NCBI RefSeq assembly: GCF_001021165.1
Contig: NZ_AZAY01000023.1
Coordinates: 1-64,000, forward strand
Reading direction: 5' to 3'
DNA: 64,000 nt
Source of the DNA: Marinitoga sp. 1197
GTDB lineage: Bacteria; Thermotogota; Thermotogae; Petrotogales; Petrotogaceae
The notes beneath the pieces are model-generated. The model did no database searches. It was not told the DNA's origin and saw only the letters and a program-made list of their open reading frames with translations. This document shows, one piece after another, positions 1 through 64,000 of the stretch; the first letter of the stretch is position 1, and every line of letters begins with the position of its first letter. The position numbers were made by a program, and so were the translations under genes.

Positions 1-72
1 TTCCGGCACCAAATCCTCTATTGCTACCATCTCTATTTGTCTTCTTGCATCTCTTTTCCTTTTGGTGATCAC
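1..72 (-). CDS. IS1182-like transposase, N-terminal fragment cut by the window edge
   Basis: The first 24 codons of a minus-strand gene are visible and run off the left edge. The peptide contains KRKRDARRQIEMVAIEDLVPE, which resembles the opening of IS1182/DUF772-type transposases (RRQIE...IEDLVP); this is recognition from memory. A GGAGG at 81-85 sits 8 nt before a GTG at 70-72, which I take as the start; an in-frame GTG at 79-81 overlaps the ribosome binding site and is unlikely. Only the N-terminus can be judged, so whether the transposase is intact is unknown. The upstream DNA holds two strong hairpins (92-137 and 152-181) that probably lie at or near the end of the element. Confidence 0.6.
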   Translation of the reverse strand, partial: MITKRKRDARRQIEMVAIEDLVPE

Positions 73-91
73 TTCTTTCACCTCCAAAAAA

Positions 92-137
92 AAATCCAAG
101 TAATCCCTATTTTTATTATACCAGGATTACTTGGACT
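92..137. repeat. Inverted repeat upstream of the transposase
   Basis: Two 15-nt arms (about 92-106 and 122-137) pair with one mismatch around a 15-nt spacer. The repeat sits between the transposase start and the rest of the chromosome. In IS elements such a hairpin can block transcription or translation entering from outside; here that role is inferred only from position. It could also be part of the IS terminal repeat. Confidence 0.6.
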
Positions 138-151
138 TTGTCGACAGTCTG

Positions 152-183
152 AAATAAGTCACAGATAACTGTGACTTATTTTT
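152..183. terminator. Perfect 13-bp hairpin with flanking T tracts
   Basis: The arms aaataagtcacag (152-164) and its exact complement (169-181) flank a 4-nt loop. A strong T tract follows on the plus strand and a weaker one on the minus strand. It lies just past the stop of the minus-strand membrane protein gene at 228, so it may end that transcript as well as shield the IS. Confidence 0.6.
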
Positions 184-227
184 TGTTTATTTCAAAAATT
201 ATTTGATTATATAATATACCTATGAAT

Positions 228-1376
228 TCAGAAAATAAGAATATATAATAAATGGGTTATGAATCCTGCAATGATACCAGCAATTGTATGTGAAAGGATT
301 GCTTTACTTGCAAGGTTTCTCGCTTTTAAAGAATCCATCATTGCTATATGAGTGGAAAGATATCCGCTCCACGTCATTCCAATAGCGGTTAAAACAGCTA
401 TATCATTTGGATGTATGGAATTTGTTTCTATAAATTTGGGAATTAAAGCTAATGCTGCTCCAGTTGAGCCTAAAGAGGTTAATGGAAAAGCTATTAATTT
501 AGGCGATTTGAATCCAAATAAAAAATTTAAAATAAAATCCAATTTTGATCCTATCCATTGCAAAATTGGGACACCTTCATATGGTAATCCCTGATATCCA
601 ATTAAGGGATCTTTAGGTCCATTGGTAAACATCATTACAATAGTACTTATTATTAATACTCCAGGTATTATTGATAATCCTAAATCTACACCTGTTTTAC
701 CACCTTCAAGTAAAGCATCTATTAGCCTTGATATTACACTTCCTTTTGTTGCATTCCAATATTCAACATTCTCTAAATGTTGAACATGTTTAAAATCTTT
801 ATAATATTTTTTTGTATAAATAGAAAAAATCCTTACACTAATAATACTACCAATTACAGCACCAAAATTACCTAATAATACAGGCAGAAAAAGATTTTCT
901 CCCATATTAGATGATTGTGCAATCATAAATGTTGTTACAATTAAGCCCATACCAAAAGATGTCCCTAAATTACATAATAAAGGAATTTGCCACTTTTCAA
1001 AATATTTTGTAAATTGTTTATCCTGAGCTAAAGATAATATTGCAGGATTATCAGATAAATATGTGGTCAAAATTCCAAGAGCAGAAGCTCCCGGGAGATT
1101 ATATAAAGGTTTCATTAATTTAGAGAGTAATTTATTTAAAAGAAATACAACACCAAATTCTGATAACACATTACCAAATGCGCTCGTCAAAACTGCAACA
1201 GCCATTATAAAAAATACAGTATTTAACAATAAATCATGCGCTGTAGACATCAAAGTTTTAAAAAAATTGCTTAATCCCATATAATTCATTACAGGAAAAA
1301 AGATCAGAGAAGATATAATTAAAAACAAAAATGGTTCTCTGAGTTTGTCTTTTAACACAATTTCTTTTTCTTCCAT
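228..1376 (-). CDS. Gate/nucleoside-recognition domain multispanning membrane protein
   Basis: A 382-residue polytopic membrane protein with about eight to ten hydrophobic segments. The region around residues 75-190 (conserved GxxxxFG, NLPGASALG, SDNPAIL stretches) resembles the Gate (nucleoside-recognition-like) domain proteins found in clostridia and related anaerobes. These are presumed transporters or gated pores, but the substrate is not known. Start chosen at the ATG at 1374-1376, since GGGAGG stands 6 nt upstream; a 16-codon in-frame extension lacks such a site. It is monocistronic, ending near the hairpin at 152-181. The family assignment is moderate; the function is not established. 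Confidence 0.7.
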   Translation of the reverse strand: MEEKEIVLKDKLREPFLFLIISSLIFFPVMNYMGLSNFFKTLMSTAHDLLLNTVFFIMAVAVLTSAFGNVLSEFGVVFLLNKLLSKLMKPLYNLPGASALGILTTYLSDNPAILSLAQDKQFTKYFEKWQIPLLCNLGTSFGMGLIVTTFMIAQSSNMGENLFLPVLLGNFGAVIGSIISVRIFSIYTKKYYKDFKHVQHLENVEYWNATKGSVISRLIDALLEGGKTGVDLGLSIIPGVLIISTIVMMFTNGPKDPLIGYQGLPYEGVPILQWIGSKLDFILNFLFGFKSPKLIAFPLTSLGSTGAALALIPKFIETNSIHPNDIAVLTAIGMTWSGYLSTHIAMMDSLKARNLASKAILSHTIAGIIAGFITHLLYILIF

Positions 1377-1569
1377 AATAAACCTCCCGGCATATTGAAT
1401 TTTTAAAATTGAATTTTCAAACAAAATATATTATAATAGATATGAAAATTTTTTCAAAGTTTAAATTTGACGATTTATGGTTTTTGAGTCCAAATAATAC
1501 TATTTTTTCATTGATATAACAATAAATTTAATTAAAGCTTCAAATTTAAATAACTTATTTCTGTTAAAA

Positions 1570-1575
1570 TATAAT
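1570..1575 (+). promoter_or_regulatory. Likely -10 box of the tRNA-Ser promoter
   Basis: A perfect TATAAT lies 10 nt before the first base of tRNA-Ser, which would start transcription within a few bases of the mature 5' end. No convincing -35 hexamer is visible at the usual distance. Confidence 0.45.
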
Positions 1576-1585
1576 TACAATAAAC

Positions 1586-1676
1586 GGAGGCGTGTTCCGA
1601 ATTGGCTAAGGAGCCGGTCTCGAAAACCGGTGAGGGTTATACCCTCGTGTGGGTTCGAGTCCCACCGCCTCCGCCA
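1586..1676 (+). tRNA. tRNA-Ser (anticodon CGA)
   Basis: A class II tRNA of 91 nt. Acceptor arms ggaggcg (1586-1592) and cgcctcc (1666-1672) pair fully, followed by discriminator G and encoded CCA at 1674-1676. The anticodon loop reads ctCGAaa. A long variable arm (gaggg...ccctc) and the T arm gggttcgagtccc are present. The maltosyltransferase gene starts 46 nt downstream, so read-through into it is possible. Confidence 0.97.
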
Positions 1677-1722
1677 TTTTTTTATACATTATGGTTATAT
1701 ATTATGGTGGGAGGGTTTAGCA

Positions 1723-3753
1723 ATGAAAAAATTAAAGGAATTATATGAATTTCTCATCGAAAAAGTCGAAAAGGGGAAAATAAACTATGCTATTCCGAAA
1801 AGATGGATGCCAGATGATTATGAAGGAAATATAAGATTGAAAGGAAGAACATTTGTTGTAAATCCATATGAATATTTTTCAAAAATAATAGAAAAAATAC
1901 TAAATAACGCAGACGAAAATAATGATTATTCCAAACCTTTATCTTTTATAACAAAGGAAAAAACAACACAGTGGTTAAAAAAATCAATTATATATAGTGC
2001 TCATGTTAGAATGACCTCTGCTTACCAGCACGATATTAACTCTGCTTATTTTAAACCCGATGATGATCTTGGATATAGAGAAAGTGGCACCTTTCTAAAA
2101 ATGATAGCTTTACTACCATATTTAAAACAATACAATGTTGATACAATTTATTTATTACCAATAACACAGTCCAGCAACAAATTTAAAAAAGGTGAAGTTG
2201 GTTCTCCCTATGCAGTAAAAAGTTTTCATCATGTTGAAAATGATTATCATGACCCATTGTTGACACGTTTCACTCCAGATGAAGAATTTTCTGCTTTCGT
2301 TGAAGCTGCACATATGTTAGGGATGAGAATAATATTAGATTTTATTCCGAGGACAGCCTCAAGAGACAATAATCTAATTTTGGAACATCCAGATTGGTTT
2401 TATTGGATTGATATAAAAGAATTATCTTCATACAAACCCCCGAAAATTGAGAATCTTGATTTTGAACAACCATCTATAGAAAATCTTCCCATTTTATACT
2501 CTAATGCTGATGTAAAAAAGCATTTGAAAAAGTTCAGATGGGCACCCAACATCACAAACCCCGAAAAATGGGAAAATTTTGTAAAAGCTAATAAAAATAA
2601 CCCTGATTTTTTGGAAGAAATTGTCAAAGAATTTAAAATTATTACTGTTCCTGGTTTTTCTGATTGGATAAATGATCCACAACCAACATGGGATGATGTA
2701 ACTTTTTTGAGATTATATCTAAGCCATCCAAAAGAAGCTGAAAAATATCTGGAAAATCCTGAAAAACAACCACCATATGTTTTATATGACGTTGTAAAAT
2801 CAAGTAAATTCCCTGGAACGCAAAAAAACGAGAAATTATGGGATATGATTTCCAATATTATGCCATATTTTCAGAAAAATTTTGGCATAGATGGCGCAAG
2901 GCTCGACATGGGGCATGCATTACCTAAAGAATTAGAACATAGAATCATTTCAAATGCAAAAAATTATGACCCGTCATTTGCAATTATCGCTGAAGAATTA
3001 GCTATGGACAATCATAAGAAAGCTAAACTAAGCGGTTATGATGCTATTTTAGGAAATACATGGTGGGCAGAACCTAGACATAAAGAAAGCTGGTTTATAA
3101 AAACTGTTAGAGATATTATGCCAAATTTAGAACTCCCGTCATTTGCGACATCAGAAACTCCAGATTCTCCAAGAGCTGTAACAAGAGACGGTAAAGAATT
3201 ATTTTCAAAATTATCAGCAGTTGTAAATACGTTTATGCCAAATGGAATTACCGTTATAAATTCAGGAAGTGAAATTTTTGAAAAACAACCTATGAATTTA
3301 GGGCTCGATTTTGAAAAACCAGAAGAGGCGAGATATAAGTATTTAAAACCTACAGATCCGTTTTATGGAAAATTAGCATTTTTTGATTATTATGCCCTTC
3401 ACTGGGATGTGGACAAACATATGGTTAGATTATTAACCGTTCTTGGAAAAATAAAGAAAGAATATATTGATTTAATAACAAATATAAGCAATTATAGATA
3501 TATTGAGCATATGGATAAAGTATTTTCAATTTTTTACTGGAATGGAAATAATGGCTTATTAATACCTGTTAATCTGAATTTTGATAAAGCAATATCTTTT
3601 GGTGTGGATTTAGGTTATCATACATGGCGAGGAAATCATAGAATTAGTTTATTACTGGAAAATTATAGAAAATGTGATTTTAAATGGGATGAAGGCGCAT
3701 GGCTTAATGTGAATTTGAATCCTGGAGAAGCTAAGATATATCTTGTAGAATAA
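1723..3753 (+). CDS. Maltosyltransferase (GH13 alpha-1,4-glucan transferase)
   Basis: A 676-residue GH13 enzyme that is very like Thermotoga maritima maltosyltransferase as I remember it, for example in LSFI..EKT..W, FIPRTASRD, DWFYWI and INDPQPTWDDVTFLRLYL. That enzyme moves maltosyl units between malto-oligosaccharides and glycans in the cytoplasm. The GH13 catalytic residues are visible: Asp near 395 in GARLDMGHA, Glu near 424 in AEEL, and Asp near 482 in SETPDSPR. Start at the ATG at 1723, with gggagg 8 nt upstream; the 31-codon extension into the tRNA is rejected. With glgB at 58-60 kb it suggests glycogen or maltodextrin metabolism. It ends in a bidirectional terminator. Confidence 0.9.
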   Translation: MKKLKELYEFLIEKVEKGKINYAIPKRWMPDDYEGNIRLKGRTFVVNPYEYFSKIIEKILNNADENNDYSKPLSFITKEKTTQWLKKSIIYSAHVRMTSAYQHDINSAYFKPDDDLGYRESGTFLKMIALLPYLKQYNVDTIYLLPITQSSNKFKKGEVGSPYAVKSFHHVENDYHDPLLTRFTPDEEFSAFVEAAHMLGMRIILDFIPRTASRDNNLILEHPDWFYWIDIKELSSYKPPKIENLDFEQPSIENLPILYSNADVKKHLKKFRWAPNITNPEKWENFVKANKNNPDFLEEIVKEFKIITVPGFSDWINDPQPTWDDVTFLRLYLSHPKEAEKYLENPEKQPPYVLYDVVKSSKFPGTQKNEKLWDMISNIMPYFQKNFGIDGARLDMGHALPKELEHRIISNAKNYDPSFAIIAEELAMDNHKKAKLSGYDAILGNTWWAEPRHKESWFIKTVRDIMPNLELPSFATSETPDSPRAVTRDGKELFSKLSAVVNTFMPNGITVINSGSEIFEKQPMNLGLDFEKPEEARYKYLKPTDPFYGKLAFFDYYALHWDVDKHMVRLLTVLGKIKKEYIDLITNISNYRYIEHMDKVFSIFYWNGNNGLLIPVNLNFDKAISFGVDLGYHTWRGNHRISLLLENYRKCDFKWDEGAWLNVNLNPGEAKIYLVE

Positions 3754-3787
3754 AACAAATGCCCTTATATAAGGGCATTTGTTTTAT
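3752..3787. terminator. Bidirectional terminator
   Basis: Arms acaaatgccctta and its complement form a long stem with A/T tracts on both sides. It overlaps the stop codon of the maltosyltransferase gene and faces the end of the convergent minus-strand gene at 3792. Confidence 0.85.
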
Positions 3788-3791
3788 TAAA

Positions 3792-4919
3792 TTATAAATT
3801 TAGTAATTTAGACATTAAACCATTATTTATTAAAATAATATTATTTTCATCAATAATGACAAAATTAAAATAACTATCACCAAACTCTTTTCTTTTAATA
3901 GTTTTATCTTTTGTGTCAAAGATAATAAAATTATTTCCAGATAAAATATATAATTTGTTTCCATATTTTTTTATTAAACTGCTATCACCATAAGCTTTTA
4001 TTTTGTATCTTTTAACGTTCCCACTATTAATTGAAACTTCAAATAAATCGCCAAAATTTGTAGTAAAATATGAATTGTTAATATAATAAATGATATTCGA
4101 ATTAATTTTCGGCTTATAATCTTTAAATTTATAATAATTTTCTAAATTTATAAATATTTCTGATTTATCTTTGGTATTTTGAATATAAAAAAAATTGTTT
4201 ATGCTAAAAAGAATTTTTTCGTTGTAATAAATAGGAAACCCATATTTTATGTATTTCGGATCTTTTATAATAAAAGCGGTTTTTATAGGAATTACCTTTT
4301 TCACATAAGGTAATTTTTCCTCATCATGAGATATAATAACTTTGATAATAGTATCTTTTGTTTTCTTGAAATAAAAATAATCGTTATTATTTAAAGGATA
4401 TATTTTTAAGTATTCATAAGCTGATATATAAGTATCTAAATATAAGGAAAACTCATTTATTTGAATATTTCCAGAATTTTCAATAATCATTTCACCTAAT
4501 GATGGTAAATAATTTTTATCTTGATATAAAACTATAAATTTATTATCAGTTATTTTCCCTTTTAAAATTATAAACTTATAATCAAAATTTATTTTTTTTA
4601 GAACTTTACCTTTTAAATTTAACATATATAAATTAGAATTATTGGTTGTTAATATTAGTTTATCTTCTAAAGGTATAAAACTTAAAACGTTTGAATCAAA
4701 ATTTTTTTCCCAATTTTTTTTTAAATTTTTTGAAAATGAATATAATTTATTATTTCTAAATCCTACATATATATTCCCTTTATTATCCTTAAACATATAA
4801 GATGAATTAATAAGATTTTTAAAAGAATACATTTTTTTTACAGATGTGTTTTTTATTATATATATCGAGGGTATAAGTAAAATAAATATAAAGATAATTA
4901 AAAAAAGATTTTTTCTCAT
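3792..4919 (-). CDS. Membrane-anchored beta-propeller-like protein, unknown function
   Basis: A 375-residue protein with one N-terminal hydrophobic anchor (residues about 5-24, after MRKN) and an otherwise soluble body of repeated short strands. Units such as DNKGNIYVGFRNNKLYSFS and NSNLYMLNLKGKVLKKI look like PQQ/WD-type propeller blades, but no quinone or catalytic motif can be named. It is probably exported and tethered to the cytoplasmic membrane. GGAGG precedes the ATG at 4919. It follows the CPBP-protease gene by 15 nt and is the last gene of a presumed three-gene set. Very AT-rich, Lys/Asn/Ile-rich composition. Confidence 0.6.
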   Translation of the reverse strand: MRKNLFLIIFIFILLIPSIYIIKNTSVKKMYSFKNLINSSYMFKDNKGNIYVGFRNNKLYSFSKNLKKNWEKNFDSNVLSFIPLEDKLILTTNNSNLYMLNLKGKVLKKINFDYKFIILKGKITDNKFIVLYQDKNYLPSLGEMIIENSGNIQINEFSLYLDTYISAYEYLKIYPLNNNDYFYFKKTKDTIIKVIISHDEEKLPYVKKVIPIKTAFIIKDPKYIKYGFPIYYNEKILFSINNFFYIQNTKDKSEIFINLENYYKFKDYKPKINSNIIYYINNSYFTTNFGDLFEVSINSGNVKRYKIKAYGDSSLIKKYGNKLYILSGNNFIIFDTKDKTIKRKEFGDSYFNFVIIDENNIILINNGLMSKLLNL

Positions 4920-4934
4920 TGAAAATAGCCTCCT

Positions 4935-5522
4935 TCATTTTAACGAAAAAAGATTTACTATTATATGAATTCCTGATAATATATATATATCTTTTACATA
5001 AGTATAGAAAATCAATGTGAAAAATTGATATAAAAATGTAAATTCAAAAAGTTTAAAATTATATGGTATTTTAAAAGTTTGTATTGAATAGTGAGACAAT
5101 GTAAAGGCTAATGATAAAGCTATATAAATTAATAAAATATTGTATTTTTTTTCTTTAAACGAATTAAAAAGATACGCTTTAAAAAAGTATTCTTCACTAA
5201 CGCCACCAATAATCAGAGTAAAAAAAAGAGCTTTTCTAATGAAAAAATACTTTAAATAAAAATAAACTATAATTATTAAAAGAATAATATAAAATGGAAT
5301 ATAAAACTTTTTAAGTTTAAAAGTTTTTTTTATTTCATTTTTTATGGATGGTTTCTTTAAAAATGAAATTATTAATAACGATTCGATAACAAATATTATA
5401 TAAAAACCGTTGCTAAAAAAGTTATAATAGGTATTTAGATCATATATTTTAGATAAATTTTTTATAAATATAGAACCTAAAATATATATAGTCATATTAA
5501 TATAGTCAATAATATCTTTCAT
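4935..5522 (-). CDS. CPBP (CAAX/Abi) family intramembrane protease
   Basis: A 195-residue membrane protein with about six hydrophobic helices. The CPBP signature is visible in order: EEYFFK (the usual EExxxR, with Lys in place of Arg) near residue 110, FTLSH near 140, and HIIVN near 187. Glutamic intramembrane proteases of this family process prenylated proteins, peptide bacteriocins or signalling peptides in other organisms. It sits between a Gly-rich small ORF (129 nt upstream) and a membrane-anchored propeller gene. The Arg-to-Lys change is conservative but could affect activity. AAGGTG precedes the start codon. Confidence 0.75.
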   Translation of the reverse strand: MKDIIDYINMTIYILGSIFIKNLSKIYDLNTYYNFFSNGFYIIFVIESLLIISFLKKPSIKNEIKKTFKLKKFYIPFYIILLIIIVYFYLKYFFIRKALFFTLIIGGVSEEYFFKAYLFNSFKEKKYNILLIYIALSLAFTLSHYSIQTFKIPYNFKLFEFTFLYQFFTLIFYTYVKDIYILSGIHIIVNLFSLK

Positions 5523-5651
5523 ATTATCACCTTAAAAATAAAAATTTGCAATAAAATGCGTAGGGGAAAAAACTTTTTTATTTTTATTATAAAATAGTGG
5601 TAATAATAAAAATTCCTTATTATAAGATTCAAAGCTATTTAAAAATATGCT

Positions 5652-5873
5652 TCATCTATGTGTTAGTTTTAAAATATCAGCTGTTCCGCCGCCGCCGCCC
5701 GTTCCTTGAATACCTTGTACAGTGCCCTGAATAGTTATAGTATTATTATAACGCTCCGAATAACTACCAGCATCAACTGTAGTAGATGTATTTCCATTCC
5801 CCAGAATTTTGTTATTATTTGCCGCATAATACGAACCATTTGCAGTGCCTGTAGATAAATATACAGCATTCAT
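5652..5873 (-). CDS. Small Gly/Asn/Thr-rich protein of unknown function
   Basis: A 73-residue ORF with a very strong ribosome binding site (AAGGAGGGG, 8 nt before the ATG), so it is probably real. It has no signal peptide, membrane segment or cysteine. Composition is rich in Gly, Asn, Thr and Ser, with a GTGGGGGT stretch near the C-terminus encoded by gccgccgcc, far more GC-rich than its surroundings, and a basic LKLTHR tail. I do not recognise a family. A TATAAT box lies upstream near 5929. Next to a CPBP protease, it might be a substrate or a precursor, but that is a guess. Confidence 0.55.
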   Translation of the reverse strand: MNAVYLSTGTANGSYYAANNNKILGNGNTSTTVDAGSYSERYNNTITIQGTVQGIQGTGGGGGTADILKLTHR

Positions 5874-6278
5874 AAAATCCCCTCCTTGGATAAATTTGCA
5901 TCATCCGGATGAATACATTATTATTATATACTTAAAAAGTAAAAAAAAAAAAAAAGTTATAGTTAATAATTAGTAAAATTTATAACATATTAATATTTTA
6001 TTATATTTTAATTACTAAATGTTATAAAAAAATATCAATATATTATCTTTATATTAGAATTATTAAATTTATATTATAAATGTTTTATAAATAATTGGCA
6101 AAAAACTTTGAGATGACTTGATTCATCAAACAACTACAAAAAAATAATTGTTTACCTGACAACAATAAAAGTAGCAAAAATATTAAAAAGAACAAAAAGC
6201 AGGAATATATATTGTATAAAGAAAGAATAAAAAAAGATGAAAAAATGGATAAAAAATAATTTAGTATAAAAAAACAAA
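5874..6278. other. Gene-free AT-rich stretch between the small-protein gene and the tRNA operon
   Basis: About 400 nt with more than 80% A+T by eye, including a run of 15 A at 5941-5955. It should hold the minus-strand promoter of the small-protein gene (TATAAT on the minus strand near 5929). I see no ORF with a ribosome binding site and no other RNA gene here. Confidence 0.6.
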
Positions 6279-6304
6279 AAAATCCCCGAAAAATCGGGGA
6301 TTTT
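6279..6304 (-). terminator. Terminator of the tRNA operon
   Basis: An 11-bp stem aaaatccccga/tcggggatttt with a 4-nt loop lies immediately after tRNA-Phe. On the minus strand it is followed by a T-rich tract (tttttgttttttt), a classical intrinsic terminator. Confidence 0.88.
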
Positions 6305-6306
6305 CG

Positions 6307-6382
6307 TGGTGGCCAGGGACAGAATCGAACTGTCGACACCTGGATTTTCAGTCCAGTGCTCTACCAACTGAGCTACCTGGCC
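6307..6382 (-). tRNA. tRNA-Phe (anticodon GAA)
   Basis: A 76-nt cloverleaf. The acceptor ggccagg (6382 downward) pairs with cctggcc, with discriminator A and encoded CCA at 6307-6309. The anticodon loop reads ctGAAaa. It is third in a Glu-Val-Phe operon and is separated from tRNA-Val by about 10 nt. Confidence 0.97.
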
Positions 6383-6392
6383 GCTAATAAAA

Positions 6393-6468
6393 TGGTGGGT
6401 GCTGCAGGGATCGAACCTACGACCTTCTGCTTGTAAGGCAGACGCTCTCCCAGCTGAGCTAAGCACCC
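6393..6468 (-). tRNA. tRNA-Val (anticodon TAC)
   Basis: A 76-nt cloverleaf. The acceptor gggtgct pairs with agcaccc, with discriminator A and encoded CCA. The anticodon loop reads ctTACaa. Middle gene of the tRNA operon. Confidence 0.97.
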
Positions 6469-6480
6469 ACTCGTTTTTTC

Positions 6481-6556
6481 TGGCGCCCCCAACGGGATTT
6501 GAACCCGTGCCTTTGGCGTGAAAGGCCAATGTCCTAGGCCGCTAGACGATGGGGGC
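6481..6556 (-). tRNA. tRNA-Glu (anticodon TTC)
   Basis: A 76-nt cloverleaf. The acceptor gccccca pairs with tgggggc, with discriminator G and encoded CCA. The anticodon loop reads ctTTCac. First gene of the tRNA operon; the promoter should lie at about 6560-6600. Confidence 0.97.
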
Positions 6557-6718
6557 AATTCAATTACAGTTTCTTTCGCAACCGAAGTATATAATACCAG
6601 AAAAAAGTTTAAATGTCAAGGAAATAATTATTGAATTTATGTAAATTCTAAATGGAGTATAAAATTTAATGAATTCATTTTATTTTAATCTTAAATATAT
6701 TTCATTTTAATATTTTTT

Positions 6719-6747
6719 TTGATAGAATCGCGTTGTAAGGAAATAAA
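6719..6747 (+). promoter_or_regulatory. Candidate promoter of the purine operon
   Basis: TTGATA (6719-6724), a 17-nt spacer and AATAAA (6742-6747). It is correctly placed about 15-20 nt before the riboswitch P1 stem. The -10 box is a poor match, so this is only a candidate. Confidence 0.45.
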
Positions 6748-6764
6748 AATTGAATATTGTACAT

Positions 6765-6843
6765 CCTCTTCCTGTATAATCCTGGGAATATGGCTCAGGA
6801 GTCTCTACCAGGCAGCCGTAAACTGCTTGACTACAGGAAGAGG
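6765..6843 (+). promoter_or_regulatory. Purine riboswitch aptamer, guanine type
   Basis: All core purine-aptamer elements are present. P1 is formed by 6765-6775 and 6833-6843 (11 bp). Conserved joining bases tATAAt, the loop AATATGG, GTctCTACC and the P3 loop CCGTAAA follow in order. The J3/1 segment reads GACTAC; its C corresponds to position 74 of the xpt riboswitch, which pairs with guanine (adenine aptamers have U). It lies in the purE leader, so guanine or hypoxanthine should shut off de novo synthesis through the terminator at 6865-6900. Confidence 0.95.
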
Positions 6844-6864
6844 GGTGTGGATTTTATATTAATC

Positions 6865-6900
6865 ACGCCTCTCTTCCTGAGAGGCGTTTTTGTTTTTTTT
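6865..6900 (+). terminator. Riboswitch expression platform: terminator with exact competing antiterminator
   Basis: The stem acgcctct (6865-6872)/agaggcgt (6880-6887) is followed by a long T tract. The antiterminator is explicit: caggaagag (6834-6842, the 3' strand of P1) is exactly complementary to ctcttcctg (6871-6879, within the terminator). Ligand binding locks P1 and frees the terminator, giving an OFF switch. This is read directly from the sequence. Confidence 0.92.
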
Positions 6901-6930
6901 AAAATTTATTTTTATCAAAGGAGGAATATT

Positions 6931-7338
6931 ATGCCAAAGGTATTGGTAATTGCAGGTAGTAAATCAGATGAAAATTTTGTAAAACAGGCGTTAGAACTTT
7001 TTGAGGAATGGAATGTAGAATATGAATTTAAAGTTTATAGTGCTCATAGAAATCTCATTGAATTAACAAATTATATGAAAAATTTATCTCCAGACTTTAA
7101 AGTAATTATTGCTGTTGCAGGCCTTTCAGCTGCTCTTCCTGGTGTTGTTTCTTCTTTAACCTCTCTTCCTGTAATTGGGGTTCCTCGCGATGTTGGTCCA
7201 TTAAATGGTGTTGATGCTCTTCTTTCAATTGTTCAAATGCCAAAAGGTATTCCTGTTGGAACAATGGGTATTGGTAATCATGGAATGAAAAATGCAGCTT
7301 ATTTTGCAAAAAGAATTTTGGAATTGGAGGGTAAATAA
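6931..7338 (+). CDS. purE: N5-CAIR mutase or AIR carboxylase, short PurE
   Basis: A 135-residue PurE, shorter than the usual 160-170. It has GSKSDENF near residue 10, SAHR near 40, AGLSAALPGVVSS near 65 and the VDALLSIVQMPKGIPV loop near 95. It makes CAIR in purine synthesis. The middle and C-terminal parts look more like archaeal PurE than the common bacterial class I enzyme, and no purK is present in the operon, so direct CO2 use (AIR carboxylase) is possible; this is inference. Start at ATG 6931 after GGAGG; it overlaps purC by one base (taATG). Confidence 0.85.
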   Translation: MPKVLVIAGSKSDENFVKQALELFEEWNVEYEFKVYSAHRNLIELTNYMKNLSPDFKVIIAVAGLSAALPGVVSSLTSLPVIGVPRDVGPLNGVDALLSIVQMPKGIPVGTMGIGNHGMKNAAYFAKRILELEGK

Positions 7339-8045
7339 TGAATATACAAAATTTAAATTTATTATACGAAGGAAAGGCAAAGAAAGTATATGAAAATGGT
7401 GAAAATGAAGTTATTATTTATTTTAAAGATGATGTCACAGCATTTAATGGAGAGAAAAAAGATTCTATTCTTGGAAAAGGTAAAATAAATAAAAAAATAT
7501 CAACATTTTTCTTTAAAATGTTTGAAGAAAAAGGTCTTCCCACACAATATATTTCAGATTTAAATGAAAATGCATTTATTGCAAGAAAACTGAATATTAT
7601 TCCCCTTGAAATTATTATAAGAAACTATACTGCAGGAAGTTTTTGCAAAAGATATGGAATTAAAAAAGGTATAAAATTAGAAAAACCAATTGTTGAATTT
7701 TCACTAAAAAATGATGATTTAGGAGATCCGATGATTTGTAGAAATGTTATATTATCTTTAAAATTGGTTGAGGAGTATATTTTAAATAAATTAGAATATT
7801 ATTCTTTAAAAATAAATACAATATTATCAGATTTTTTGATTTCAAAAAATATTATTCTTGTTGATTATAAACTTGAATTCGGAATTAATAATGGAAAGAT
7901 ATATCTGGGAGATGAAATTTCTCCAGATACGTGTAGATTCTGGGATAAAGAAACTTTAGAGTCACTTGATAAAGATGTTTATAGAGAAGAAAAAGGAGAT
8001 ATTATTGATAAATATTCCGAATTTTTAAGGAGGATAGATTTATGA
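7338..8045 (+). CDS. purC: SAICAR synthetase
   Basis: A 235-residue enzyme that ligates aspartate to CAIR using ATP. Characteristic motifs are YEGKAKKVYE at the N-terminus (ATP-grasp-like fold), IIIRNYTAGSFCKRYG in the middle, VDYKLEFG, and GDEISPDTCRFW near the C-terminus. Length is normal. It overlaps purE by 1 nt and purS by 4 nt (ATGA), so translation is likely coupled along the operon. Confidence 0.97.
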   Translation: MNIQNLNLLYEGKAKKVYENGENEVIIYFKDDVTAFNGEKKDSILGKGKINKKISTFFFKMFEEKGLPTQYISDLNENAFIARKLNIIPLEIIIRNYTAGSFCKRYGIKKGIKLEKPIVEFSLKNDDLGDPMICRNVILSLKLVEEYILNKLEYYSLKINTILSDFLISKNIILVDYKLEFGINNGKIYLGDEISPDTCRFWDKETLESLDKDVYREEKGDIIDKYSEFLRRIDL

Positions 8046-8302
8046 AAAAGTTTTTCTTTGAAGTATTGATTATATTAAAAGATGGAATTCTGGATCCTCA
8101 GGGTAGTGCGACACAAAAAGTATTGAAAAGATTGGAATATCCTATTGATAATATTAGATTTGGAAAATTAATTACATTTGAAATAACAGCAAAAGACAAG
8201 GATAATGCAGAGAAAATTGCAAAAGAAATAACTTATAATTCTTTAATAAACCCTGTTTTAGAAAATTTTGAATTAAAATTGTTAAAGGAGATAGAAATAT
8301 GA
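8042..8302 (+). CDS. purS: FGAM synthetase subunit PurS
   Basis: An 86-residue small subunit of the three-part formylglycinamidine synthase. It begins MKKFFFEVLIILKDGILDPQG and contains LDPQGxAxQKxLxRL, as typical PurS does. It bridges PurL and PurQ so that ammonia can pass between them. It overlaps both neighbours by 4 nt; AAGGAGG precedes the start. Confidence 0.95.
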   Translation: MKKFFFEVLIILKDGILDPQGSATQKVLKRLEYPIDNIRFGKLITFEITAKDKDNAEKIAKEITYNSLINPVLENFELKLLKEIEI

Positions 8303-8961
8303 TAAAAGCTGGAATTATAGTCTTTCCTGGTAGTAATTGTGATAGAGATGCAGAATTTGCCCTTAACATGGCTGGATTCAAAACAGAATATATATGGCAT
8401 GATTATGAAAATATAAAAGATTATAATCTGATATTTATCCCTGGCGGTTTTTCATATGGAGATTACTTGAGAGCTGGAGCATTGGCTAAATTTTCTCCAG
8501 TTATGAAACAAATAGAAAAATATATCTTAAACGAAAATGGTTTTGTTCTTGGAGTTTGTAATGGTTTTCAAATATTAACAGAAGCTGAAATATTATCAGG
8601 TGCTTTAACAAAAAATAATTCATTAAAATTTATATGCAAAGATGTTGATATTAAACCAATTAATAGAGAAACGGCATTTTCAAGATATATAACAAAAGAT
8701 AGTCTAACCATTCCTATAGCTCACTCAGAAGGAAACTATTATATAGAAAATTACGAAGAATTAAAAAATAAAAACTTAATAGCTTTTGAGTATATTAAAA
8801 ATCCAAATGGCTCCATTGGAAATATAGCAGGAATATATAATGAAACTTTTAATGTACTTGGAATGATGCCACATCCTGAAAGAAATTCATTAAAAATCTT
8901 AGGGAATGGTGATGGATTAGAAATTTTACTTTCAATCAGGAGGTCTTTAGAAAATGAATAA
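8299..8961 (+). CDS. purQ: FGAM synthetase glutaminase subunit PurQ
   Basis: A 220-residue class I glutamine amidotransferase that supplies ammonia to PurL. The nucleophile Cys is in GVCNGFQ (near residue 92), and the His/Glu pair is in MMPHPERN near residue 195. It starts VFPGSNCDRDAE, typical of PurQ. It overlaps purL by 8 nt. Confidence 0.97.
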   Translation: MIKAGIIVFPGSNCDRDAEFALNMAGFKTEYIWHDYENIKDYNLIFIPGGFSYGDYLRAGALAKFSPVMKQIEKYILNENGFVLGVCNGFQILTEAEILSGALTKNNSLKFICKDVDIKPINRETAFSRYITKDSLTIPIAHSEGNYYIENYEELKNKNLIAFEYIKNPNGSIGNIAGIYNETFNVLGMMPHPERNSLKILGNGDGLEILLSIRRSLENE

Positions 8962-11098
8962 TTTTTATGTTGAAGTTGGTTTAAAGGAATTTGAATATGA
9001 AAAAATAAAAAGGACTTTAAACAAAGAACCTAATGAACTGGAAATATACATGTTTTCTGCTCAATGGTCTGAGCATTGTGGTTATAAGCATTCAAAAGAA
9101 TTATTAAAAAAATTACCCAAGAACATTGAAAATGAAAATGCAGGATATGTTTTAATAGACGATTATGCGGTTGTTTTTAAAGTGGAAAGCCATAATCATC
9201 CCAGTGCTGTAGAACCTTATCAAGGAGCTGCGACAGGTATTGGTGGAATAGTTAGAGATGTCTTGGCAATGGGCGCAAGACCTGTAGCCTTACTTGATTC
9301 ATTAAGGTTTGGAACTAGTGTAAAATCAAAAAATATTTTTGAGGGTGTTATTTCTGGAATAAGTGGATATGGCAATTCAATAGGTGTTCCTACAATCGCA
9401 GGTGAAACATTTTTTGATGAGAGTTATGATTCAAATCCACTTGTAAATGTTATGTGTGTGGGTTTGGTGAAAAAAGACAAATTAGCATCATCAAAAGCTA
9501 ATTCATCAGAAAAATTATATGTTTATGTTGGTTCAAAAACAGGAAGAGATGGTATTCACGGAGCGTCATTTGCATCTAAAGAACTTTCAGGAAAAGACGA
9601 AAGACCTTCTGTTCAGGTAGGAGATCCATTCTCTGAAAAAAATTTAATCGAGGCAACTCTTGAAATATTAAGTTTAAGAGGGGTCTTGGCATGTCAGGAT
9701 ATGGGAGCTGCTGGTATTTTGAGTTCTTCATCAGAAATGTCTTTTAAAGGAAATCTTGGTTGTGAATTATATATGGAAAAGGTTCCTTTGAGAGAAAAGA
9801 ACATGAAACCATGGGAAATATTGTTATCAGAATCTCAGGAAAGAATGCTATTTTTAGTTGAACCCGGGGAAGAAAAAGAAATAGAAAAAATTGCAAAAAA
9901 ATACTTTTTGGATTATTCAGTAATAGGCAAAACTATAGAAGGAAAGAATATAAGAATTTTAAAAAATGGAAATTTATTATCAGAAATGCCTATTTCTGCC
10001 CTTGTTGATGCACCATCAATGTATAGAAAAACAAAAGAACCCGAGTATATATCAAAAATAAAAAATAAAAGTGTAAAAATAGATATTGATTTAAAAGAAG
10101 CTTTATTTAAGATGTTAGGTAATCTGAATATAGCGAATAAATCCTGGATATTCGAACAATATGATTATAAAGTAGGAACAAATACTTTAATTATTCCAGG
10201 GAAAGCAGATGCTTCTGTAATATGGATAAAAAATACAAAAAAAGGAATAGCAGTTACAATCGATGGAAATGGTTTATATACATATATTAATCCATTTGAA
10301 GGAAGTAAAAATATCGTTTTTGAAGCGGCAAGGAATCTCGTCTCTATTGGATCAAAACCGTTAGGAATTACTGATAATATGAATTTTGGTAATCCTGAAG
10401 ATGATATGGTTATGTGGCAATTTGAAAAAAGTATAGATGGGATATCACATGCATGTAAAGTTCTCGATGTTCCTGTAACTGGTGGTAATGTTAGTTTTTA
10501 TAATGAATCAGAAAATAAATCAATATTGCCAACACCTGTAATTGGCATGGTTGGAGAAGTGAATGTGGATAATATTATTGACATGACGTTTAAAGACAAT
10601 CTTGATAAAGTTTATTTAATAGGAAAAGTTGAACTGGATAAAAGAAAGTTAGGCGGTAGTTTATATCAGAAAATTTTAAAAAATTTTGTTGGTGGAGAGA
10701 TAGACATTATAGATGAAAGATTAGAATTAAATTTATATGAAACAATATTAGAGTTAATAAAGAATAAAATTGTTAAATCTGTTCATGATGTATCAAAAGG
10801 CGGTATAGCAATTGCTATATTGGAATCAGCTTTAAATGGTGGAAAAGGATTTAATGGTTATATAGGTAACAGTATTGAGGAATTATTTGGAGAAAACCAA
10901 TCAAGATTTATTGTTTCAATATCTCCTGAAAAAGAAAAAATCTTTGAAAAATATTTGAAAGATTACAATATTGATTATAAAAAAATTGGAGAAGTTATGT
11001 CGGCTGATTATGGAATTAATTTAGGTTTTGAAAAATTTAGTTTTAAGGAATTATACAATACATATTTTAAATCTATTGAATCATATATGGAGGAATGA
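8954..11098 (+). CDS. purL: FGAM synthetase large subunit PurL
   Basis: A 714-residue small-type PurL that uses ATP and ammonia to make FGAM. It shows the tandem AIRS-like ATPase halves: SAQWSEHCGYKHS near residue 35, KVESHNHPSAVEPYQGAATG near 78-97, and the second half with DNMNFGNPE near 475 and a VHDVSKGG motif near 615. With PurS and PurQ encoded just upstream this is the three-component enzyme, unlike the single-chain proteobacterial form. It starts after aggagg with a 10-nt spacer. Confidence 0.97.
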   Translation: MNNFYVEVGLKEFEYEKIKRTLNKEPNELEIYMFSAQWSEHCGYKHSKELLKKLPKNIENENAGYVLIDDYAVVFKVESHNHPSAVEPYQGAATGIGGIVRDVLAMGARPVALLDSLRFGTSVKSKNIFEGVISGISGYGNSIGVPTIAGETFFDESYDSNPLVNVMCVGLVKKDKLASSKANSSEKLYVYVGSKTGRDGIHGASFASKELSGKDERPSVQVGDPFSEKNLIEATLEILSLRGVLACQDMGAAGILSSSSEMSFKGNLGCELYMEKVPLREKNMKPWEILLSESQERMLFLVEPGEEKEIEKIAKKYFLDYSVIGKTIEGKNIRILKNGNLLSEMPISALVDAPSMYRKTKEPEYISKIKNKSVKIDIDLKEALFKMLGNLNIANKSWIFEQYDYKVGTNTLIIPGKADASVIWIKNTKKGIAVTIDGNGLYTYINPFEGSKNIVFEAARNLVSIGSKPLGITDNMNFGNPEDDMVMWQFEKSIDGISHACKVLDVPVTGGNVSFYNESENKSILPTPVIGMVGEVNVDNIIDMTFKDNLDKVYLIGKVELDKRKLGGSLYQKILKNFVGGEIDIIDERLELNLYETILELIKNKIVKSVHDVSKGGIAIAILESALNGGKGFNGYIGNSIEELFGENQSRFIVSISPEKEKIFEKYLKDYNIDYKKIGEVMSADYGINLGFEKFSFKELYNTYFKSIESYMEE

Positions 11099-11100
11099 TT

Positions 11101-12471
11101 ATGCTAATGGAAGAATGTGGTATTTTTGGTGTTTTTTTGGAAAATAAAAGTAATGCTATTCCATATATAGTTGAAGGACTAATATCTCTTCAACATAGGG
11201 GTCAAGAATCTGCAGGCATAGCTTATGAAAAGAATAATGAGATTAAAGTCTATAAAAAGATGGGAATGGTTGCGGATATTTTTAGTAATGGGATAGTAAA
11301 AAAAATAAATAGTCATATAGCAATTGGTCATGTTAGATATTCTACCAAAGGTAAATCTGAAATTCAAAATTCTCAACCATTTCATGTTAGGTTTAGAAAC
11401 GAACATTTTGCAATTGCGCATAATGGGCAGATAGAAAATTCGGAAAAATTAAGAAAAGAATTAGAAGAAAATGGCACGATATTCTTAACTGAAAGCGATA
11501 CTGAATTAATATTACATATATTAATAAAAAATCTAAGTAAAAATATTTTAGAATGGACTTTAAAAGATATAGCCAGAACAATATTTAAATATGTATCTCC
11601 TTCATATTCCTTGTTATTATTATTTAAGGATAAAATTATAGCGATACGTGATAAATATGGATATAGACCATTATATTATTACGAATCAGAAAATGGATAT
11701 TTTATTTCATCGGAAGACAGTGGATTTAATTTTTTGAATCCAGATTATAAAAACATAAAAGAAATATTACCCGGAGAAGCAATAGAATTTTCCGCTCACG
11801 GGATAAAAAAATACAAAATTGAGAGTAATAAAAAAAGATTTTGTTTCTTTGAACATATATACTTTGCAAGGCCAGACTCTAATATTTTTGGGAGAAATGT
11901 ACATTTAATGAGAGAAGAATTAGGGAAATTATGTGCCATGGAAAATCCAATTGATGCAGATATTGTTGTTCCTGTGCTTGATAGTGGTTTTTCTGCAGCT
12001 ATAGGATATTCAAAAGAAAGTAAAATACCTATAGAAATGGGATTAATGAGAAATAGATATGTTGGCAGAACATTTATAAATCCAAATCAAAAAGATAGAG
12101 AAATTGGTGTTAGAAGAAAGTTGCCTCCAATTTCTCCTGTTATAAAAGGGAAAAGAGTAATTTTAGTTGATGATTCAATTGTAAGAGGAACCACAATGAA
12201 AAAAATTATAACTATGTTAAAAGATGCGGGCGCAAAAGAAATTCATGTAAGAATCGCAAGTCCAAAAGTTGTTAATACCTGTCATTGGGGTGTGGATATA
12301 CCAGAAAAAAAAGAATTAATAGCATTTGGTAAAAAAGTGAAAGAAATAAAAGAGGAAATAGGTGCGAATACTTTAGGATACACTTCCCTTGAAGGAATAA
12401 GAAAGATTTTAAAAGAAGACTATAACAATTATTGTTTTCATTGTTTTATGGAGGTGCATGATGAATTATAA
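11101..12471 (+). CDS. purF: Glutamine PRPP amidotransferase, iron-sulfur type
   Basis: Catalyses the first committed step: PRPP and glutamine to phosphoribosylamine. Of three possible ATGs (11095, 11101, 11107), 11101 has the best spacing to GGAGG at 11089-11093 and gives a short propeptide, MLMEE, before the catalytic Cys (CGIFGVF). The N-terminal Ntn hydrolase is followed by a PRPP domain with VILVDDSIVRGTT near residue 355. Cysteines in RFCFFEHIYFARPDS, NTCHWG and YCFHCF match the 4Fe-4S ligands of the Bacillus-type enzyme, so this is the cluster-containing class. It overlaps purM. Confidence 0.95.
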   Translation: MLMEECGIFGVFLENKSNAIPYIVEGLISLQHRGQESAGIAYEKNNEIKVYKKMGMVADIFSNGIVKKINSHIAIGHVRYSTKGKSEIQNSQPFHVRFRNEHFAIAHNGQIENSEKLRKELEENGTIFLTESDTELILHILIKNLSKNILEWTLKDIARTIFKYVSPSYSLLLLFKDKIIAIRDKYGYRPLYYYESENGYFISSEDSGFNFLNPDYKNIKEILPGEAIEFSAHGIKKYKIESNKKRFCFFEHIYFARPDSNIFGRNVHLMREELGKLCAMENPIDADIVVPVLDSGFSAAIGYSKESKIPIEMGLMRNRYVGRTFINPNQKDREIGVRRKLPPISPVIKGKRVILVDDSIVRGTTMKKIITMLKDAGAKEIHVRIASPKVVNTCHWGVDIPEKKELIAFGKKVKEIKEEIGANTLGYTSLEGIRKILKEDYNNYCFHCFMEVHDEL

Positions 12472-13420
12472 AAATAGTGGCGTAAATATAGATGAAGCAA
12501 ATAAAATGATCAATAATATAAAAGATAAATTAAAAGAGAATGCTGAAATGTATGCTGGTCTTTTTCCAATTAAGTATATTTTAAAGAATTATGATAATCC
12601 CATATTAGTCGCAAGTACAGATGGAGTAGGAACAAAAATGATTTTGCTTGAAGAAAGAAAAAAATGGGATATTATAGCTAAAGATCTCGTAGCGATGGTA
12701 TTAAATGATCTTGTTTGTGTTGGAGCGAAACCTTTATTTTTCCTTGATTATTATGCAACAGGAAAGCTAAACAATATTGATGGTTCGGAATTTTTGAATT
12801 CATTAATTGATGTATTAGAAAGCGTTAACTGCAGACTAATTGGTGGCGAAACGGCTGAATTACCTGGATTATTGATAAACAATAGAGTAGATGTTGCAGG
12901 TTTTGGAGTTGGTATAGTTGATAAAAATGAAATTTTAGGAAAAAAAAATGTAAAAGAAGGTGACATATTAATAGGAATAAAATCTAGTGGTATACACTCA
13001 AATGGTTTTTCATTAATCAGAAAATTATTAAATGACGGAGTTTTAGAATTTTCAGAAAGATTAATCACTCCAACGAAGTTAATGGTTAATCAAACTCTAT
13101 CAATAAGGAAATTTATAAATGCTGCAGCACATATAACAGGTGGAGGTATAGAAGAAAATTTATCTCGAGTAATTCCAGAAGAATTAAGTGCCAAAGTGTA
13201 TGTTAACTGGACTTTAGATAAAGTTTTTTTTGATATATTGAATGCAGGAGTTTCTATAAAAGAGGCATTTAAAGTATTTAATATGGGAATAGGAATGATT
13301 TATGTTGTAAGTCCAGATAAATTAAATATGGTTAAAAATAAACTTTCTGAATATAAAGAAGAAATTATAGAACTTGGTAAAATAACAAAAGGAAAAAGAA
13401 AGGTAGAATTAATATTTTAG
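12461..13420 (+). CDS. purM: AIR synthetase (FGAM cyclo-ligase)
   Basis: A 319-residue enzyme that closes FGAM to AIR with ATP. Visible motifs are STDGVGTKM near residue 48, GGETAELPG near 130, GIHSNGFSL near 180 and HITGGGIEENL near 225. ATG 12461 is preferred over ATG 12458 because it has 6 nt of spacing from GGAGG at 12450-12454. It overlaps the end of purF by 11 nt. Confidence 0.95.
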   Translation: MNYKNSGVNIDEANKMINNIKDKLKENAEMYAGLFPIKYILKNYDNPILVASTDGVGTKMILLEERKKWDIIAKDLVAMVLNDLVCVGAKPLFFLDYYATGKLNNIDGSEFLNSLIDVLESVNCRLIGGETAELPGLLINNRVDVAGFGVGIVDKNEILGKKNVKEGDILIGIKSSGIHSNGFSLIRKLLNDGVLEFSERLITPTKLMVNQTLSIRKFINAAAHITGGGIEENLSRVIPEELSAKVYVNWTLDKVFFDILNAGVSIKEAFKVFNMGIGMIYVVSPDKLNMVKNKLSEYKEEIIELGKITKGKRKVELIF

Positions 13421-13432
13421 GAAGGCGATAAT

Positions 13433-13993
13433 ATGAAGAAAAAAATAGTTGTTCTTGCATCTGGTAATGGTTCGAATTTTGAAGCAATAGTAAAAAAATT
13501 AAGGAATAGATATGAAATAAAATTAATAAGTGACAATAAAAAAGCTTTTGTTTTACAAAGAGCCATAAATTTATATATAGATTATGAAATAGTAAATTTT
13601 AAAGATTTTAAAAAAAGAGAAGATTTTGAAAGAAAATTATTTGAATATTTGAAAAAAGAACATCCGGATTTAATAGTATTAGCTGGATTTATGAAAATAT
13701 TACCTGAATATATAGTAGAATATTTTAACAATAAAATAATAAATATACACCCTTCTTTACTTCCTGCATTTAAAGGGTTGAATGCAATAAAAAAAGCTTT
13801 AGATTATGGTGTTAAATATACTGGAATTACCGTGCATTATGTAAATAATGAGTTAGATGGAGGTAAGATTATAGCTCAGGAAGTGGTAAAAGTGGAATAC
13901 AACGATTCCTTAGAAAGTCTTGAAGAAAAAATTCATAAAATAGAACATAGATTATATCCTAAGGTAATAGATAAAATTCTAAGAAAAATATAG
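13433..13993 (+). CDS. purN: GAR transformylase (formyl-THF dependent)
   Basis: A 186-residue folate-dependent GAR formyltransferase. It has LASGNGSNFEAI at the N-terminus, the catalytic INIHPSLLPAFKG motif (Asn and His near residue 104-106) and HYVNNELDGGKII near 140 with the catalytic Asp. Length is normal. It lies 12 nt after purM and 9 nt before purH. Confidence 0.95.
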   Translation: MKKKIVVLASGNGSNFEAIVKKLRNRYEIKLISDNKKAFVLQRAINLYIDYEIVNFKDFKKREDFERKLFEYLKKEHPDLIVLAGFMKILPEYIVEYFNNKIINIHPSLLPAFKGLNAIKKALDYGVKYTGITVHYVNNELDGGKIIAQEVVKVEYNDSLESLEEKIHKIEHRLYPKVIDKILRKI

Positions 13994-14002
13994 GAGGAGA
14001 AA

Positions 14003-15496
14003 ATGAAAAGAGCACTTATTTCTGTTTATTATAAAGAAAATATAGAAAAATTAGCTGAAGTTTTAATTGAAAATGAATATGAAATAATTTCAACTGGAAA
14101 TACTGCAAAATATTTAGAAAATCACGGATTTAAAGTTATTCGCGTTGAAGATATAACAGATTTTCCAGAAATATTAAATGGCAGAGTGAAAACTTTGCAT
14201 CCTAAAATTCATGGAGGAATATTAGCCAGAAATACAAAAGAAGACAAAAAGACCATTGAAAATTTAAATATAAAAAAGATAGATTTTGTTTATGTAAACC
14301 TTTATCCTTTTAAAGAAAAAATGGAAGAAAATTTAAACACAGCACAATTAATAGAATATATAGATATAGGTGGTCCAACATTAATTCGTGCAGCTGCCAA
14401 AAATTTTGAAAATACAATAATTTTAGTTGATCCAGACGATATAGATCTAATAATAGAAAGTATTAAAAATCCCAATTATAAAACAAGGTTATACCTTGCA
14501 TCAAAAGCATTTAATTTAACTGCTTATTATGACTCTATTATATCTTCTTATTTCAATAAAATACTAAATATAGATTTCCCTGAATATATGACATTGCCAT
14601 TAAAAAAGAAAAGTGAATTGAGATATGGAGAAAATTCTCATCAAAAGGCTATGTTTTATGAAAATGTTATAGAAAACGGTTTTTTCAAAAATTTTGAACA
14701 ATTAAATGGAAAAGAATTATCTTATAATAATTTTAAAGATATAGATATTGCATGGAAAATTGTTAATGAATTTGATGAAAAGGTTTGTTGTGCTGTAAAA
14801 CATCAAACTCCATGTGGTGTTGCTGTTGGAAAAACAAATTATGAAGCATATAAAAAAGCATATGAATGTGACCCCATTTCAATATTTGGAGGTATTGTTG
14901 CATTTAATAATAAAGTTACAGAGGATACAGCAAAAGAAATAAAAAAAATATTTTTAGAGGTTATTATAGCACCTGATTTTGATAATAAAGCACTTGAAAT
15001 TTTAAAAAAGAAAAAAAATTTAAGGATAATAAAAGCTAACATTCCACCTATTGAAAAACTTGAATATTCATCAATAGATGGAGGTATATTGGTACAAGAA
15101 AGAGATGTAAAATTATTTGAAAAATTTGAAATTGTAACAAATAATAAAATTGAAAAGGAATTAATGGAAGAATTAATTTTTGCATTCAAAATAGTAAAAT
15201 ATGCAAAATCAAATGCTATAGTTGTTTCGAAAAATAAGATGGCAAAAGGAATAGGTTCGGGACAACCAAATAGAATATGGGCTGCAATTGATGCTTTGGA
15301 TAGAGCTAAAGATGGAATAGTATTAGCTTCAGATGCTTTTTTCCCATTTGATGATGTTGTAAAAAAAGCTGGAGAATATAAAATAAAAGCTATAATTCAA
15401 CCGGGAGGATCAATAAGAGATGAAGATTCAATAAAGGCAGCAGAAAAACTTGGAATTTCTATGGTATTTACATATATGAGACATTTTAAACATTAA
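14003..15496 (+). CDS. purH: Bifunctional AICAR transformylase / IMP cyclohydrolase
   Basis: A 497-residue two-domain enzyme for the last two steps to IMP. The N-terminal MGS-like cyclohydrolase has [27 protein letters not shown] and [14 protein letters not shown]. The C-terminal transformylase has [30 protein letters not shown] and DAFFPFDD. It is slightly shorter than the common 510-530 residues. GGAGG precedes the ATG. Confidence 0.97.
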
Positions 15497-15508
15497 TGAG
15501 GTGAAAAA

Positions 15509-16753
15509 ATGAGAGTGACTATAATTGGAAATGGTGGAAGAGAGCATGCAATTGCGTGGAAATTATCAAAAAGCGAAAAAATAGAAAAAATATTTTGTAT
15601 TCCCGGAAATGTTGGGACAAATATCGAAAATAAATGCGAAAATATAAAAATTGATTCAATTGAAGAAATAATTAAATTTGTGAAAAATAATAAAATAGAT
15701 TTTACAATAGTAGGACCAGAAAAATATTTTATTGATGGCATTGTTGATGAATTTCAAAAAGAAAATTTAAAAATTATAGGTCCTGATAAAAGAGCTTCTT
15801 TACTGGAAGGAAGTAAAATATATGCTAAAAAATTTGCTAAAAAATATAACATTCAAACTGCAAAATATAAAGATTTTAATGATATTGACAATGCTCTATT
15901 ATATTTAAAAAACAAGAAATTTCCAGTGGTAATAAAAGCTGATGGACTTGCAGCGGGTAAAGGGGTTATTATAGTAAACGATTATAATGAAGCAAAGGTT
16001 GCTCTTAAGAGTTTTATGATTGATGGAATATTTTCTGAGGCAGGAAAAAAAGTTGTTATTGAAGAATACTTGAAAGGTTATGAGATGTCTGTATTTGTGT
16101 TATTTGATGGTGAGAATTATAAACTATTTCAGACAGCTATGGATCATAAAAAAATATACGAAAGAGAAAAAGGACCAAATACTGGTGGCATGGGCGCAAT
16201 ATCCCCCCATCCAAAATTAAATGAAGATTTATTGAAAAAAATAGAAAATAAGATTATAAAACCTACAATAACTGGAATAAAAGAAGAGAACTTAAATTAT
16301 AACGGTATATTGTTTATAGGCCTAATTATTCAAAATAATGAACCTTATCTTTTAGAATATAACGTAAGATTTGGTGACCCAGAAACTCAAGCTATATTAC
16401 CATTACTTGAAAACGATTTAATGGAAATATTTGAAAAAACATATAGTAAAGAGCTAAATAAAATAGACATAAAATGGAAGGATAAAATATCCTGTTGCGT
16501 AGTAGCGGTATCAAAAGGTTATCCTTTTAGTTATGAAAAAGGGTTTGAAATTACAATTGATACTAATTCTCAGATTTTTTATGCTGGTACAACATTGAAA
16601 AACGGGAAACTTTTAACAGATGGTGGAAGAGTTCTTTCTGTGGTGGAATATGATGATAATATTAAAAAAGCACGAGAAAAAGCATATAATTCTTTACAAA
16701 AGATAAAATTTAAAAATATGTATTATAGAAAAGATATAGGAAATATGTTATAA
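15509..16753 (+). CDS. purD: GAR synthetase (phosphoribosylamine-glycine ligase)
   Basis: A 414-residue ATP-grasp ligase that joins glycine to phosphoribosylamine. The sequence shows VTIIGNGGREHAIAWKL at the N-terminus, VVIKADGLAAGKGV near residue 145, GPNTGGMGAISP near 225 and EYNVRFGDPETQ near 290. It is the last purine gene of the operon. purB, purA and the gua genes are not in this window. Confidence 0.97.
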   Translation: MRVTIIGNGGREHAIAWKLSKSEKIEKIFCIPGNVGTNIENKCENIKIDSIEEIIKFVKNNKIDFTIVGPEKYFIDGIVDEFQKENLKIIGPDKRASLLEGSKIYAKKFAKKYNIQTAKYKDFNDIDNALLYLKNKKFPVVIKADGLAAGKGVIIVNDYNEAKVALKSFMIDGIFSEAGKKVVIEEYLKGYEMSVFVLFDGENYKLFQTAMDHKKIYEREKGPNTGGMGAISPHPKLNEDLLKKIENKIIKPTITGIKEENLNYNGILFIGLIIQNNEPYLLEYNVRFGDPETQAILPLLENDLMEIFEKTYSKELNKIDIKWKDKISCCVVAVSKGYPFSYEKGFEITIDTNSQIFYAGTTLKNGKLLTDGGRVLSVVEYDDNIKKAREKAYNSLQKIKFKNMYYRKDIGNML

Positions 16754-16833
16754 TATAATTTCATTGGAGTGATAATTGATGAAATGCAAATGGTAAAAAT
16801 TTAGTTTTTTATTTTAAGTAGGGGGGAGATAAG

Positions 16834-17397
16834 ATGAATATATATGAATTGGCGAAAAAAAGAAAAACTGTAAGAAAATTTAAAACAGATATACCGTCTT
16901 TAGAGGATATTAAATATGCTTTGAATGTTGCAAAGGAAGCACCGTCTGGTAAAAATGATCAACCATGGAAATTTTTATTAATTGATGAAATAGATAAAAA
17001 AGTTAAAATTAGAGAAATTTGTGAAAAGGGAGAAAAAGCTTTCTATGAAAAATCAAAAGGGAAATTAAGAAAATGGCTTGAAGAAAAAGGCTTTTCCTGG
17101 AAAAAAGAATTTTTAACTCAAGCACCATATTTATTATTAGCCTTTTCTTATGTTAGATCACCTTTTGCTAGCGAGTCATTATGGCTTTCAATAGGGTATT
17201 TATTACTGGCTTTGGAGGAAAAAGGATTGTCAACGGTAACTTATACACCAACAAATTTTAATGAAGTTTCTAAATTTGTAAACATTCCAAAAAATTATAA
17301 GCTTGAAGTTATACTACCAATAGGATATTCTGATGATATTAAACCAAAATATGAAAGAAAGAAATTGAGTGAAATTTTGTATTATAATAATTTTTAA
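16834..17397 (+). CDS. Nitroreductase-family FMN oxidoreductase
   Basis: A 187-residue nitroreductase-fold protein. The N-terminal RKTVRKFK and the KEAPSGKNDQPWKFLLI stretch (residues 30-48) match the FMN-binding NfsA/FRP-like signature, and LPIGYSDDIKPKYERKKLSEIL is the usual C-terminal region. It probably reduces a quinone, flavin or nitro substrate with NAD(P)H; the physiological substrate cannot be read. It starts after a strong GGGGGGAG site 80 nt behind purD, so it may be co-transcribed with the purine genes. Confidence 0.8.
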   Translation: MNIYELAKKRKTVRKFKTDIPSLEDIKYALNVAKEAPSGKNDQPWKFLLIDEIDKKVKIREICEKGEKAFYEKSKGKLRKWLEEKGFSWKKEFLTQAPYLLLAFSYVRSPFASESLWLSIGYLLLALEEKGLSTVTYTPTNFNEVSKFVNIPKNYKLEVILPIGYSDDIKPKYERKKLSEILYYNNF

Positions 17398-17452
17398 ATA
17401 TTAGACATTACCTGAGGTGTATTTGCTTATCTTGCTTTTTTAATATGCAGTA

Positions 17453-18553
17453 TTATGACAATATATAATATATTGTAAGAAATATAATAAGAAAAAATGG
17501 AATAGAAATTTTATGAAATTCTTTAAACCCTTTATCTATTTTAGATAATCTTAAACCAATTATATTAGCAAGAGAACCTAAAATAAAACCTATACCGCCA
17601 ATGTTTACTCCATAACTTATTATCCTCCAGTTATCTGAAAAATTTGAAATAAAAATTGTAGCAGGTACATTACTGATAAATTGCGATAGCAAAACGCTAA
17701 AAGAAAAAAGATTCAAATTTTGATTTAGATTTATTTTTTCTATTAAAAAATTTATAAACTCAGCTTCTGAAATAATTCCAAAATTTATAAAGAACAAAAT
17801 AAAAACTAATATAAGGTTCCAATCAGTTTTATAAATACTGAATTTGTCAAAAATAAGATAATAAATAAATATAAGGATAAAAAATGGAAAAAGGAAATGC
17901 GTTTTTGATATTATAATAAAAGTAATTAGTAAAAAAATAGAAAAGTAAAACTTTCTTTTATTATATGTTTCTTCTTTTAGATGTATTTCTAATTTCTCAT
18001 CTCTAATCATAAAAAAAGAAAATATAGTGATTAAAGCTATTTGTAAGAAAACAATTGGCATCATTTTAACAACAAATTCTATAAAATTTATATCAAAATA
18101 ATGCCATAGAAATATATTTTGCGGATTTCCGATGGGAGTAAGTGATGAACCTATATTTACGCTCAAAATTTCCAGAATAATAACTCTGGGAAAATCAAAA
18201 TTCACTATTTTTTTCAATTCAATTGTAAATGGTATTATCAAAAATAAAGCAATATCATTCGTTAAAATCATAGATAATAATGCAGACATATATACAAGAA
18301 AAATAGAAAGAATTCTTTTTGAATGTATTTTATTGGATAAATGTTCAGCAATATAATAAAAGTAATTACTGTTTTTCATAGATGTAGTAATTATCAAAAG
18401 TCCGGATAAAAAAAATATAGTATTCCAATCTATGAAATTTAGAATTTTTTCATAAGGTGGTCTGGTAATTATTATCAATATTATAAAAAGAAAAATTAAA
18501 AAAAATAGTAGTTTTTCTTTTTTTAAAAAATATATTAGATTATTTTCAATCAA
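17453..18553 (-). CDS. ArsB/NhaD-type ion transporter
   Basis: A 366-residue polytopic membrane protein of the ion transporter superfamily (citrate transporter/ArsB/NhaD type). The diagnostic part is TNDIALFLIIPFT near residue 100 followed by NIGSSLTPIGNPQN near 135, the paired-hairpin region of these carriers. The substrate could be arsenite, Na+/H+ or an organic anion; nothing visible decides. The start is TTG at 18551-18553, 7 nt after GGAGG. Shorter than typical family members of about 420 residues. It is convergent with the nitroreductase gene. Confidence 0.75.
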   Translation of the reverse strand: MIENNLIYFLKKEKLLFFLIFLFIILIIITRPPYEKILNFIDWNTIFFLSGLLIITTSMKNSNYFYYIAEHLSNKIHSKRILSIFLVYMSALLSMILTNDIALFLIIPFTIELKKIVNFDFPRVIILEILSVNIGSSLTPIGNPQNIFLWHYFDINFIEFVVKMMPIVFLQIALITIFSFFMIRDEKLEIHLKEETYNKRKFYFSIFLLITFIIISKTHFLFPFFILIFIYYLIFDKFSIYKTDWNLILVFILFFINFGIISEAEFINFLIEKINLNQNLNLFSFSVLLSQFISNVPATIFISNFSDNWRIISYGVNIGGIGFILGSLANIIGLRLSKIDKGFKEFHKISIPFFLIIFLTIYYILS

Positions 18554-18628
18554 AAAAAAGCCTCCAATCCTGTATTTTCTATTTGATGTTTAATTATATC
18601 ATAATAATACTAATATATTTTTAAAACC

Positions 18629-18660
18629 AAATCCCCGGATTTTTAATATTCCGGGGATTT
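18629..18660. terminator. Terminator at the end of the Mbx operon
   Basis: An 11-bp stem (18629-18639 with 18650-18660) with a GC core ccccgg/ccgggg. The plus strand has eight T after it and the minus strand a weaker T tract. It lies just past the stop of the last Mbx gene at 18676. Confidence 0.8.
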
Positions 18661-18675
18661 TTTTTATCACATTAT

Positions 18676-20523
18676 TTATTTTTTATCTTTGTCATACCCA
18701 GTTAAATAAAAATCAATACCTTGAGCAGCTTTATGCCCATCAGCAACACCGTGTATAATATCCGGACCATGAACAATATCTCCACCAGCAAATAACCACG
18801 GCACTCCAATAACATGATTATATTCATCTGTTTTTATCCTTCCTCTAACTATTTCTATTTTATCTTTTATATCTTCTGGCAAATATGAATAATCTGGCAT
18901 TTGACCTATTGACTCAACAACCAAATCTGCATCTAATTCAAGAATCTGTGATTCATCATATTTTGGATTAAATCTTCTATTTTCATCAAATATTGATAAG
19001 ACCTTTTTAAATCTTGCTTTTTTAACTTTGTCTCCTTCTGTTACTATTTCAATTGGACCCCAACCAGGGTGGAATATAACTCCTTCTTCTCCACCTTCAT
19101 GCTTTTCATCCCAATCTGATGGCATTTCTTCTAAAGTTCTTTCCAAACTTACTACATGAACTTCTGATTTGCCATATTCAATGTTTTGTAATCTAACCAT
19201 TGTTCTTGCAACATCCATAGCAACATTACCGCCACCAATAACAACCAATTTCTTTGGAATATATGGTTTTGGCCCGTCACCTACGACATAATATTTCATT
19301 TCTTTTAATACAACCATTGCTTGTTTTACCATCGGATGTTCTGTTCCAGGAACTCCAGTTGATCTACCTAATGTAAATCCAGAAGATAAAAATACTGCAT
19401 CATAATTATCCTTTAATTCTTCAAGGGTGACATCTACTCCAACTTTTGTATTTAATCTAAATTCCACTCCTAATGATTCAATATATTTCCAGTCTTTTTC
19501 AAAAGATTCTAAAGGTAATCTGTATGTAGGTCCGCCATAATTTAAAACACCACCTGGTCTTTTTTCTGCTTCAAATACGGTAACCTTATATCCCATTAAT
19601 ATAAGGTAATATGCTGCTGATAATCCTGCAGGTCCTCCACCAACTATGGCCACTTTCTTATCTAATTTTTTAATTATTTGTTGTTCATGTTTTAAAACTT
19701 CATGATATTCTTCTGCTGGTATTTGGTCAACTATGTATCTTTTTAGCCATCTAATAGAAACTGCTTCACCTCTATGGCCTATTGTACACGCAGTTTCACA
19801 TCTGTGAGTACACATTTTACCACAAACTAAAGGTAATGGATTTGTTTTATATAACCATCTTAAACCTTCTTCTACATTATCATCATATACAGTTCTAATA
19901 TAATCAGGAATATCCATATGAGCTGGGCATGTTTTTGTACATATGCCGCAATCTACGCATCGAGCAGCTTCTTCAATTGCTTGTTGTTTAGAAAAACCTT
20001 TTACAACTTCAAGGAATGTTTTCTTTCTTGTTTCTGCATCAAGAATTTCCATAGGCACTCTTTCTAAATCAAGTAATTCTGAATCTTCAGTTCTTTGATA
20101 AGCTTTTTCAACTTCAATATGATGAATACCATCTTCTTTTGGTAAAAAGAAGAATGAATTTGGATCATTTGATAAATGAACATATTCTTTTGACATATTT
20201 AAAGAACCTGTTGTACATATATCTACACATAAGCCACAAAATGTACATCTTCCGTAATCAAATGCAGGTCTTTCAGGTTTTGATCCTTCTTCATCAGGTA
20301 ATTCTGGAATTTTTATCATATTTATAGCTTCAGCTGGACAAATTTTAGAACATGTACCACAGCCTATACATTTTTCCCAATCATTTGTATGAAAACCTCT
20401 ATAATTATCTGCGGCTTCTCTTGGATTTTCTATTACATCGTCTAATGGAATAGTTACGGGTTTTTTTGTTAAATATTTCCAGGCTTTTGCCGGCGAAAAG
20501 AAGCTCTTATTTATTTCAGACAT
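18676..20523 (-). CDS. MbxN-like ferredoxin subunit fused to a GltD/NfnB-type NAD(P)H flavoprotein
   Basis: A 615-residue fusion. Residues about 50-115 carry two 4Fe-4S motifs (CIGCGTCSKICP and CTFCGLCVDIC) as in NuoI/MbxN. From about residue 185 it continues as a GltD/NfnB/DPD-type module: CVDCGICTKTCPAHMDIPDY, the Cys-rich CGKMCTHRCETAC, an FAD-binding GGGPAGLSAAYY near 292 and an NAD(P)-binding GGGNVAMDVARTM near 420. It is the last gene of the complex operon, placed where mbxN should be, so it probably passes electrons between NAD(P)H, ferredoxin and the membrane arm. AGGAGGTGAG precedes the start, after a 90-nt gap from mbxL. Confidence 0.85.
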   Translation of the reverse strand: MSEINKSFFSPAKAWKYLTKKPVTIPLDDVIENPREAADNYRGFHTNDWEKCIGCGTCSKICPAEAINMIKIPELPDEEGSKPERPAFDYGRCTFCGLCVDICTTGSLNMSKEYVHLSNDPNSFFFLPKEDGIHHIEVEKAYQRTEDSELLDLERVPMEILDAETRKKTFLEVVKGFSKQQAIEEAARCVDCGICTKTCPAHMDIPDYIRTVYDDNVEEGLRWLYKTNPLPLVCGKMCTHRCETACTIGHRGEAVSIRWLKRYIVDQIPAEEYHEVLKHEQQIIKKLDKKVAIVGGGPAGLSAAYYLILMGYKVTVFEAEKRPGGVLNYGGPTYRLPLESFEKDWKYIESLGVEFRLNTKVGVDVTLEELKDNYDAVFLSSGFTLGRSTGVPGTEHPMVKQAMVVLKEMKYYVVGDGPKPYIPKKLVVIGGGNVAMDVARTMVRLQNIEYGKSEVHVVSLERTLEEMPSDWDEKHEGGEEGVIFHPGWGPIEIVTEGDKVKKARFKKVLSIFDENRRFNPKYDESQILELDADLVVESIGQMPDYSYLPEDIKDKIEIVRGRIKTDEYNHVIGVPWLFAGGDIVHGPDIIHGVADGHKAAQGIDFYLTGYDKDKK

Positions 20524-20613
20524 GAACTCACCTCCGGTGGGATAATAATTTTACCCTTTTCTTTTTTTAAAATAATATAAAAGATTCCATTTAATATATA
20601 TTCATCAAAAAAG

Positions 20614-21726
20614 TTATCTATCAATTTCTGGAGCACATACACCCATAGTATCTAACCAAATAGCTACATCATCAATTCTTGTTCCTGGTAAATATTTTTC
20701 AATTCCCAATAATCCTTGAGGGTATGAAGCGCCTCTAACTGCTATTCTATATGGCATATTTGAGCCATCAGAAACTATATAATATCCATATTCACCACGA
20801 GCACATTCAATATGACTAAATACTTGCCCTTTTGGAACTCTCCATCTTAAAGCACTACCCCTTGAAATACTTGCTCTTACAGGTCCTTCTTTTGGCATTT
20901 TGTCTAATACTTGTCTAATTATTCTAATGCTTTGTTGTATTTCTTTATATTTTATTGTTAATCTAGTATATGCATCAGAGTATGTGGCAGTTGGAACTTC
21001 AAATTCAACCTCATCATACCTTGCATAAGGATCAACTTTTCTAATATCATATGGTTTTCCTGATGATGATCTTAATCCTATACCAGTAACTCCAAGTTCC
21101 CAACATACTTCTTCTGGTAAGACAATATTATCTACAGTTCTTGCCTGAACCATTGGATTTTTTAATATTAAGTCATCATATTCTGGTAATCTTTTTTCTA
21201 AATAATCAAGAAAATTTTCTATTTTCTTTTCAATACCATTTGGAAGGTCTTTTCTAACACCACCAGGAACTATATACATGTGGTATACCCTTGCACCTGT
21301 AATTTCTTCAAATATATCAAGAATTAAATCTCTATCAGCTATAGCCCAATTAGGACCAGTATATAAACCGGTAGGGCCACCAATACCTCCTAATGACATC
21401 ATATGATTTGCTATTCTTGCTAATTCTAAAATAATCATTCTTATCCAATGTGCTCTTTCTGGAACATCAACTTTTGCCAATGTTTCTACACCCATAGCAT
21501 ATACCATTTCGTTTATATCAGGTTCAGGAACGCAAATTCTTGGTATTAATGCAAGATTATTCATCCATAATCGTCTTTCCATTAACTTTTCGAATCCACG
21601 ATGAAGCATTCCAGGTAAAGGTCTAGCTTTTTCTACTATATCTCCATCCACATAAAGATGAACACTAAAATTACCGTGCATACCTGGATGATTAGGCCCT
21701 AAAAATAGTTTTACCTGTCTTTTCAT
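20614..21726 (-). CDS. mbxL: Mbx/NuoD-like catalytic large subunit without a NiFe site
   Basis: A 370-residue homologue of NuoD and the NiFe-hydrogenase large subunit (GPNHPGMHG, GMLHRGFEKLMERR near residue 40, ICARGEYGYY near 320). NiFe hydrogenases bind the metal with two CxxC motifs. Here each is reduced to one Cys: RICVPEPD near residue 66 and GVCAPEIDR at the C-terminus. This fits the Mbx/MBS type, which lacks the NiFe centre, not the H2-evolving Mbh. The reaction may be sulfane reduction or ferredoxin/NAD(P)H redox with ion pumping. It overlaps the NuoC-like gene by 4 nt. Confidence 0.85.
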   Translation of the reverse strand: MKRQVKLFLGPNHPGMHGNFSVHLYVDGDIVEKARPLPGMLHRGFEKLMERRLWMNNLALIPRICVPEPDINEMVYAMGVETLAKVDVPERAHWIRMIILELARIANHMMSLGGIGGPTGLYTGPNWAIADRDLILDIFEEITGARVYHMYIVPGGVRKDLPNGIEKKIENFLDYLEKRLPEYDDLILKNPMVQARTVDNIVLPEEVCWELGVTGIGLRSSSGKPYDIRKVDPYARYDEVEFEVPTATYSDAYTRLTIKYKEIQQSIRIIRQVLDKMPKEGPVRASISRGSALRWRVPKGQVFSHIECARGEYGYYIVSDGSNMPYRIAVRGASYPQGLLGIEKYLPGTRIDDVAIWLDTMGVCAPEIDR

Positions 21727-22238
21727 TCAGCTTCACCTTCTTTCGGAATAAAATCAACTTTATATTCTCTAACATCAAATTTCTTTTTAGAATATGCCAA
21801 AGGATCAAAATCTTTTCTCATAGGTGGCAGGTCATCCCATAACTCGAGGAATAATTCTTTTTCATGATTTGGATTTCCTTCAAATGTTACACCAAAAAAT
21901 TCATGGACATCTCTTTCATACATTTCTGCACCAGGATAAATATTTATAATAGTTCTAAATTTAGGATTATTTCTATCAATTTTTGTTCTTATTTGAATTG
22001 TTATTGAATTTTCCCAATTCATTAATATATATACAAGTTGAAATTTATTTTCTTTTATCCAATCAACACATGTAAGTATAGTTAATTGTTTCCAACCCTG
22101 TGATTTTAAATAAGAAAGAACAGAATGTACTTCTTCGTTTTTTAAGTCAATAGCTATTTGATTTTTCTTTACAATTTCTGTATTTTCAGGGTTAAATTTT
22201 AACTTTATATCTTCAATAATATTATTCATGGAATTCAT
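21723..22238 (-). CDS. mbxK: NuoC-like 30 kDa subunit
   Basis: A 171-residue NuoC/MbhK-type subunit of the peripheral arm. The C-terminal region YPGAEMYERDVHEFFGVTFEGNPN near residues 100-123 is the family signature (ERE/D-x-x-DxFG). It has no cofactor of its own and packs against the catalytic subunit. It starts inside the end of the NuoB-like gene and overlaps mbxL by 4 nt, so it is translationally coupled. Confidence 0.9.
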   Translation of the reverse strand: MNSMNNIIEDIKLKFNPENTEIVKKNQIAIDLKNEEVHSVLSYLKSQGWKQLTILTCVDWIKENKFQLVYILMNWENSITIQIRTKIDRNNPKFRTIINIYPGAEMYERDVHEFFGVTFEGNPNHEKELFLELWDDLPPMRKDFDPLAYSKKKFDVREYKVDFIPKEGEAE

Positions 22239-22815
22239 CTTTTACATACACCTCCCCAAGGGCGCGAATCTGGTTCTTTTTGTACCAGTCATAATATTTT
22301 TGATATCTTTTCCAACCTAATGCTTCACCTTTTTTAATCATATCCATTAATTTTTTAAAACCACTCATTACTGCTTCTGGTCTTGGCATACATCCTGCAA
22401 TATATAAATCAACAGGAATATAATAATCTAATCTTGAAATAACAGCATATGAATCATAATAAACTCCGCCATTCAATGTACATGAGCCAAAACCAACTAC
22501 ATATTTTGGATTTTGCATTTGTTCATATGTATAAATAATTCTCCTTAATGTTTTAACACTTAGGTATCCTGTTATTAATAAAACATCTGCTTGTCTTGGA
22601 GTAGCCATTGGAGCCATACCTATTCTTTCCATATCAAATCTAGATGTCATTGTTGGAGGTAGTTCCATAGCACCACAACCAGTACAGTAATGCAACATCC
22701 AAATTGATTTACTTCTGAAAATATTACCAAATTTTTCCCAGAAAGTTAATGTATCTCTACAATCTAATTCATTTACATCTATTTCATTAATTTTTTCATT
22801 TTCATTTAAAGCCAT
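22222..22815 (-). CDS. mbxJ: NuoB-like 20 kDa Fe-S subunit
   Basis: A 197-residue subunit that holds the terminal 4Fe-4S (N2-type) cluster. Ligands are visible in YCTGCGAME near residue 43, GFGSCTLNGGVYYDSY near 110 and AGCMPRPEAV near 142. The cluster lies at the junction with the NuoH-like membrane subunit and the catalytic large subunit. GGGGGTGAG precedes the ATG. It overlaps the NuoH-like gene by 10 nt. Confidence 0.92.
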   Translation of the reverse strand: MALNENEKINEIDVNELDCRDTLTFWEKFGNIFRSKSIWMLHYCTGCGAMELPPTMTSRFDMERIGMAPMATPRQADVLLITGYLSVKTLRRIIYTYEQMQNPKYVVGFGSCTLNGGVYYDSYAVISRLDYYIPVDLYIAGCMPRPEAVMSGFKKLMDMIKKGEALGWKRYQKYYDWYKKNQIRALGEVYVKDEFHE

Positions 22816-23717
22816 ATGCTCACCCCCAAACCGGTGAATATTACAATTGCTGTTTGAATTAAAGCTAATGCTAATGGAACTTTATAATAAAATACTACCA
22901 GTTGATCTATTTTGAATCTTGCTACTACAGAAGCAATCATAGTTGCTAAAATATATACAATAAAATATTTTATTAAGAAAGCTATTAATGTTCCTCCTCC
23001 TAAGAACAAATTGACAAATAATCCAACTTCTACAAAAGTTGCAAATTCATGTTGTAACATTAACATTCCTAAATGTTTTCCTCCATATTCTACTAAAGGA
23101 CCTGATGCAATTTCTGCAGGAGCTATAGGAGCATCATAAGGTTTTTTTCCAAGCATACCCATTAGTGATATAAAACCAACAATTACGCCTAAAGGCATTC
23201 TAAACATATTCCATCCTAAAATACCCATTGTTTGTTGAGCCTGAGCTATTGCATGAATAGAAGCAGTTTTATTTGCATATATAATTCCAAATACAGTCAT
23301 AATATAAGGAATCTCATATGCCAACATTTGCGTTAATGCTCTCATAACCCCTATGCTTGCCCAAGGATTCCCTGAACCAACGGCACTCATAGCCATTCCT
23401 AAAGATCCAACAGCCAAAAGATAAACTATAACAAAGAAATTATCAAGTTTATCAAAAACAACAATATGACCTGCTGGAACAAAAATTAATGTTGCTATAG
23501 TTCCACCTAAAGCCATTAATACTCCAAAATCATATATAAATCCATGAGAAATTGAACTCTTGCTCCATGTCTTAAATAAATCTATAAAATTTTGATACCA
23601 CGGAGAACCTACCCTTCTATGGATTCTAGCTGTAACTTTTCTTTGAATACCAGCAAGGGTTAATTGCCAAAAGAAAGCTAATAATACTAATAATGTAGCT
23701 TTAAAAAACGTACTCAT
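22806..23717 (-). CDS. mbxM: NuoH-like membrane subunit
   Basis: A 303-residue NuoH/HyfC/MbhM-type membrane protein with about eight helices, linking the redox arm to the ion-pumping arm. Typical stretches are GIQRKVTARIHRRVGSPWYQNFIDLFK near the N-terminus, AYEIPYI near residue 130 and the acidic loop DAPIAPAEIASGPLVEYGGKHLG near 200. Its place before the J, K and L genes matches archaeal Mbx (order M-J-K-L-N), not Mbh. It overlaps the upstream antiporter gene by 4 nt. Confidence 0.9.
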   Translation of the reverse strand: MSTFFKATLLVLLAFFWQLTLAGIQRKVTARIHRRVGSPWYQNFIDLFKTWSKSSISHGFIYDFGVLMALGGTIATLIFVPAGHIVVFDKLDNFFVIVYLLAVGSLGMAMSAVGSGNPWASIGVMRALTQMLAYEIPYIMTVFGIIYANKTASIHAIAQAQQTMGILGWNMFRMPLGVIVGFISLMGMLGKKPYDAPIAPAEIASGPLVEYGGKHLGMLMLQHEFATFVEVGLFVNLFLGGGTLIAFLIKYFIVYILATMIASVVARFKIDQLVVFYYKVPLALALIQTAIVIFTGLGVSIWL

Positions 23718-25555
23718 ATTTTATCACCCCACATAAATATAGCAGTTATTACTATCGAAATCCAGAAAACTGTAAATGCAGGATTTTCATTAAAGAACCA
23801 TGTTTTTATCAATTGTCCCAATTCATTTACTCTTAACGCTATTGCATTATAGAACTTTTCTACAGAAGGATGTTTTGCATATAATCTTTCAAATGGGGCA
23901 TAATAATTTGATGAATAATGATATTTATCAGGATCATAAATAAACTCAGCAGATGTATATGTATCCATTAAATCTACCGATTTTGATTTTGGTAATACAA
24001 AATATAATATTGTTGCAATTATGAATCCTATTGTAAATACCAAGGTTACTATCCAAGAATCCCACATTCCATTTGGAGTTAATATTTTAAATCCTTCAAC
24101 TTCAATAGCTTTTAAACCAACTGTTTCTTGAATTTTTGCGATGTATTTAAGCATTAGTCCAGGATAAACACCATATAATATAGTTAAACCAGAAATTACT
24201 AACATTGGTAATTGCATCCAAAAAGGTACTTCCTTAATTTCTTTATGTTTAGGGGATAATTGTCCTAAAAATGCTCCAGCTAATGGTCTGAAAACATACA
24301 TAAATGATCCAACGCTACCAAAAAATGCAGCAAAAGCAATAAACATATTTCCTTTTCTAATTAATCCTTGATATATTAACCACTTTGAAGCAAATCCGCT
24401 CATTGGAGGAATACCAGCCAACGAAATAATAGCAATTAAATATGCAGTAAATGTAACTGGCATCCTTTTTATTAATCCACCAAGTTCTGATATTTTGGTT
24501 GTTCCTGTTCTATATGCAATTGCAGCAAATGAAAGGAACATAGCAGCAGATGCCATAGCATGATTAAATACATGCATCATTCCACCAGCGAATCCTGTCT
24601 GATCTACCATTGCTAAACCTATTAAAATATATCCACTATTACTTACTGTAGAATATGCAATGAGTTTTTTTGCATCATCTTGTTTTATAGCCATTAATGT
24701 TCCAATAATAATACTGATAGCACCAAGTATCATTAATATATAATTTTCATATGGATTATTCAATATATTTAAATGATTTGCAAATACTTTTGATGTTGGT
24801 AATACTGCTGTCATTAAAAAGGCTATAAATCCACCCATTTTTACAAGACCACCTGATAATACAGGTGAAAATGTATGTGGAGCATTCCCGTGTGCAATAG
24901 GCAACCATGTATAAAATGGGAAAATACCCAATTTAGTTAATCCGGCCATAATAATTAAAAAGAAGAATAATACGGCAAATTTTGGATCATTGGACATATT
25001 TTGAATATTTGTTTGTATATCAAATGTACCATACTTAACATTTAACATTAAAATTGCATACAACATTGAAAAGGAACCTATTGTACTAATTCCATAATAT
25101 ACAACCGTGGCTCTTCTGGATTTTCCCAAAGGAATAATAAACATTGAAGACCAAACTACTAATTCCCAGAAAATAAACAAAGTTAAAAAATCTTTAGAAT
25201 AAAATACTCCTAAAGTTCCACCTAACGATAATAAATAGAATAAATTATATGCAGCTGGATGAATTACTTTCTCCATCCAATATGGATTAAAGAATGAAAC
25301 CATCGAATATACGAGAACCATTACAATTGAAAAATACCATGCATAATTTGATGTAACTAAGTTTAGTGAATAGTTTCCATAGTTAAACACATTAAGTATA
25401 ACTCCCGAAGAATCTTTCATAGAATATATAACAAATAAAGAAACTAATGATATTATTACTGTTAACCATGCTCCTGTTTTGCTATTTATTTTACTTACAA
25501 AATAAGTTATCAATCCGCCTAATAATATGAATAAGATTAAAGTATTTAAAGCCAC
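23714..25555 (-). CDS. Second antiporter-like subunit (NuoL/MbxH'-like)
   Basis: A 613-residue NuoL/MrpA-type proton-conducting subunit with about 14-16 helices. The family segments FWELVVWSSMFIIP near residue 128, GIFPFYTWLPIAHGNAPHTFSPVLSGGLVKMGG near 218-248 and a long C-terminal extension are visible. Start taken as GTG at 25553-25555: GGGAGGG lies 7 nt upstream and it follows the previous stop by one base, whereas the ATG at 25573 overlaps that site. Two H-type subunits in a row are typical of Mbx. Confidence 0.85.
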   Translation of the reverse strand: MALNTLILFILLGGLITYFVSKINSKTGAWLTVIISLVSLFVIYSMKDSSGVILNVFNYGNYSLNLVTSNYAWYFSIVMVLVYSMVSFFNPYWMEKVIHPAAYNLFYLLSLGGTLGVFYSKDFLTLFIFWELVVWSSMFIIPLGKSRRATVVYYGISTIGSFSMLYAILMLNVKYGTFDIQTNIQNMSNDPKFAVLFFFLIIMAGLTKLGIFPFYTWLPIAHGNAPHTFSPVLSGGLVKMGGFIAFLMTAVLPTSKVFANHLNILNNPYENYILMILGAISIIIGTLMAIKQDDAKKLIAYSTVSNSGYILIGLAMVDQTGFAGGMMHVFNHAMASAAMFLSFAAIAYRTGTTKISELGGLIKRMPVTFTAYLIAIISLAGIPPMSGFASKWLIYQGLIRKGNMFIAFAAFFGSVGSFMYVFRPLAGAFLGQLSPKHKEIKEVPFWMQLPMLVISGLTILYGVYPGLMLKYIAKIQETVGLKAIEVEGFKILTPNGMWDSWIVTLVFTIGFIIATILYFVLPKSKSVDLMDTYTSAEFIYDPDKYHYSSNYYAPFERLYAKHPSVEKFYNAIALRVNELGQLIKTWFFNENPAFTVFWISIVITAIFMWGDKI

Positions 25556-25556
25556 G

Positions 25557-26957
25557 TCACATCCCTCCCGCAATATTGGAAAGGTAATTGCTTATACCTT
25601 GTGTTATAAATTCTGGATTATAGCTAATATAAATAATAAATAATCCTACTGCAATTGCTAATACAGCATAAGCAAATGTGTTTTCCAAAGTTAATTTTGT
25701 TGTGTATTCATCTTTTGATTCTTTACCTTCTTTTCCAGGATTCCATAATTTTGCTAACATTCTTATGTAATAAATCCCTTCAATTAAACTTGCAAATAAG
25801 ATTAACGCTGGTAACCAGAAACTATTTAATTTAAGTAAATTTGTTAATGCAAAAATTTTTACATAAAACCCATAGAATAATGGCAATCCAACTAAAGATA
25901 GTGCAGCAACACTAAAACCGAATCCTATTAATTTATGTTTTTTAAATAAACCTTGCAATTTTTCAATACTATCTGTACCAGTGTATACATACATTGCACC
26001 AGCAATTGTAAACATTAATAATTTAGCAAAGGCATTATTTGCAACTTGCATCATTGCTCCACCAGTAATACCTGTTAAGAACAATGTTGCTATTAACCCG
26101 GCTTGTCCTATACTAGAAAATGCAAGAATACTTCTTATATTTTTTTGTGAAAATGCTGCAATTTCACCAAAAATAAATGTTAATACTGTAATAGTTAAAA
26201 ATATTGTTTTTAAATTACCTTCTAAAACAAATATAGAAGTGAACAATCTTCCAAAAACTAAAATAACTGCTGTTGCATATGCAGAAGCAAAAATTCCACC
26301 ATTTAAATCATTAACATTTCCATATACCATTTTTACCCATCCGTTGAACGGCATTATTTTAGCTTCTACTGCAAATCCAGCGAATATAAATGTTAATGCT
26401 AATAATAATATGTTATTATTTACAAAGCTAATTTTTGAAGACATATCAGCCATGTTTAATGTTCCAGTCGTTGCATAAAGAATAATAATTCCCAATAAAT
26501 AAAGGTTTGAACCAAGAGCTCCTAAAATTATGTAGTTAAAGGTTCCTTTAAAACTTTTTGTCATCGTTGATATAATATATGCTGAAATTGATGCAATTTC
26601 TAAAAATACGAATAAATTAAACAAATCTCCAGTTAACATCATTCCATTTAATGAAGCCAGTGAAACCAATAATACAGTTGAATATTTTTTTACTGAAGCT
26701 AATGATGTAATAACAGATAAGGCAAAAACAATATTTAATATCATTAATCCAAATATCGAATATTGATCAACAACAAGATTTATACCAAATGGAGGTTTCC
26801 AACCACCAATGATAATATTACCTTCCTGAATAACAAGAGCTCCAAAAACATTAAATGCAACTGCAGCTAATAAAAGAGTTTTATCAGCTTTTTTGAAAAT
26901 AACAGATAAAAAGGCAAACAGTAATGGGATTGCTATTAATAAAACAGGATTAATCAT
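25557..26957 (-). CDS. mbxH: MrpD/MbxH-like antiporter subunit
   Basis: A 466-residue Mrp-type antiporter subunit (proton-translocating transporter fold) with about 14 helices. The conserved region GDLFNLFVFLEIASISAYII near residues 110-130 and AGFAVEAKIMPFNGWVKMVYG near 195 are visible, the latter holding the key Lys of the channel. Start chosen at ATG 26957, 8 nt after GGGGAG; a GTG three codons upstream is less well spaced. It overlaps mbxG by 8 nt. Confidence 0.85.
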   Translation of the reverse strand: MINPVLLIAIPLLFAFLSVIFKKADKTLLLAAVAFNVFGALVIQEGNIIIGGWKPPFGINLVVDQYSIFGLMILNIVFALSVITSLASVKKYSTVLLVSLASLNGMMLTGDLFNLFVFLEIASISAYIISTMTKSFKGTFNYIILGALGSNLYLLGIIILYATTGTLNMADMSSKISFVNNNILLLALTFIFAGFAVEAKIMPFNGWVKMVYGNVNDLNGGIFASAYATAVILVFGRLFTSIFVLEGNLKTIFLTITVLTFIFGEIAAFSQKNIRSILAFSSIGQAGLIATLFLTGITGGAMMQVANNAFAKLLMFTIAGAMYVYTGTDSIEKLQGLFKKHKLIGFGFSVAALSLVGLPLFYGFYVKIFALTNLLKLNSFWLPALILFASLIEGIYYIRMLAKLWNPGKEGKESKDEYTTKLTLENTFAYAVLAIAVGLFIIYISYNPEFITQGISNYLSNIAGGM

Positions 26958-27294
26958 TGCTTTCACTCCCCATCTCGTCCAATTCTAATGTTTCATATTT
27001 TTCATAAATTTTTCTTACAACTGTTAGTGCTAACGCTGTAACTCCAACACCTATAACAATAGCTGTAAGAACAAGAGCTTGAGGTAAAGGATCAACAAAC
27101 AAATTATTATTTGTTTTTACACCATTAAATAAAATAGGAGCAACTCCATCTTTAACATATCCAATAGATATAATAAATAAATTTACTCCAACTTCCAAAA
27201 CATTTAATGCTACAACAATCTTAATTAAATTCTTTTGAGTTAAAAGACCATATATACCTATTAATATTAAACCTATAAATAAATATTGTATCAT
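26950..27294 (-). CDS. mbxG: MrpC/NuoK-like subunit
   Basis: A 114-residue small membrane protein with three helices, the MrpC/NuoK family. The helix-2 pattern ALNVLEVGVNLFIISIGY keeps the membrane Glu of NuoK, and PLPQALVLTAIVIGVGVTAL is the MrpC third helix. It lies between the MrpB fusion and the MrpD-like gene as in other Mrp modules. Confidence 0.92.
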   Translation of the reverse strand: MIQYLFIGLILIGIYGLLTQKNLIKIVVALNVLEVGVNLFIISIGYVKDGVAPILFNGVKTNNNLFVDPLPQALVLTAIVIGVGVTALALTVVRKIYEKYETLELDEMGSESND

Positions 27295-28047
27295 TTATTT
27301 CCCCTCCTCTGAGAGAAAATCTGAGATTAAGTTTGAAAGCTCAGATCCTACTTTTAATCCCACAAAAATGTAAATAATTGGAACTATACCTGCGCTGAAT
27401 AATTCTCCGACTGTGCCTGTAGGTAAGAAATTGTATAAGAAATATCCACCTAAAGATAATCCTAAAAGACCGAATATTAAATATAAACTTCCAGCTGTTC
27501 CTTCTAATACTTTAAATGATTTTACTTTTGTTTTAAATTCATCATCAGATATGTAGAACAATAATACTGCAGAAGCAATCATAGAACCACCTGGAAATCC
27601 ACCACCAGGAGTTAAATGACCATGAATGAATATATAAACGCCTGTTATTAAAATAATTCCTGAAATAATTCTTACTGCAGTTTTTAAAATAAAGTTTGGT
27701 GGTGTTTTAAATTTCATTCTTGTGTTACCGCTTAATAACAATCCAATACCTAAGGCGGAAACAAATAACACTGTAACTTCACCTAATGTATCAAATGACC
27801 TGTAATTTACAACAATTGAAGTTACCATATTAGCCGAACCGCTTTCTGCATCTTTTGTTTTCTTAAATTTTATTTCACCTGAATTTTCACTAACATTTTT
27901 ATTTACAAAACTATTTGATACTCTTTCAGTTAAATTTACTTCACCAAATTTTGGAAATAATTTACCTTCACCTGTTGAATAAAGATTTGTAAAAATAAAA
28001 ATTCCTAAAACCAATACTATTAATGCAGCAATAACCTTTTTCATCAT
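27295..28047 (-). CDS. mbxF: Fused MbhE-like and MrpB-like subunit
   Basis: A 250-residue fusion of two Mrp-module parts. Residues about 1-110 have an anchor helix, a hydrophilic loop and NYRSFDTLGEVTVLFVSALGIG, the MbhE-type domain that forms the end of MrpA elsewhere. Residues about 120-250 are MrpB-like with IHGHLTPGGGFPGG near residue 150. The same fusion occurs as MbxF in archaeal Mbx. The start overlaps the upstream stop (ATGATGA); either of two adjacent ATGs could be used. Confidence 0.85.
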   Translation of the reverse strand: MMKKVIAALIVLVLGIFIFTNLYSTGEGKLFPKFGEVNLTERVSNSFVNKNVSENSGEIKFKKTKDAESGSANMVTSIVVNYRSFDTLGEVTVLFVSALGIGLLLSGNTRMKFKTPPNFILKTAVRIISGIILITGVYIFIHGHLTPGGGFPGGSMIASAVLLFYISDDEFKTKVKSFKVLEGTAGSLYLIFGLLGLSLGGYFLYNFLPTGTVGELFSAGIVPIIYIFVGLKVGSELSNLISDFLSEEGK

Positions 28048-28289
28048 TTTTTATCACCAACCTTTTTTATAGAAAAAAGGGTAAATATAAATATAGCTGT
28101 TACTAAGCCTGAACCTATCACTGCCTCTGTAATAGCAACATCTGGAGCTTTCATAAATATAAAAGATACTACTGATAACATACTTAATATTGATAAATAA
28201 ATTACAGAGTTAATTATTTTTTTGGATTCTATAGCTAAAAAAGCAAAAATTAATAATGCAATACCTACTAAAATTTCAATTATTTGCAT
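28044..28289 (-). CDS. mbxD: DUF4040/MbhD-like subunit
   Basis: An 81-residue protein with three helices carrying the DUF4040 signature APDVAITEAVIGSGL, which is part of MrpA in true Mrp antiporters and a separate subunit (MbhD) in Mbh/Mbx complexes. Start taken at ATG 28289 because AGAGGTG stands 6 nt upstream; a 10-codon longer form from ATG 28319 has no site. It overlaps the MrpG-like gene by 14 nt. Confidence 0.85.
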   Translation of the reverse strand: MQIIEILVGIALLIFAFLAIESKKIINSVIYLSILSMLSVVSFIFMKAPDVAITEAVIGSGLVTAIFIFTLFSIKKVGDKK

Positions 28290-28617
28290 TTTCATCACCT
28301 CTACTTTTGTAGAGTTCATCTAAATCATTTTTTGTTAATTTAAATGGTTTTGCGCCGTAAATATAAGAAGCCTTAGCTAAAACAGAACTACCAACTGGAT
28401 TAGTAATTGTTAAAAAAACTACGATTAATAATGTTTTTATAAACCATTGTGGTTGGGCAATTCCAACGCCTAAAACTAAAGAAAATGTTCCTAATGTAGT
28501 AGCTTTAGTTGCTGCTTGAAGCCTGTTATAAACATCAGGCATTCTGTATAAACCTAAGCCACCTAAAACATAAAAAAGAGCACCTATTATCATAAATACA
28601 TATCCAATTATAGTCAT
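28276..28617 (-). CDS. mbxC: MrpG-like subunit
   Basis: A 113-residue membrane protein with three helices of the MrpG/MnhG/PhaG family. YVLGGLGLYRMPDVYNRLQAATKATTLG near residues 17-44 is the family hallmark. GGAGGGG precedes the ATG, and it overlaps mbxB by 4 nt. Confidence 0.92.
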   Translation of the reverse strand: MTIIGYVFMIIGALFYVLGGLGLYRMPDVYNRLQAATKATTLGTFSLVLGVGIAQPQWFIKTLLIVVFLTITNPVGSSVLAKASYIYGAKPFKLTKNDLDELYKSRGDENANN

Positions 28618-28862
28618 TTTTTCCCCTCCAAATAACGGGCAATAACAACAGTTTCAAGAAAAGATAATGCCCCATAAACTAAAGCAATATCAAGATATAA
28701 TTCACTCTTGAAAATATAGGATAAAAACACAATAGAACCTGTTATTATAACATTTAATGTATCAACAGCAACAACCCTGTCTGGTGTTGTGGGACCCTGA
28801 ATTAATCTTAAAATAGAGAAAAATGCACCAATAGCAATTAAAATTCCTATTAAACTATTCAT
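28614..28862 (-). CDS. mbxB: MrpF-like subunit
   Basis: An 82-residue protein with three helices of the MrpF/MnhF family, recognised from RLIQGPTTPDRVVAVDTLN near residues 19-37 and the C-terminal ALSFLETVVIARYLE. It overlaps the MrpE-like gene by 4 nt and the MrpG-like gene by 4 nt. Confidence 0.93.
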   Translation of the reverse strand: MNSLIGILIAIGAFFSILRLIQGPTTPDRVVAVDTLNVIITGSIVFLSYIFKSELYLDIALVYGALSFLETVVIARYLEGKK

Positions 28863-29344
28863 TTATAAATCCCTCCCAAAATTTTCTCAAATTTTCCTGA
28901 GACATATTTTTGATATTCTTCGGGAGATTCGCCTTTAACATCGATCCAATGAATATAAATATAATCCTTATCAGCATCAATCGAAAGAGTACCTGGAGTT
29001 AATGTAATAGAATTTGCCAACGTTAATTTTCCAACATTACCTTTCAATTTAGTTGGTATCTTCACGAATCCTGGATTTAATGGTAAAGACGGATTCAATA
29101 CTCTCGCAGCAACATCAAAATTCGCTTTTATCATTTCCATAATAAAAACAGGAACATAGATAAAAACAAATACGAATAATTTTGGTACAATGGAAAAATC
29201 AAAAGAGTAATCAACTGTGTTTGCAATAATTCCAGATAATACCAGAGAAACTAATAAACCCGTAAGAATTTCTGGAAGCGAAAATCCTGTTAAGGCTATC
29301 CAGATTATCCACAGGGTTAAAAAAGTTGAAATATACTTTTTCAA
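28859..29344 (-). CDS. mbxA: MrpE-like subunit, first gene of the Mbx operon
   Basis: A 161-residue MrpE/MnhE-family membrane protein. The C-terminal part NSITLTPGTLSIDADKDYIYIHWIDV (residues about 110-136) is the family signature. The start is TTG at 29342-29344, 6 nt after GGAGGGAG. Gene order from here (MrpE, F, G, DUF4040, E+B fusion, C, D, second antiporter, NuoH, B, C, D, NuoI-fusion) matches archaeal Mbx/MBS. The leader between this gene and the ArsR gene carries a TTGTGAA-type inverted repeat at 29370-29398. Confidence 0.92.
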   Translation of the reverse strand: MKKYISTFLTLWIIWIALTGFSLPEILTGLLVSLVLSGIIANTVDYSFDFSIVPKLFVFVFIYVPVFIMEMIKANFDVAARVLNPSLPLNPGFVKIPTKLKGNVGKLTLANSITLTPGTLSIDADKDYIYIHWIDVKGESPEEYQKYVSGKFEKILGGIYK

Positions 29345-29369
29345 AATACTCCCTCCTTTTTAAAATTTT

Positions 29370-29398
29370 TTGTGAAAAAAATCTTTATTTTTTCAAAA
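29370..29398. promoter_or_regulatory. Candidate operator of the Mbx operon (TTGTGAA-type inverted repeat)
   Basis: TTGTGAAAAAA (29370-29380) and TTTTTTCAAAA (29388-29398) form an inverted repeat with one mismatch and a 7-nt spacer, 26-54 nt before the mbxA start. The left arm plus following bases (TTGTGAAAAAAATCT) nearly matches two elements upstream of the [FeFe]-hydrogenase operon. It resembles Rex half-sites (TTGTGAA). The regulator is not proven. Confidence 0.5.
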
Positions 29399-29418
29399 TA
29401 CATAGTATACCAATAATC

Positions 29419-29730
29419 TTATGTTTTACTTATGATCTTATTAGCTTCTTTGAGTTCTTGTGAAATTATTCTTTTTCCGTCAGATAAAAGTTCCAAAACT
29501 AAATTATGTTTCAATTTACAATAAACTATATTTCCTTTTTTTTCTTTTAAAATAATACCATTTTCTTCTAAAAGTTTTAAGTGCTGAGATATACTAGACT
29601 GACTTGTATTTAATTTCTCTGTAATTTCTAAAACAGATAATTTTTTATTACTTAAAAGCTTGATTATTTTTAATCTAATCGGGTGCGATAAACATTTAAA
29701 AATGTTAGATATTAACTTACATTCATCCAA
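29419..29730 (-). CDS. ArsR-family winged-helix regulator
   Basis: A 103-residue ArsR/SmtB-type regulator: CLSHPIRLKIIKLLSNK near residues 13-29, a recognition helix TSQSSISQHLKLLEENG near 43-59 and the wing EKKGNIVYCKL. Cysteines at positions 4, 13 and about 71 could sense metal, arsenic, sulfur or redox state, but the classical ELCVCDL metal site is absent. It lies 75 nt upstream of the Mbx operon on the same strand and could control it, as SurR (an ArsR-type protein) controls Mbx/Mbh in Pyrococcus; this is an analogy. A palindrome overlaps its own promoter. Confidence 0.85.
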   Translation of the reverse strand: MDECKLISNIFKCLSHPIRLKIIKLLSNKKLSVLEITEKLNTSQSSISQHLKLLEENGIILKEKKGNIVYCKLKHNLVLELLSDGKRIISQELKEANKIISKT

Positions 29731-29767
29731 AATATCATCTCCTTGTTATCTAGATTGACGAAAAAAG

Positions 29768-29795
29768 AATATTAGAAAATTCTAATATTATTATA
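29768..29795 (-). promoter_or_regulatory. ArsR promoter with overlapping palindromic operator
   Basis: A perfect palindrome, AATATTAGAA-AA-TTCTAATATT (29768-29789), lies 38 nt before the ArsR-gene start. A minus-strand TATAAT sits at 29790-29795, so the expected transcription start falls inside the palindrome. This is a typical arrangement for autoregulation by an ArsR-type dimer. Confidence 0.6.
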
Positions 29796-29892
29796 ATACA
29801 AAAAAACTTATTATAAAAATAAAGATTATCGAATATAAATAACAATAATTCTATATAAAACATATTATCTAGCTATAATCATGAAAAAATGA

Positions 29893-29915
29893 AAAGAGCG
29901 TAAAAATCGCTCTTT
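29893..29915 (-). terminator. Terminator after the CBS-pyrophosphatase gene
   Basis: The stem aaagagcg/cgctcttt with a 7-nt loop is flanked by T/A-rich tracts on both sides. It is placed 56 nt past the stop at 29971 and can also act on the plus strand. Confidence 0.75.
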
Positions 29916-29970
29916 AATTGTTTTTTTACAATACTTTAAATACAGATAATTTTTATCTATATTGTTTTTG

Positions 29971-31596
29971 CTATAAATTCCTGAAAATTAAAGGCATAAC
30001 TTGCTTTTTTCTTGATACTATTCCATTTAAAAAAGCTATTTTATTATCGAACTTAATTTTAAATATTTTTTCCGCTAATTTATATTGTCCTGCTGAAAAA
30101 ATATAAGATCCTTCTTTAAGCACATCTGTTAATAAAAATAAAAATAAAACATAGTTTTTTTCTTTTGCGTATTTTTCCATTGATTTAAGAATTTTTTCTT
30201 TTTCTAAAAGAATTTGATGAGGATCTATAACTTCAATTTGAGATACTGCAATTTTACCTTTTGATATTCGTGTTTCTTTTAAATCCAGGGTTAAAATATC
30301 TTTTTCCGAAAAACCTTTTAAATTTGTTTTAGCTTTATACATATTGATTCCATATTCAATTGGATCTATATTTAACATCTTAGAAATTTCTTCAACTGTT
30401 TGTTTATCTTCATATGTCGTAGTAGGAGATTTTAATATCATAGTATCTGACAATATGGCAGATAACATTAAACCGGCAATTTCAGGTGGAGGGGAAATTT
30501 TATTTTTTTTATATAAATCCCATATTATTGTATTGGTACTACCTACAGGCCTAATATGGGCAGTAATTGGAAGACCTGTTTCCAATCCTCCTAGTCTATG
30601 ATGGTCAATTATTTCTAAAATTTCTGCTTCTTTTATTCCTTCTACAGTTTGAGATTTTTCTGAATGATCAACAAGAATTACCTTTTTATTTTTAGGTTTA
30701 ATTAAATCATGCCTTGTTATTATCCCTTTTACTGTATTATCATTATCTATAACTATCGCAACACCTTTTTTATCTTGCATCAATTCTTCTTCAAAATCTT
30801 GTAGCAATTCGTCTGGAAGTACTGTAAGTGGGTTTTTTTCCATTATTCTCTCAACATGAGTACTTAATCTTAATAATCTTCCTGTAATATATGTTGGATG
30901 AGGTGAAACAACAATTGGAATATTTTGTTTTTTTGCCAGTTCAACTATATCTGAATCTGGAAAAAAATTACCTGTTATTATCAAACAGCTTACTTTTTTT
31001 TCAAGGGCAATTTTTTGTACATCTTTTCTATTTCCTGTAATCAATACATCGTCTTTTTTTACATAACGTTGTACTTCTTCAGCTGTCATTGCACCAATTG
31101 TTGGACACCCTTTTAATTTTTTATTTTTATCTCCAACTATTAATTTTCCATTCATTGTTTTTATAACATCTTTTACTTTTGGAGGATTTTCTTCAAGGGT
31201 AAAATTTTGAATTTCATGTAAAAAATTTTTTGCTAATTCTCTTTCTGTTAAAAGCCCAATTAGTTTATTTTCTTTATCAACAATTGGAATACTTTTTATT
31301 TGATTATCAAGCATTTTATTTCCAACTTCGTAAATAGTAGATTCTTTATAGGCTGATATAACATCCTTTGTCATAACATCTTTTGCCTGTATATATACAT
31401 GTTTTAAGAGTTTTGGAGGCTCAACATTAAAAAAATTCAAGACATATTTGCTTTCCGGATTAAGATTTCCAAGTCTATAAGGTATATATATATATTTATT
31501 ATCGATCTTATTTTTTAAATAAGCATAAGAAATAGAAGCAACGATACTATCTGTATCAGGTTTTTTATGTCCTATAACATATATATTTTCTTTCAT
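29971..31596 (-). CDS. Family II (DHH) inorganic pyrophosphatase with CBS and DRTGG domains
   Basis: A 541-residue cytoplasmic manganese-dependent pyrophosphatase of the CBS-regulated kind. The N-terminal DHH part has GHKKPDTDSI at residues 9-18. An insert follows with a CBS domain (VMTKDVISAYKESTIYEVG... near 70-120), a DRTGG-like domain near 125-245 and a second CBS domain near 250-300. The DHH core then resumes with LVDHSEKSQTVEG and IIDHHRLGG near residue 330, and a DHHA2 domain ends the protein. CBS-PPases are inhibited by AMP/ADP and activated by ATP or diadenosine polyphosphates in studied cases. GGAGGG precedes the ATG. Confidence 0.92.
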   Translation of the reverse strand: MKENIYVIGHKKPDTDSIVASISYAYLKNKIDNKYIYIPYRLGNLNPESKYVLNFFNVEPPKLLKHVYIQAKDVMTKDVISAYKESTIYEVGNKMLDNQIKSIPIVDKENKLIGLLTERELAKNFLHEIQNFTLEENPPKVKDVIKTMNGKLIVGDKNKKLKGCPTIGAMTAEEVQRYVKKDDVLITGNRKDVQKIALEKKVSCLIITGNFFPDSDIVELAKKQNIPIVVSPHPTYITGRLLRLSTHVERIMEKNPLTVLPDELLQDFEEELMQDKKGVAIVIDNDNTVKGIITRHDLIKPKNKKVILVDHSEKSQTVEGIKEAEILEIIDHHRLGGLETGLPITAHIRPVGSTNTIIWDLYKKNKISPPPEIAGLMLSAILSDTMILKSPTTTYEDKQTVEEISKMLNIDPIEYGINMYKAKTNLKGFSEKDILTLDLKETRISKGKIAVSQIEVIDPHQILLEKEKILKSMEKYAKEKNYVLFLFLLTDVLKEGSYIFSAGQYKLAEKIFKIKFDNKIAFLNGIVSRKKQVMPLIFRNL

Positions 31597-31660
31597 TGTA
31601 TCCCTCCGAATTATTAAAAATAACGAAGATATTATAACATAAATAATTATATTTTCAAAT

Positions 31661-31692
31661 AATAAACCGGTATCTTAAGATACCGGTTTATT
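31661..31692. terminator. Terminator after the ferritin-like gene
   Basis: A perfect 32-nt palindrome (aataaaccggtatctt and its complement) overlaps the stop codon of the ferritin-like gene. It ends in T or A tracts on either side. Confidence 0.8.
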
Positions 31693-31996
31693 TTGACTTA
31701 AACTTTTCAATTTCCTCTTCTACTTCTTTAGCACCCTCGTTATAAAATTTTTCTTCTTCAGGATCTAGTTCTTTTAATAATCTTAAAAATTCTCCAGCAT
31801 GAACTCTTTCTTCATTAGCGATATCAGCCAATACTTCTTTTGCTAATTCATTATCTGTAGATTCAGCTAATTGCATATATAATTGTATTGCTTCATATTC
31901 TGCAGCAACCATATAGCGAATAGCTCTAACTAATTCTTCATCTGTTAATTTTCTACCACTTTTTAATCCTGAAAATGGATTTGCAAATTCCGGCAT
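31688..31996 (-). CDS. Encapsulin-cargo-type ferritin-like protein
   Basis: A 102-residue helical protein. EYEAIQLY (Glu33) in the first helix and NEERVHAGEF (Glu63, His66) in the second give a half-ferroxidase site that would complete on dimerisation. The whole chain, including LLKELDPEEEKFYNEGAKEVEEE, is very like the ferritin-like domain fused to the archaeal Pyrococcus encapsulin shell protein, as I remember it. No encapsulin gene lies in this window. It likely handles iron or peroxide. A strong GGGGGGG site precedes the start; it follows a lipoprotein gene by 11 nt. Confidence 0.8.
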   Translation of the reverse strand: MPEFANPFSGLKSGRKLTDEELVRAIRYMVAAEYEAIQLYMQLAESTDNELAKEVLADIANEERVHAGEFLRLLKELDPEEEKFYNEGAKEVEEEIEKFKSK

Positions 31997-32007
31997 ATTC
32001 CCCCCCC

Positions 32008-32418
32008 TTAATCATTTTCACCAAAAAGAATGGTGATACTTGCATTATTCGTTAAATTGATATGTTTTGTTGCATCTGGTGTGTTATTTAATAATGATTC
32101 TAAATTATTTTTATCAATATTATTATTGGCATCTGTATATACTTTCAAAATATAATTTCCTTCAAGAAGATTTTCTATTTTGAAGTAATCGTTTGTTGGT
32201 TCTTGATCATTAGCAATATCATAACCTTTAATTTTATTACTTGAATCTAAAGCAAGTATTACAAATTCTCCACTCCACGGATGTAATTGCCCATCTCCTT
32301 GATCATCCTTAAAATACCCTTCAATATAATAATATGTTTTTTCATTGTTTAAACCCATGCAACCATAAAGCAAAAATACTAAGAAAAAAATGCCTATAAA
32401 AAAAAATGCTTTTTTCAT
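32008..32418 (-). CDS. Lipoprotein of unknown function
   Basis: A 136-residue exported lipoprotein: Lys-rich start, a hydrophobic segment and a lipobox LLYGC (Cys near residue 20). The mature part is short and acidic, with a beta-sandwich-like look (GNYILKVYTDANNNIDKNN) that recalls carboxypeptidase-regulatory or cohesin-like domains, but no family can be named. It is upstream of the ferritin-like gene in a presumed two-gene operon. GGAGGG precedes the ATG. Confidence 0.6.
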   Translation of the reverse strand: MKKAFFFIGIFFLVFLLYGCMGLNNEKTYYYIEGYFKDDQGDGQLHPWSGEFVILALDSSNKIKGYDIANDQEPTNDYFKIENLLEGNYILKVYTDANNNIDKNNLESLLNNTPDATKHINLTNNASITILFGEND

Positions 32419-32527
32419 TCTATCCCTCCTTAAATTTAAAAAAATAAATGAAATATATATTAATATTATATCTCAGATTTCAAGCTAAGTCAACTTTTAA
32501 AACTTTTTTCTAAAAAGCAAAATAAAA

Positions 32528-32547
32528 AAGATGGCAAAAGCCATCTT
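32528..32547 (-). terminator. Terminator after the gene at 32562
   Basis: The stem aagatggc/gccatctt with a 4-nt loop is followed on the minus strand by a T-rich tract (ttttattttgc). It lies 14 nt past the stop codon. Confidence 0.8.
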
Positions 32548-32561
32548 AGAATATATTAATC

Positions 32562-32987
32562 TTAAAATATATCAATTATTAATAAATATAAATTTTTTAT
32601 TTGATGATGATTTTTAATATTTTCAAATATTTTATAATTATCAATATGTTCAAAATCATTGCCATCATGAAATACCAGTTTCCATTCTTCGGGATAAGCA
32701 TATTTTCCGTTTTCAAATCTTTTTAAATTATCTTTTAATTGATTTAAAATATAATCATCTTCAGGAACTTTTCCTTCAAATCTTTTTATCATATTTTCTG
32801 ACGCTTCTTTTAAACTTTTATACATAGAAATTAAATCATTTACTGTATCTTCAAATAATTTTTTTTCATTTAAATAGTTAACACATGAAGAAACATTATG
32901 ATTTCCATATCTTCTTGCATATTTTGAAGCTAAATTGTAAGCTTCTTCTTCATTATTTGCAATTAACATCAATCCATATGTATACAT
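32562..32987 (-). CDS. Unknown 141-residue protein
   Basis: A soluble, charged, mostly helical protein. The N-terminus MYTYGLMLIANNEEEAYNLASKYA suggests a small alpha/beta start, and there is a His-rich stretch NHHQ near the C-terminus. One Cys near residue 34. I do not recognise the family. It is monocistronic, with a GGAGG site and its own terminator, between the [FeFe]-hydrogenase operon and the lipoprotein gene. Confidence 0.55.
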   Translation of the reverse strand: MYTYGLMLIANNEEEAYNLASKYARRYGNHNVSSCVNYLNEKKLFEDTVNDLISMYKSLKEASENMIKRFEGKVPEDDYILNQLKDNLKRFENGKYAYPEEWKLVFHDGNDFEHIDNYKIFENIKNHHQIKNLYLLIIDIF

Positions 32988-33028
32988 TTTGCACCTCCTA
33001 AATACAATATAAAATTTAAATTTTTATA

Positions 33029-33058
33029 ATAAAAGCGGGGAAAATCCCCGCTTTTATT
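33029..33058 (-). terminator. Terminator of the [FeFe]-hydrogenase operon
   Basis: The stem ataaaagcgggg/ccccgcttttat with a 5-nt loop lies directly after the hydrogenase stop at 33062. The minus-strand reading continues in an A/T-rich tract. Confidence 0.85.
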
Positions 33059-33061
33059 ATA

Positions 33062-34795
33062 TCATAACCATTCTCTTTCAAAATATTCAGTATGTAATAA
33101 ATGATGTGCTTTTTCACTATTTGGTTTTCCTAAAAATTCGTCATAAATTTTCTTTATAGAAGGATTTTCATGTGATTTTCTTATAGGTTTATCCTTATCT
33201 ATTTTGTTAATAGCTTCAATTCTTCTTTTTATAACATTGAAATCTCCGTGATGATAAGGTTGTCCTCCACCTCCAACACAACCGCCAGGACATGCCATTA
33301 CTTCAATCAAATGAACCTTGACTTTTCCTTCTCTTATATCTTCCAACAATTTCCTTACATTTCCTAAACCATGTGCAACACCAACTCTAATTATTGTTCC
33401 TTTAATATCGATTTCTGCAATTCTTACACCTTCGTAGCCTCTCAATCCAACAAAGTCTACATCTTTTAATTCTTCACCTGTAATAAATTCATAAGCTGTT
33501 CTTAAAGCAGCTTCTGCAACACCACCAGTTCTACCAAAGATATCAGCTGCACCAGTTGATTCGCCTAAAGGATTATCATATTCGCCATCTGGTAAATTAT
33601 TAAAGTTTATACCTGATTCCCTAATCATATCTGCTAATTCTCTTGTAGTTATTACAAAATCAACATCCTGATATCCTGAATCTCTTAATTCATCTCTATT
33701 TGCTTCATATTTTTTAGCCAAACATGGCATTATTGATACTACAACAATATCTTCTGGATTGATTCCTGCTTTTTGGGCATAATATGTTTTTGCAACTGCT
33801 CCAAACATCTGTTGAGGAGATTTAGCGGTTGATGGCATTTCCAATAATTCAGGGAATTGATGTTCTAAAAATTTAACCCAACCAGGACAACAGCTTGTTA
33901 ACATTGGCATGTATCCGCCATTTTCTAATCTTTGAATAAATTCAGTAGCTTCTTCCATTATTGTTAAATCAGCAGAAAAATTAGTGTCAAATACTTTATC
34001 AAAACCTAAAACTCTTAAAGCAGAAACTAATTTCCCAGTAGATATTGTACCTGGTTCATGACCAAATTCCTCAGCAATAGCAACTCTAACTGCTGGGGCT
34101 GTTTGAACAACAACATGCTTCTTTGGATCTTCTAAAACATCCCATACCTGATCAATATATGATCTTTCAACTAAAGCACCTGTTGGACATACGGCTACAC
34201 ATTGACCACAGAATGTACAAGCAGTATTTTCGAGATTCCAGTCAAAGGTAGGTTTAACAACAGCATCAAAACCTCTGTTTACAGCGGATAGAACACCGAC
34301 AGTCTGGAATTCATTACACATAGTTTCACATCGTCTACACATTACACATTTATTTGGATCTCTGATTATTGCTGCTGAAATATCCTTTTTATGTAAAGAC
34401 ATTTTACCCATATATGGATTATTATGAATATTTAATTCAGCTGCTAAATCCTGTAATTCACATTCACCATTTTTTGGACATTTTAAACAGTCTTGTGGAT
34501 GATCAGATAATAATAGTTGAACTGCAGTTCTTCTTGCCTGTATAGCTCTTCTTGAATGAGTTTTTACAATCATACCTTCTGCAACTGGAGTAGCACATGC
34601 TGGAGCTAAATTTCTTCTTCCTTCTACTTCAACCATACATACTCTGCATGAAGCAGGTTTGTTTTCAATTCCTATATCATCTAATTTCATATAACATAAT
34701 GTTGGAACATATCCACCAACAGATTTAACAGCATCTAAAACTGTATAATTTTCAGGTACTTCAACTTCTTTACAATTTATAGTAATTTTCGGCAT
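33062..34795 (-). CDS. hndD: [FeFe] hydrogenase catalytic subunit (HndD/HydA type)
   Basis: A 577-residue cytoplasmic [FeFe] hydrogenase. The N-terminal 2Fe-2S ferredoxin domain (LCYMK, CRVCMVEVEG), the His-ligand region HPQDCLKCPKNGECELQ and two 4Fe-4S motifs (CVMCRRCETMC, CTFCGQCVAVCP) precede the H-cluster domain. The H-cluster motifs are TSCCPGW near residue 300, MPCLAKKYEA near 356 and EVMACPGGCVGGGGQP near 500. With the NuoE-, HndB- and NuoF-like subunits upstream it forms a group A3-type enzyme that in Thermotoga bifurcates electrons from ferredoxin and NADH to H2. Confidence 0.95.
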   Translation of the reverse strand: MPKITINCKEVEVPENYTVLDAVKSVGGYVPTLCYMKLDDIGIENKPASCRVCMVEVEGRRNLAPACATPVAEGMIVKTHSRRAIQARRTAVQLLLSDHPQDCLKCPKNGECELQDLAAELNIHNNPYMGKMSLHKKDISAAIIRDPNKCVMCRRCETMCNEFQTVGVLSAVNRGFDAVVKPTFDWNLENTACTFCGQCVAVCPTGALVERSYIDQVWDVLEDPKKHVVVQTAPAVRVAIAEEFGHEPGTISTGKLVSALRVLGFDKVFDTNFSADLTIMEEATEFIQRLENGGYMPMLTSCCPGWVKFLEHQFPELLEMPSTAKSPQQMFGAVAKTYYAQKAGINPEDIVVVSIMPCLAKKYEANRDELRDSGYQDVDFVITTRELADMIRESGINFNNLPDGEYDNPLGESTGAADIFGRTGGVAEAALRTAYEFITGEELKDVDFVGLRGYEGVRIAEIDIKGTIIRVGVAHGLGNVRKLLEDIREGKVKVHLIEVMACPGGCVGGGGQPYHHGDFNVIKRRIEAINKIDKDKPIRKSHENPSIKKIYDEFLGKPNSEKAHHLLHTEYFEREWL

Positions 34796-34810
34796 ATTTT
34801 TTCCTCCTTC

Positions 34811-36601
34811 CTATATCTTTTCTATAGCGCCAAATCTACATGTTGCATAACAAGCGCCACATTTGATACATTTTTCTTGATCTATTTCATGAGGATTTTT
34901 AATAGACCCATTAATAGCTTCAACAGGACAAACTCTTGCACAAGCGGTACAACCGACACATTTTTCTTTATCTATAACATATGTGATTAAGTTTTTACAT
35001 ACACCAGCTGGACAGGTTTTATCAAGAACATGAGCTTCATATTCATCTTTAAAGTAATGAAGTGTTGATAAAATTGGATTCGGCGATGTTTGTCCTAAAC
35101 CGCAAAGAGCAGAATCTTTAATTGTTTCTCCAAGAATCCTCATTCTTTCAAGATCTTCCATAGTAGCTCTTCCAGATGTAATTTTATCTAATATTTCTAA
35201 TAATCTAACATTTCCAATTCTACATGGAGTACATTTTCCGCATGATTCTTCTACTGAAAATTCCAGATAAAATTTTGCAACATCAGGCATACATGTATTT
35301 TCGTCCATAACAATCATTCCACCTGATCCCATCATTGAACCCAATGCTGTTAATGTATCAAAATCTATAGGTGTATCTAAGTATGCTGCAGGAATACATC
35401 CTCCTGATGGCCCACCAGTTTGAACAGCTTTAAACTTTTTATTTTCTCTAATTCCACCACCTATATCAAATATAACTTCTCTTAAAGTAGTTCCCATAGG
35501 AACTTCTACAAGTCCAACATTATTTATTTTACCAGCTAATGCAAATACTTTAGTTCCTGGAGATTTTTCTGTACCTAAACTTCTAAACCATTTTGCCCCT
35601 TTTAATAATATTGGAGCTATATTAGCAAATGTTTCAACGTTATTTATAATTGTGGGTTTTCCCCATAATCCTTTATTTGCAGGAAAAGGAGGTTTTGTTC
35701 TTGGTTCTCCTCTATATCCTTCAATAGAAGCTAATAAAGCTGTTTCTTCTCCACAAACAAAAGCTCCAGCCCCAAGTCTTATTTCTAAATTAAATGAAAA
35801 GTTTGTCCCAAATATATTTTCTCCCAATAAACCATATTCTTTTGCCTGCTTTATAGCATTTTCTAATCGTTTAACAGCTAAAGGATATTCAGCTCTTATA
35901 TAAACATATCCTTGATTGGCGCCTATAGCATAAGCTGCAATAGCCATACCTTCGATAACTGAATGCGGATCACCTTCAAGAACGGATCTATCCATAAATG
36001 CTCCAGGATCGCCTTCATCGGCATTACATACTACATATTTAATATCACCTTTAGCTTTTTGGGCGAATCCCCATTTCAAACCTGTAGGAAATCCACCACC
36101 GCCTCTACCTCTTAATCCTGATTCTCTAACTTCTTCAACAACTTTTTCAGGTGACATAGATAAAGCTTTAGCTAATGCCTGATATCCATCATTAGCTATA
36201 TACTCATCTATATCATCAGGATTGATTAATCCTGCATTTCTTAAAGCAACTCTTATTTGTTTTTTATAAAATGGCATTTTTTTTGATTCATCTATTCTTT
36301 CATGTTCTGTTGGTTCAACATATAATAATCTTTCAACCTTTCTACCTTTTATAATATGTTCATTTACCAATTCTTCAGCATCTTCTGGGGTAACTCTTAC
36401 ATAAAAAGTATTATCAGGTAAAAATTTCACTATTGGTCCCTGTTCACAGAATCCAAAACATCCAGTTCTAACTATTTGAACATCGTTTTCCAAACCTTTT
36501 TCTTTAACTAATTTTTCTAAATTATCTTTTATTAACTCACTTTTGGAAGAGGTACAACCTGTACCACCACATATCAAAACGTGATATTTATATGATGACA
36601 T
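34811..36601 (-). CDS. hndC: NuoF-like flavoprotein subunit (HndC/HydB type)
   Basis: A 596-residue subunit with an N-terminal thioredoxin-like 2Fe-2S domain (ICGGTGCTSS, CFGFCEQGP), a NuoF core binding FMN and NAD(H) (GRGGGGFPTGLKW near residue 165, GAGAYVCGEETAL-like GAGAFVCGEETAL near 280), a 4Fe-4S site (ESCGKCTPCRIG near 455) and a C-terminal pair of 4Fe-4S motifs (CVGCTACARVCP, CIKCGACYATC). Start placed at ATG 36601, 7 nt after GGAGGG; the ORF could extend 7 codons into the upstream gene. It is the likely bifurcation site in this enzyme family. Confidence 0.95.
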   Translation of the reverse strand: MSSYKYHVLICGGTGCTSSKSELIKDNLEKLVKEKGLENDVQIVRTGCFGFCEQGPIVKFLPDNTFYVRVTPEDAEELVNEHIIKGRKVERLLYVEPTEHERIDESKKMPFYKKQIRVALRNAGLINPDDIDEYIANDGYQALAKALSMSPEKVVEEVRESGLRGRGGGGFPTGLKWGFAQKAKGDIKYVVCNADEGDPGAFMDRSVLEGDPHSVIEGMAIAAYAIGANQGYVYIRAEYPLAVKRLENAIKQAKEYGLLGENIFGTNFSFNLEIRLGAGAFVCGEETALLASIEGYRGEPRTKPPFPANKGLWGKPTIINNVETFANIAPILLKGAKWFRSLGTEKSPGTKVFALAGKINNVGLVEVPMGTTLREVIFDIGGGIRENKKFKAVQTGGPSGGCIPAAYLDTPIDFDTLTALGSMMGSGGMIVMDENTCMPDVAKFYLEFSVEESCGKCTPCRIGNVRLLEILDKITSGRATMEDLERMRILGETIKDSALCGLGQTSPNPILSTLHYFKDEYEAHVLDKTCPAGVCKNLITYVIDKEKCVGCTACARVCPVEAINGSIKNPHEIDQEKCIKCGACYATCRFGAIEKI

Positions 36602-36614
36602 TTTTATTCCCTCC

Positions 36615-37013
36615 TTATTCATTAATTGATTTGTGAGTTTCCCCTATGATTGAGTCCTGCAATAATTCTCCATTTAAAATATGTTTTTCTATCAATTCTT
36701 TTGCTCTATCACCTGTAATTTTTCCATATAATATAGGTTCTTTTCCTGGTTCGTTAACTTCTACTGTAGGTTCAGCATGACAGTAACCCATACATCCTGT
36801 TTGTATAACTCTTATATTATCCAAATTTTTTTCTTCAATAATTTCAAGTAATTTCTCAAAGGTTGTTTTAGCTCCTGCTGCAATTCCACATGTTCCCATT
36901 GCAACTTTGAGAGTTATAATGTCATCTTTATCAGCTATTTTCCTTAAAGATAATTTACTTTTAGCTTCTTCTTTTTGTTTTAATAAATCTTCTAAGCTTT
37001 TTATTTTTGGCAT
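36615..37013 (-). CDS. hndB: 2Fe-2S subunit HndB-like
   Basis: A 132-residue thioredoxin-like 2Fe-2S protein. The ligands are MGTCGIAAGAKT near residue 41 and QTGCMGYCHAEP near 75. It starts with a Lys/Glu-rich helix (SLEDLLKQKEEAKSK), as HndB does. It links electron flow between the NuoE- and NuoF-like subunits. AGGAGGGG precedes the ATG; it lies 12 nt after the NuoE-like gene. Confidence 0.9.
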   Translation of the reverse strand: MPKIKSLEDLLKQKEEAKSKLSLRKIADKDDIITLKVAMGTCGIAAGAKTTFEKLLEIIEEKNLDNIRVIQTGCMGYCHAEPTVEVNEPGKEPILYGKITGDRAKELIEKHILNGELLQDSIIGETHKSINE

Positions 37014-37025
37014 AGGATCCCCTCC

Positions 37026-37529
37026 TTATTTATCTCTATTTCTATATTCGTTTATTAATCTTTTCACATCTTTTGTTGTTAATCTTCCGTGAACTTCGTC
37101 ACCAATCATTACTACTGGGGCTAGTCCACACGCACCTACACACCTAACTGCATGGATACTAAACATACCATCTTCTGTAGTTTCGTTTTCTGTTATACCA
37201 AGTTGTTTTTTAAACTCTTCAAGGATATCACCCGAACCTCTAACATAACATGCAGTACCTAAACATACATTAATAGGATATTTTCCTTTTGGTTTCATAC
37301 TGAAAAAATTATAAAATGTTACAACACCATATACATCAGATGCATGAACATCCAGTTTTTTTGCTATTATTTTTTGAATTTCAATCGGAAGATAACCAAT
37401 TATTTCCTGAGCTTTGTGCAAAACATGAATTAAATAGCTTCTTTTTGTTACTTTATCTTTGTTTTCGAGGTTTAATGAATCAATATATTCTTCTACTTCT
37501 CTAAATTTGTTTTCAAGTTCTAAAGACAT
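37026..37529 (-). CDS. hndA: NuoE-like 2Fe-2S subunit (HndA/HydC type)
   Basis: A 167-residue NuoE-family protein, first gene of the [FeFe]-hydrogenase operon. The helical N-terminus (YLIHVLHKAQEIIGYLP) leads to the 2Fe-2S ligands CLGTACYVRG near residue 90 and RCVGACGLAPV near 130. GGAGGG precedes the ATG. The 300 nt upstream carry repeated TTGTGAA-type elements (37591-37673). Confidence 0.95.
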   Translation of the reverse strand: MSLELENKFREVEEYIDSLNLENKDKVTKRSYLIHVLHKAQEIIGYLPIEIQKIIAKKLDVHASDVYGVVTFYNFFSMKPKGKYPINVCLGTACYVRGSGDILEEFKKQLGITENETTEDGMFSIHAVRCVGACGLAPVVMIGDEVHGRLTTKDVKRLINEYRNRDK

Positions 37530-37590
37530 TGCATTCCCTCCTCGCTATGGATTTATTCTTATATACAAAAATTATATATATTAAATAGAT

Positions 37591-37673
37591 AGATATTTTT
37601 TTCACAAATTATATAAAATATTTAATTTAGATAAATATTATCCAAATAAGATATTTTTTTCACAATTTCACAA
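37591..37673. promoter_or_regulatory. Repeated TTGTGAA-type elements upstream of the [FeFe]-hydrogenase operon
   Basis: On the minus strand the 17-mer TTGTGAAAAAAATATCT occurs exactly twice, at 37591-37607 and 37649-37665, 58 nt apart, and a further TTGTGAA half-site lies at 37667-37673. A minus-strand TATAAT (37608-37613) abuts the first copy. The same core occurs upstream of the Mbx operon at 29370. The elements are likely operators or activator sites. The half-site equals that of Rex, but no full Rex dyad with a 4-nt spacer is seen. Confidence 0.55.
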
Positions 37674-37817
37674 AAAGAAAAACAAAAAATTTGATGAAGA
37701 AATCTTCACATAGATTATATAATATTATGATTTAAATTAATATGTGAAATATAACAGACAAGAAAAGAAAAGATTAATTTTGTGTAAAAAAGTCCAACTA
37801 TACAGCTTTTAATTTAA
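37674..37817. other. AT-rich spacer upstream of the hydrogenase promoter region
   Basis: Together with 37530-37590 and the MITE this makes a 530-nt gene-free gap. The stretch contains more TGTGAA-like words (minus strand near 37706 and 37744) and TATAAT-like boxes but no ORF with a ribosome binding site. Confidence 0.5.
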
Positions 37818-38028
37818 TAAATGATTAATAGGGTGTCCAATTAGTAAAGTAAGCGAAAACTCGCAGATTGTCCGAAAAAATAACGAATGATGCCGGTCAA
37901 TTTTGCACGGATGCAAAATACCGAACATGGATGTGAGTCTGATATGACCGGCGAGAATGAGCTATTTTTGAGGATTAACAATCAAGGTTTGAGCGACTTT
38001 ACTTTTTGGACATCGTAAATGATTAATA
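37818..38028. mobile_element. MITE-like element with 13-bp flanking direct repeats
   Basis: A 185-nt element (37831-38015) is bounded by exact copies of taaatgattaata (37818-37830 and 38016-38028), consistent with a target-site duplication. Its ends form imperfect inverted repeats: GGTGTCCAATTAGTAAAGT (from 37832) against the complement of actttactttttggacatc (37996-38014). Inside, gccggtca (37892-37899) pairs with tgaccggc (37945-37952), and attttgca/tgcaaaat (37900-37907, 37912-37919) forms a perfect inner hairpin. It carries no transposase, so it would be mobilised in trans. It is clearly more GC-rich than its surroundings. Confidence 0.75.
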
Positions 38029-38061
38029 TAAAACATCAAAAATACAAATAATTCACAAACT

Positions 38062-39129
38062 TTAAAACAAAAAAATTGGTTCTGTTATATACCCCATCAT
38101 TATAATATCTAAATATTTAGAGTCAATATAAACAGCTTCTTTACGTCGTCCCTCTTCAACAAAACCTAATTTTTTATACAAAGAGATAGCTTTTATGTTA
38201 TTTGAAAAAACTTCTAATTCGAGTCTATGTATATCGGGATTTTCTATACACCATGTTATATGATTGTTAATTAATGTTGTGGCTATACCCATATTTCTAA
38301 AACTTTCAAGTACACTAATTCCCAATTTAGCAGTTTTTTTTAATCTTTGTCTTTGAATATTCCAATAAATATCAGCATTACCTATTATTTTATCAGTAAA
38401 TTTTGTAACTAATATCCTTAATCCAAACAATTTTTTTGATAAGTTGATGATTTCCTCAAAGTCTTTAACTGTTTTATTAAATTCGTTTAGTTGAGTTGCC
38501 AGTGTAGTTGAATTTGAAAAAACTTTTTCATAAAAATTAATTATCTTTTTTGAATCATTTTTTTGAGGATTTGTAATATATATACCATGCGAATTTAATT
38601 TATAAATATAAAAATTTCTTATATCAATAGTATTTTTGTTTGATAATAAATTTTTAAAATTTTTTTGATTAGAATATACGTTTATAACGTATGAGTTATT
38701 GACAAAGTAAGAAATATCTTTTAAAGTTTGAGTAATTAAATTTATATTTTCATTTTCAAAAAAAACAAAATCTACAACATTGTTTTTTAATATGTAAAAT
38801 GCCAAAATTTTATTATATTCCTTTAAATAGCGAATTTTATATCCATTTTTATAAAAATTTACCAAATCCCATATAGTAAATGGAATTAAGGAATTTTTTG
38901 ATAATTTTAAAATTGAATATATAAGACTATTATCTGGAATAAAATTTTTGAAACTTTTTTCTTTGCTTTTTTCATTTTCTATTTCTAAAACATGTAAAGT
39001 TCCTATATTATTCATATAATAAAAGTCACTTTCTACTTCGGAAAAGAAGTAAACATCTCTTTTAGGTATTTTAATTATTGAATCGAGTATCTCTATAAAT
39101 TCTAATTTATCTTTTATTTTGAAAAACAT
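38062..39129 (-). CDS. GNAT acetyltransferase with an unknown N-terminal domain
   Basis: A 355-residue protein. The C-terminal half (about 190-355) is a GNAT domain: GISVLESFRNMGIATTLINN is the acetyl-CoA loop and HRLELEVFSNNIKAISLYKKLGFVEEGR the typical end, close to RimJ/RimL or PhnO-like proteins. The first 185 residues are rich in Phe, Tyr and Asn and match nothing I know; they might be a degenerate GNAT copy. The target is unknown. The start codon has only a weak GGAG site. It is last in the comM-side group of minus-strand genes. Confidence 0.75.
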   Translation of the reverse strand: MFFKIKDKLEFIEILDSIIKIPKRDVYFFSEVESDFYYMNNIGTLHVLEIENEKSKEKSFKNFIPDNSLIYSILKLSKNSLIPFTIWDLVNFYKNGYKIRYLKEYNKILAFYILKNNVVDFVFFENENINLITQTLKDISYFVNNSYVINVYSNQKNFKNLLSNKNTIDIRNFYIYKLNSHGIYITNPQKNDSKKIINFYEKVFSNSTTLATQLNEFNKTVKDFEEIINLSKKLFGLRILVTKFTDKIIGNADIYWNIQRQRLKKTAKLGISVLESFRNMGIATTLINNHITWCIENPDIHRLELEVFSNNIKAISLYKKLGFVEEGRRKEAVYIDSKYLDIIMMGYITEPIFLF

Positions 39130-39154
39130 ATCTCCATATGAATTTTTATAAATT

Positions 39155-40654
39155 TTAATCCCCCCTGAATTGAAAGGCCTCTGCTATATCTTCAATTTTT
39201 ATTTTATCGCTTCCTTTTAAATCGGCTATTGTTCGTGCAACTTTTAATATTCTATTAATTCCTCTGCCGGTCATTTTAAATTTTTTCGCACCAGTTTTTA
39301 AAAACCTTTCAACACTTTCATCAAGCTTAATAATTTTTTTTACTTCCTTTTGGGTAAGTTTTCCATTTAGTTTTCCCTGTCTTTTTATTTGTATATAACT
39401 TGCTTTTCTTACTCTTTCGCGTATAGTTGCTGAACTTTCTTCATTTATATTGCTGAAAATATCATCTATTTTAACACGTTCGATCTTTATTCTGATATCG
39501 ATTCTATCATAAACTGGGCCCGATATTTTTCTATTATAATTATTAATTTGGTTTAATGTGCATGTGCATTCATGCTCTGGGTCACCATAATATCCACAGG
39601 GACATGGATTTTGTGCTGCGATTAACATAAATTTTGCGGGATATGTAGCAATTAATTTTGCTCTGGAAATCGTAACAATTCCATCTTCCATAGGTTGTCT
39701 GAGAGCTTCAATTACATCTGTTCTGAATTCAGGAAATTCATCTAAGAATAAAACACCATTATTTGCCAGGCTAACCTCTCCGGGTTTTGAATCGGCACCA
39801 CCACCAATTATTGAAACAGCAGATGCAGAATGGTGTGGAGAGCGAAAAGGACGTTTTTTTATTACCATATTTAGATAACCATATATAGAATAGATTTTTG
39901 TTGATTCTATTATTTCATCTTTTGTCATTTCAGGTAAGATAGTAGGAATTCTTCGTGCAATCATTGTTTTACCAGATCCTGGGCTTCCCTTCATTAATAA
40001 GTTATGAAATCCAGCTGCGGCTATTTCAGCTCCTCTTTTTGCAAAAAATTGCCCTTTTATTTCTGAAAAATCAAGTTGTTCATCATTCTTTTCATAATAT
40101 GTATTTTTAGGAGAAGCTTTATAATTTTCAGATTTTTCTGGATCGAATATATGAATTATATCAGTTAATTTATTAATTATATAAACTGTATTTTTTTCTA
40201 TAAACAAAGATTCTTCTTCATTTTCTTTTGGAATTATAAACCGGGCATTTTTATTTTTATGGGATATATCCAGTAACAATAATGTTATTCCTGGTATTCC
40301 TCTGATTTCACCGTTTAACCCAATTTCACCAAATATATAATAATTATCAATATTAAAATTTAATTGTTTTGAAGCCAATAATATAGATATCGCTATTGGC
40401 AAATCAAAATGTGTTCCGTGTTTTTTAATATTACTTGGTGCAAGATTTACGGTTACATTCCCATTTGGGAATTTAAATCCTGAATTTCTTATAGCACTAT
40501 ATACTCTTTTTTGACTTTCTAAAATTGCTGTATTTGGCATGCCAACTATCTTAAAGATTTGTTGTGTTGCTTTTGAATTTATATCAACTTCCACAATAAT
40601 AGGTTTTACTTCAAAACCTGAAACATATGCGCTATTCACTTTTGAGTATTTCAC
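39155..40654 (-). CDS. comM: ComM/YifB-family Mg-chelatase-like AAA+ ATPase
   Basis: A 499-residue AAA+ protein with an N-terminal Lon-protease-like domain (VEVDINSKATQQIFKIVGMPN, HFDLPIAISIL), Walker A GSPGSGKTMIA near residue 215, Walker B GVLFLDEFPEF near 295 and the Cys-rich QNPCPCGYYGDPEHECTC near 350. In other bacteria ComM is a helicase for branch migration during natural transformation. The start is GTG at 40652-40654 after GGGGGA. Confidence 0.92.
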   Translation of the reverse strand: MKYSKVNSAYVSGFEVKPIIVEVDINSKATQQIFKIVGMPNTAILESQKRVYSAIRNSGFKFPNGNVTVNLAPSNIKKHGTHFDLPIAISILLASKQLNFNIDNYYIFGEIGLNGEIRGIPGITLLLLDISHKNKNARFIIPKENEEESLFIEKNTVYIINKLTDIIHIFDPEKSENYKASPKNTYYEKNDEQLDFSEIKGQFFAKRGAEIAAAGFHNLLMKGSPGSGKTMIARRIPTILPEMTKDEIIESTKIYSIYGYLNMVIKKRPFRSPHHSASAVSIIGGGADSKPGEVSLANNGVLFLDEFPEFRTDVIEALRQPMEDGIVTISRAKLIATYPAKFMLIAAQNPCPCGYYGDPEHECTCTLNQINNYNRKISGPVYDRIDIRIKIERVKIDDIFSNINEESSATIRERVRKASYIQIKRQGKLNGKLTQKEVKKIIKLDESVERFLKTGAKKFKMTGRGINRILKVARTIADLKGSDKIKIEDIAEAFQFRGD

Positions 40655-40683
40655 CCCATATCCCCCTTATACAAAAACTATAG

Positions 40684-41715
40684 TTATTTACTATGATAAA
40701 AATATTTTTCTATATTTTTTATTGTTTTATCGATATCCTCTTTTTTTATCCAGTAATGAGTAACAAACCTGTATATGTTTTCTTCTGGTGGATTTATTTT
40801 TATACCATTGTCTTTCATATATAATATAAACTCATTATCATTAAAATTTTTATTTATTTTAAAAAACACCATATTAATATCAACATCTTCGACAATATCA
40901 ATAAAACCAAGTTTAGAAAGTTTATGAGCCAAATATTTAGCCTTTTCATGGTCTTCATTTAATCTAAAACGCATTTTATTTAAAGCAATTATTCCTGCAG
41001 CTGCTAATATTCCTGCCTGTCTTAGACCGCCACCCATAATTTTTCTATTTCTTTTAGCATTTTTTATAAAATCATAACTTCCAACAAGTAAAGAGCCAAC
41101 AGGAGCGCACAACCCCTTTGAAAGGCAGATGTTAATAGAATCTGCATATGAAGCTATTTTTTGCGGTTCAACGTTTAATGATATGGCGGCATTGAATAAT
41201 CTTGCACCATCTAAATGTATAGGAATATTATATTTATCAGCTATTGTTTTTATTTTTTCAAAATTTTCTAACTGTATGGCTCTTCCATTAGAATGAGCAT
41301 TTTCTAATGTAATCAATCCGGTTTTAGGAAAATGTATATCTTCAACCTTTCTTATTCTTCTTTCTATTTCTTCTGGAGGAAGCATGCCTTTATTTGATTT
41401 AATTGTACGTAATTGAACACCTGCGATGATTGCAGCAGCTCCAGCTTCATGTTGAACAATATGACAATCGTCACCTAATATTACCTCATCACCTTTATTA
41501 CAATGTGTGAATAAAGCTAATTGATTTCCAAATGTTCCACTTGGAACAAAAAGAGCTGCATCTTTTCCTAATATATCGGCTGCCAATTCCTCTAACTTTT
41601 TTATGGTGGGATCTTCTTCATAAACATCGTCTCCAACTTCAGCCTCACACATAGCTTTCCTCATTTCTTCGGTAGGTAATGTGACAGTATCGCTTCTCAA
41701 ATCAATAAATTTCAT
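40684..41715 (-). CDS. ltaE: Low-specificity L-threonine aldolase
   Basis: A 343-residue PLP enzyme that cleaves threonine or allo-threonine to glycine and acetaldehyde. Family motifs: DLRSDTVTLPTEEMRKAM at the N-terminus, VPSGTFGNQLA near residue 58, HLDGARLFNAA near 165 and the PLP Lys in CLSKGLCAPVGSLL near 197. Length is normal. GGGGGGA precedes the ATG. It follows niaR by 13 nt. Confidence 0.95.
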   Translation of the reverse strand: MKFIDLRSDTVTLPTEEMRKAMCEAEVGDDVYEEDPTIKKLEELAADILGKDAALFVPSGTFGNQLALFTHCNKGDEVILGDDCHIVQHEAGAAAIIAGVQLRTIKSNKGMLPPEEIERRIRKVEDIHFPKTGLITLENAHSNGRAIQLENFEKIKTIADKYNIPIHLDGARLFNAAISLNVEPQKIASYADSINICLSKGLCAPVGSLLVGSYDFIKNAKRNRKIMGGGLRQAGILAAAGIIALNKMRFRLNEDHEKAKYLAHKLSKLGFIDIVEDVDINMVFFKINKNFNDNEFILYMKDNGIKINPPEENIYRFVTHYWIKKEDIDKTIKNIEKYFYHSK

Positions 41716-41728
41716 ATTATCCCCCCAT

Positions 41729-42226
41729 TCAAAAATCTAAAATTAAGTATTTTTTTATCGCTTCTTTTACTTTTTCGAAGGTTTTTTCATCTTTGACCTC
41801 AATTGTATGAATATGAACGCCATCTGATAATTCCAATAATGGTGTTGCTTGTGTGGTTTTTAATAAACTCATAAATCTTATAATATCTTCTTCGTTTTTT
41901 ACATCGATTCTTCCTTTAATTTCACCATAAAGAGGGTGTTCAACAATAACATCTATAATCTTTCCTCCCGCCTGTACAATAGCAAATAGTTCATTTTCAA
42001 TTTCATCTGTTGAATGCTTTACAGCTATCATCTTTCTAATTCCTAATTCTTTTTCCAGAATATATCCATCTCTTGTAGCAATAATTTTATGTCCATCTGA
42101 TTTTAATCTGGATATATATTGTATAATCATCTGACGGCTTATACCAATTTTTTCTGCTAATATTTTGCCTTTTACAGGATTTTCTGAATTCTCTAAAATT
42201 TTTAAAATCCTTTGTTTTTTATCCAT
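41729..42226 (-). CDS. niaR: NiaR-type niacin-responsive repressor
   Basis: A 165-residue repressor with an N-terminal winged helix (KIGISRQMIIQYISRLKSDG near residues 28-47) and a C-terminal 3H domain, named for its three His: VKHSTDEI, VEHPLYGEI and DGVHIHTIEV. NiaR controls NAD precursor uptake and synthesis and binds nicotinic acid in studied members; no NAD gene lies next to it here. Start at the ATG 42226, 5 nt after GAGGTG; the ORF can extend 4 codons upstream with poorer spacing. Confidence 0.88.
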   Translation of the reverse strand: MDKKQRILKILENSENPVKGKILAEKIGISRQMIIQYISRLKSDGHKIIATRDGYILEKELGIRKMIAVKHSTDEIENELFAIVQAGGKIIDVIVEHPLYGEIKGRIDVKNEEDIIRFMSLLKTTQATPLLELSDGVHIHTIEVKDEKTFEKVKEAIKKYLILDF

Positions 42227-42809
42227 CATCCACCTCATAAATATATAATAATTCTTTTTGCAAACCTTTTATAAATGTTTCAACAATTTTGGATTTTTCT
42301 TCTACCAATATTTTAGCGGTTTCTGTATTCATTAAATGTTTGAGTTTAAGTATTTTTTCGTAAAAGTGTTCGATTCTTTCTTTTAAATCTCCGCCATTTT
42401 TATGCATGAAAACTCTTGTTATTCCCACGTATCCTAAAGCATCTAATCTATCAGCATCTTGTATAATTTTTGCTTCTAATGTTTCTGGAATATTTTTCTT
42501 TCTAAATCTGTGATGTTCTATACAATATGAAACTTTTCTATATTTTGGATACTTAATTTTTCTTAAAAAAATTTCAGCTCTTCTTGCACCCTCGAGCGCA
42601 TGATCTTCTATTTTTCCGGATAATTCATCATTTCTTGCTATATCATGAAGTAAAGCTGAAATAATAACAACTTCTATATCGGCATTTTCGTTTTTTGCTA
42701 TAAATTCAGCATTTTTTGTAACTCTTAGTATATGACCTAAATCGTGTGTAGAATCAAAATTTTCATTTATAACATAATTATACACAAGATTAATAAAATT
42801 ATTTTTCAT
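42219..42809 (-). CDS. HD-domain phosphohydrolase
   Basis: A 196-residue HD-superfamily protein of the YedJ type. Metal ligands are visible as HDLGH (near residue 20), LLHDIARND (near 52) and the later IIQDADRLDALG (near 115). Substrate unknown; relatives hydrolyse nucleotides or cyclic nucleotides. GGTGGA lies before the ATG. It overlaps niaR by 8 nt. Confidence 0.85.
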   Translation of the reverse strand: MKNNFINLVYNYVINENFDSTHDLGHILRVTKNAEFIAKNENADIEVVIISALLHDIARNDELSGKIEDHALEGARRAEIFLRKIKYPKYRKVSYCIEHHRFRKKNIPETLEAKIIQDADRLDALGYVGITRVFMHKNGGDLKERIEHFYEKILKLKHLMNTETAKILVEEKSKIVETFIKGLQKELLYIYEVDDG

Positions 42810-42860
42810 AGTTTTCCACCTTTTTTAGCTTTGATTTAGTATAACATTTTTTTGTATTTT

Positions 42861-42889
42861 TTGTCAATATATTGAATATACGATATGAT
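42861..42889 (+). promoter_or_regulatory. Promoter of the UPF0158-addB-addA-sbcDC operon
   Basis: TTGTCA (42861-42866), a 17-nt spacer and TATGAT (42884-42889) form a near-consensus sigma-70-type promoter. A 200-nt untranslated or weakly coding leader follows before the first gene. Confidence 0.6.
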
Positions 42890-43091
42890 ATAATAAAGAT
42901 AAATTGAGAAAATAGATAAAAATTCACTAAAGATATTATAGGGGGTATTTAAGTTAGGAAAAAGAATAATATGATAAGGAGTGAATTTAATTTAGAGAGA
43001 GTCATTCCAGGAAAAAAGCAAAAAATAAATCAAAGGAAAGAAAAGATTTGAATTTGCACAATTTAAAAATACTATGAAAGGGGGAGAAACT

Positions 43092-43564
43092 ATGAAAGTT
43101 AATATAAAAGACTTGTAGAAGAAATGGATGCGCAATTCTCAGAAACAACCAAATATTATAACAAAAAAACAGGTGAATTTGTTACGATTGAAAACGACTT
43201 TCTTTCAAAAGCTGAGTATGATGATTATGATTATATCTATTCAAAAGCTCAAGATTGGGAAAAAGAAGAGTTGAAATTAGCAGATGCTATATTAACTTAT
43301 CCAGAAATCTATATTCCAATACCCTCGCAATATGATATTTATGAATATAAGATTATGAGAAACTTTTCTATTTATATGGTTGATGATGAAACTTCTGAAA
43401 TTTTATTAAATGCACTTAATGGTAGAGGAGCATTTAGATTTTTTAAATATGAAATCTCCAGGCTTGGTTTAAGAGATAAGTATTATGAATACAAAATGGA
43501 AAAATTGAAAGAAATTGCTATAGAGTGGTGTGAAGAACATGGATTAGAATATTATGAGGAATAG
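43092..43564 (+). CDS. UPF0158-family protein, frameshifted after codon 8
   Basis: The UPF0158 family is recognised from NALNGRGAFRFFKYEISRLGL and EIAIEWCEEHGLEYY at the C-terminus; function unknown. The ATG at 43092 follows GGGGGAG and reads MKVNIKDL, then hits TAG at 43116. Stepping back one base gives VEEMDAQFSETTKYYNKKTGE, the expected family N-terminus. So one base seems missing near 43115, by mutation or sequencing error. The surviving frame runs from ATG 43124 (no good ribosome binding site) to 43564. It precedes addB directly. Confidence 0.75.
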
Positions 43565-43577
43565 CAGGAGGAATAAT

Positions 43578-46500
43578 ATGAAAAAAGTAGAGATTATTGA
43601 TATAAAACGTAATCATTTTGAAGAGTTAGGGGAAATTATTCTTCCCTATTATAAAAAAGACCCGATGAATTTTTTGTTTATAGGACCATCTGGTGATTAT
43701 GTAAAGCAAATTGCTGAAAGTGTTGCGAGGAAAGTTGATAAAACTATTAATAGAGATGCTTTTAGGGTTATAAATCAATATGCTGTTGAAATATTTAGAA
43801 AATATGAACCTTCATTCCTGTTTATAGACAGGGATTTTTTAAAATCATATATAGCAAAAGAAATGGAAGATTTAATAGAAAAGGAAAAAAATAATCCACA
43901 ATTCAAAAATTATGTAAAAACTCTTTCAAAATCAAAACGCTCAATTGATTATCTTCTTGAAATTTTTGAAAGAAAATGGGAGATTTCAAGGATAGACGAT
44001 GAAAATATTATTTCTTCAAATGAATTATATTCAGAAATAGATAAAGATGTAGATGGTGATAGCAATCTGTATAAGCTATATAAGCATCTTGAGGAAAAGC
44101 TGGAAGAAATACTCAATACAAAATTCGACAATTCTAAAAGTATAGATAAAAATTATGACCAGATTAGTATATATAAATGGTTCTATAACGAGCTGCCTAA
44201 ACTTGAAAAAACCTTGGGAAATACATTGTTCATAAGCGGTTTTTTTGATATACCACCTATTTTGACTAAAGTATTAAAAACAATGTTTAATATGTTTGAC
44301 AATGTTATATTTTTTGCTTGGAATCCGATAGATGAAGAATCATTCAAAAGTCTTGAAAGAATATTATACTTTTTAAAAAATGAAAGTTTTGAGATAAATT
44401 ATCAAAAATCAGAATTAAAAAAATTATTCAAAGATATATACATACAAAAAACAGTATTTAAAAATACTGTATTAGAAATAGAAAATGTAGCAAAAGAAAT
44501 AAAAAGAAAAATAATATATGAAAATAATCAACCTCAGGATTTTGGAATAATTGTTCCTGATACACAAACTGCGAATGCATTTGCTGAATTTTTTGAAGAA
44601 TTAAACGTTCCATATAGATTGAAAAATGATATTCCACTATCAGAAAGCGTTATAGTTTCAAAATTATTATTACCATTAAAGGCGAAATACTCAGGATATG
44701 AAGTAGAAGATTTGCTTGCATTAATAGAAGCAGGATACGGAGGAGAACGTTCGTTATCAATTGATGAAATTGAATCGTTATTAAAAACTATTAATCTCTA
44801 TTATGACTATCCAAAGTCTACGCTTAAATCAAGAAAGGAAAAGTGGTTAAATACAATTTCAAAATATCTAAAAGAAATAAAAGCAGAATTAAATATATCT
44901 GATGAAAAGGAAAGATTAGAAAAACAGGAAGAACAATTTAACGAATTATTTGAATTAATGAACACACTTTTTAATCTGTTAGAGAAAATAGATATAAATG
45001 ATTTTGAAATTACATATTACAGAGAACTTTTAAATAGCTGGATAAATGAAGGAATTATAAACATAAAAAATATAGAAAAAGTGGAAAGTGAATTAAATGC
45101 ATTATATAAATTTCATGAATTATTACTCACTCTTGAAAAAAATCTGAGTCGTTTAATAGACGGTGAAATTAAGCTTTCTAAATTTTATAACATACTTTCC
45201 AGTTTAATAGAAACAGAAAAATTTAGAATTTCTGAAAGATATTCAAATACAGTAGAAATATTCACATTAAATGATTCAAGATTTGTACATAAAAAATACA
45301 AGATATTTGTATCTTTTACTGACAGAAATTATCCATCAATCGCTGTAAATCCATTATTATCACAAATCACACAAACAAATAATTATTCAAAAATTTCCGA
45401 ATTGCAATTCAGAGAAAACCTTTATATTTCCATGCTTTTTTCTGATAATGTAATATTTACCTATCCAAAAGCGACATTATCAGGAGAAGAAATACTCTCT
45501 TCTCCATATGAAAAAGATTTTGAAAAATTATTTAAGGTTAAAGATTGGGATTTAAAAATAAAAGGTGAAGAAATTATTCCCGCAGACACATATGAAATTT
45601 TTTCTTTAGAACAGGCAGCATTATACTTTGCATATAATAATTTAAAATCTGATATAAAAGAGATAAATAGTGTAATTACAGAAATAGAAGATTTAAAAGT
45701 AAAAAGAGATAATTATAACTGGATGTTGAATGATGAAATAAATACTGGCGATATTAGCCATAATAAGATTTCAACATATGTAGATTGTCCATTTAAATAT
45801 TATCTAAAATATTTAGCAAATATAAAAGGTAATAAAGATTTTTCCATTTTCTATACAGGAAACTTAAAACATCGTATAATGAAAAGATTATTCGATAAAT
45901 ATCCAGCATATAATTCTATTTTTAGTCTTATTCAGAATGAGGATATTCTATATAACGAAATAAAAGAAATTGCTATGGAAGAATGGGATAATTCCGGCGT
46001 AGAAGAATTAAGATCATATAAAATAGTAAAGGAAATAGAAATAGAAGATATAGCCAGTGAGATGGTTATAGTTGTGAAAAAATTAGTTGAATCATATATA
46101 TTCTTTGGTAGTAGTAGAGTCAAAAATAACCAGGATAAAAAAACAATATTATACAATAAAGTTTTGAAAAGCGAATATTCGGTTTCCGGAAGATATAAAG
46201 ATTATAATTTTTTTGCTCGTATTGATAGGATAGATTTGCTTGAGGAAGATATAAGGTTTGGTATGGATAAAAAGAAAGATGAATTAAAACCTGTGGAAAA
46301 AATAGAAAAAGAAGCATTATCTATAATAGATTATAAAAATAGCAAAAGTTTTCAAAGTGAACAATTGTTGTTTTACTATTATATATTATTAAATAATCCA
46401 GATTGGAAATCAAAAATAAAAGGAAAATCCATATTTTTAAGTTTTCTTCCAATGAAGGAAAAAGAACTGGGGAAAAAAGATAGCTTAAAATGGATGAAAA

Positions 46501-46862
46501 TTGAAGATAACGATATATATATAAAATATCCCGGTAATTCAACGTCATATAGTAAAACTCCTCTAAAAGAATTTGAAAAATGGTTTGATGATGTAATAAA
46601 AGCTATTAAAAGTGCAGAGTTTTATCCTGCATTCATTGATGATAAAAATAAATTAAAATATAGATTCTTAGATTATTTAAGGATGAAAGAATATAATGTT
46701 CAAAACTCCAGTGAGAAATATTATACATGTGATGGTGGATATAATTCAAATGGTAAAGATAATAAATGTGAATATTATAGATTATGTAGTGTTTTAGGCT
46801 GGGGAAAATATATTAACCTAAAAACAAGAGAACATGTAAAATTTAAAAAGAACTCTAAATAA
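43578..46862 (+). CDS. addB: AddB-like nuclease/inactive helicase subunit
   Basis: A 1094-residue subunit of an AddAB-type end-resection enzyme. The N-terminal part is a helicase-like fold with a weak Walker A (FIGPSGDYVKQ). The C-terminal PD-(D/E)XK nuclease carries DCPFKYYLKYLAN, IDYKNSKSFQSEQLLFYYYI near residue 925, and Cys residues in YTCDGGYNSNG, KCEYYRLC and VDCPF that fit the AddB 4Fe-4S staple. Start at ATG 43578, 6 nt after AGGAGG. It is 12 nt upstream of addA. Confidence 0.85.
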   Translation: MKKVEIIDIKRNHFEELGEIILPYYKKDPMNFLFIGPSGDYVKQIAESVARKVDKTINRDAFRVINQYAVEIFRKYEPSFLFIDRDFLKSYIAKEMEDLIEKEKNNPQFKNYVKTLSKSKRSIDYLLEIFERKWEISRIDDENIISSNELYSEIDKDVDGDSNLYKLYKHLEEKLEEILNTKFDNSKSIDKNYDQISIYKWFYNELPKLEKTLGNTLFISGFFDIPPILTKVLKTMFNMFDNVIFFAWNPIDEESFKSLERILYFLKNESFEINYQKSELKKLFKDIYIQKTVFKNTVLEIENVAKEIKRKIIYENNQPQDFGIIVPDTQTANAFAEFFEELNVPYRLKNDIPLSESVIVSKLLLPLKAKYSGYEVEDLLALIEAGYGGERSLSIDEIESLLKTINLYYDYPKSTLKSRKEKWLNTISKYLKEIKAELNISDEKERLEKQEEQFNELFELMNTLFNLLEKIDINDFEITYYRELLNSWINEGIINIKNIEKVESELNALYKFHELLLTLEKNLSRLIDGEIKLSKFYNILSSLIETEKFRISERYSNTVEIFTLNDSRFVHKKYKIFVSFTDRNYPSIAVNPLLSQITQTNNYSKISELQFRENLYISMLFSDNVIFTYPKATLSGEEILSSPYEKDFEKLFKVKDWDLKIKGEEIIPADTYEIFSLEQAALYFAYNNLKSDIKEINSVITEIEDLKVKRDNYNWMLNDEINTGDISHNKISTYVDCPFKYYLKYLANIKGNKDFSIFYTGNLKHRIMKRLFDKYPAYNSIFSLIQNEDILYNEIKEIAMEEWDNSGVEELRSYKIVKEIEIEDIASEMVIVVKKLVESYIFFGSSRVKNNQDKKTILYNKVLKSEYSVSGRYKDYNFFARIDRIDLLEEDIRFGMDKKKDELKPVEKIEKEALSIIDYKNSKSFQSEQLLFYYYILLNNPDWKSKIKGKSIFLSFLPMKEKELGKKDSLKWMKIEDNDIYIKYPGNSTSYSKTPLKEFEKWFDDVIKAIKSAEFYPAFIDDKNKLKYRFLDYLRMKEYNVQNSSEKYYTCDGGYNSNGKDNKCEYYRLCSVLGWGKYINLKTREHVKFKKNSK

Positions 46863-46874
46863 TGGGGTGAAAAA

Positions 46875-49800
46875 ATGTCTAAAATTTTAAATATAGATAA
46901 AATGAAAAAAAATGTTGATAAAAATTATTTTATTTCTGCTTCTGCAGGAACAGGCAAAACATACACAATAACTCAATATTATATAGCTATATTGGAAAAA
47001 TACGAAAAGGAAAACAATCCGGATATTGTTCAGAATATTCTTGCAGTAACATTTACCAACAAAGCGGCGGGGGAAATGAAAGAAAGAATCCTTGAAGAAG
47101 TAGAAAAAAAATTAAACATAGAAGAAAACTATAAATACTGGCGTGAAATAAAAACAAACCTAAATCGCTCATGGATAATGACAATAGATAGTTTTTGTTC
47201 GAGAATATTAAAAGAAAATAATATCGCAATAGGAGTAGATCCGAATTTCACTATAATTAATGAATTAAAGATGAATATAGAAATTGAAAAATCGGTATAT
47301 AACACATTAAAAATATTATTTACCATCTATGAAAATATTATGGATAATAAAAGACTTGATATAGATGAAATTACATTTTTTATTTCTCCAGAAAGACGTG
47401 AAACAGTAAAAATAATAATAAATGAAATTCTTCGAGACAAAAAGCGATTTATAATAGCTTTGAAATATATATTAAAGGAATTAAAACTTGATACATTTAA
47501 AAAAGTACTTTTAGATACATTAAAAAATTGGAGAACAGAAATGAAAATGAGTTCAATCCCGACATTCGAATTGCCAAATCCTGATTTTAATAAAGTATTA
47601 TGGTTGTTTAAAAATACTGTATTAATTGCTCAGGAAATATATAATCTATATACAGCAGATCAATTTCAATATGATTTTAAAGGTATACTTGGCAAAACAT
47701 TGGAAGTTTTAGAAGATAAAAGGATAAAGGTTAAATATCAAAATAAATTCAAATATATTATCGTTGATGAATATCAGGACACGAACTTCCTTCAAAAAGC
47801 ATTATTTGATAATATTCATACAGAAGAAAATTATATATTCTATGTTGGTGACAGGAAGCAATCAATATATAGATTCAGAGGCGCAGATGTCTCTGTTTTT
47901 GCTGTTACAGAAAATGATTTTGATGAAAATAGTAAATTTCAATTAAGGATTAATAGACGTTCGAATTCAGAAATAGTAGAATTTGCAAATGAATTTTCTG
48001 AAAAGATATTATTTAGTGAGGAAACTATAAAAAGTTATGAAAGTGTAAAAAGAGTGTATAACGATGTATATAATAATCTTTTATTTAGTGATGACAAAGA
48101 CTTTTCCGAATATGAAAAAAAAGACGAAAATGATATTATTCCATCCATTTCGAAGAACAAAAATGATAAGCACAGAATAAAATATGTAATAAACACAGAA
48201 GACGAATATGAAACAATTGCGAAAACAGTGCAATCATTAATTGGTAAAAAAATGAAATTCAGAAAAAGAGAAAATGGGAAAATTATATTTGAAAAAAGAG
48301 AAATAAAATACAACGATATAGCTATATTATTAAGGGAATTAAAAAATTCAGAAGAAAAAATCAGAAAGACATTTAAAAAGTACAATATACCTTTTTATAT
48401 AATTGGAAGTAAATCATTTTATGATAAAACAGAGGTTCAAACTGTATTTTCCGCATTAAATGCTATTCAAAATCCAAATAATGACTTGAATTTAAGTGGT
48501 TATATAATGTCTTTAATGGGTGGTATGACTTTTGAGAGATTAAATGAATTTATAAAAATAAAAAATGCAAAAAAATATAATTCATTATACAAAACTATAC
48601 AGGAAAACAAAGATAAACTTTTAGAAAGTGAAAAAAGAGCGTTTGAAGTACTGGAAAAATATGTTGAGTTAAAATATTATTTAAAGCCAACACAAATATT
48701 AAAAGGTGTTATAACAGAAAATAATTACCTTTCAAAATTAACATTATATACAGATTCCTACTATGCTATAGCAAATGTAAAAAAATTGATTGATGAAGCA
48801 GAACAATATAACACACTTGCAATATCTTTTGCTGAATTGATGAGACTATTAAAAAAATCATCAGAAATCTCAGAAAGTGAAGCTGCTATCCTTGATGAAA
48901 AAGAAAATGTTGTAAAAGTATTGACTATTCACAAATCAAAAGGCCTTGAATTTCCTATTGTAATACTTGGTGGATTAGGAGGAAAAATAAATTTAAATTC
49001 AAGTGAGGAAACTGGAGAAAAAGTAAATATTTCTGATGAAAAAACAGAATTTTCCTTACCAAAAGATAATGTGAGATATTTTATCCTAAAAAAGCTATTC
49101 TTAAAAACAGTAAAAAATGCTGATATACCTTTAACAGATAAAGAAAAAATAAACATTGAGCTTGGAAAAGAATTTTCTGAAATGTTCGATATAAACAAAT
49201 TTCTTGAAGACACTGAAATTTTAAGATTAATATATGTTGCAATAACAAGGCCAAAAGAAATGTTAATACCTATAATCGCTGCTACTAAAGATAAAAAAGA
49301 TAATAATAAAATAAAAAAAATTTCGGATTTATTCATGAAATTGTCATATAAAACAAGAGATATAATTATGGCAGAAGAGCTTGATATTAGTGAAATAGAG
49401 ATTTCGCACAATGAAAAACAGGAGAAAAAAATAAAAATAGAAAAAAAGCAATTAAAAAATCTTATGGATTTTGCATATAAAAAATACATAGCACCAACGT
49501 ATATTATAAATGAGTTAAAAAAAGAAGAAATTGCAGACGACCTAACAGAAGAAGGTTATATAAAAATTGAAACTGATGATTTACTGTCAGATGAAGATAA
49601 ATTATTAAAAGGTTCAGAATTACATAATTTAATGGAGAGTATAAACAGCTTTAATCAAATACAATATTTAATAAAAAATGGGGATCTGCCAAAAGAATTA
49701 AATAATGATACAATAAAAAAATTATTTTCCATTAAAAGATTTAAAACAGAATGGAGATTGGTAAAAAGATTGGAAATTGAAAATAAAGAATATATGATCT

Positions 49801-50054
49801 TTGGAGTGCCGGATAGAGTTATTTTTGATGAAAAAAACAACATAGAAGTGTTGGATTATAAATATTCAGAATTACATAATTTAGGAAAAATAGAAGATTA
49901 TAAATTTCAATTACAATTTTATATGTATCTCTTAAAAGATTTTGGAAATCCAAAAAAAGGATATATTATAAGTCTAAAAAATGGGAATATAATTGAAGTT
50001 GAATATGATAAAAATTTTGAAAAAAAATTAAAAAAACAAATAAGCATGTTATAA
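46875..50054 (+). CDS. addA: AddA-like UvrD-family helicase/nuclease
   Basis: A 1059-residue superfamily 1 helicase. Motifs in order: Walker A SAGTGKT at residues 23-29, TFTNKAAGEM, IIVDEYQDTN near 297, VGDRKQSIYRFRGAD near 325, LTIHKSKGLEFPIVILGG near 690 and YVAITRPKEML near 790. The C-terminal RecB-type nuclease has LDYKYSELHN and the QLQFYMYLL motif. With AddB it unwinds and trims double-strand ends for RecA loading. GGGGTG precedes the ATG. Confidence 0.93.
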   Translation: MSKILNIDKMKKNVDKNYFISASAGTGKTYTITQYYIAILEKYEKENNPDIVQNILAVTFTNKAAGEMKERILEEVEKKLNIEENYKYWREIKTNLNRSWIMTIDSFCSRILKENNIAIGVDPNFTIINELKMNIEIEKSVYNTLKILFTIYENIMDNKRLDIDEITFFISPERRETVKIIINEILRDKKRFIIALKYILKELKLDTFKKVLLDTLKNWRTEMKMSSIPTFELPNPDFNKVLWLFKNTVLIAQEIYNLYTADQFQYDFKGILGKTLEVLEDKRIKVKYQNKFKYIIVDEYQDTNFLQKALFDNIHTEENYIFYVGDRKQSIYRFRGADVSVFAVTENDFDENSKFQLRINRRSNSEIVEFANEFSEKILFSEETIKSYESVKRVYNDVYNNLLFSDDKDFSEYEKKDENDIIPSISKNKNDKHRIKYVINTEDEYETIAKTVQSLIGKKMKFRKRENGKIIFEKREIKYNDIAILLRELKNSEEKIRKTFKKYNIPFYIIGSKSFYDKTEVQTVFSALNAIQNPNNDLNLSGYIMSLMGGMTFERLNEFIKIKNAKKYNSLYKTIQENKDKLLESEKRAFEVLEKYVELKYYLKPTQILKGVITENNYLSKLTLYTDSYYAIANVKKLIDEAEQYNTLAISFAELMRLLKKSSEISESEAAILDEKENVVKVLTIHKSKGLEFPIVILGGLGGKINLNSSEETGEKVNISDEKTEFSLPKDNVRYFILKKLFLKTVKNADIPLTDKEKINIELGKEFSEMFDINKFLEDTEILRLIYVAITRPKEMLIPIIAATKDKKDNNKIKKISDLFMKLSYKTRDIIMAEELDISEIEISHNEKQEKKIKIEKKQLKNLMDFAYKKYIAPTYIINELKKEEIADDLTEEGYIKIETDDLLSDEDKLLKGSELHNLMESINSFNQIQYLIKNGDLPKELNNDTIKKLFSIKRFKTEWRLVKRLEIENKEYMIFGVPDRVIFDEKNNIEVLDYKYSELHNLGKIEDYKFQLQFYMYLLKDFGNPKKGYIISLKNGNIIEVEYDKNFEKKLKKQISML

Positions 50055-50098
50055 TTAAGAATGTATGTTTACAAATCTATACTCTATGGGTGATTTAT

Positions 50099-50410
50099 AT
50101 GAATATACTTGAAGAAATCTTATTTAATTACCCACAGGAAAATGTTGATTTTGGAACAATAAAAAAAGATTTTAAAAATTATACTGGAAAAGAGTTAAAT
50201 GAAAACAAAATGCTAAATCTAAAAATTTTAAAAGAATATAATAAAAAACATTTTCTCACTATTGATGGTGCATTGTTAATTGGAAAAAATGATGTTGAAA
50301 AAATTTTGAATATAAGAGAAAGAATAGCACGTAGTATTTTAAAAGACTATGTGGAAAAAGGATACCTTAAAAGATATGGAAAAGGTAGAAATACTTATTA
50401 TAAGCTTTAA
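50099..50410 (+). CDS. Small winged-helix-like protein between addA and sbcD
   Basis: A 103-residue protein with no firm family. The C-terminal 45 residues (NDVEKILNIRERIARSILKDYVEKGYLKRYGKGRNTYYKL) look like a winged helix with a basic wing, suggesting DNA binding. Start at ATG 50099, 6 nt after GGGTG; a GTG three codons upstream is an alternative. Its place inside a repair operon, 16 nt before sbcD, hints at a regulator or accessory factor. Confidence 0.6.
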   Translation: MNILEEILFNYPQENVDFGTIKKDFKNYTGKELNENKMLNLKILKEYNKKHFLTIDGALLIGKNDVEKILNIRERIARSILKDYVEKGYLKRYGKGRNTYYKL

Positions 50411-50425
50411 AAAGGAAGTGTTGAA

Positions 50426-51613
50426 ATGAAAATATTACACACATCTGACTGGCATCTTGGCAGAAGGCCTGTTGGTGGAATAGGTGAATATACAAACAAA
50501 AGATATGAAGATTACTTTAAGGCAGCTGAATATATAGTGGATAAAGCTATAGAATTATCTGTTGACATATTTTTGATAAGTGGTGATTTATTTGATAAAA
50601 GCACATTATTACCTGATATACTATATAGAACAGAAAAAATTTTGGAAAAATTAAAAAACAATAATATTATTACATTGATAATAGAAGGAAACCATGATAA
50701 AATATATAATTCAGATGATTCATGGATCAATTATCTTGAAAATAAAAACCTTGTAAAAGTTCCGAAAATTTTTATTAATGAAGAAAAAATAATTTTTGAA
50801 CCAATTAAAATCAATGATATAAATTTCTATGGACTTGGTTATCCAGGTGCATTTATTGATAAATATATACTAGATTTAAATGATCAATTAAATCCTGATG
50901 AAAAAAATATAATTATGGTACATACAGCTTTAGCAGGAGAATTTCTTCCAGGATGTATTTCTTCTGAAAATATAGATATTTTAAAAGAAAAAGTATTATA
51001 TATAGCAGGTGGTCACATTCATACATTCAAAACATATCCAAAAGATAATCCTTTTTTCTTTATTCCTGGTTGCCCTGAATATTGGGATTTAAATGAAAAA
51101 GATGAAAAAGGTTTTATTATTTTTGATACAGAAACAAAAGAATATGAATTTTATCATTCTCTAAAAAGAAAAATATTAAGACGTGAAATAGAATACAATA
51201 ACAACTTTGAAATAATAGAAAAATTTATTGAAGAATTGGAATTTGAAAAAGATGAAGAAATTATCATATTAAAAATAAAGAATAGTTCAAAATTTTCATT
51301 AGATACGGAAAAAATAGAAAAATTACTAAAAGAAAAAGGAGCATTGAAAGCTGTTGTGCAGATTGACCATGTTTATGAAAAATCAAACGAAGAATATTAT
51401 GAAATTACTGATAAAAATGCTATAGAACGTAAAGTTGTTGAGAGCTGGGATAATATATTTTCTGCTGACAGTAAAAAAACAGTTAAATTTTTAGATAAAT
51501 TAAAGAGTATGGAGCATGAAGGAATTAAAGGTGAAGAATTATTTGATGTGTTTGATAATTTTTTGAGTTCTTTTATTATCGAAGGTGATATAAATGAAAA
51601 TAAAAAAAATTGA
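50426..51613 (+). CDS. sbcD: SbcD/Mre11-type nuclease
   Basis: A 395-residue calcineurin-like phosphoesterase. Metal-binding motifs: HTSDWHLGRR near residue 8, ISGDLFDKS near 52, EGNHDK near 90, MVHTALAG near 170 and GGHIHTF near 197. With SbcC it cuts hairpins and protein-blocked DNA ends. It overlaps sbcC by 20 nt, so translation is coupled. Confidence 0.95.
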   Translation: MKILHTSDWHLGRRPVGGIGEYTNKRYEDYFKAAEYIVDKAIELSVDIFLISGDLFDKSTLLPDILYRTEKILEKLKNNNIITLIIEGNHDKIYNSDDSWINYLENKNLVKVPKIFINEEKIIFEPIKINDINFYGLGYPGAFIDKYILDLNDQLNPDEKNIIMVHTALAGEFLPGCISSENIDILKEKVLYIAGGHIHTFKTYPKDNPFFFIPGCPEYWDLNEKDEKGFIIFDTETKEYEFYHSLKRKILRREIEYNNNFEIIEKFIEELEFEKDEEIIILKIKNSSKFSLDTEKIEKLLKEKGALKAVVQIDHVYEKSNEEYYEITDKNAIERKVVESWDNIFSADSKKTVKFLDKLKSMEHEGIKGEELFDVFDNFLSSFIIEGDINENKKN

Positions 51614-54404
51614 ATTAAAAAACTTTAGAAATCACGAAAGTTTAAAATTAGAATTTGAAGATGGAATTAATCTTTTACTTGGAAAAAACGGCAGTGGAAA
51701 AAGTTCGGTTTTTGAGGCTTTAGGAATAGCATTATTCAATGTTGAACCACGAAATGGACAATTAAAAGATGCTGTAAAAAAAGGTAGCAAAGTTGCAGAA
51801 ATATTTGTTGAATTTGTTGGAAATGATGGTGTTGAATATATTGTAGAAAGAAAAATTGGAAATCAATCTAAACATCTATTGAAAGATAAATACGGAAAAG
51901 TAAATATAAACAAAAGAGTACCTGAAAAAATTGGGGAATTAGCAGGTATAACAGGAAAAAATATAAAAGAAATTTTTAAAGGTGTGATTAGTGCATATCA
52001 AAATGATATAGTAAATATTTTCTTATTAAATCCGTCTGACAGGAAAAAGTATTTTAATAAAATATTCGATACAGAAGTATATGAAAGTATCTTTAAGGAT
52101 TTAAACGAAGTCGAAAGAAGATACAATCAAAATATAGAAAACCTAAAAAGTAAAATAGAAGTTTATAACGGCAGTTTAAAAGAATTTGAAAATATAGAGA
52201 GTGATATTGAAAAAAATAGAAAAATATTAAATGAAAAAATTAAAGAAGAAGAAAAAAATAAAAATGAATATGACTTACTTAAAAATAAAAAAATAGAAAT
52301 ACAGCAAGAAATTGATGCACTAAAAACATTAGAACAACAGATTAAATTATTGGAAAATAATTTAGAAAGTTATAACAGTCAGAAAGAAAGTTTAAATTTG
52401 CAAATAAGTGAATCGGAAAATGCAAAAAAAATAGTCGAAGAATCAAAAGATAATTATTATAAATATCTTGAAATAAAAAAAACTCTGGATGAAAAAACAA
52501 AAAAAGAAAATTTCTTGAGAAATCAAGAAAAGGAAAAAAATCAATTAGAAAAGGATATATATTCTTTTAAGAATAATTTAAACACATTGGAAGAAAGAAT
52601 CAAGAATATTCAAGAAAATATAAAAGAATTAAATCAATATATCGTTGAGTATAGCAAGGACTATGATGAAATTAAAAGTACTATAGATTCAAAGAAAGAG
52701 GAATTTCAAAAGGTTTTAGATGAATATAATAAACTAGAAAATCAAAAACAATTGTATCGACAATTATTAGAACAGAAAAAAGAATTTATTAGAAAAATTG
52801 AAGAATATAATAAGCATATAGGTGAAGAATATGATTTAAAAGAACGTTTAAAAGAAAATATTTTAAAAATTGAAGAGTTGAACAAAAAAAAGGATGAATT
52901 AGATAAAAAAATACAGGAAAAAGAAAAGTTAAAAGAAGAATTGTTATATATAAACAAGGACATTGAAAATACAGAGCAGTCAAAAAAACAATTATCTGGC
53001 GGATTATGCCCAATTCTAAATGAAAAATGTAAAAACCTTGAGGAAAAAGAAGGTGGAACTAATTACTTTGAAATAAGACTTATAGAATATAAAAAAAGGA
53101 AAGATATATTGGAAGATAAATTAAAAAAACTAAATACAATTGAAAGTGAAAAAAAAGAAATTGAAGAAAAATTGAAAACTATTGAAGTGAATAAACAAAT
53201 GATTTTAAAACAATTAGATGAATTGAAAAATATAAAAAATAAAAAAGTTGAAATAGAAAAAGCGCTTAATGTATTAGCGAAAAAACATGGCGATATAAAT
53301 AAAAAATCAACCGAAATAGATATTAATTACAAAAAGTATTTAGAGGAAAAAAGTGTATTAATCAATGAAATACAAAATTTGGAAAAACAAAAAATTAAAA
53401 TAGAAAAACAATTGAAAGAAGCTGAAAACAAGCTTGAAAATTTAGAAAAATTTTTAAAGAAAAATATTGAGTCAATTGATGAATTAAAACTTAAAATAAA
53501 AATGAATAATGAAAAATTAAGTAAATATATGGATTTAGAAAATAAAATTGATAAAATACAAGTTGATATCAAAAATTTAAAAAGTGAAATTGAAAAATTA
53601 GAACCATTCTACAATAATTATATAATCAACAAAAAAATTGCAGACAAACTGAATATACTGAAAAATAAATTGAAAAATCTAAATAGTGAAATTGAAAGTG
53701 AAACTAAAAAATTATTAGAACTCAAAAAAAGAATTGAAAAATATGAAAATTTAGGAAAATTAAATAGCGAAATAAAAAAAATAGAAGAAAAAATCTCAGA
53801 AAAACAAAAAATAATAATTGATTTAAATACTGAAATAGGAAAATTGGAAAATGAATTAAATAATTTGAGAAAAACATTGGAAAAAAGAAATGCGATTTTA
53901 AAAGAAAAAGAAAAATTGGATAACGAAATAAAAATTTATTTTAAAAAATTAGAATTGACGAAAGAGTTTAGAGATAAAATAAAAACAATGGGAAATTATG
54001 TAAGTAAGGAATTTACCAAAACAGTCTCAATAAAAGCAACTGAAAACTATATAAAAATGTCTGGAAAGAATGAAAAAATAATCTGGGATTCTGAAGACAA
54101 TTATCAGGTGAAAATTCATGATGATATAAAAGGAGAAAGAAATTTTAGTATATTATCCGGTGGAGAACAAGTAAGTGTTGCGATTTCAATAAGAGTGGCT
54201 CTTGCTAATTTTTTATCAAAAGCTAATATTTATTTACTTGATGAACCTACCATAAATCTTGATGAAGAAAGAAGAAATATGCTTGCAGAAAATCTTAAAA
54301 ATATGCTAAATGAAATAGAACAGGCATTTATTGTAACTCATGATGGAACATTTACGGAAATGGCACAAAAGGTTATAAATTTTGAAAGTCCATCGAAATT
54401 TTAA
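51594..54404 (+). CDS. sbcC: SbcC/Rad50-type ATPase
   Basis: A 936-residue SMC-like protein: Walker A LLGKNGSGKSS at residues about 29-39, two very long Lys/Glu-rich coiled coils, and a C-terminal head with LSGGEQVSVAISIRVALANF and YLLDEPTINLDEERR near residue 880. The zinc-hook position reads GGLCPILNEKCKNL, a Cys-x6-Cys pair instead of the usual CxxC. It tethers and clamps DNA ends for SbcD. Last gene of the repair operon; the IS wreck begins 46 nt downstream. Confidence 0.93.
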   Translation: MKIKKIELKNFRNHESLKLEFEDGINLLLGKNGSGKSSVFEALGIALFNVEPRNGQLKDAVKKGSKVAEIFVEFVGNDGVEYIVERKIGNQSKHLLKDKYGKVNINKRVPEKIGELAGITGKNIKEIFKGVISAYQNDIVNIFLLNPSDRKKYFNKIFDTEVYESIFKDLNEVERRYNQNIENLKSKIEVYNGSLKEFENIESDIEKNRKILNEKIKEEEKNKNEYDLLKNKKIEIQQEIDALKTLEQQIKLLENNLESYNSQKESLNLQISESENAKKIVEESKDNYYKYLEIKKTLDEKTKKENFLRNQEKEKNQLEKDIYSFKNNLNTLEERIKNIQENIKELNQYIVEYSKDYDEIKSTIDSKKEEFQKVLDEYNKLENQKQLYRQLLEQKKEFIRKIEEYNKHIGEEYDLKERLKENILKIEELNKKKDELDKKIQEKEKLKEELLYINKDIENTEQSKKQLSGGLCPILNEKCKNLEEKEGGTNYFEIRLIEYKKRKDILEDKLKKLNTIESEKKEIEEKLKTIEVNKQMILKQLDELKNIKNKKVEIEKALNVLAKKHGDINKKSTEIDINYKKYLEEKSVLINEIQNLEKQKIKIEKQLKEAENKLENLEKFLKKNIESIDELKLKIKMNNEKLSKYMDLENKIDKIQVDIKNLKSEIEKLEPFYNNYIINKKIADKLNILKNKLKNLNSEIESETKKLLELKKRIEKYENLGKLNSEIKKIEEKISEKQKIIIDLNTEIGKLENELNNLRKTLEKRNAILKEKEKLDNEIKIYFKKLELTKEFRDKIKTMGNYVSKEFTKTVSIKATENYIKMSGKNEKIIWDSEDNYQVKIHDDIKGERNFSILSGGEQVSVAISIRVALANFLSKANIYLLDEPTINLDEERRNMLAENLKNMLNEIEQAFIVTHDGTFTEMAQKVINFESPSKF

Positions 54405-54414
54405 TAATCTATGA

Positions 54415-54430
54415 AAAATCCCTGGATTTT
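54415..54430 (+). terminator. Weak terminator-like hairpin after sbcC
   Basis: The stem aaaatc/gatttt with loop cctg is followed by ctttattt. The stem is AT-rich and short, so termination is only possible. Confidence 0.35.
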
Positions 54431-54449
54431 CTTTATTTAAATTAAATTT

Positions 54450-54641
54450 GCGGTTTGACCCCCGAAAATTAGACAAAAAGTAAGGAAATCTCATTTTTTC
54501 ACAGAAATAACCATATAAAATAAAAAAAGGTAAAAAAAAGAAAATAAAAAACAAAAGTCGTTTTTGACTTCGTCAAAAAAATTATCATTAAAAAGATAAA
54601 AAACGAAATCAGGTGTAAGATACTTTAAAGACCTTTTGCAG
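54450..54641 (+). repeat. Left arm of the long inverted repeat
   Basis: 192 nt matching the complement of 56731-56921 with about eleven substitutions and a one-base difference in an A run (roughly 94% identity by eye). It includes a tttttgac-TTC-gtcaaaaa hairpin at 54561-54579. Confidence 0.85.
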
Positions 54642-54702
54642 CTTGTAAAAACAACTACAAGAATGTTAAAAAAAGGGAAAATAAAAATGTACAAAAAAGG
54701 GA

Positions 54703-55461
54703 TTAAGAATTAGAAACAGAATTAGCAAAAAAATCCATTTTTTCTTTTAATCTATAAGATTCACCTTTAATTGAAATAACATGAGAATGATGTAATAATC
54801 TGTCTAATATAGCTTGAGCCAAAACTGGAGAACCAAATATTTCACCCCAACTTGAAAATGGCATATTTGTTGTAATTATTGTACTGTGTTTTTCATATCT
54901 TTTTGATATTAATTGAAAAAATAAATTTGAAGCATCTGTATCAATTGGCAAATATCCTATTTCGTCTATTATTAATACTTTGTATTTCGAAAAATGCTTT
55001 AATCTTGTTTCTAATCTATTTTCTTTAAGAGCTTTTTTTAATTGAGACATTAAATCTTGGAAATGGATAAAATATGTTGAATATCTATGTTTTGCACATT
55101 CTATTCCAATGGAGACGGCAAGATGTGTCTTGCCAACTCCAGGGGTTCCTACAAATAGTATATTTTCATTATTTTCCACAAATCTTAAGCTTTTTAAATC
55201 TAAAATTTCCTGTTTATTTATTCCTGGTTGAAAATTGAAATCTTCTATTCCTTTCAGAAATGGGAAATTAGCTACTTTTACACATGCATTCATCGCTCTT
55301 TTTTCTTTTGCCTTTGTTTCTAATTCACTTAATTCATATAATGCGTCTATTACACTTTTTTCTCCTGTATTTATTAAGTTCAAATATTTATCTAAATTGG
55401 TTTTTATATTTATTAAATTTAATTCTGTTAGATTATTTTGTAGTTTTATATAATTATTCAT
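54703..55461 (-). CDS. istB: IS21-family helper ATPase IstB
   Basis: A 252-residue DnaC/IstB-type AAA+ ATPase: Walker A GTPGVGKTHLA near residue 105, Walker B VLIIDEIGYLPID near 165, TTNMPFSSWGEIF and AQAILDRLLHHSHVISIKGESYRL near the end. It looks complete. In IS21 elements IstB assists the IstA transposase in target choice. Here the partner istA is broken, so the element should not move by itself. GGAGGGG precedes the ATG. Confidence 0.92.
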   Translation of the reverse strand: MNNYIKLQNNLTELNLINIKTNLDKYLNLINTGEKSVIDALYELSELETKAKEKRAMNACVKVANFPFLKGIEDFNFQPGINKQEILDLKSLRFVENNENILFVGTPGVGKTHLAVSIGIECAKHRYSTYFIHFQDLMSQLKKALKENRLETRLKHFSKYKVLIIDEIGYLPIDTDASNLFFQLISKRYEKHSTIITTNMPFSSWGEIFGSPVLAQAILDRLLHHSHVISIKGESYRLKEKMDFFANSVSNS

Positions 55462-55470
55462 ATTCCCCTC

Positions 55471-55934
55471 CTACAAAAAATTATCTAATTTTTTCAGGTT
55501 ATTAGAACACATTTCATTTAGTTCCTTTTCGTCTTCAAAATCCTTATCATACGCTAATATCCAAGATATGAATTTATTTGCTGATTCAACCTTCCCTTTA
55601 GTATATGAATGTCTTGGCTTACATAATTTGATTTTAAATCCAAAATCTTTTGCAAATGCTTTCATTTTATAATTTATTCTTCTTCCTTTTTCTTTTCTAT
55701 CAACCCCTTTCTTTTAACATGCTTTCTAAAATTAGAATATGTTCCTATATTTAGCCCTTCATCTTTTAATTTTTCATATACTGCTCTCATTGTAATTCCC
55801 TTTATTGATAACAATTCTTCTATCCTCTTTAAATAATTATCCAATTTGCTTTTCTTATTTCTTTTTTTTGGTTTCCCTTCATATGTATTTGTCAAGTGAA
55901 CGGTGGACGTGATTACAATTGAAAAATGGACCAA
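55471..55934 (-). pseudogene. istA: istA transposase remnant with the catalytic core deleted
   Basis: Two out-of-frame pieces lie side by side. The upstream piece (55674-55934) has KLDNYLKRIEELLSIKG and MRAVYEKLKDEGLNIGTYSN, the helix-turn-helix region of IstA. The downstream piece (55471-55665) has FGFKIKLCKPRHSYTKGKVE and ANKFISWILAYDKDFED, the end of the rve domain. About 150-200 residues between them, including the first catalytic Asp residues, are missing, and the true N- and C-termini are also lost. It is in the same orientation as istB. Confidence 0.85.
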
Positions 55935-56192
55935 AAAAATAAAATGTTGAACACATCAAGGTTTTGAATAGTATTAAATTTTGGTTAAGAATTATACCTC
56001 CTTTCAAAAAAGAAGGATACCATTATTTCTTTATCCTTTTTGTACATTTTTGTACATTTTTATTTTCCTCTTTTTGTTCTTTTTTATTTTACCATTTACA
56101 TATTGGGAAGCTGATATTAAATTTGTTTTTACTATTTATGGAATAAATATTATTATGTTTTTTTATAATTATATTTTTTATTTCCTTATTTC

Positions 56193-56731
56193 TTTGCGAA
56201 GCAAATGTTTTGGTTTTGTTGGTATTCTAAGTATTATTGATTTTAACATGCTCATTATCATTCGCAAATATTTGGTATTTTTATTTAGTATTTTATTCTT
56301 TAATAAATAAAATTAAAAATTTTATTTATTAACAGGCTATTAAATTTAGAAATGCTATACCTCAAAATTTAATTATTAGAACTGATAATGGTCCTCAATT
56401 CAAAGCTAACATTACCATAACTTTTTGGCAAAGCTAAAAATTATTCGGTTTTTATTTTAATAATTATATTCCATAAACTCGCTTTTCTTCGAAAAGCTGT
56501 TTATGTTCAAAGAGAATTTGTTGAATATATTTCTTTTAACGATATCAATGATGTTTATAATTATTACATGTCCTATATTTATTTTTATAATCATTTTTGT
56601 TTCGCAAAAAATAATTTTGATTTTTATAATAATTTTTAATGCTATTCATATTTTAAAATAACTATATAGTTTGTTTATAAGTAATATCTATTTATTATAC
56701 TATTTTATTTTTTCGCTTTTCGAAGAAAAGC
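56193..56731. repeat. Scattered triloop hairpins
   Basis: Short palindromes with 3-nt loops recur: tttgc-GAA-gcaaa (56193-56205), tttttggc-AAA-gctaaaaa (56422-56440, one G-T pair), gcttttc-TTC-gaaaagc (56481-56497) and gcttttc-GAA-gaaaagc (56715-56731). Related ones sit in both arms of the long repeat (54561-54579 and 56793-56811). Two of them interrupt the integrase remnant. Confidence 0.7.
56336..56640 (+). pseudogene. Integrase-core (IS3-like) transposase remnant
   Basis: Plus-strand translation from 56336 gives AIKFRNAIPQNLIIRTDNGP and QFKAN, the second catalytic Asp region of IS3/rve-type transposases, then breaks at a hairpin near 56422. After a second hairpin, YVQREFVEYISFND and VYNYYM resume in another frame, matching the usual C-terminal end of such proteins. 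The gene is clearly dead, and both breaks coincide with small triloop palindromes. Confidence 0.7.
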
Positions 56732-56921
56732 TACAAAAGGTCTTTAAAGTACCTTACTCCTGATTTCGTTTTTTATCTTTTTAATGATAATTTTTTTGAC
56801 GAAGTCAAAAATGACTTTTGTTTTTTATTTTCTTTTTTTACCTTTTTTTATTTTATATGGTTGTTTCTGTGAAAAAATTAGTTTTTCTTATTTTTTGTCT
56901 AATTTTCGTGGGTCAAGCCGC
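56731..56921 (-). repeat. Right arm of the long inverted repeat
   Basis: Inverted copy of 54450-54641. The outer end is at the sequence gggtcaagccgc. It ends about 28 nt before the TATAAT box of the glycerate kinase promoter. Confidence 0.85.
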
Positions 56922-56948
56922 GTCTAGGGATATATTATGTTTTTTATG

Positions 56949-56954
56949 TTATAA
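56949..56954 (+). promoter_or_regulatory. Likely -10 box of the glycerate kinase promoter
   Basis: TATAAT (in atgttataattac) lies about 55 nt before the presumed start codon, outside the IS remnant. No clear -35 box is seen; the region at -35 abuts the inverted repeat, so the insertion may have replaced it. Confidence 0.4.
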
Positions 56955-57009
56955 TTACAGAGTATTGAAGAGCACAAAAAATCCAAGTGTAATTTTGAAA
57001 GGAGGAGAT

Positions 57010-58263
57010 ATTATCGATAATTTATTAACAAATGATTTAAAGGAAATAATAAACTACTCAATTGAATCTGTTTTGCCTGAAAATGCTGTAAAAAATAATA
57101 TAAAAAAGTTAAATATTGGAAATAAAATATTTTTAATCTCAATTGGAAAAGCAGCGTGGAGAATGGCAAAAGCGGCAAAAGAAGAATTAGGAAATAAAAT
57201 AGAAAAAGGAATAGTTATAACAAAGTATAAGCATAGTATGGGAAATATTGACAATATAGAAATATACGAAGCGGGACATCCTATTCCAGATAATAATTCG
57301 ATAAAAGCTACAAAAAGAGCTATAGAAATGATAAAAAATTTAGATAATAATTATGAAATATTATTTTTGATATCTGGTGGTGGATCAGCTTTGTTTGAAC
57401 TTCCTGAAGAAGATATAAATCTTGAGGATATTCAAAAAATGACAGAAAAATTATTAAAATCTGGAGCGAGTATAGTTGAAATCAACGCAGTAAGAAAAAG
57501 GATGTCAATGGTAAAGGGAGGAAAATTTGCATCTTTGATATCACCAAAAAAAGTATATGCATTAGTGTTGTCAGATGTATTGGGAAATAAGATTGATAGC
57601 ATAGCTTCTGGACCCGCTTATATTGATGAAACAACTACAGAGGATATTTTTAAAATATTAAAAAAATACAATATAGTAGTAAATGATAAAATAAAAAAAG
57701 CACTTATAAAAGAAACACCGAAGAAAATAGATAATACAGAACATATTATAATTGGTAGTGTGAATGTAGCCTGTAATTCAGCAATAAAAAAATCAAAAGA
57801 TATGGGATACAATACTTTATTATTAACAACTACATTAAATTGCGAAGCTAAAGAAGCTGGAAAGTTTTTTGCATCAATAGCAAAGGAAATTATTGATTCA
57901 AATGAACCCATAAAACCACCATGTGCGATTATCGCTGGCGGGGAAACAGTTGTAACTGTAAAAGGAAATGGATTAGGAGGAAGAAATCAAGAATTGTCGT
58001 ATTCATTTGCTCTGGAAATAGAAGGAAAAAGAAATATTATATTTGCCTCAATTGGAACAGATGGAACAGATGGTCCAACTGATGCCGCTGGCGGAATTGT
58101 TAACGGAAATACGATAAAGAAAATTAAAGAAAAAGGATTAGATCCTCTAATTTTTCTTGAAAATAATGATACATATAATGGGTTAAATGAAGCTAATTCA
58201 TTGTTGAAACTTGGCCCAACAGGGACAAATGTAAATGATATAATGATTTTATTAATTAAATAA
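57010..58263 (+). CDS. Glycerate 2-kinase (MOFRL family), apparent non-AUG start
   Basis: Closely resembles Thermotoga glycerate 2-kinase as remembered: VGKAAWRMAKAA-like IGKAAWRMAKAA near residue 40, TKYKHSMG, YEAGHPIPD, LFLISGGGSALFELP near 120, VLSDVLGNKIDSIASGPA, and the MOFRL end IAGGETVVTVKGNGLGGRNQE, GTDGTDGPTDAAGG. It phosphorylates glycerate. AAAGGAGG (56998-57005) is followed by no ATG, GTG or TTG; in frame come ATT (57010) and ATC (57013). A TTG at 56995 lies upstream of that site. I place the start at ATT 57010 with low certainty about the codon. Length about 417 is normal. Confidence 0.88.
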   Translation: MIDNLLTNDLKEIINYSIESVLPENAVKNNIKKLNIGNKIFLISIGKAAWRMAKAAKEELGNKIEKGIVITKYKHSMGNIDNIEIYEAGHPIPDNNSIKATKRAIEMIKNLDNNYEILFLISGGGSALFELPEEDINLEDIQKMTEKLLKSGASIVEINAVRKRMSMVKGGKFASLISPKKVYALVLSDVLGNKIDSIASGPAYIDETTTEDIFKILKKYNIVVNDKIKKALIKETPKKIDNTEHIIIGSVNVACNSAIKKSKDMGYNTLLLTTTLNCEAKEAGKFFASIAKEIIDSNEPIKPPCAIIAGGETVVTVKGNGLGGRNQELSYSFALEIEGKRNIIFASIGTDGTDGPTDAAGGIVNGNTIKKIKEKGLDPLIFLENNDTYNGLNEANSLLKLGPTGTNVNDIMILLIK

Positions 58264-58287
58264 GCCTTGCTTTTGCAAGGCTTATTT
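58258..58287. terminator. Bidirectional terminator between glycerate kinase and glgB
   Basis: A 13-bp stem aaataagccttgc/gcaaggcttattt with a tttt loop overlaps the glycerate kinase stop and faces the end of glgB. Confidence 0.88.
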
Positions 58288-58290
58288 AAT

Positions 58291-60489
58291 CTATTTTTTC
58301 TCCCATTTAAAATATATTCCAGCTAAAGGAGGTAAGGTTAAATTTATAGAATATTCTCTATTATGAAAAGGGATTTTTTCAGCATAAACTCCACCTTGAT
58401 TTCCTACATTGCTTCCCCAGTAGATTTCAGAATCTGTATTTAGTATTTCTTTATAAAAACCATCTCTTGGAACACCTATGCGATAATTATATCTTATAAC
58501 TGGAGTGAAATTGAATATGGCAATTATCATTTCTTCATGATTTTTTCCTTTTCTTATAAAGGAAATAACACTATTTTCTTTGTCGTTATAATCTATCCAT
58601 TCGAATCCATCTGGTGAATGGTCTAATTCATATAATGCTGGATTATCTTGATATAAGTTATTTAAATCGGTTACTAATTGAAGTAATTTTTTATGTGAAT
58701 CAAATTCCAATAAATTCCAATCTAAAGATTTTTTGCAATTCCATTCGTTAAATTGTCCAATATCATTTCCCATAAATAATAATTTTTTCCCTGGATGGGC
58801 AAACATATAAGAATAAAACAGTCTTAAATTAGCAAATTTTTGCCAGTAATCGCCAGGCATTTTATTTATCATAGAACCTTTTTCATGGACTACCTCGTCA
58901 TGTGATAATACAAGAATGTAATTTTCTGCATAAGCATATACCATGGAAAATGTAAGATCATTATGATGGTATTTTCTATATAAAGGATCCTTACTTATAT
59001 ATCTTAAAGAATCGTTCATCCATCCCATATTCCATTTCATTGAAAATCCAAGACCGTTAAAATCAACGGGTTTTGTTACTCCAGGCCATGCTGTGGATTC
59101 TTCGGCTATAGTTAAAATTCCCGGAAAATATTGATGTGTAATTGTATTGAAATATTTTATGAATTCTATTGCTTCAAGATTTTCTCTTCCACCATATCTG
59201 TTAGGTACCCATTCGCCATCTTTTCTGCTAAAATCTAAATATAGCATTGAAGCAACAGCATCAACTCTTAAACCATCAATATGAAATTTATCCAGCCAGT
59301 ATAATGCATTTGAAATTAAAAAGTTTTTTACTTCATTTCTACCATAATTAAAAATATATGTTCCCCAATCAGGGTGTTCACCAAGTCTTGGATCCATATG
59401 TTCATAAAGTGCTGTTCCATCAAATTTTCCGAGTCCATGAATATCTTTTGGAAAATGCCCAGGAACCCAGTCAAGAATAACTCCTATATTATTTTGATGC
59501 ATATAATCTACAAAATACATAAAATCTTCAGGTTTTCCATGCCTGCTAGTAGGAGAAAAATATCCAGTTACCTGATATCCCCACGATTCATCTAAAGGGT
59601 GTTCTAAAACAGGTAAAATTTCAATATGAGTATAATTATGCTTTTTAACATATTCTGCTAATTCATGTGCTAATTTTTTATAATTTAGAAAATCATCTTC
59701 ATTTTTCTTTTTCCATGACCCAAGATGTACTTCATATATAGAAATAGGTTGTTCAAACCAATTTGTTCTTTTTCGTCTTTCCAACCAGGCTTTATCTTTC
59801 CATTCATGCTTTTTGTGAAAATCATAAACGATAGAAGCATTTTTTGGTCTCATTTCAGTATAAAAAGCATAAGGGTCAGATTTTAAAAGTATATTGTTGT
59901 CTTTTGTCTTTATTTCAAATTTATATATATCCCCTTCCTGGACTAAAGGAATAAATATTTCCCATACACCGGATGATCCCAGGACTCTCATTTGATGAAC
60001 TCTACCATCCCAATTATTGAAATTGCCAACAACACTAACTCTTTTAGCATTTGGGGCCCATACGGCAAAATAAGTACCTTTTGTCCCGTCAATTTTCATA
60101 GGATGAGCACCCAGTTTTTCATAAATTTTGTGATTGTTACCTTCATTAAAAAGATATAAATCATAGTCTGAAATAATTGGTAAGAAACTGTAAGGATCTC
60201 TTGAACGCCATACATTATCATTATTATCCTTATATTCAAATTCATATTTGAAAAAAGTTTTTCTTTTTAAAACCTTTTCAAATAAGCCATCAGGATGAAT
60301 CTTTTCCATTTTGTATCTTCTTTTAGTTTTTGTATTTAGGTTTATTATTTCAATCGATTTAGCAAAAGGATGAAAAGTTCTAATAACCATTTCTTTTTCA
60401 TTTAATTTGTGTATTCCCAATATTGAAAATGGATCGTGATGTTCAGCATTTACTATTTTTAATATTTCTTCATTTAACATTGTTCCCAT
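58291..60489 (-). CDS. glgB: 1,4-alpha-glucan branching enzyme (GH13)
   Basis: A 732-residue glycogen branching enzyme. An N-terminal CBM48-type region (HHDPFSILGIH; WAPNAKRVSVVGNFNNWDGR near 145) leads to a GH13 barrel with GYFSPTSRHGKPEDF near 310, nucleophile Asp near 410 in DGLRVDAVASMLY, acid/base Glu near 461 in AEESTAWP, and VLSHDEVVHEKGS near 527. It makes alpha-1,6 branches in glycogen. ATG 60489 is 7 nt after GGGGGTGG. A strong minus-strand promoter lies at 60558-60585. Confidence 0.96.
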   Translation of the reverse strand: MGTMLNEEILKIVNAEHHDPFSILGIHKLNEKEMVIRTFHPFAKSIEIINLNTKTKRRYKMEKIHPDGLFEKVLKRKTFFKYEFEYKDNNDNVWRSRDPYSFLPIISDYDLYLFNEGNNHKIYEKLGAHPMKIDGTKGTYFAVWAPNAKRVSVVGNFNNWDGRVHQMRVLGSSGVWEIFIPLVQEGDIYKFEIKTKDNNILLKSDPYAFYTEMRPKNASIVYDFHKKHEWKDKAWLERRKRTNWFEQPISIYEVHLGSWKKKNEDDFLNYKKLAHELAEYVKKHNYTHIEILPVLEHPLDESWGYQVTGYFSPTSRHGKPEDFMYFVDYMHQNNIGVILDWVPGHFPKDIHGLGKFDGTALYEHMDPRLGEHPDWGTYIFNYGRNEVKNFLISNALYWLDKFHIDGLRVDAVASMLYLDFSRKDGEWVPNRYGGRENLEAIEFIKYFNTITHQYFPGILTIAEESTAWPGVTKPVDFNGLGFSMKWNMGWMNDSLRYISKDPLYRKYHHNDLTFSMVYAYAENYILVLSHDEVVHEKGSMINKMPGDYWQKFANLRLFYSYMFAHPGKKLLFMGNDIGQFNEWNCKKSLDWNLLEFDSHKKLLQLVTDLNNLYQDNPALYELDHSPDGFEWIDYNDKENSVISFIRKGKNHEEMIIAIFNFTPVIRYNYRIGVPRDGFYKEILNTDSEIYWGSNVGNQGGVYAEKIPFHNREYSINLTLPPLAGIYFKWEKK

Positions 60490-60557
60490 GTCGTAACCAC
60501 CCCCGCCTTATTTTTGTATAAAAAAAGGAGATTTTTTAACTTTATCGATTTTATTTA

Positions 60558-60585
60558 ATTATAACACAAAAATTTTATCTGTCAA
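60558..60585 (-). promoter_or_regulatory. Strong sigma-70-type promoter of glgB
   Basis: On the minus strand TTGACA (60580-60585), a 16-nt spacer and TATAAT (60558-60563): both hexamers match the consensus exactly. Transcription would start about 60 nt before the glgB ATG. Confidence 0.8.
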
Positions 60586-60745
60586 GAGGAATAAAAAAGG
60601 TAGAAGTTTAAATTATTCTCAAATTAAAAATGGTTCTTTCTAAAAATACTTGAAAAATTTTATTGAAATATTTATTATAATTTTGGTTTGATTAAAATAA
60701 TTTGTTATTAATTGGTTTTATCAAGTGAAATTAGACAGAATATTA

Positions 60746-60773
60746 AAAAGCAGAAGCATTAGCTTCTGCTTTT
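60746..60773 (-). terminator. Terminator of the trpS-scpA-scpB-rluB operon
   Basis: The stem aaaagcagaagc/gcttctgctttt with a 4-nt loop overlaps the rluB stop codon. The minus-strand reading ends in a short T/A-rich tract. Confidence 0.85.
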
Positions 60774-61508
60774 CAAGTAATCCTTTAATTTTTTAATATC
60801 TTCTGAATTTAATTTTTTTATATCTCCAGGATTTTTAACCTCGCTAATATTCCATGGACCAAATTTAATTCTTTTTAATTTAATTACATTATATCCCAGA
60901 GCTTTAAACATTAATCTAATTTGCCTTTTTTTACCTTCATGTATGCTTAAAGTTATTTCTGAATATTTACCTTTTTTTTGAACCTTCTCAATGGTTGCAG
61001 GTTGAGTTTTATAGCCACCTTCAATTAAAATTCCATTTTCTAGAATTTTTAAATCCTTTTCTTTTATGTGTTTGTTTATTAAAACTTTATATGTTTTATA
61101 AATTTTTCTTTTTGGATGAAGAAGTAAGTTAGCAAGGTCTCCATCATTTGTGAGTAACATTAATCCAGAGGTATTATAATCCAATCTTCCTACATGAAAA
61201 ACCTTTTCTTTAATTTTATTTTTTATTAAATCGGTTATTGTTTTTCTTCCTCTATCATCCTTCAATGCTGATAAATATCCAACAGGTTTATGAATTAAAT
61301 AATAAACATAATTTTCCGCTTCTTCAATTTTATCTTTGACATGAATTTTTTTGTTATTTATTTCAATAACATCCTCTTCTACAACTTTGAACCATGGTTC
61401 TCGTATTATTTCACCATTTACTTTAACTTTTCCAGATATAATTAAATTTCCAATTTCTCTTCTTGAGCCTTCACCTATTTTTTGAAGAAACGTTTGAAGT
61501 TTTATCAA
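60759..61508 (-). CDS. rluB: 23S rRNA pseudouridine synthase RluB family
   Basis: A 249-residue RsuA/RluB-type enzyme with an N-terminal S4 domain (LQTFLQKIGEGSRREIGNLI) and the catalytic region VGRLDYNTSGLMLLTNDGDLAN near residue 105, where Asp is the catalytic residue, then EGKKRQIRLMFKALGY. It modifies uridine in rRNA; the exact site is not readable. Start taken at TTG 61508, 6 nt after GAGGTG; a GTG three codons upstream (61517) is alternative. It overlaps scpB. Confidence 0.9.
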   Translation of the reverse strand: MIKLQTFLQKIGEGSRREIGNLIISGKVKVNGEIIREPWFKVVEEDVIEINNKKIHVKDKIEEAENYVYYLIHKPVGYLSALKDDRGRKTITDLIKNKIKEKVFHVGRLDYNTSGLMLLTNDGDLANLLLHPKRKIYKTYKVLINKHIKEKDLKILENGILIEGGYKTQPATIEKVQKKGKYSEITLSIHEGKKRQIRLMFKALGYNVIKLKRIKFGPWNISEVKNPGDIKKLNSEDIKKLKDYLKSRS

Positions 61509-62001
61509 TTTTAGCACCTCTTAATTTATTTATAGTTTTTTCCGGTAATAATTCAAAAAACATTTCAGAAAGAGCGTATAAATATCTATTTTTCGCATTT
61601 TCTTTTCTTTTTTTTATAATTAATCCCATTTCTAAAAGCTTTTTTATTTGATGATACGATGATTTTCCTCTTGATTTTTCTATTTCTGTAGTTGAAGAAG
61701 GCCCATTTAACAATAATATTGCCAATATTTCAAATTGTGATTCAGTAAGAGAAAAAACTCTTGGTTTTGGATTCAATATACTTTTTATTTCATTTTTTAT
61801 TGTAAATCTATATTTACTCTCAAAATTTTCTAATTCTATACCATGTATTTCGGAATTATAATGTTCCCATATATCAATAAGTATAGAATTAATTTTTTCT
61901 TCTGGTTCATTTAATTTTTCAGATATTTCCTTTGAACTAAATCCAGAAGGTTTTGAAAAAAGCATTGCTTCAATTATTGGTATAAGGTGTTTATTTTTCA
62001 T
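61471..62001 (-). CDS. scpB: Segregation and condensation protein ScpB
   Basis: A 176-residue winged-helix protein. IPIIEAMLFSKPSGFSSKEISEKL at the start and LTESQFEILAILLLNGPSSTTEIEKSRG near residue 85 are ScpB hallmarks. It joins ScpA and SMC in chromosome condensation. It overlaps scpA by 11 nt and rluB by 38 nt, a common scpA-scpB-rluB order. Confidence 0.93.
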   Translation of the reverse strand: MKNKHLIPIIEAMLFSKPSGFSSKEISEKLNEPEEKINSILIDIWEHYNSEIHGIELENFESKYRFTIKNEIKSILNPKPRVFSLTESQFEILAILLLNGPSSTTEIEKSRGKSSYHQIKKLLEMGLIIKKRKENAKNRYLYALSEMFFELLPEKTINKLRGAKIDKTSNVSSKNR

Positions 62002-62668
62002 TTCCAGACACCTCTTCTGTATTTTTTATAAATTCATAATTATCCGTTATATAATGTAACCCATTTCTAACCAGCATTAAAGAGGCAAGAAAATATACAA
62101 TAAATCGTAAGCGTTCATGATTTGCGATTACATATAGTTCCTTTATTGTGAATCTATCTTTGTTTTTTAACTCTTCTACGGCTTCTTCAACAGTAAAACT
62201 CTCTTTTAATATTTCCAATTTTTGTTGTATTTGTAGATAATCATACATATATAATTCCAGTTGTTTATGGATTTTATCTTTATCAAAACGTGAAGTTTTG
62301 ATTTTTACTGATTTTTTCGTTGTATTTTTTCCAAAATCTTTTTGTAAAATTTGCATAGTTTCTTTTATTTTTTCATAATCTTCAATTATATTGTATAAAG
62401 TATTTCTTTCTCGTGTGAATTCTTTGTTTTCATCAGAACGTGGAAGTAGTTCTTTTGATTTTAATAATGTAAGATAAGATGCTATTCTCAGAAATTCGCC
62501 GATATCATCAAGATTATCATAATTTTTTTCAATATATTCATTGAATATACTGGCTATTTTTGATACAGATAATAATCTTACAGGGATTTTTTTATCTTTA
62601 ATCAGTTGAACAAGCGTTTCAAAAGGACCTGAAAATATATCTAATTCAATGTTTAAATCGGAAAACAT
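61991..62668 (-). CDS. scpA: Segregation and condensation protein ScpA
   Basis: A 225-residue kleisin that bridges SMC heads. FSGPFETLVQLIKDKKIPV near residue 12 and EFLRIASYLTLLKSKELLP near 57-75 are typical. The C-terminal winged helix is seen in FIVYFLASLMLVRNGLHYI. GGTGGTG precedes the ATG. It starts 5 nt after trpS. Confidence 0.94.
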   Translation of the reverse strand: MFSDLNIELDIFSGPFETLVQLIKDKKIPVRLLSVSKIASIFNEYIEKNYDNLDDIGEFLRIASYLTLLKSKELLPRSDENKEFTRERNTLYNIIEDYEKIKETMQILQKDFGKNTTKKSVKIKTSRFDKDKIHKQLELYMYDYLQIQQKLEILKESFTVEEAVEELKNKDRFTIKELYVIANHERLRFIVYFLASLMLVRNGLHYITDNYEFIKNTEEVSGNEK

Positions 62669-62673
62669 TTAAA

Positions 62674-63651
62674 TCACCACCTGAGATTCATAGCCTCCCG
62701 CACTTCGGCAAGCGTTTTTTGGGCAATATTTGAAGCTTTTTTATTTCCTTCATGTATAACGTTTAAAACATCTTTATCTGATATTTTACTATATTTTTCC
62801 CATATAGGTTTTAATCTTTCTTCCATATTTTTTAGTAGTAATTTTTTACATTGAACACAACCAATATCGGCGGTTTTACAACCATTTGCTACCCAATTTA
62901 ATTCTTGATTTTTATGCGTAAAAGCTTTATGATAATCCCATACTGGACATTTTTCTGGATTTCCAGGATCAGTTCTTCTCATTCTCGCTGGATCTGTCAT
63001 CATTGGCATAATTTTCTTTTTTAAACTTTCTGAATTTTCATCTATCATTATAATATTCCCATAACTTTTTGACATTTTCCTTCCATCTGTTCCAGGAAGT
63101 TTAGGAATCCTTGTAACAAGTGGTTTTGGTTCCGGGAATATTTCTTTGTATAGATTATTAAATCGTCTTGCAATTTCACGGCTTAATTCAATGTGATATA
63201 CCTGATCTTCACCTACAGGGACACCAGTTGCTTTATAAATCAGAATATCTGCAGTTTGCAATACAGGATAAGTTAAAAATCCTGCAGTTGAAAGATCTCT
63301 GTTTTCTAAATTTTCTTTTAAATCTTTGTATGTTGGAATTCTTTCCAATCTACTTACAGAAACTAACATATTAAATAATAAATATAGTTCAGCATGTTCT
63401 TTAATTGCAGATTGAACAAAAATAACAGACTTTTTTGGGTCTATATCAGCAGCTAAATATCCTCTAACTATATCAAGTGTTGATTGATATATAATGTGAC
63501 TCTCTTCTTTATGAGTAGTTAAAGCGTGCCAGTCAGCAACGAAAAAGAATGTTTCATTACCTTCATCCTGCAATTTTTTCCAATCTTCCAAAACTAACAC
63601 ATGTCCAAGATGCAATTTTCCAGTTGCACGCATACCACTTAATATTCTCAT
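62674..63651 (-). CDS. trpS: Tryptophanyl-tRNA synthetase
   Basis: A 325-residue class I synthetase that charges tRNA-Trp. The HIGH-type motif GKLHLGHVLVLEDW near residue 11 and the KMSKS loop DGRKMSKSYGN near 193 are intact, with GVPVGEDQVYHIELSREIARRFN between. It has a Cys set (GCKTADIGCVQCKKLL near 275-290) that could bind a 4Fe-4S cluster, as reported for the Thermotoga enzyme. GGAGG precedes the ATG. No T-box leader fits in the 94-nt upstream gap. Confidence 0.96.
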   Translation of the reverse strand: MRILSGMRATGKLHLGHVLVLEDWKKLQDEGNETFFFVADWHALTTHKEESHIIYQSTLDIVRGYLAADIDPKKSVIFVQSAIKEHAELYLLFNMLVSVSRLERIPTYKDLKENLENRDLSTAGFLTYPVLQTADILIYKATGVPVGEDQVYHIELSREIARRFNNLYKEIFPEPKPLVTRIPKLPGTDGRKMSKSYGNIIMIDENSESLKKKIMPMMTDPARMRRTDPGNPEKCPVWDYHKAFTHKNQELNWVANGCKTADIGCVQCKKLLLKNMEERLKPIWEKYSKISDKDVLNVIHEGNKKASNIAQKTLAEVREAMNLRW

Positions 63652-63684
63652 ACAACTCCTCCTTTTTCATGAATACTCCTTTAA

Positions 63685-63713
63685 TTTTACCACATTTTGT
63701 GGTATTATATAAT
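63685..63713 (+). promoter_or_regulatory. Promoter with a palindromic operator before the right-edge gene
   Basis: TTTTAC (63685-63690), a 17-nt spacer and TATAAT (63708-63713). A perfect 7-bp inverted repeat TACCACA-TTT-TGTGGTA (63688-63704) covers the -35 end and most of the spacer, a usual place for a repressor. The regulator is unknown; it is not the CIRCE or CtsR motif. Confidence 0.5.
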
Positions 63714-63745
63714 AAGAAAATATAAAATTTCAAGGAGGAATTCAA

Positions 63746-64000
63746 ATGGCGGAAGGACAACAAAAGAGGAACTCATCTAATTTTATTATTTTTGCTTTAA
63801 TATTCATAGTTGGTATAGGTATTTTTAATTATTTTATGGCTAAAAATGCAAGGATAGATTTTGATATAATTAACAATGATAATTATTATTACATTCAGGA
63901 TAATGGAAATGTTATTATGTTATCAAAAGTAACGGTTCAGGCTAAAGATGAAAAATCATATAATAAGTTATTAGAAAGTTATAAAAAACCAGATTCTGAA
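63746..64000 (+). CDS. Membrane-anchored protein, cut by the right edge
   Basis: The first 85 codons are visible after a strong AAGGAGG site. A basic start (MAEGQQKRNSS) leads to one hydrophobic helix (NFIIFALIFIVGIGIFNYFM), then a soluble extracytoplasmic part with DNYYYIQDNGNVIMLSKVTV. Topology would suit a single-pass or multi-domain membrane protein; FtsH and others start this way, but nothing here proves a family. It is divergent from trpS. Confidence 0.6.
   Translation, partial: MAEGQQKRNSSNFIIFALIFIVGIGIFNYFMAKNARIDFDIINNDNYYYIQDNGNVIMLSKVTVQAKDEKSYNKLLESYKKPDSE

Follow-up and report, generated by a model that had tools for sequence, protein, structure and literature searches.

The segment enclosed by exact 13-bp direct repeats in the gap between a GNAT gene and hndA is one copy of a non-autonomous transposon (MITE). 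The window, here and below, is the whole stretch of 64,000 nucleotides of Marinitoga sp. 1197 that was analysed. Judged by its sequence, the element has as its core a folded RNA of the TwoAYGGAY family that is strongly conserved. The element is described here as a mobile structured-RNA module, that is, a MITE with TwoAYGGAY as cargo, moved in trans by a DDE transposase and putatively binding CsrA; taken as a whole, this description is considered reasonably probable. Features of the element are listed in Table 1.

Table 1. Features of the element, with positions in the window
Feature	Position	Strand	Evidence
Left target-site duplication copy, TAAATGATTAATA	37818..37830	.	Sequence; flanks compared across all copies; site empty in five sister genomes
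MITE, type A subfamily, 185 bp	37831..38015	+ (the TwoAYGGAY fold strand)	39 own-genome matches; scattered copies that have duplications of their own
Left terminal inverted repeat, GGGTGTCCAATTAGTAAAG	37831..37849	+	Pattern at 24 genome places, 0 for the reversed control pattern
Right terminal inverted repeat, CTTTACTTTTTGGACATCG; reads inward on the - strand as CGATGTCCAAAAAGTAAAG	37997..38015	-	Pattern at 25 genome places, 0 for the reversed control; resembles IS ends
Right target-site duplication copy	38016..38028	.	Sequence; flank analysis; empty site
TwoAYGGAY-type RNA core, 8 nt absent after hairpin 1 in the window copy	37852..37990	+	R1 covariance model, E = 5.5e-26
Hairpin 1, ATTTTGCA-CGGA-TGCAAAAT, loop GGA	37900..37919	+	Fold; stem covarying in relatives
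Hairpin 2, ACA-TGGA-TGT, second GGA loop	37925..37936	+	Alignments; loop retained in 97/108 copies

The element is short and non-coding (no ORF of 70 aa or longer) and bears terminal inverted repeats, as is usual for the MITE class. The terminal repeats, imperfect over 19 bp, were noted in the first-pass annotation and are real, as are the exact direct repeats and the 185 bp between them. Both neighbouring genes lie on the - strand (GNAT stop at 38062, hndA start at 37529), which places the element in the gap where it had been reported. Comparison of the flanks of all copies identifies AAATGATTAAT as the certain 11-bp core within the 13-bp duplication. Outermost bases of the element are often T and A across the family; if the element is taken to end in AGGG...TCGT, 11 bp are duplicated, and two bases of the 13 may match by chance. 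A terminal T and A are common to many targets, so the exact length of the duplication is not fixable. The nested stems that had been read in the sequence are likewise genuine: the + strand folds at -65.3 kcal/mol (z = -6.4, 0/200 shuffles as good). The predicted fold of this 185-bp imperfect palindrome is a single long hairpin that branches internally.

Mobility, as proposed at first reading, is confirmed by dispersed copies, their individual duplications and an empty syntenic site. The same ends occur with different flanks across the genome (2.27 Mb, 51 contigs), in which 39 matches to the element were found, far more than chance would give, about 24-25 of them full length or nearly so, with 76-100% identity. 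Most of these copies have their own direct repeats of 7-13 bp. Type A, to which the window copy belongs, has a direct repeat of at least 8 bp near the ends in 20/24 copies, against 17.5% for mismatched flank pairs. Type B, a second subfamily of the same genome with a few copies in relatives, has direct repeats in 26/32 (22.5% in mismatched pairs). For types D-G (G001, G003, G005) no convincing duplications were found in the stretch tried. The empty site was sought in relatives and found in five congeneric genomes (G001, G002, G003, G004, G006), all of which retain the GNAT-hndA order; their aligned flanks join where the element sits in the window. Neither a lack of further copies nor conservation in relatives without the duplication was observed. 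A fixed, non-mobile RNA gene or leader between coincidental repeats would agree with the strong RNA-like covariation described below; it is already refuted, however, by the dozens of differently flanked copies with their own duplications and by the empty syntenic site, and has next to no probability. Some type A copies (L019, L023, L024, L025; C1, C6, C49 and C16 of the own genome) are interrupted by a palindromic repeat, TTTTACGCTTAGATTTTTTATA...AAAAAATCTAAG.

Bacterial MITEs moved in trans by resident IS are described as a general class (PMC3049150). The element resembles them in its short length, AT-rich flanks, terminal inverted repeats, target duplications, high copy number and lack of an ORF. 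It differs from them in its interior, which in the window family is a covarying RNA family that is also found with other, unrelated ends. Copies are intergenic (139/142 outside long ORFs) and show no orientation preference; no preference for sense gene leaders was detected in the same copy set. A REP/BIME-like palindrome, moved as single-stranded DNA by a Y1 (HUH) transposase, would likewise be palindromic, intergenic and of high copy number, and some neighbouring Clostridia copies stand in inverted pairs. Such an origin is nevertheless very improbable in view of the target-site duplications of types A, B and C and of terminal inverted repeats that resemble those of a DDE transposon. HUH transposition of the REP/BIME kind is not known to leave target-site duplications.

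The candidate vehicle is a DDE transposon. Its transposase (DDE_Tnp_1) is encoded at two contig ends of the own genome, C1:67370-68104 and C50:1-664, where the assembly breaks inside the transposon. Decayed longer copies are present in G001, G003 and G004. One end of the transposon reads TAGCCTGTCCAAAAAGTCTAAAG; the opposite end, taken from the G004 copy, reads TAGAGTGTCCAAAAAGTAAG. A full IS sharing the termini had been called for: the candidate is this decayed DDE transposon with similar ends, of which no intact copy was seen in this assembly. The IS4-type origin suggested in the first-pass annotation is unsupported. NCBIfam scores of the transposase are 39 bits for IS982, 32 bits for IS5 and 29 bits for IS4, all below cut-off, so that the only transposon found in the own genome with similar ends fits IS982/IS5 better than IS4; an IS4-family transposase with matching ends was not found. 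The MITE ends resemble those of this IS5/IS982-like transposon, which have the form TA..(G/C)TGTCCAAAAAGT. Type A ends, including those of the window copy, match it at only 13-16 of 20 positions, and its transposase is under all NCBIfam cut-offs. The left end of the type B MITE is identical at 19/20 positions to that of the G002 transposon copy. An IS5/IS982-like DDE transposase, which would recognise TGTCCAAAAAGT-type ends and duplicate about 9-12 bp, probably mobilises the window MITE in trans. Lone-end matches at C10:97801, C2:35071 and C8:73280 were considered as candidate autonomous elements, and none encloses a transposase.

That the nested structure could be a folded RNA had been suggested as well, and is right; it is not an alternative to the MITE reading. 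The conserved core corresponds to the TwoAYGGAY RNA motif (Rfam RF01731; Weinberg et al. 2010, PMC2864571), first matched in Rfam scans of relatives. Published passages on the motif describe it from Clostridiales, gamma-proteobacteria and human gut samples. Sister copies in the own genome score 45.6-52.2 bits against a gathering cut-off of 43, the best with E about 1e-7 per genome. The window copy, 8 nt of its core being absent, is below this threshold and is recognised by the R1 covariance model, built from alignment A1 of 28 cores. Matches to RF01731 number 14 in G000, 24 in G001, 15 in G003, 13 in G005 and 2 in G002; 0 were found in 14 genomes of other genera of the same family. Copies recognised by R1 in the seven congeneric genomes number 70, 40, 5, 25, 1, 35 and 1 (total 177). 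The core shares with the motif of PMC2864571 the multi-branched fold and two hairpins with AYGGAY loops, and the sister copies exceed the gathering score. Unlike the motif as presented in those passages, it occurs here as dispersed MITE cargo in Thermotogota, with the window copy itself below threshold. Pattern-scan matches in genome contigs were dominated by Gammaproteobacteria, and 0/4 of those checked with Rfam (L230, L239, L257, L286) were TwoAYGGAY.

Conservation of the fold was assessed on 108 distinct copies. Standard base pairs occupy 97.4% of cells (shuffled 76.3%, slid 34-48%) and double-sided compensatory changes are present at 31/39 pairs, pair counts that come from an alignment fitted to the model and therefore lean toward it. 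The covariation score is 0.565 (shuffled 0.182, slid at most 0.102). Compensation is also visible in the MAFFT alignment, as in CAATTTTGCA-YGGA-TGCAAAATTG, CAAAATCACA-YGGA-TGTGATTTTG and CAAAAAAACA-GGA-TGTTTTTTTG. GGA is retained in loop 1 of 105/108 copies, in loop 2 of 97/108 and in both loops of 95/108, the window copy included. G-U against A-C pairs, a weak test of the strand, stand at 56:41, which becomes 56:25 when the two loop-closing pairs are left out. With G-U exceeding A-C only modestly, the case for an RNA strand comes chiefly from the loops and from Rfam homology.

The CsrA consensus is RUACARGGAUGU, in which ACA and GGA do not vary and the GGA is presented by a hairpin loop (PMC4347634). 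Both hairpin loops of the core fit it, with GGA in the loop. TwoAYGGAY is proposed as a CsrA-binding RNA in Clostridia in the passage on the motif by Gardner and Eldai (2015; PMC4333381). One csrA gene is present in each of the seven congeneric genomes, adjoining fliW in both genomes inspected. In the own genome (C25) csrA overlaps an ORF of 326 aa that resembles two tandem FliW domains (L465:1429-2645), and the same is seen in G001. The fit of the loops, the earlier proposal and the presence of CsrA in all seven genomes make a transposon-borne CsrA ligand likely, and CsrA binding when transcribed is the most likely molecular role of the core. The core strand would be transcribed from a promoter inside the element or adjacent to it, and one CsrA dimer could bridge the two GGA hairpins of the transcript. 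Dozens of copies would then supply many CsrA-titrating or CsrA-marked transcripts per genome. Titration in trans, or neutrality, fits the intergenic copies without sense-leader preference better than control in cis does. As in the CsrB/CsrC and RsmX/Y/Z sRNAs, GGA lies in hairpin loops and there is more than one site per RNA. The present RNA, a putative CsrA ligand, differs from these in being transposon-borne, with two sites per unit and dozens of units.

A cis-regulatory insertion, through which CsrA would come to control the hnd hydrogenase operon, is suggested by the position of the element in the gap upstream of hndA and by the Rfam typing of TwoAYGGAY as cis-regulatory. This is highly doubtful. 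The strand with the GGA loops runs antisense to the hnd mRNA, about 300 bp separate the insertion from the hndA start codon downstream of it, the conserved sequence near that codon is unbroken, and five relatives without the element retain the operon. No promoter-like signal reading into type A or type B copies was found, the window copy included. Little effect on hnd is to be expected from the antisense GGA strand, the distance, the loss of 8 nt from the core and the lack of promoter-like sequence reading into type A, and the window copy probably does not control the operon.

The same core occurs with other ends. Type C (G001, G003) has ends CAGACTGTTGACAAA ... TTTGTCTACAAACTG. Most type C copies are located at Rho-independent terminators, with the whole terminator hairpin duplicated on both sides (e.g. 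G001:C1:676875-677017 and G003:C7:294672-294815). The mean repeat score of 27 copies is 17.1, with matches up to 31 bp, and that of mismatched flanks 6.1, with a maximum of 10. TTGACA-like and AATAAT/TAATAT boxes read into the core in 22/26 type C copies, against 1/26 at the other end. Given inward promoter-like boxes and a duplicated terminator, type C insertion could form a promoter - TwoAYGGAY - terminator unit, the neighbouring gene retaining its own terminator. No transposase was found for the type C ends. These ends are unlike those of the IS1634-type transposons of G003 (NCBIfam 378 bits, many copies), which were for that reason dismissed as candidate parents of the G003 elements. Further subtypes are found in G005, nested within other copies. 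In some of these (e.g. G005:C2:1620371-1620517) the inserted TwoAYGGAY element replaces the hairpin 1 region of its host.

One core is, on sequence comparison, common to transposon ends of two or more unrelated kinds, and the core appears as the persistent unit. This bears on a purely selfish MITE family, in which the palindromic core would be retained only as a DNA aid to transposition or replication and the resemblance to CsrA sites would have no cellular role. The intergenic copies without orientation preference, the lack of promoter signals in types A and B and the weakness of the strand test for RNA all accord with such a family. It is nonetheless judged rather unlikely. The core is common to ends that are unrelated in sequence and in target choice, and is for that reason not the recognition site of one transposase; furthermore, the GGA loops are conserved on one strand in two phyla. 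The mobile-module description may be extended, tentatively and with the odds somewhat against it, to the following: TwoAYGGAY is a nomadic putative CsrA-binding RNA, carried on several unrelated transposon ends, which in some species inserts at terminators to become a promoter-driven unit closed by the duplicated terminator and which, in bulk, titrates or taps the Csr network.

Beyond the Thermotogota, a Lachnospiraceae genome (G022, from L255) with seven genes for CsrA contains 32 copies of TwoAYGGAY. These copies are dispersed repeats of about 260-690 bp and fall into two or more subfamilies. Their outer stems reach well past the Rfam model and are unlike between the subfamilies. A Ruminiclostridium MAG has six TwoAYGGAY matches and one CsrA gene.

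MITEs are already known, as is TwoAYGGAY as a motif of unknown function. The literature passages on the motif make no mention of its mobility. The one paper found to cover both CsrA and MITEs treats them separately. A structured, CsrA-site-like RNA carried as cargo by two or more unrelated kinds of transposon ends appears to be new within the literature searched, most subscription journals lying outside it. TwoAYGGAY, without a function on record since 2010, proves to be mobile here and reaches high copy numbers in two phyla. Mobility and high copy number would explain its scattered occurrence and give a tractable test bed. If CsrA is bound, these would be selfish elements connected to a regulator that acts globally after transcription, and so a bacterial counterpart of the SINEs derived from RNA genes. 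The likeness to these eukaryotic elements is an analogy only, in that a structured RNA is amplified as a non-autonomous mobile element; unlike them, the window family has DNA transposon ends with target duplications. The terminator-duplicating type would let an insertion build an insulated RNA gene without harm to its neighbour.

Elsewhere in the window, a purine riboswitch (88 bits) is located at 6752-6853, near three tRNA genes at 6310-6556.
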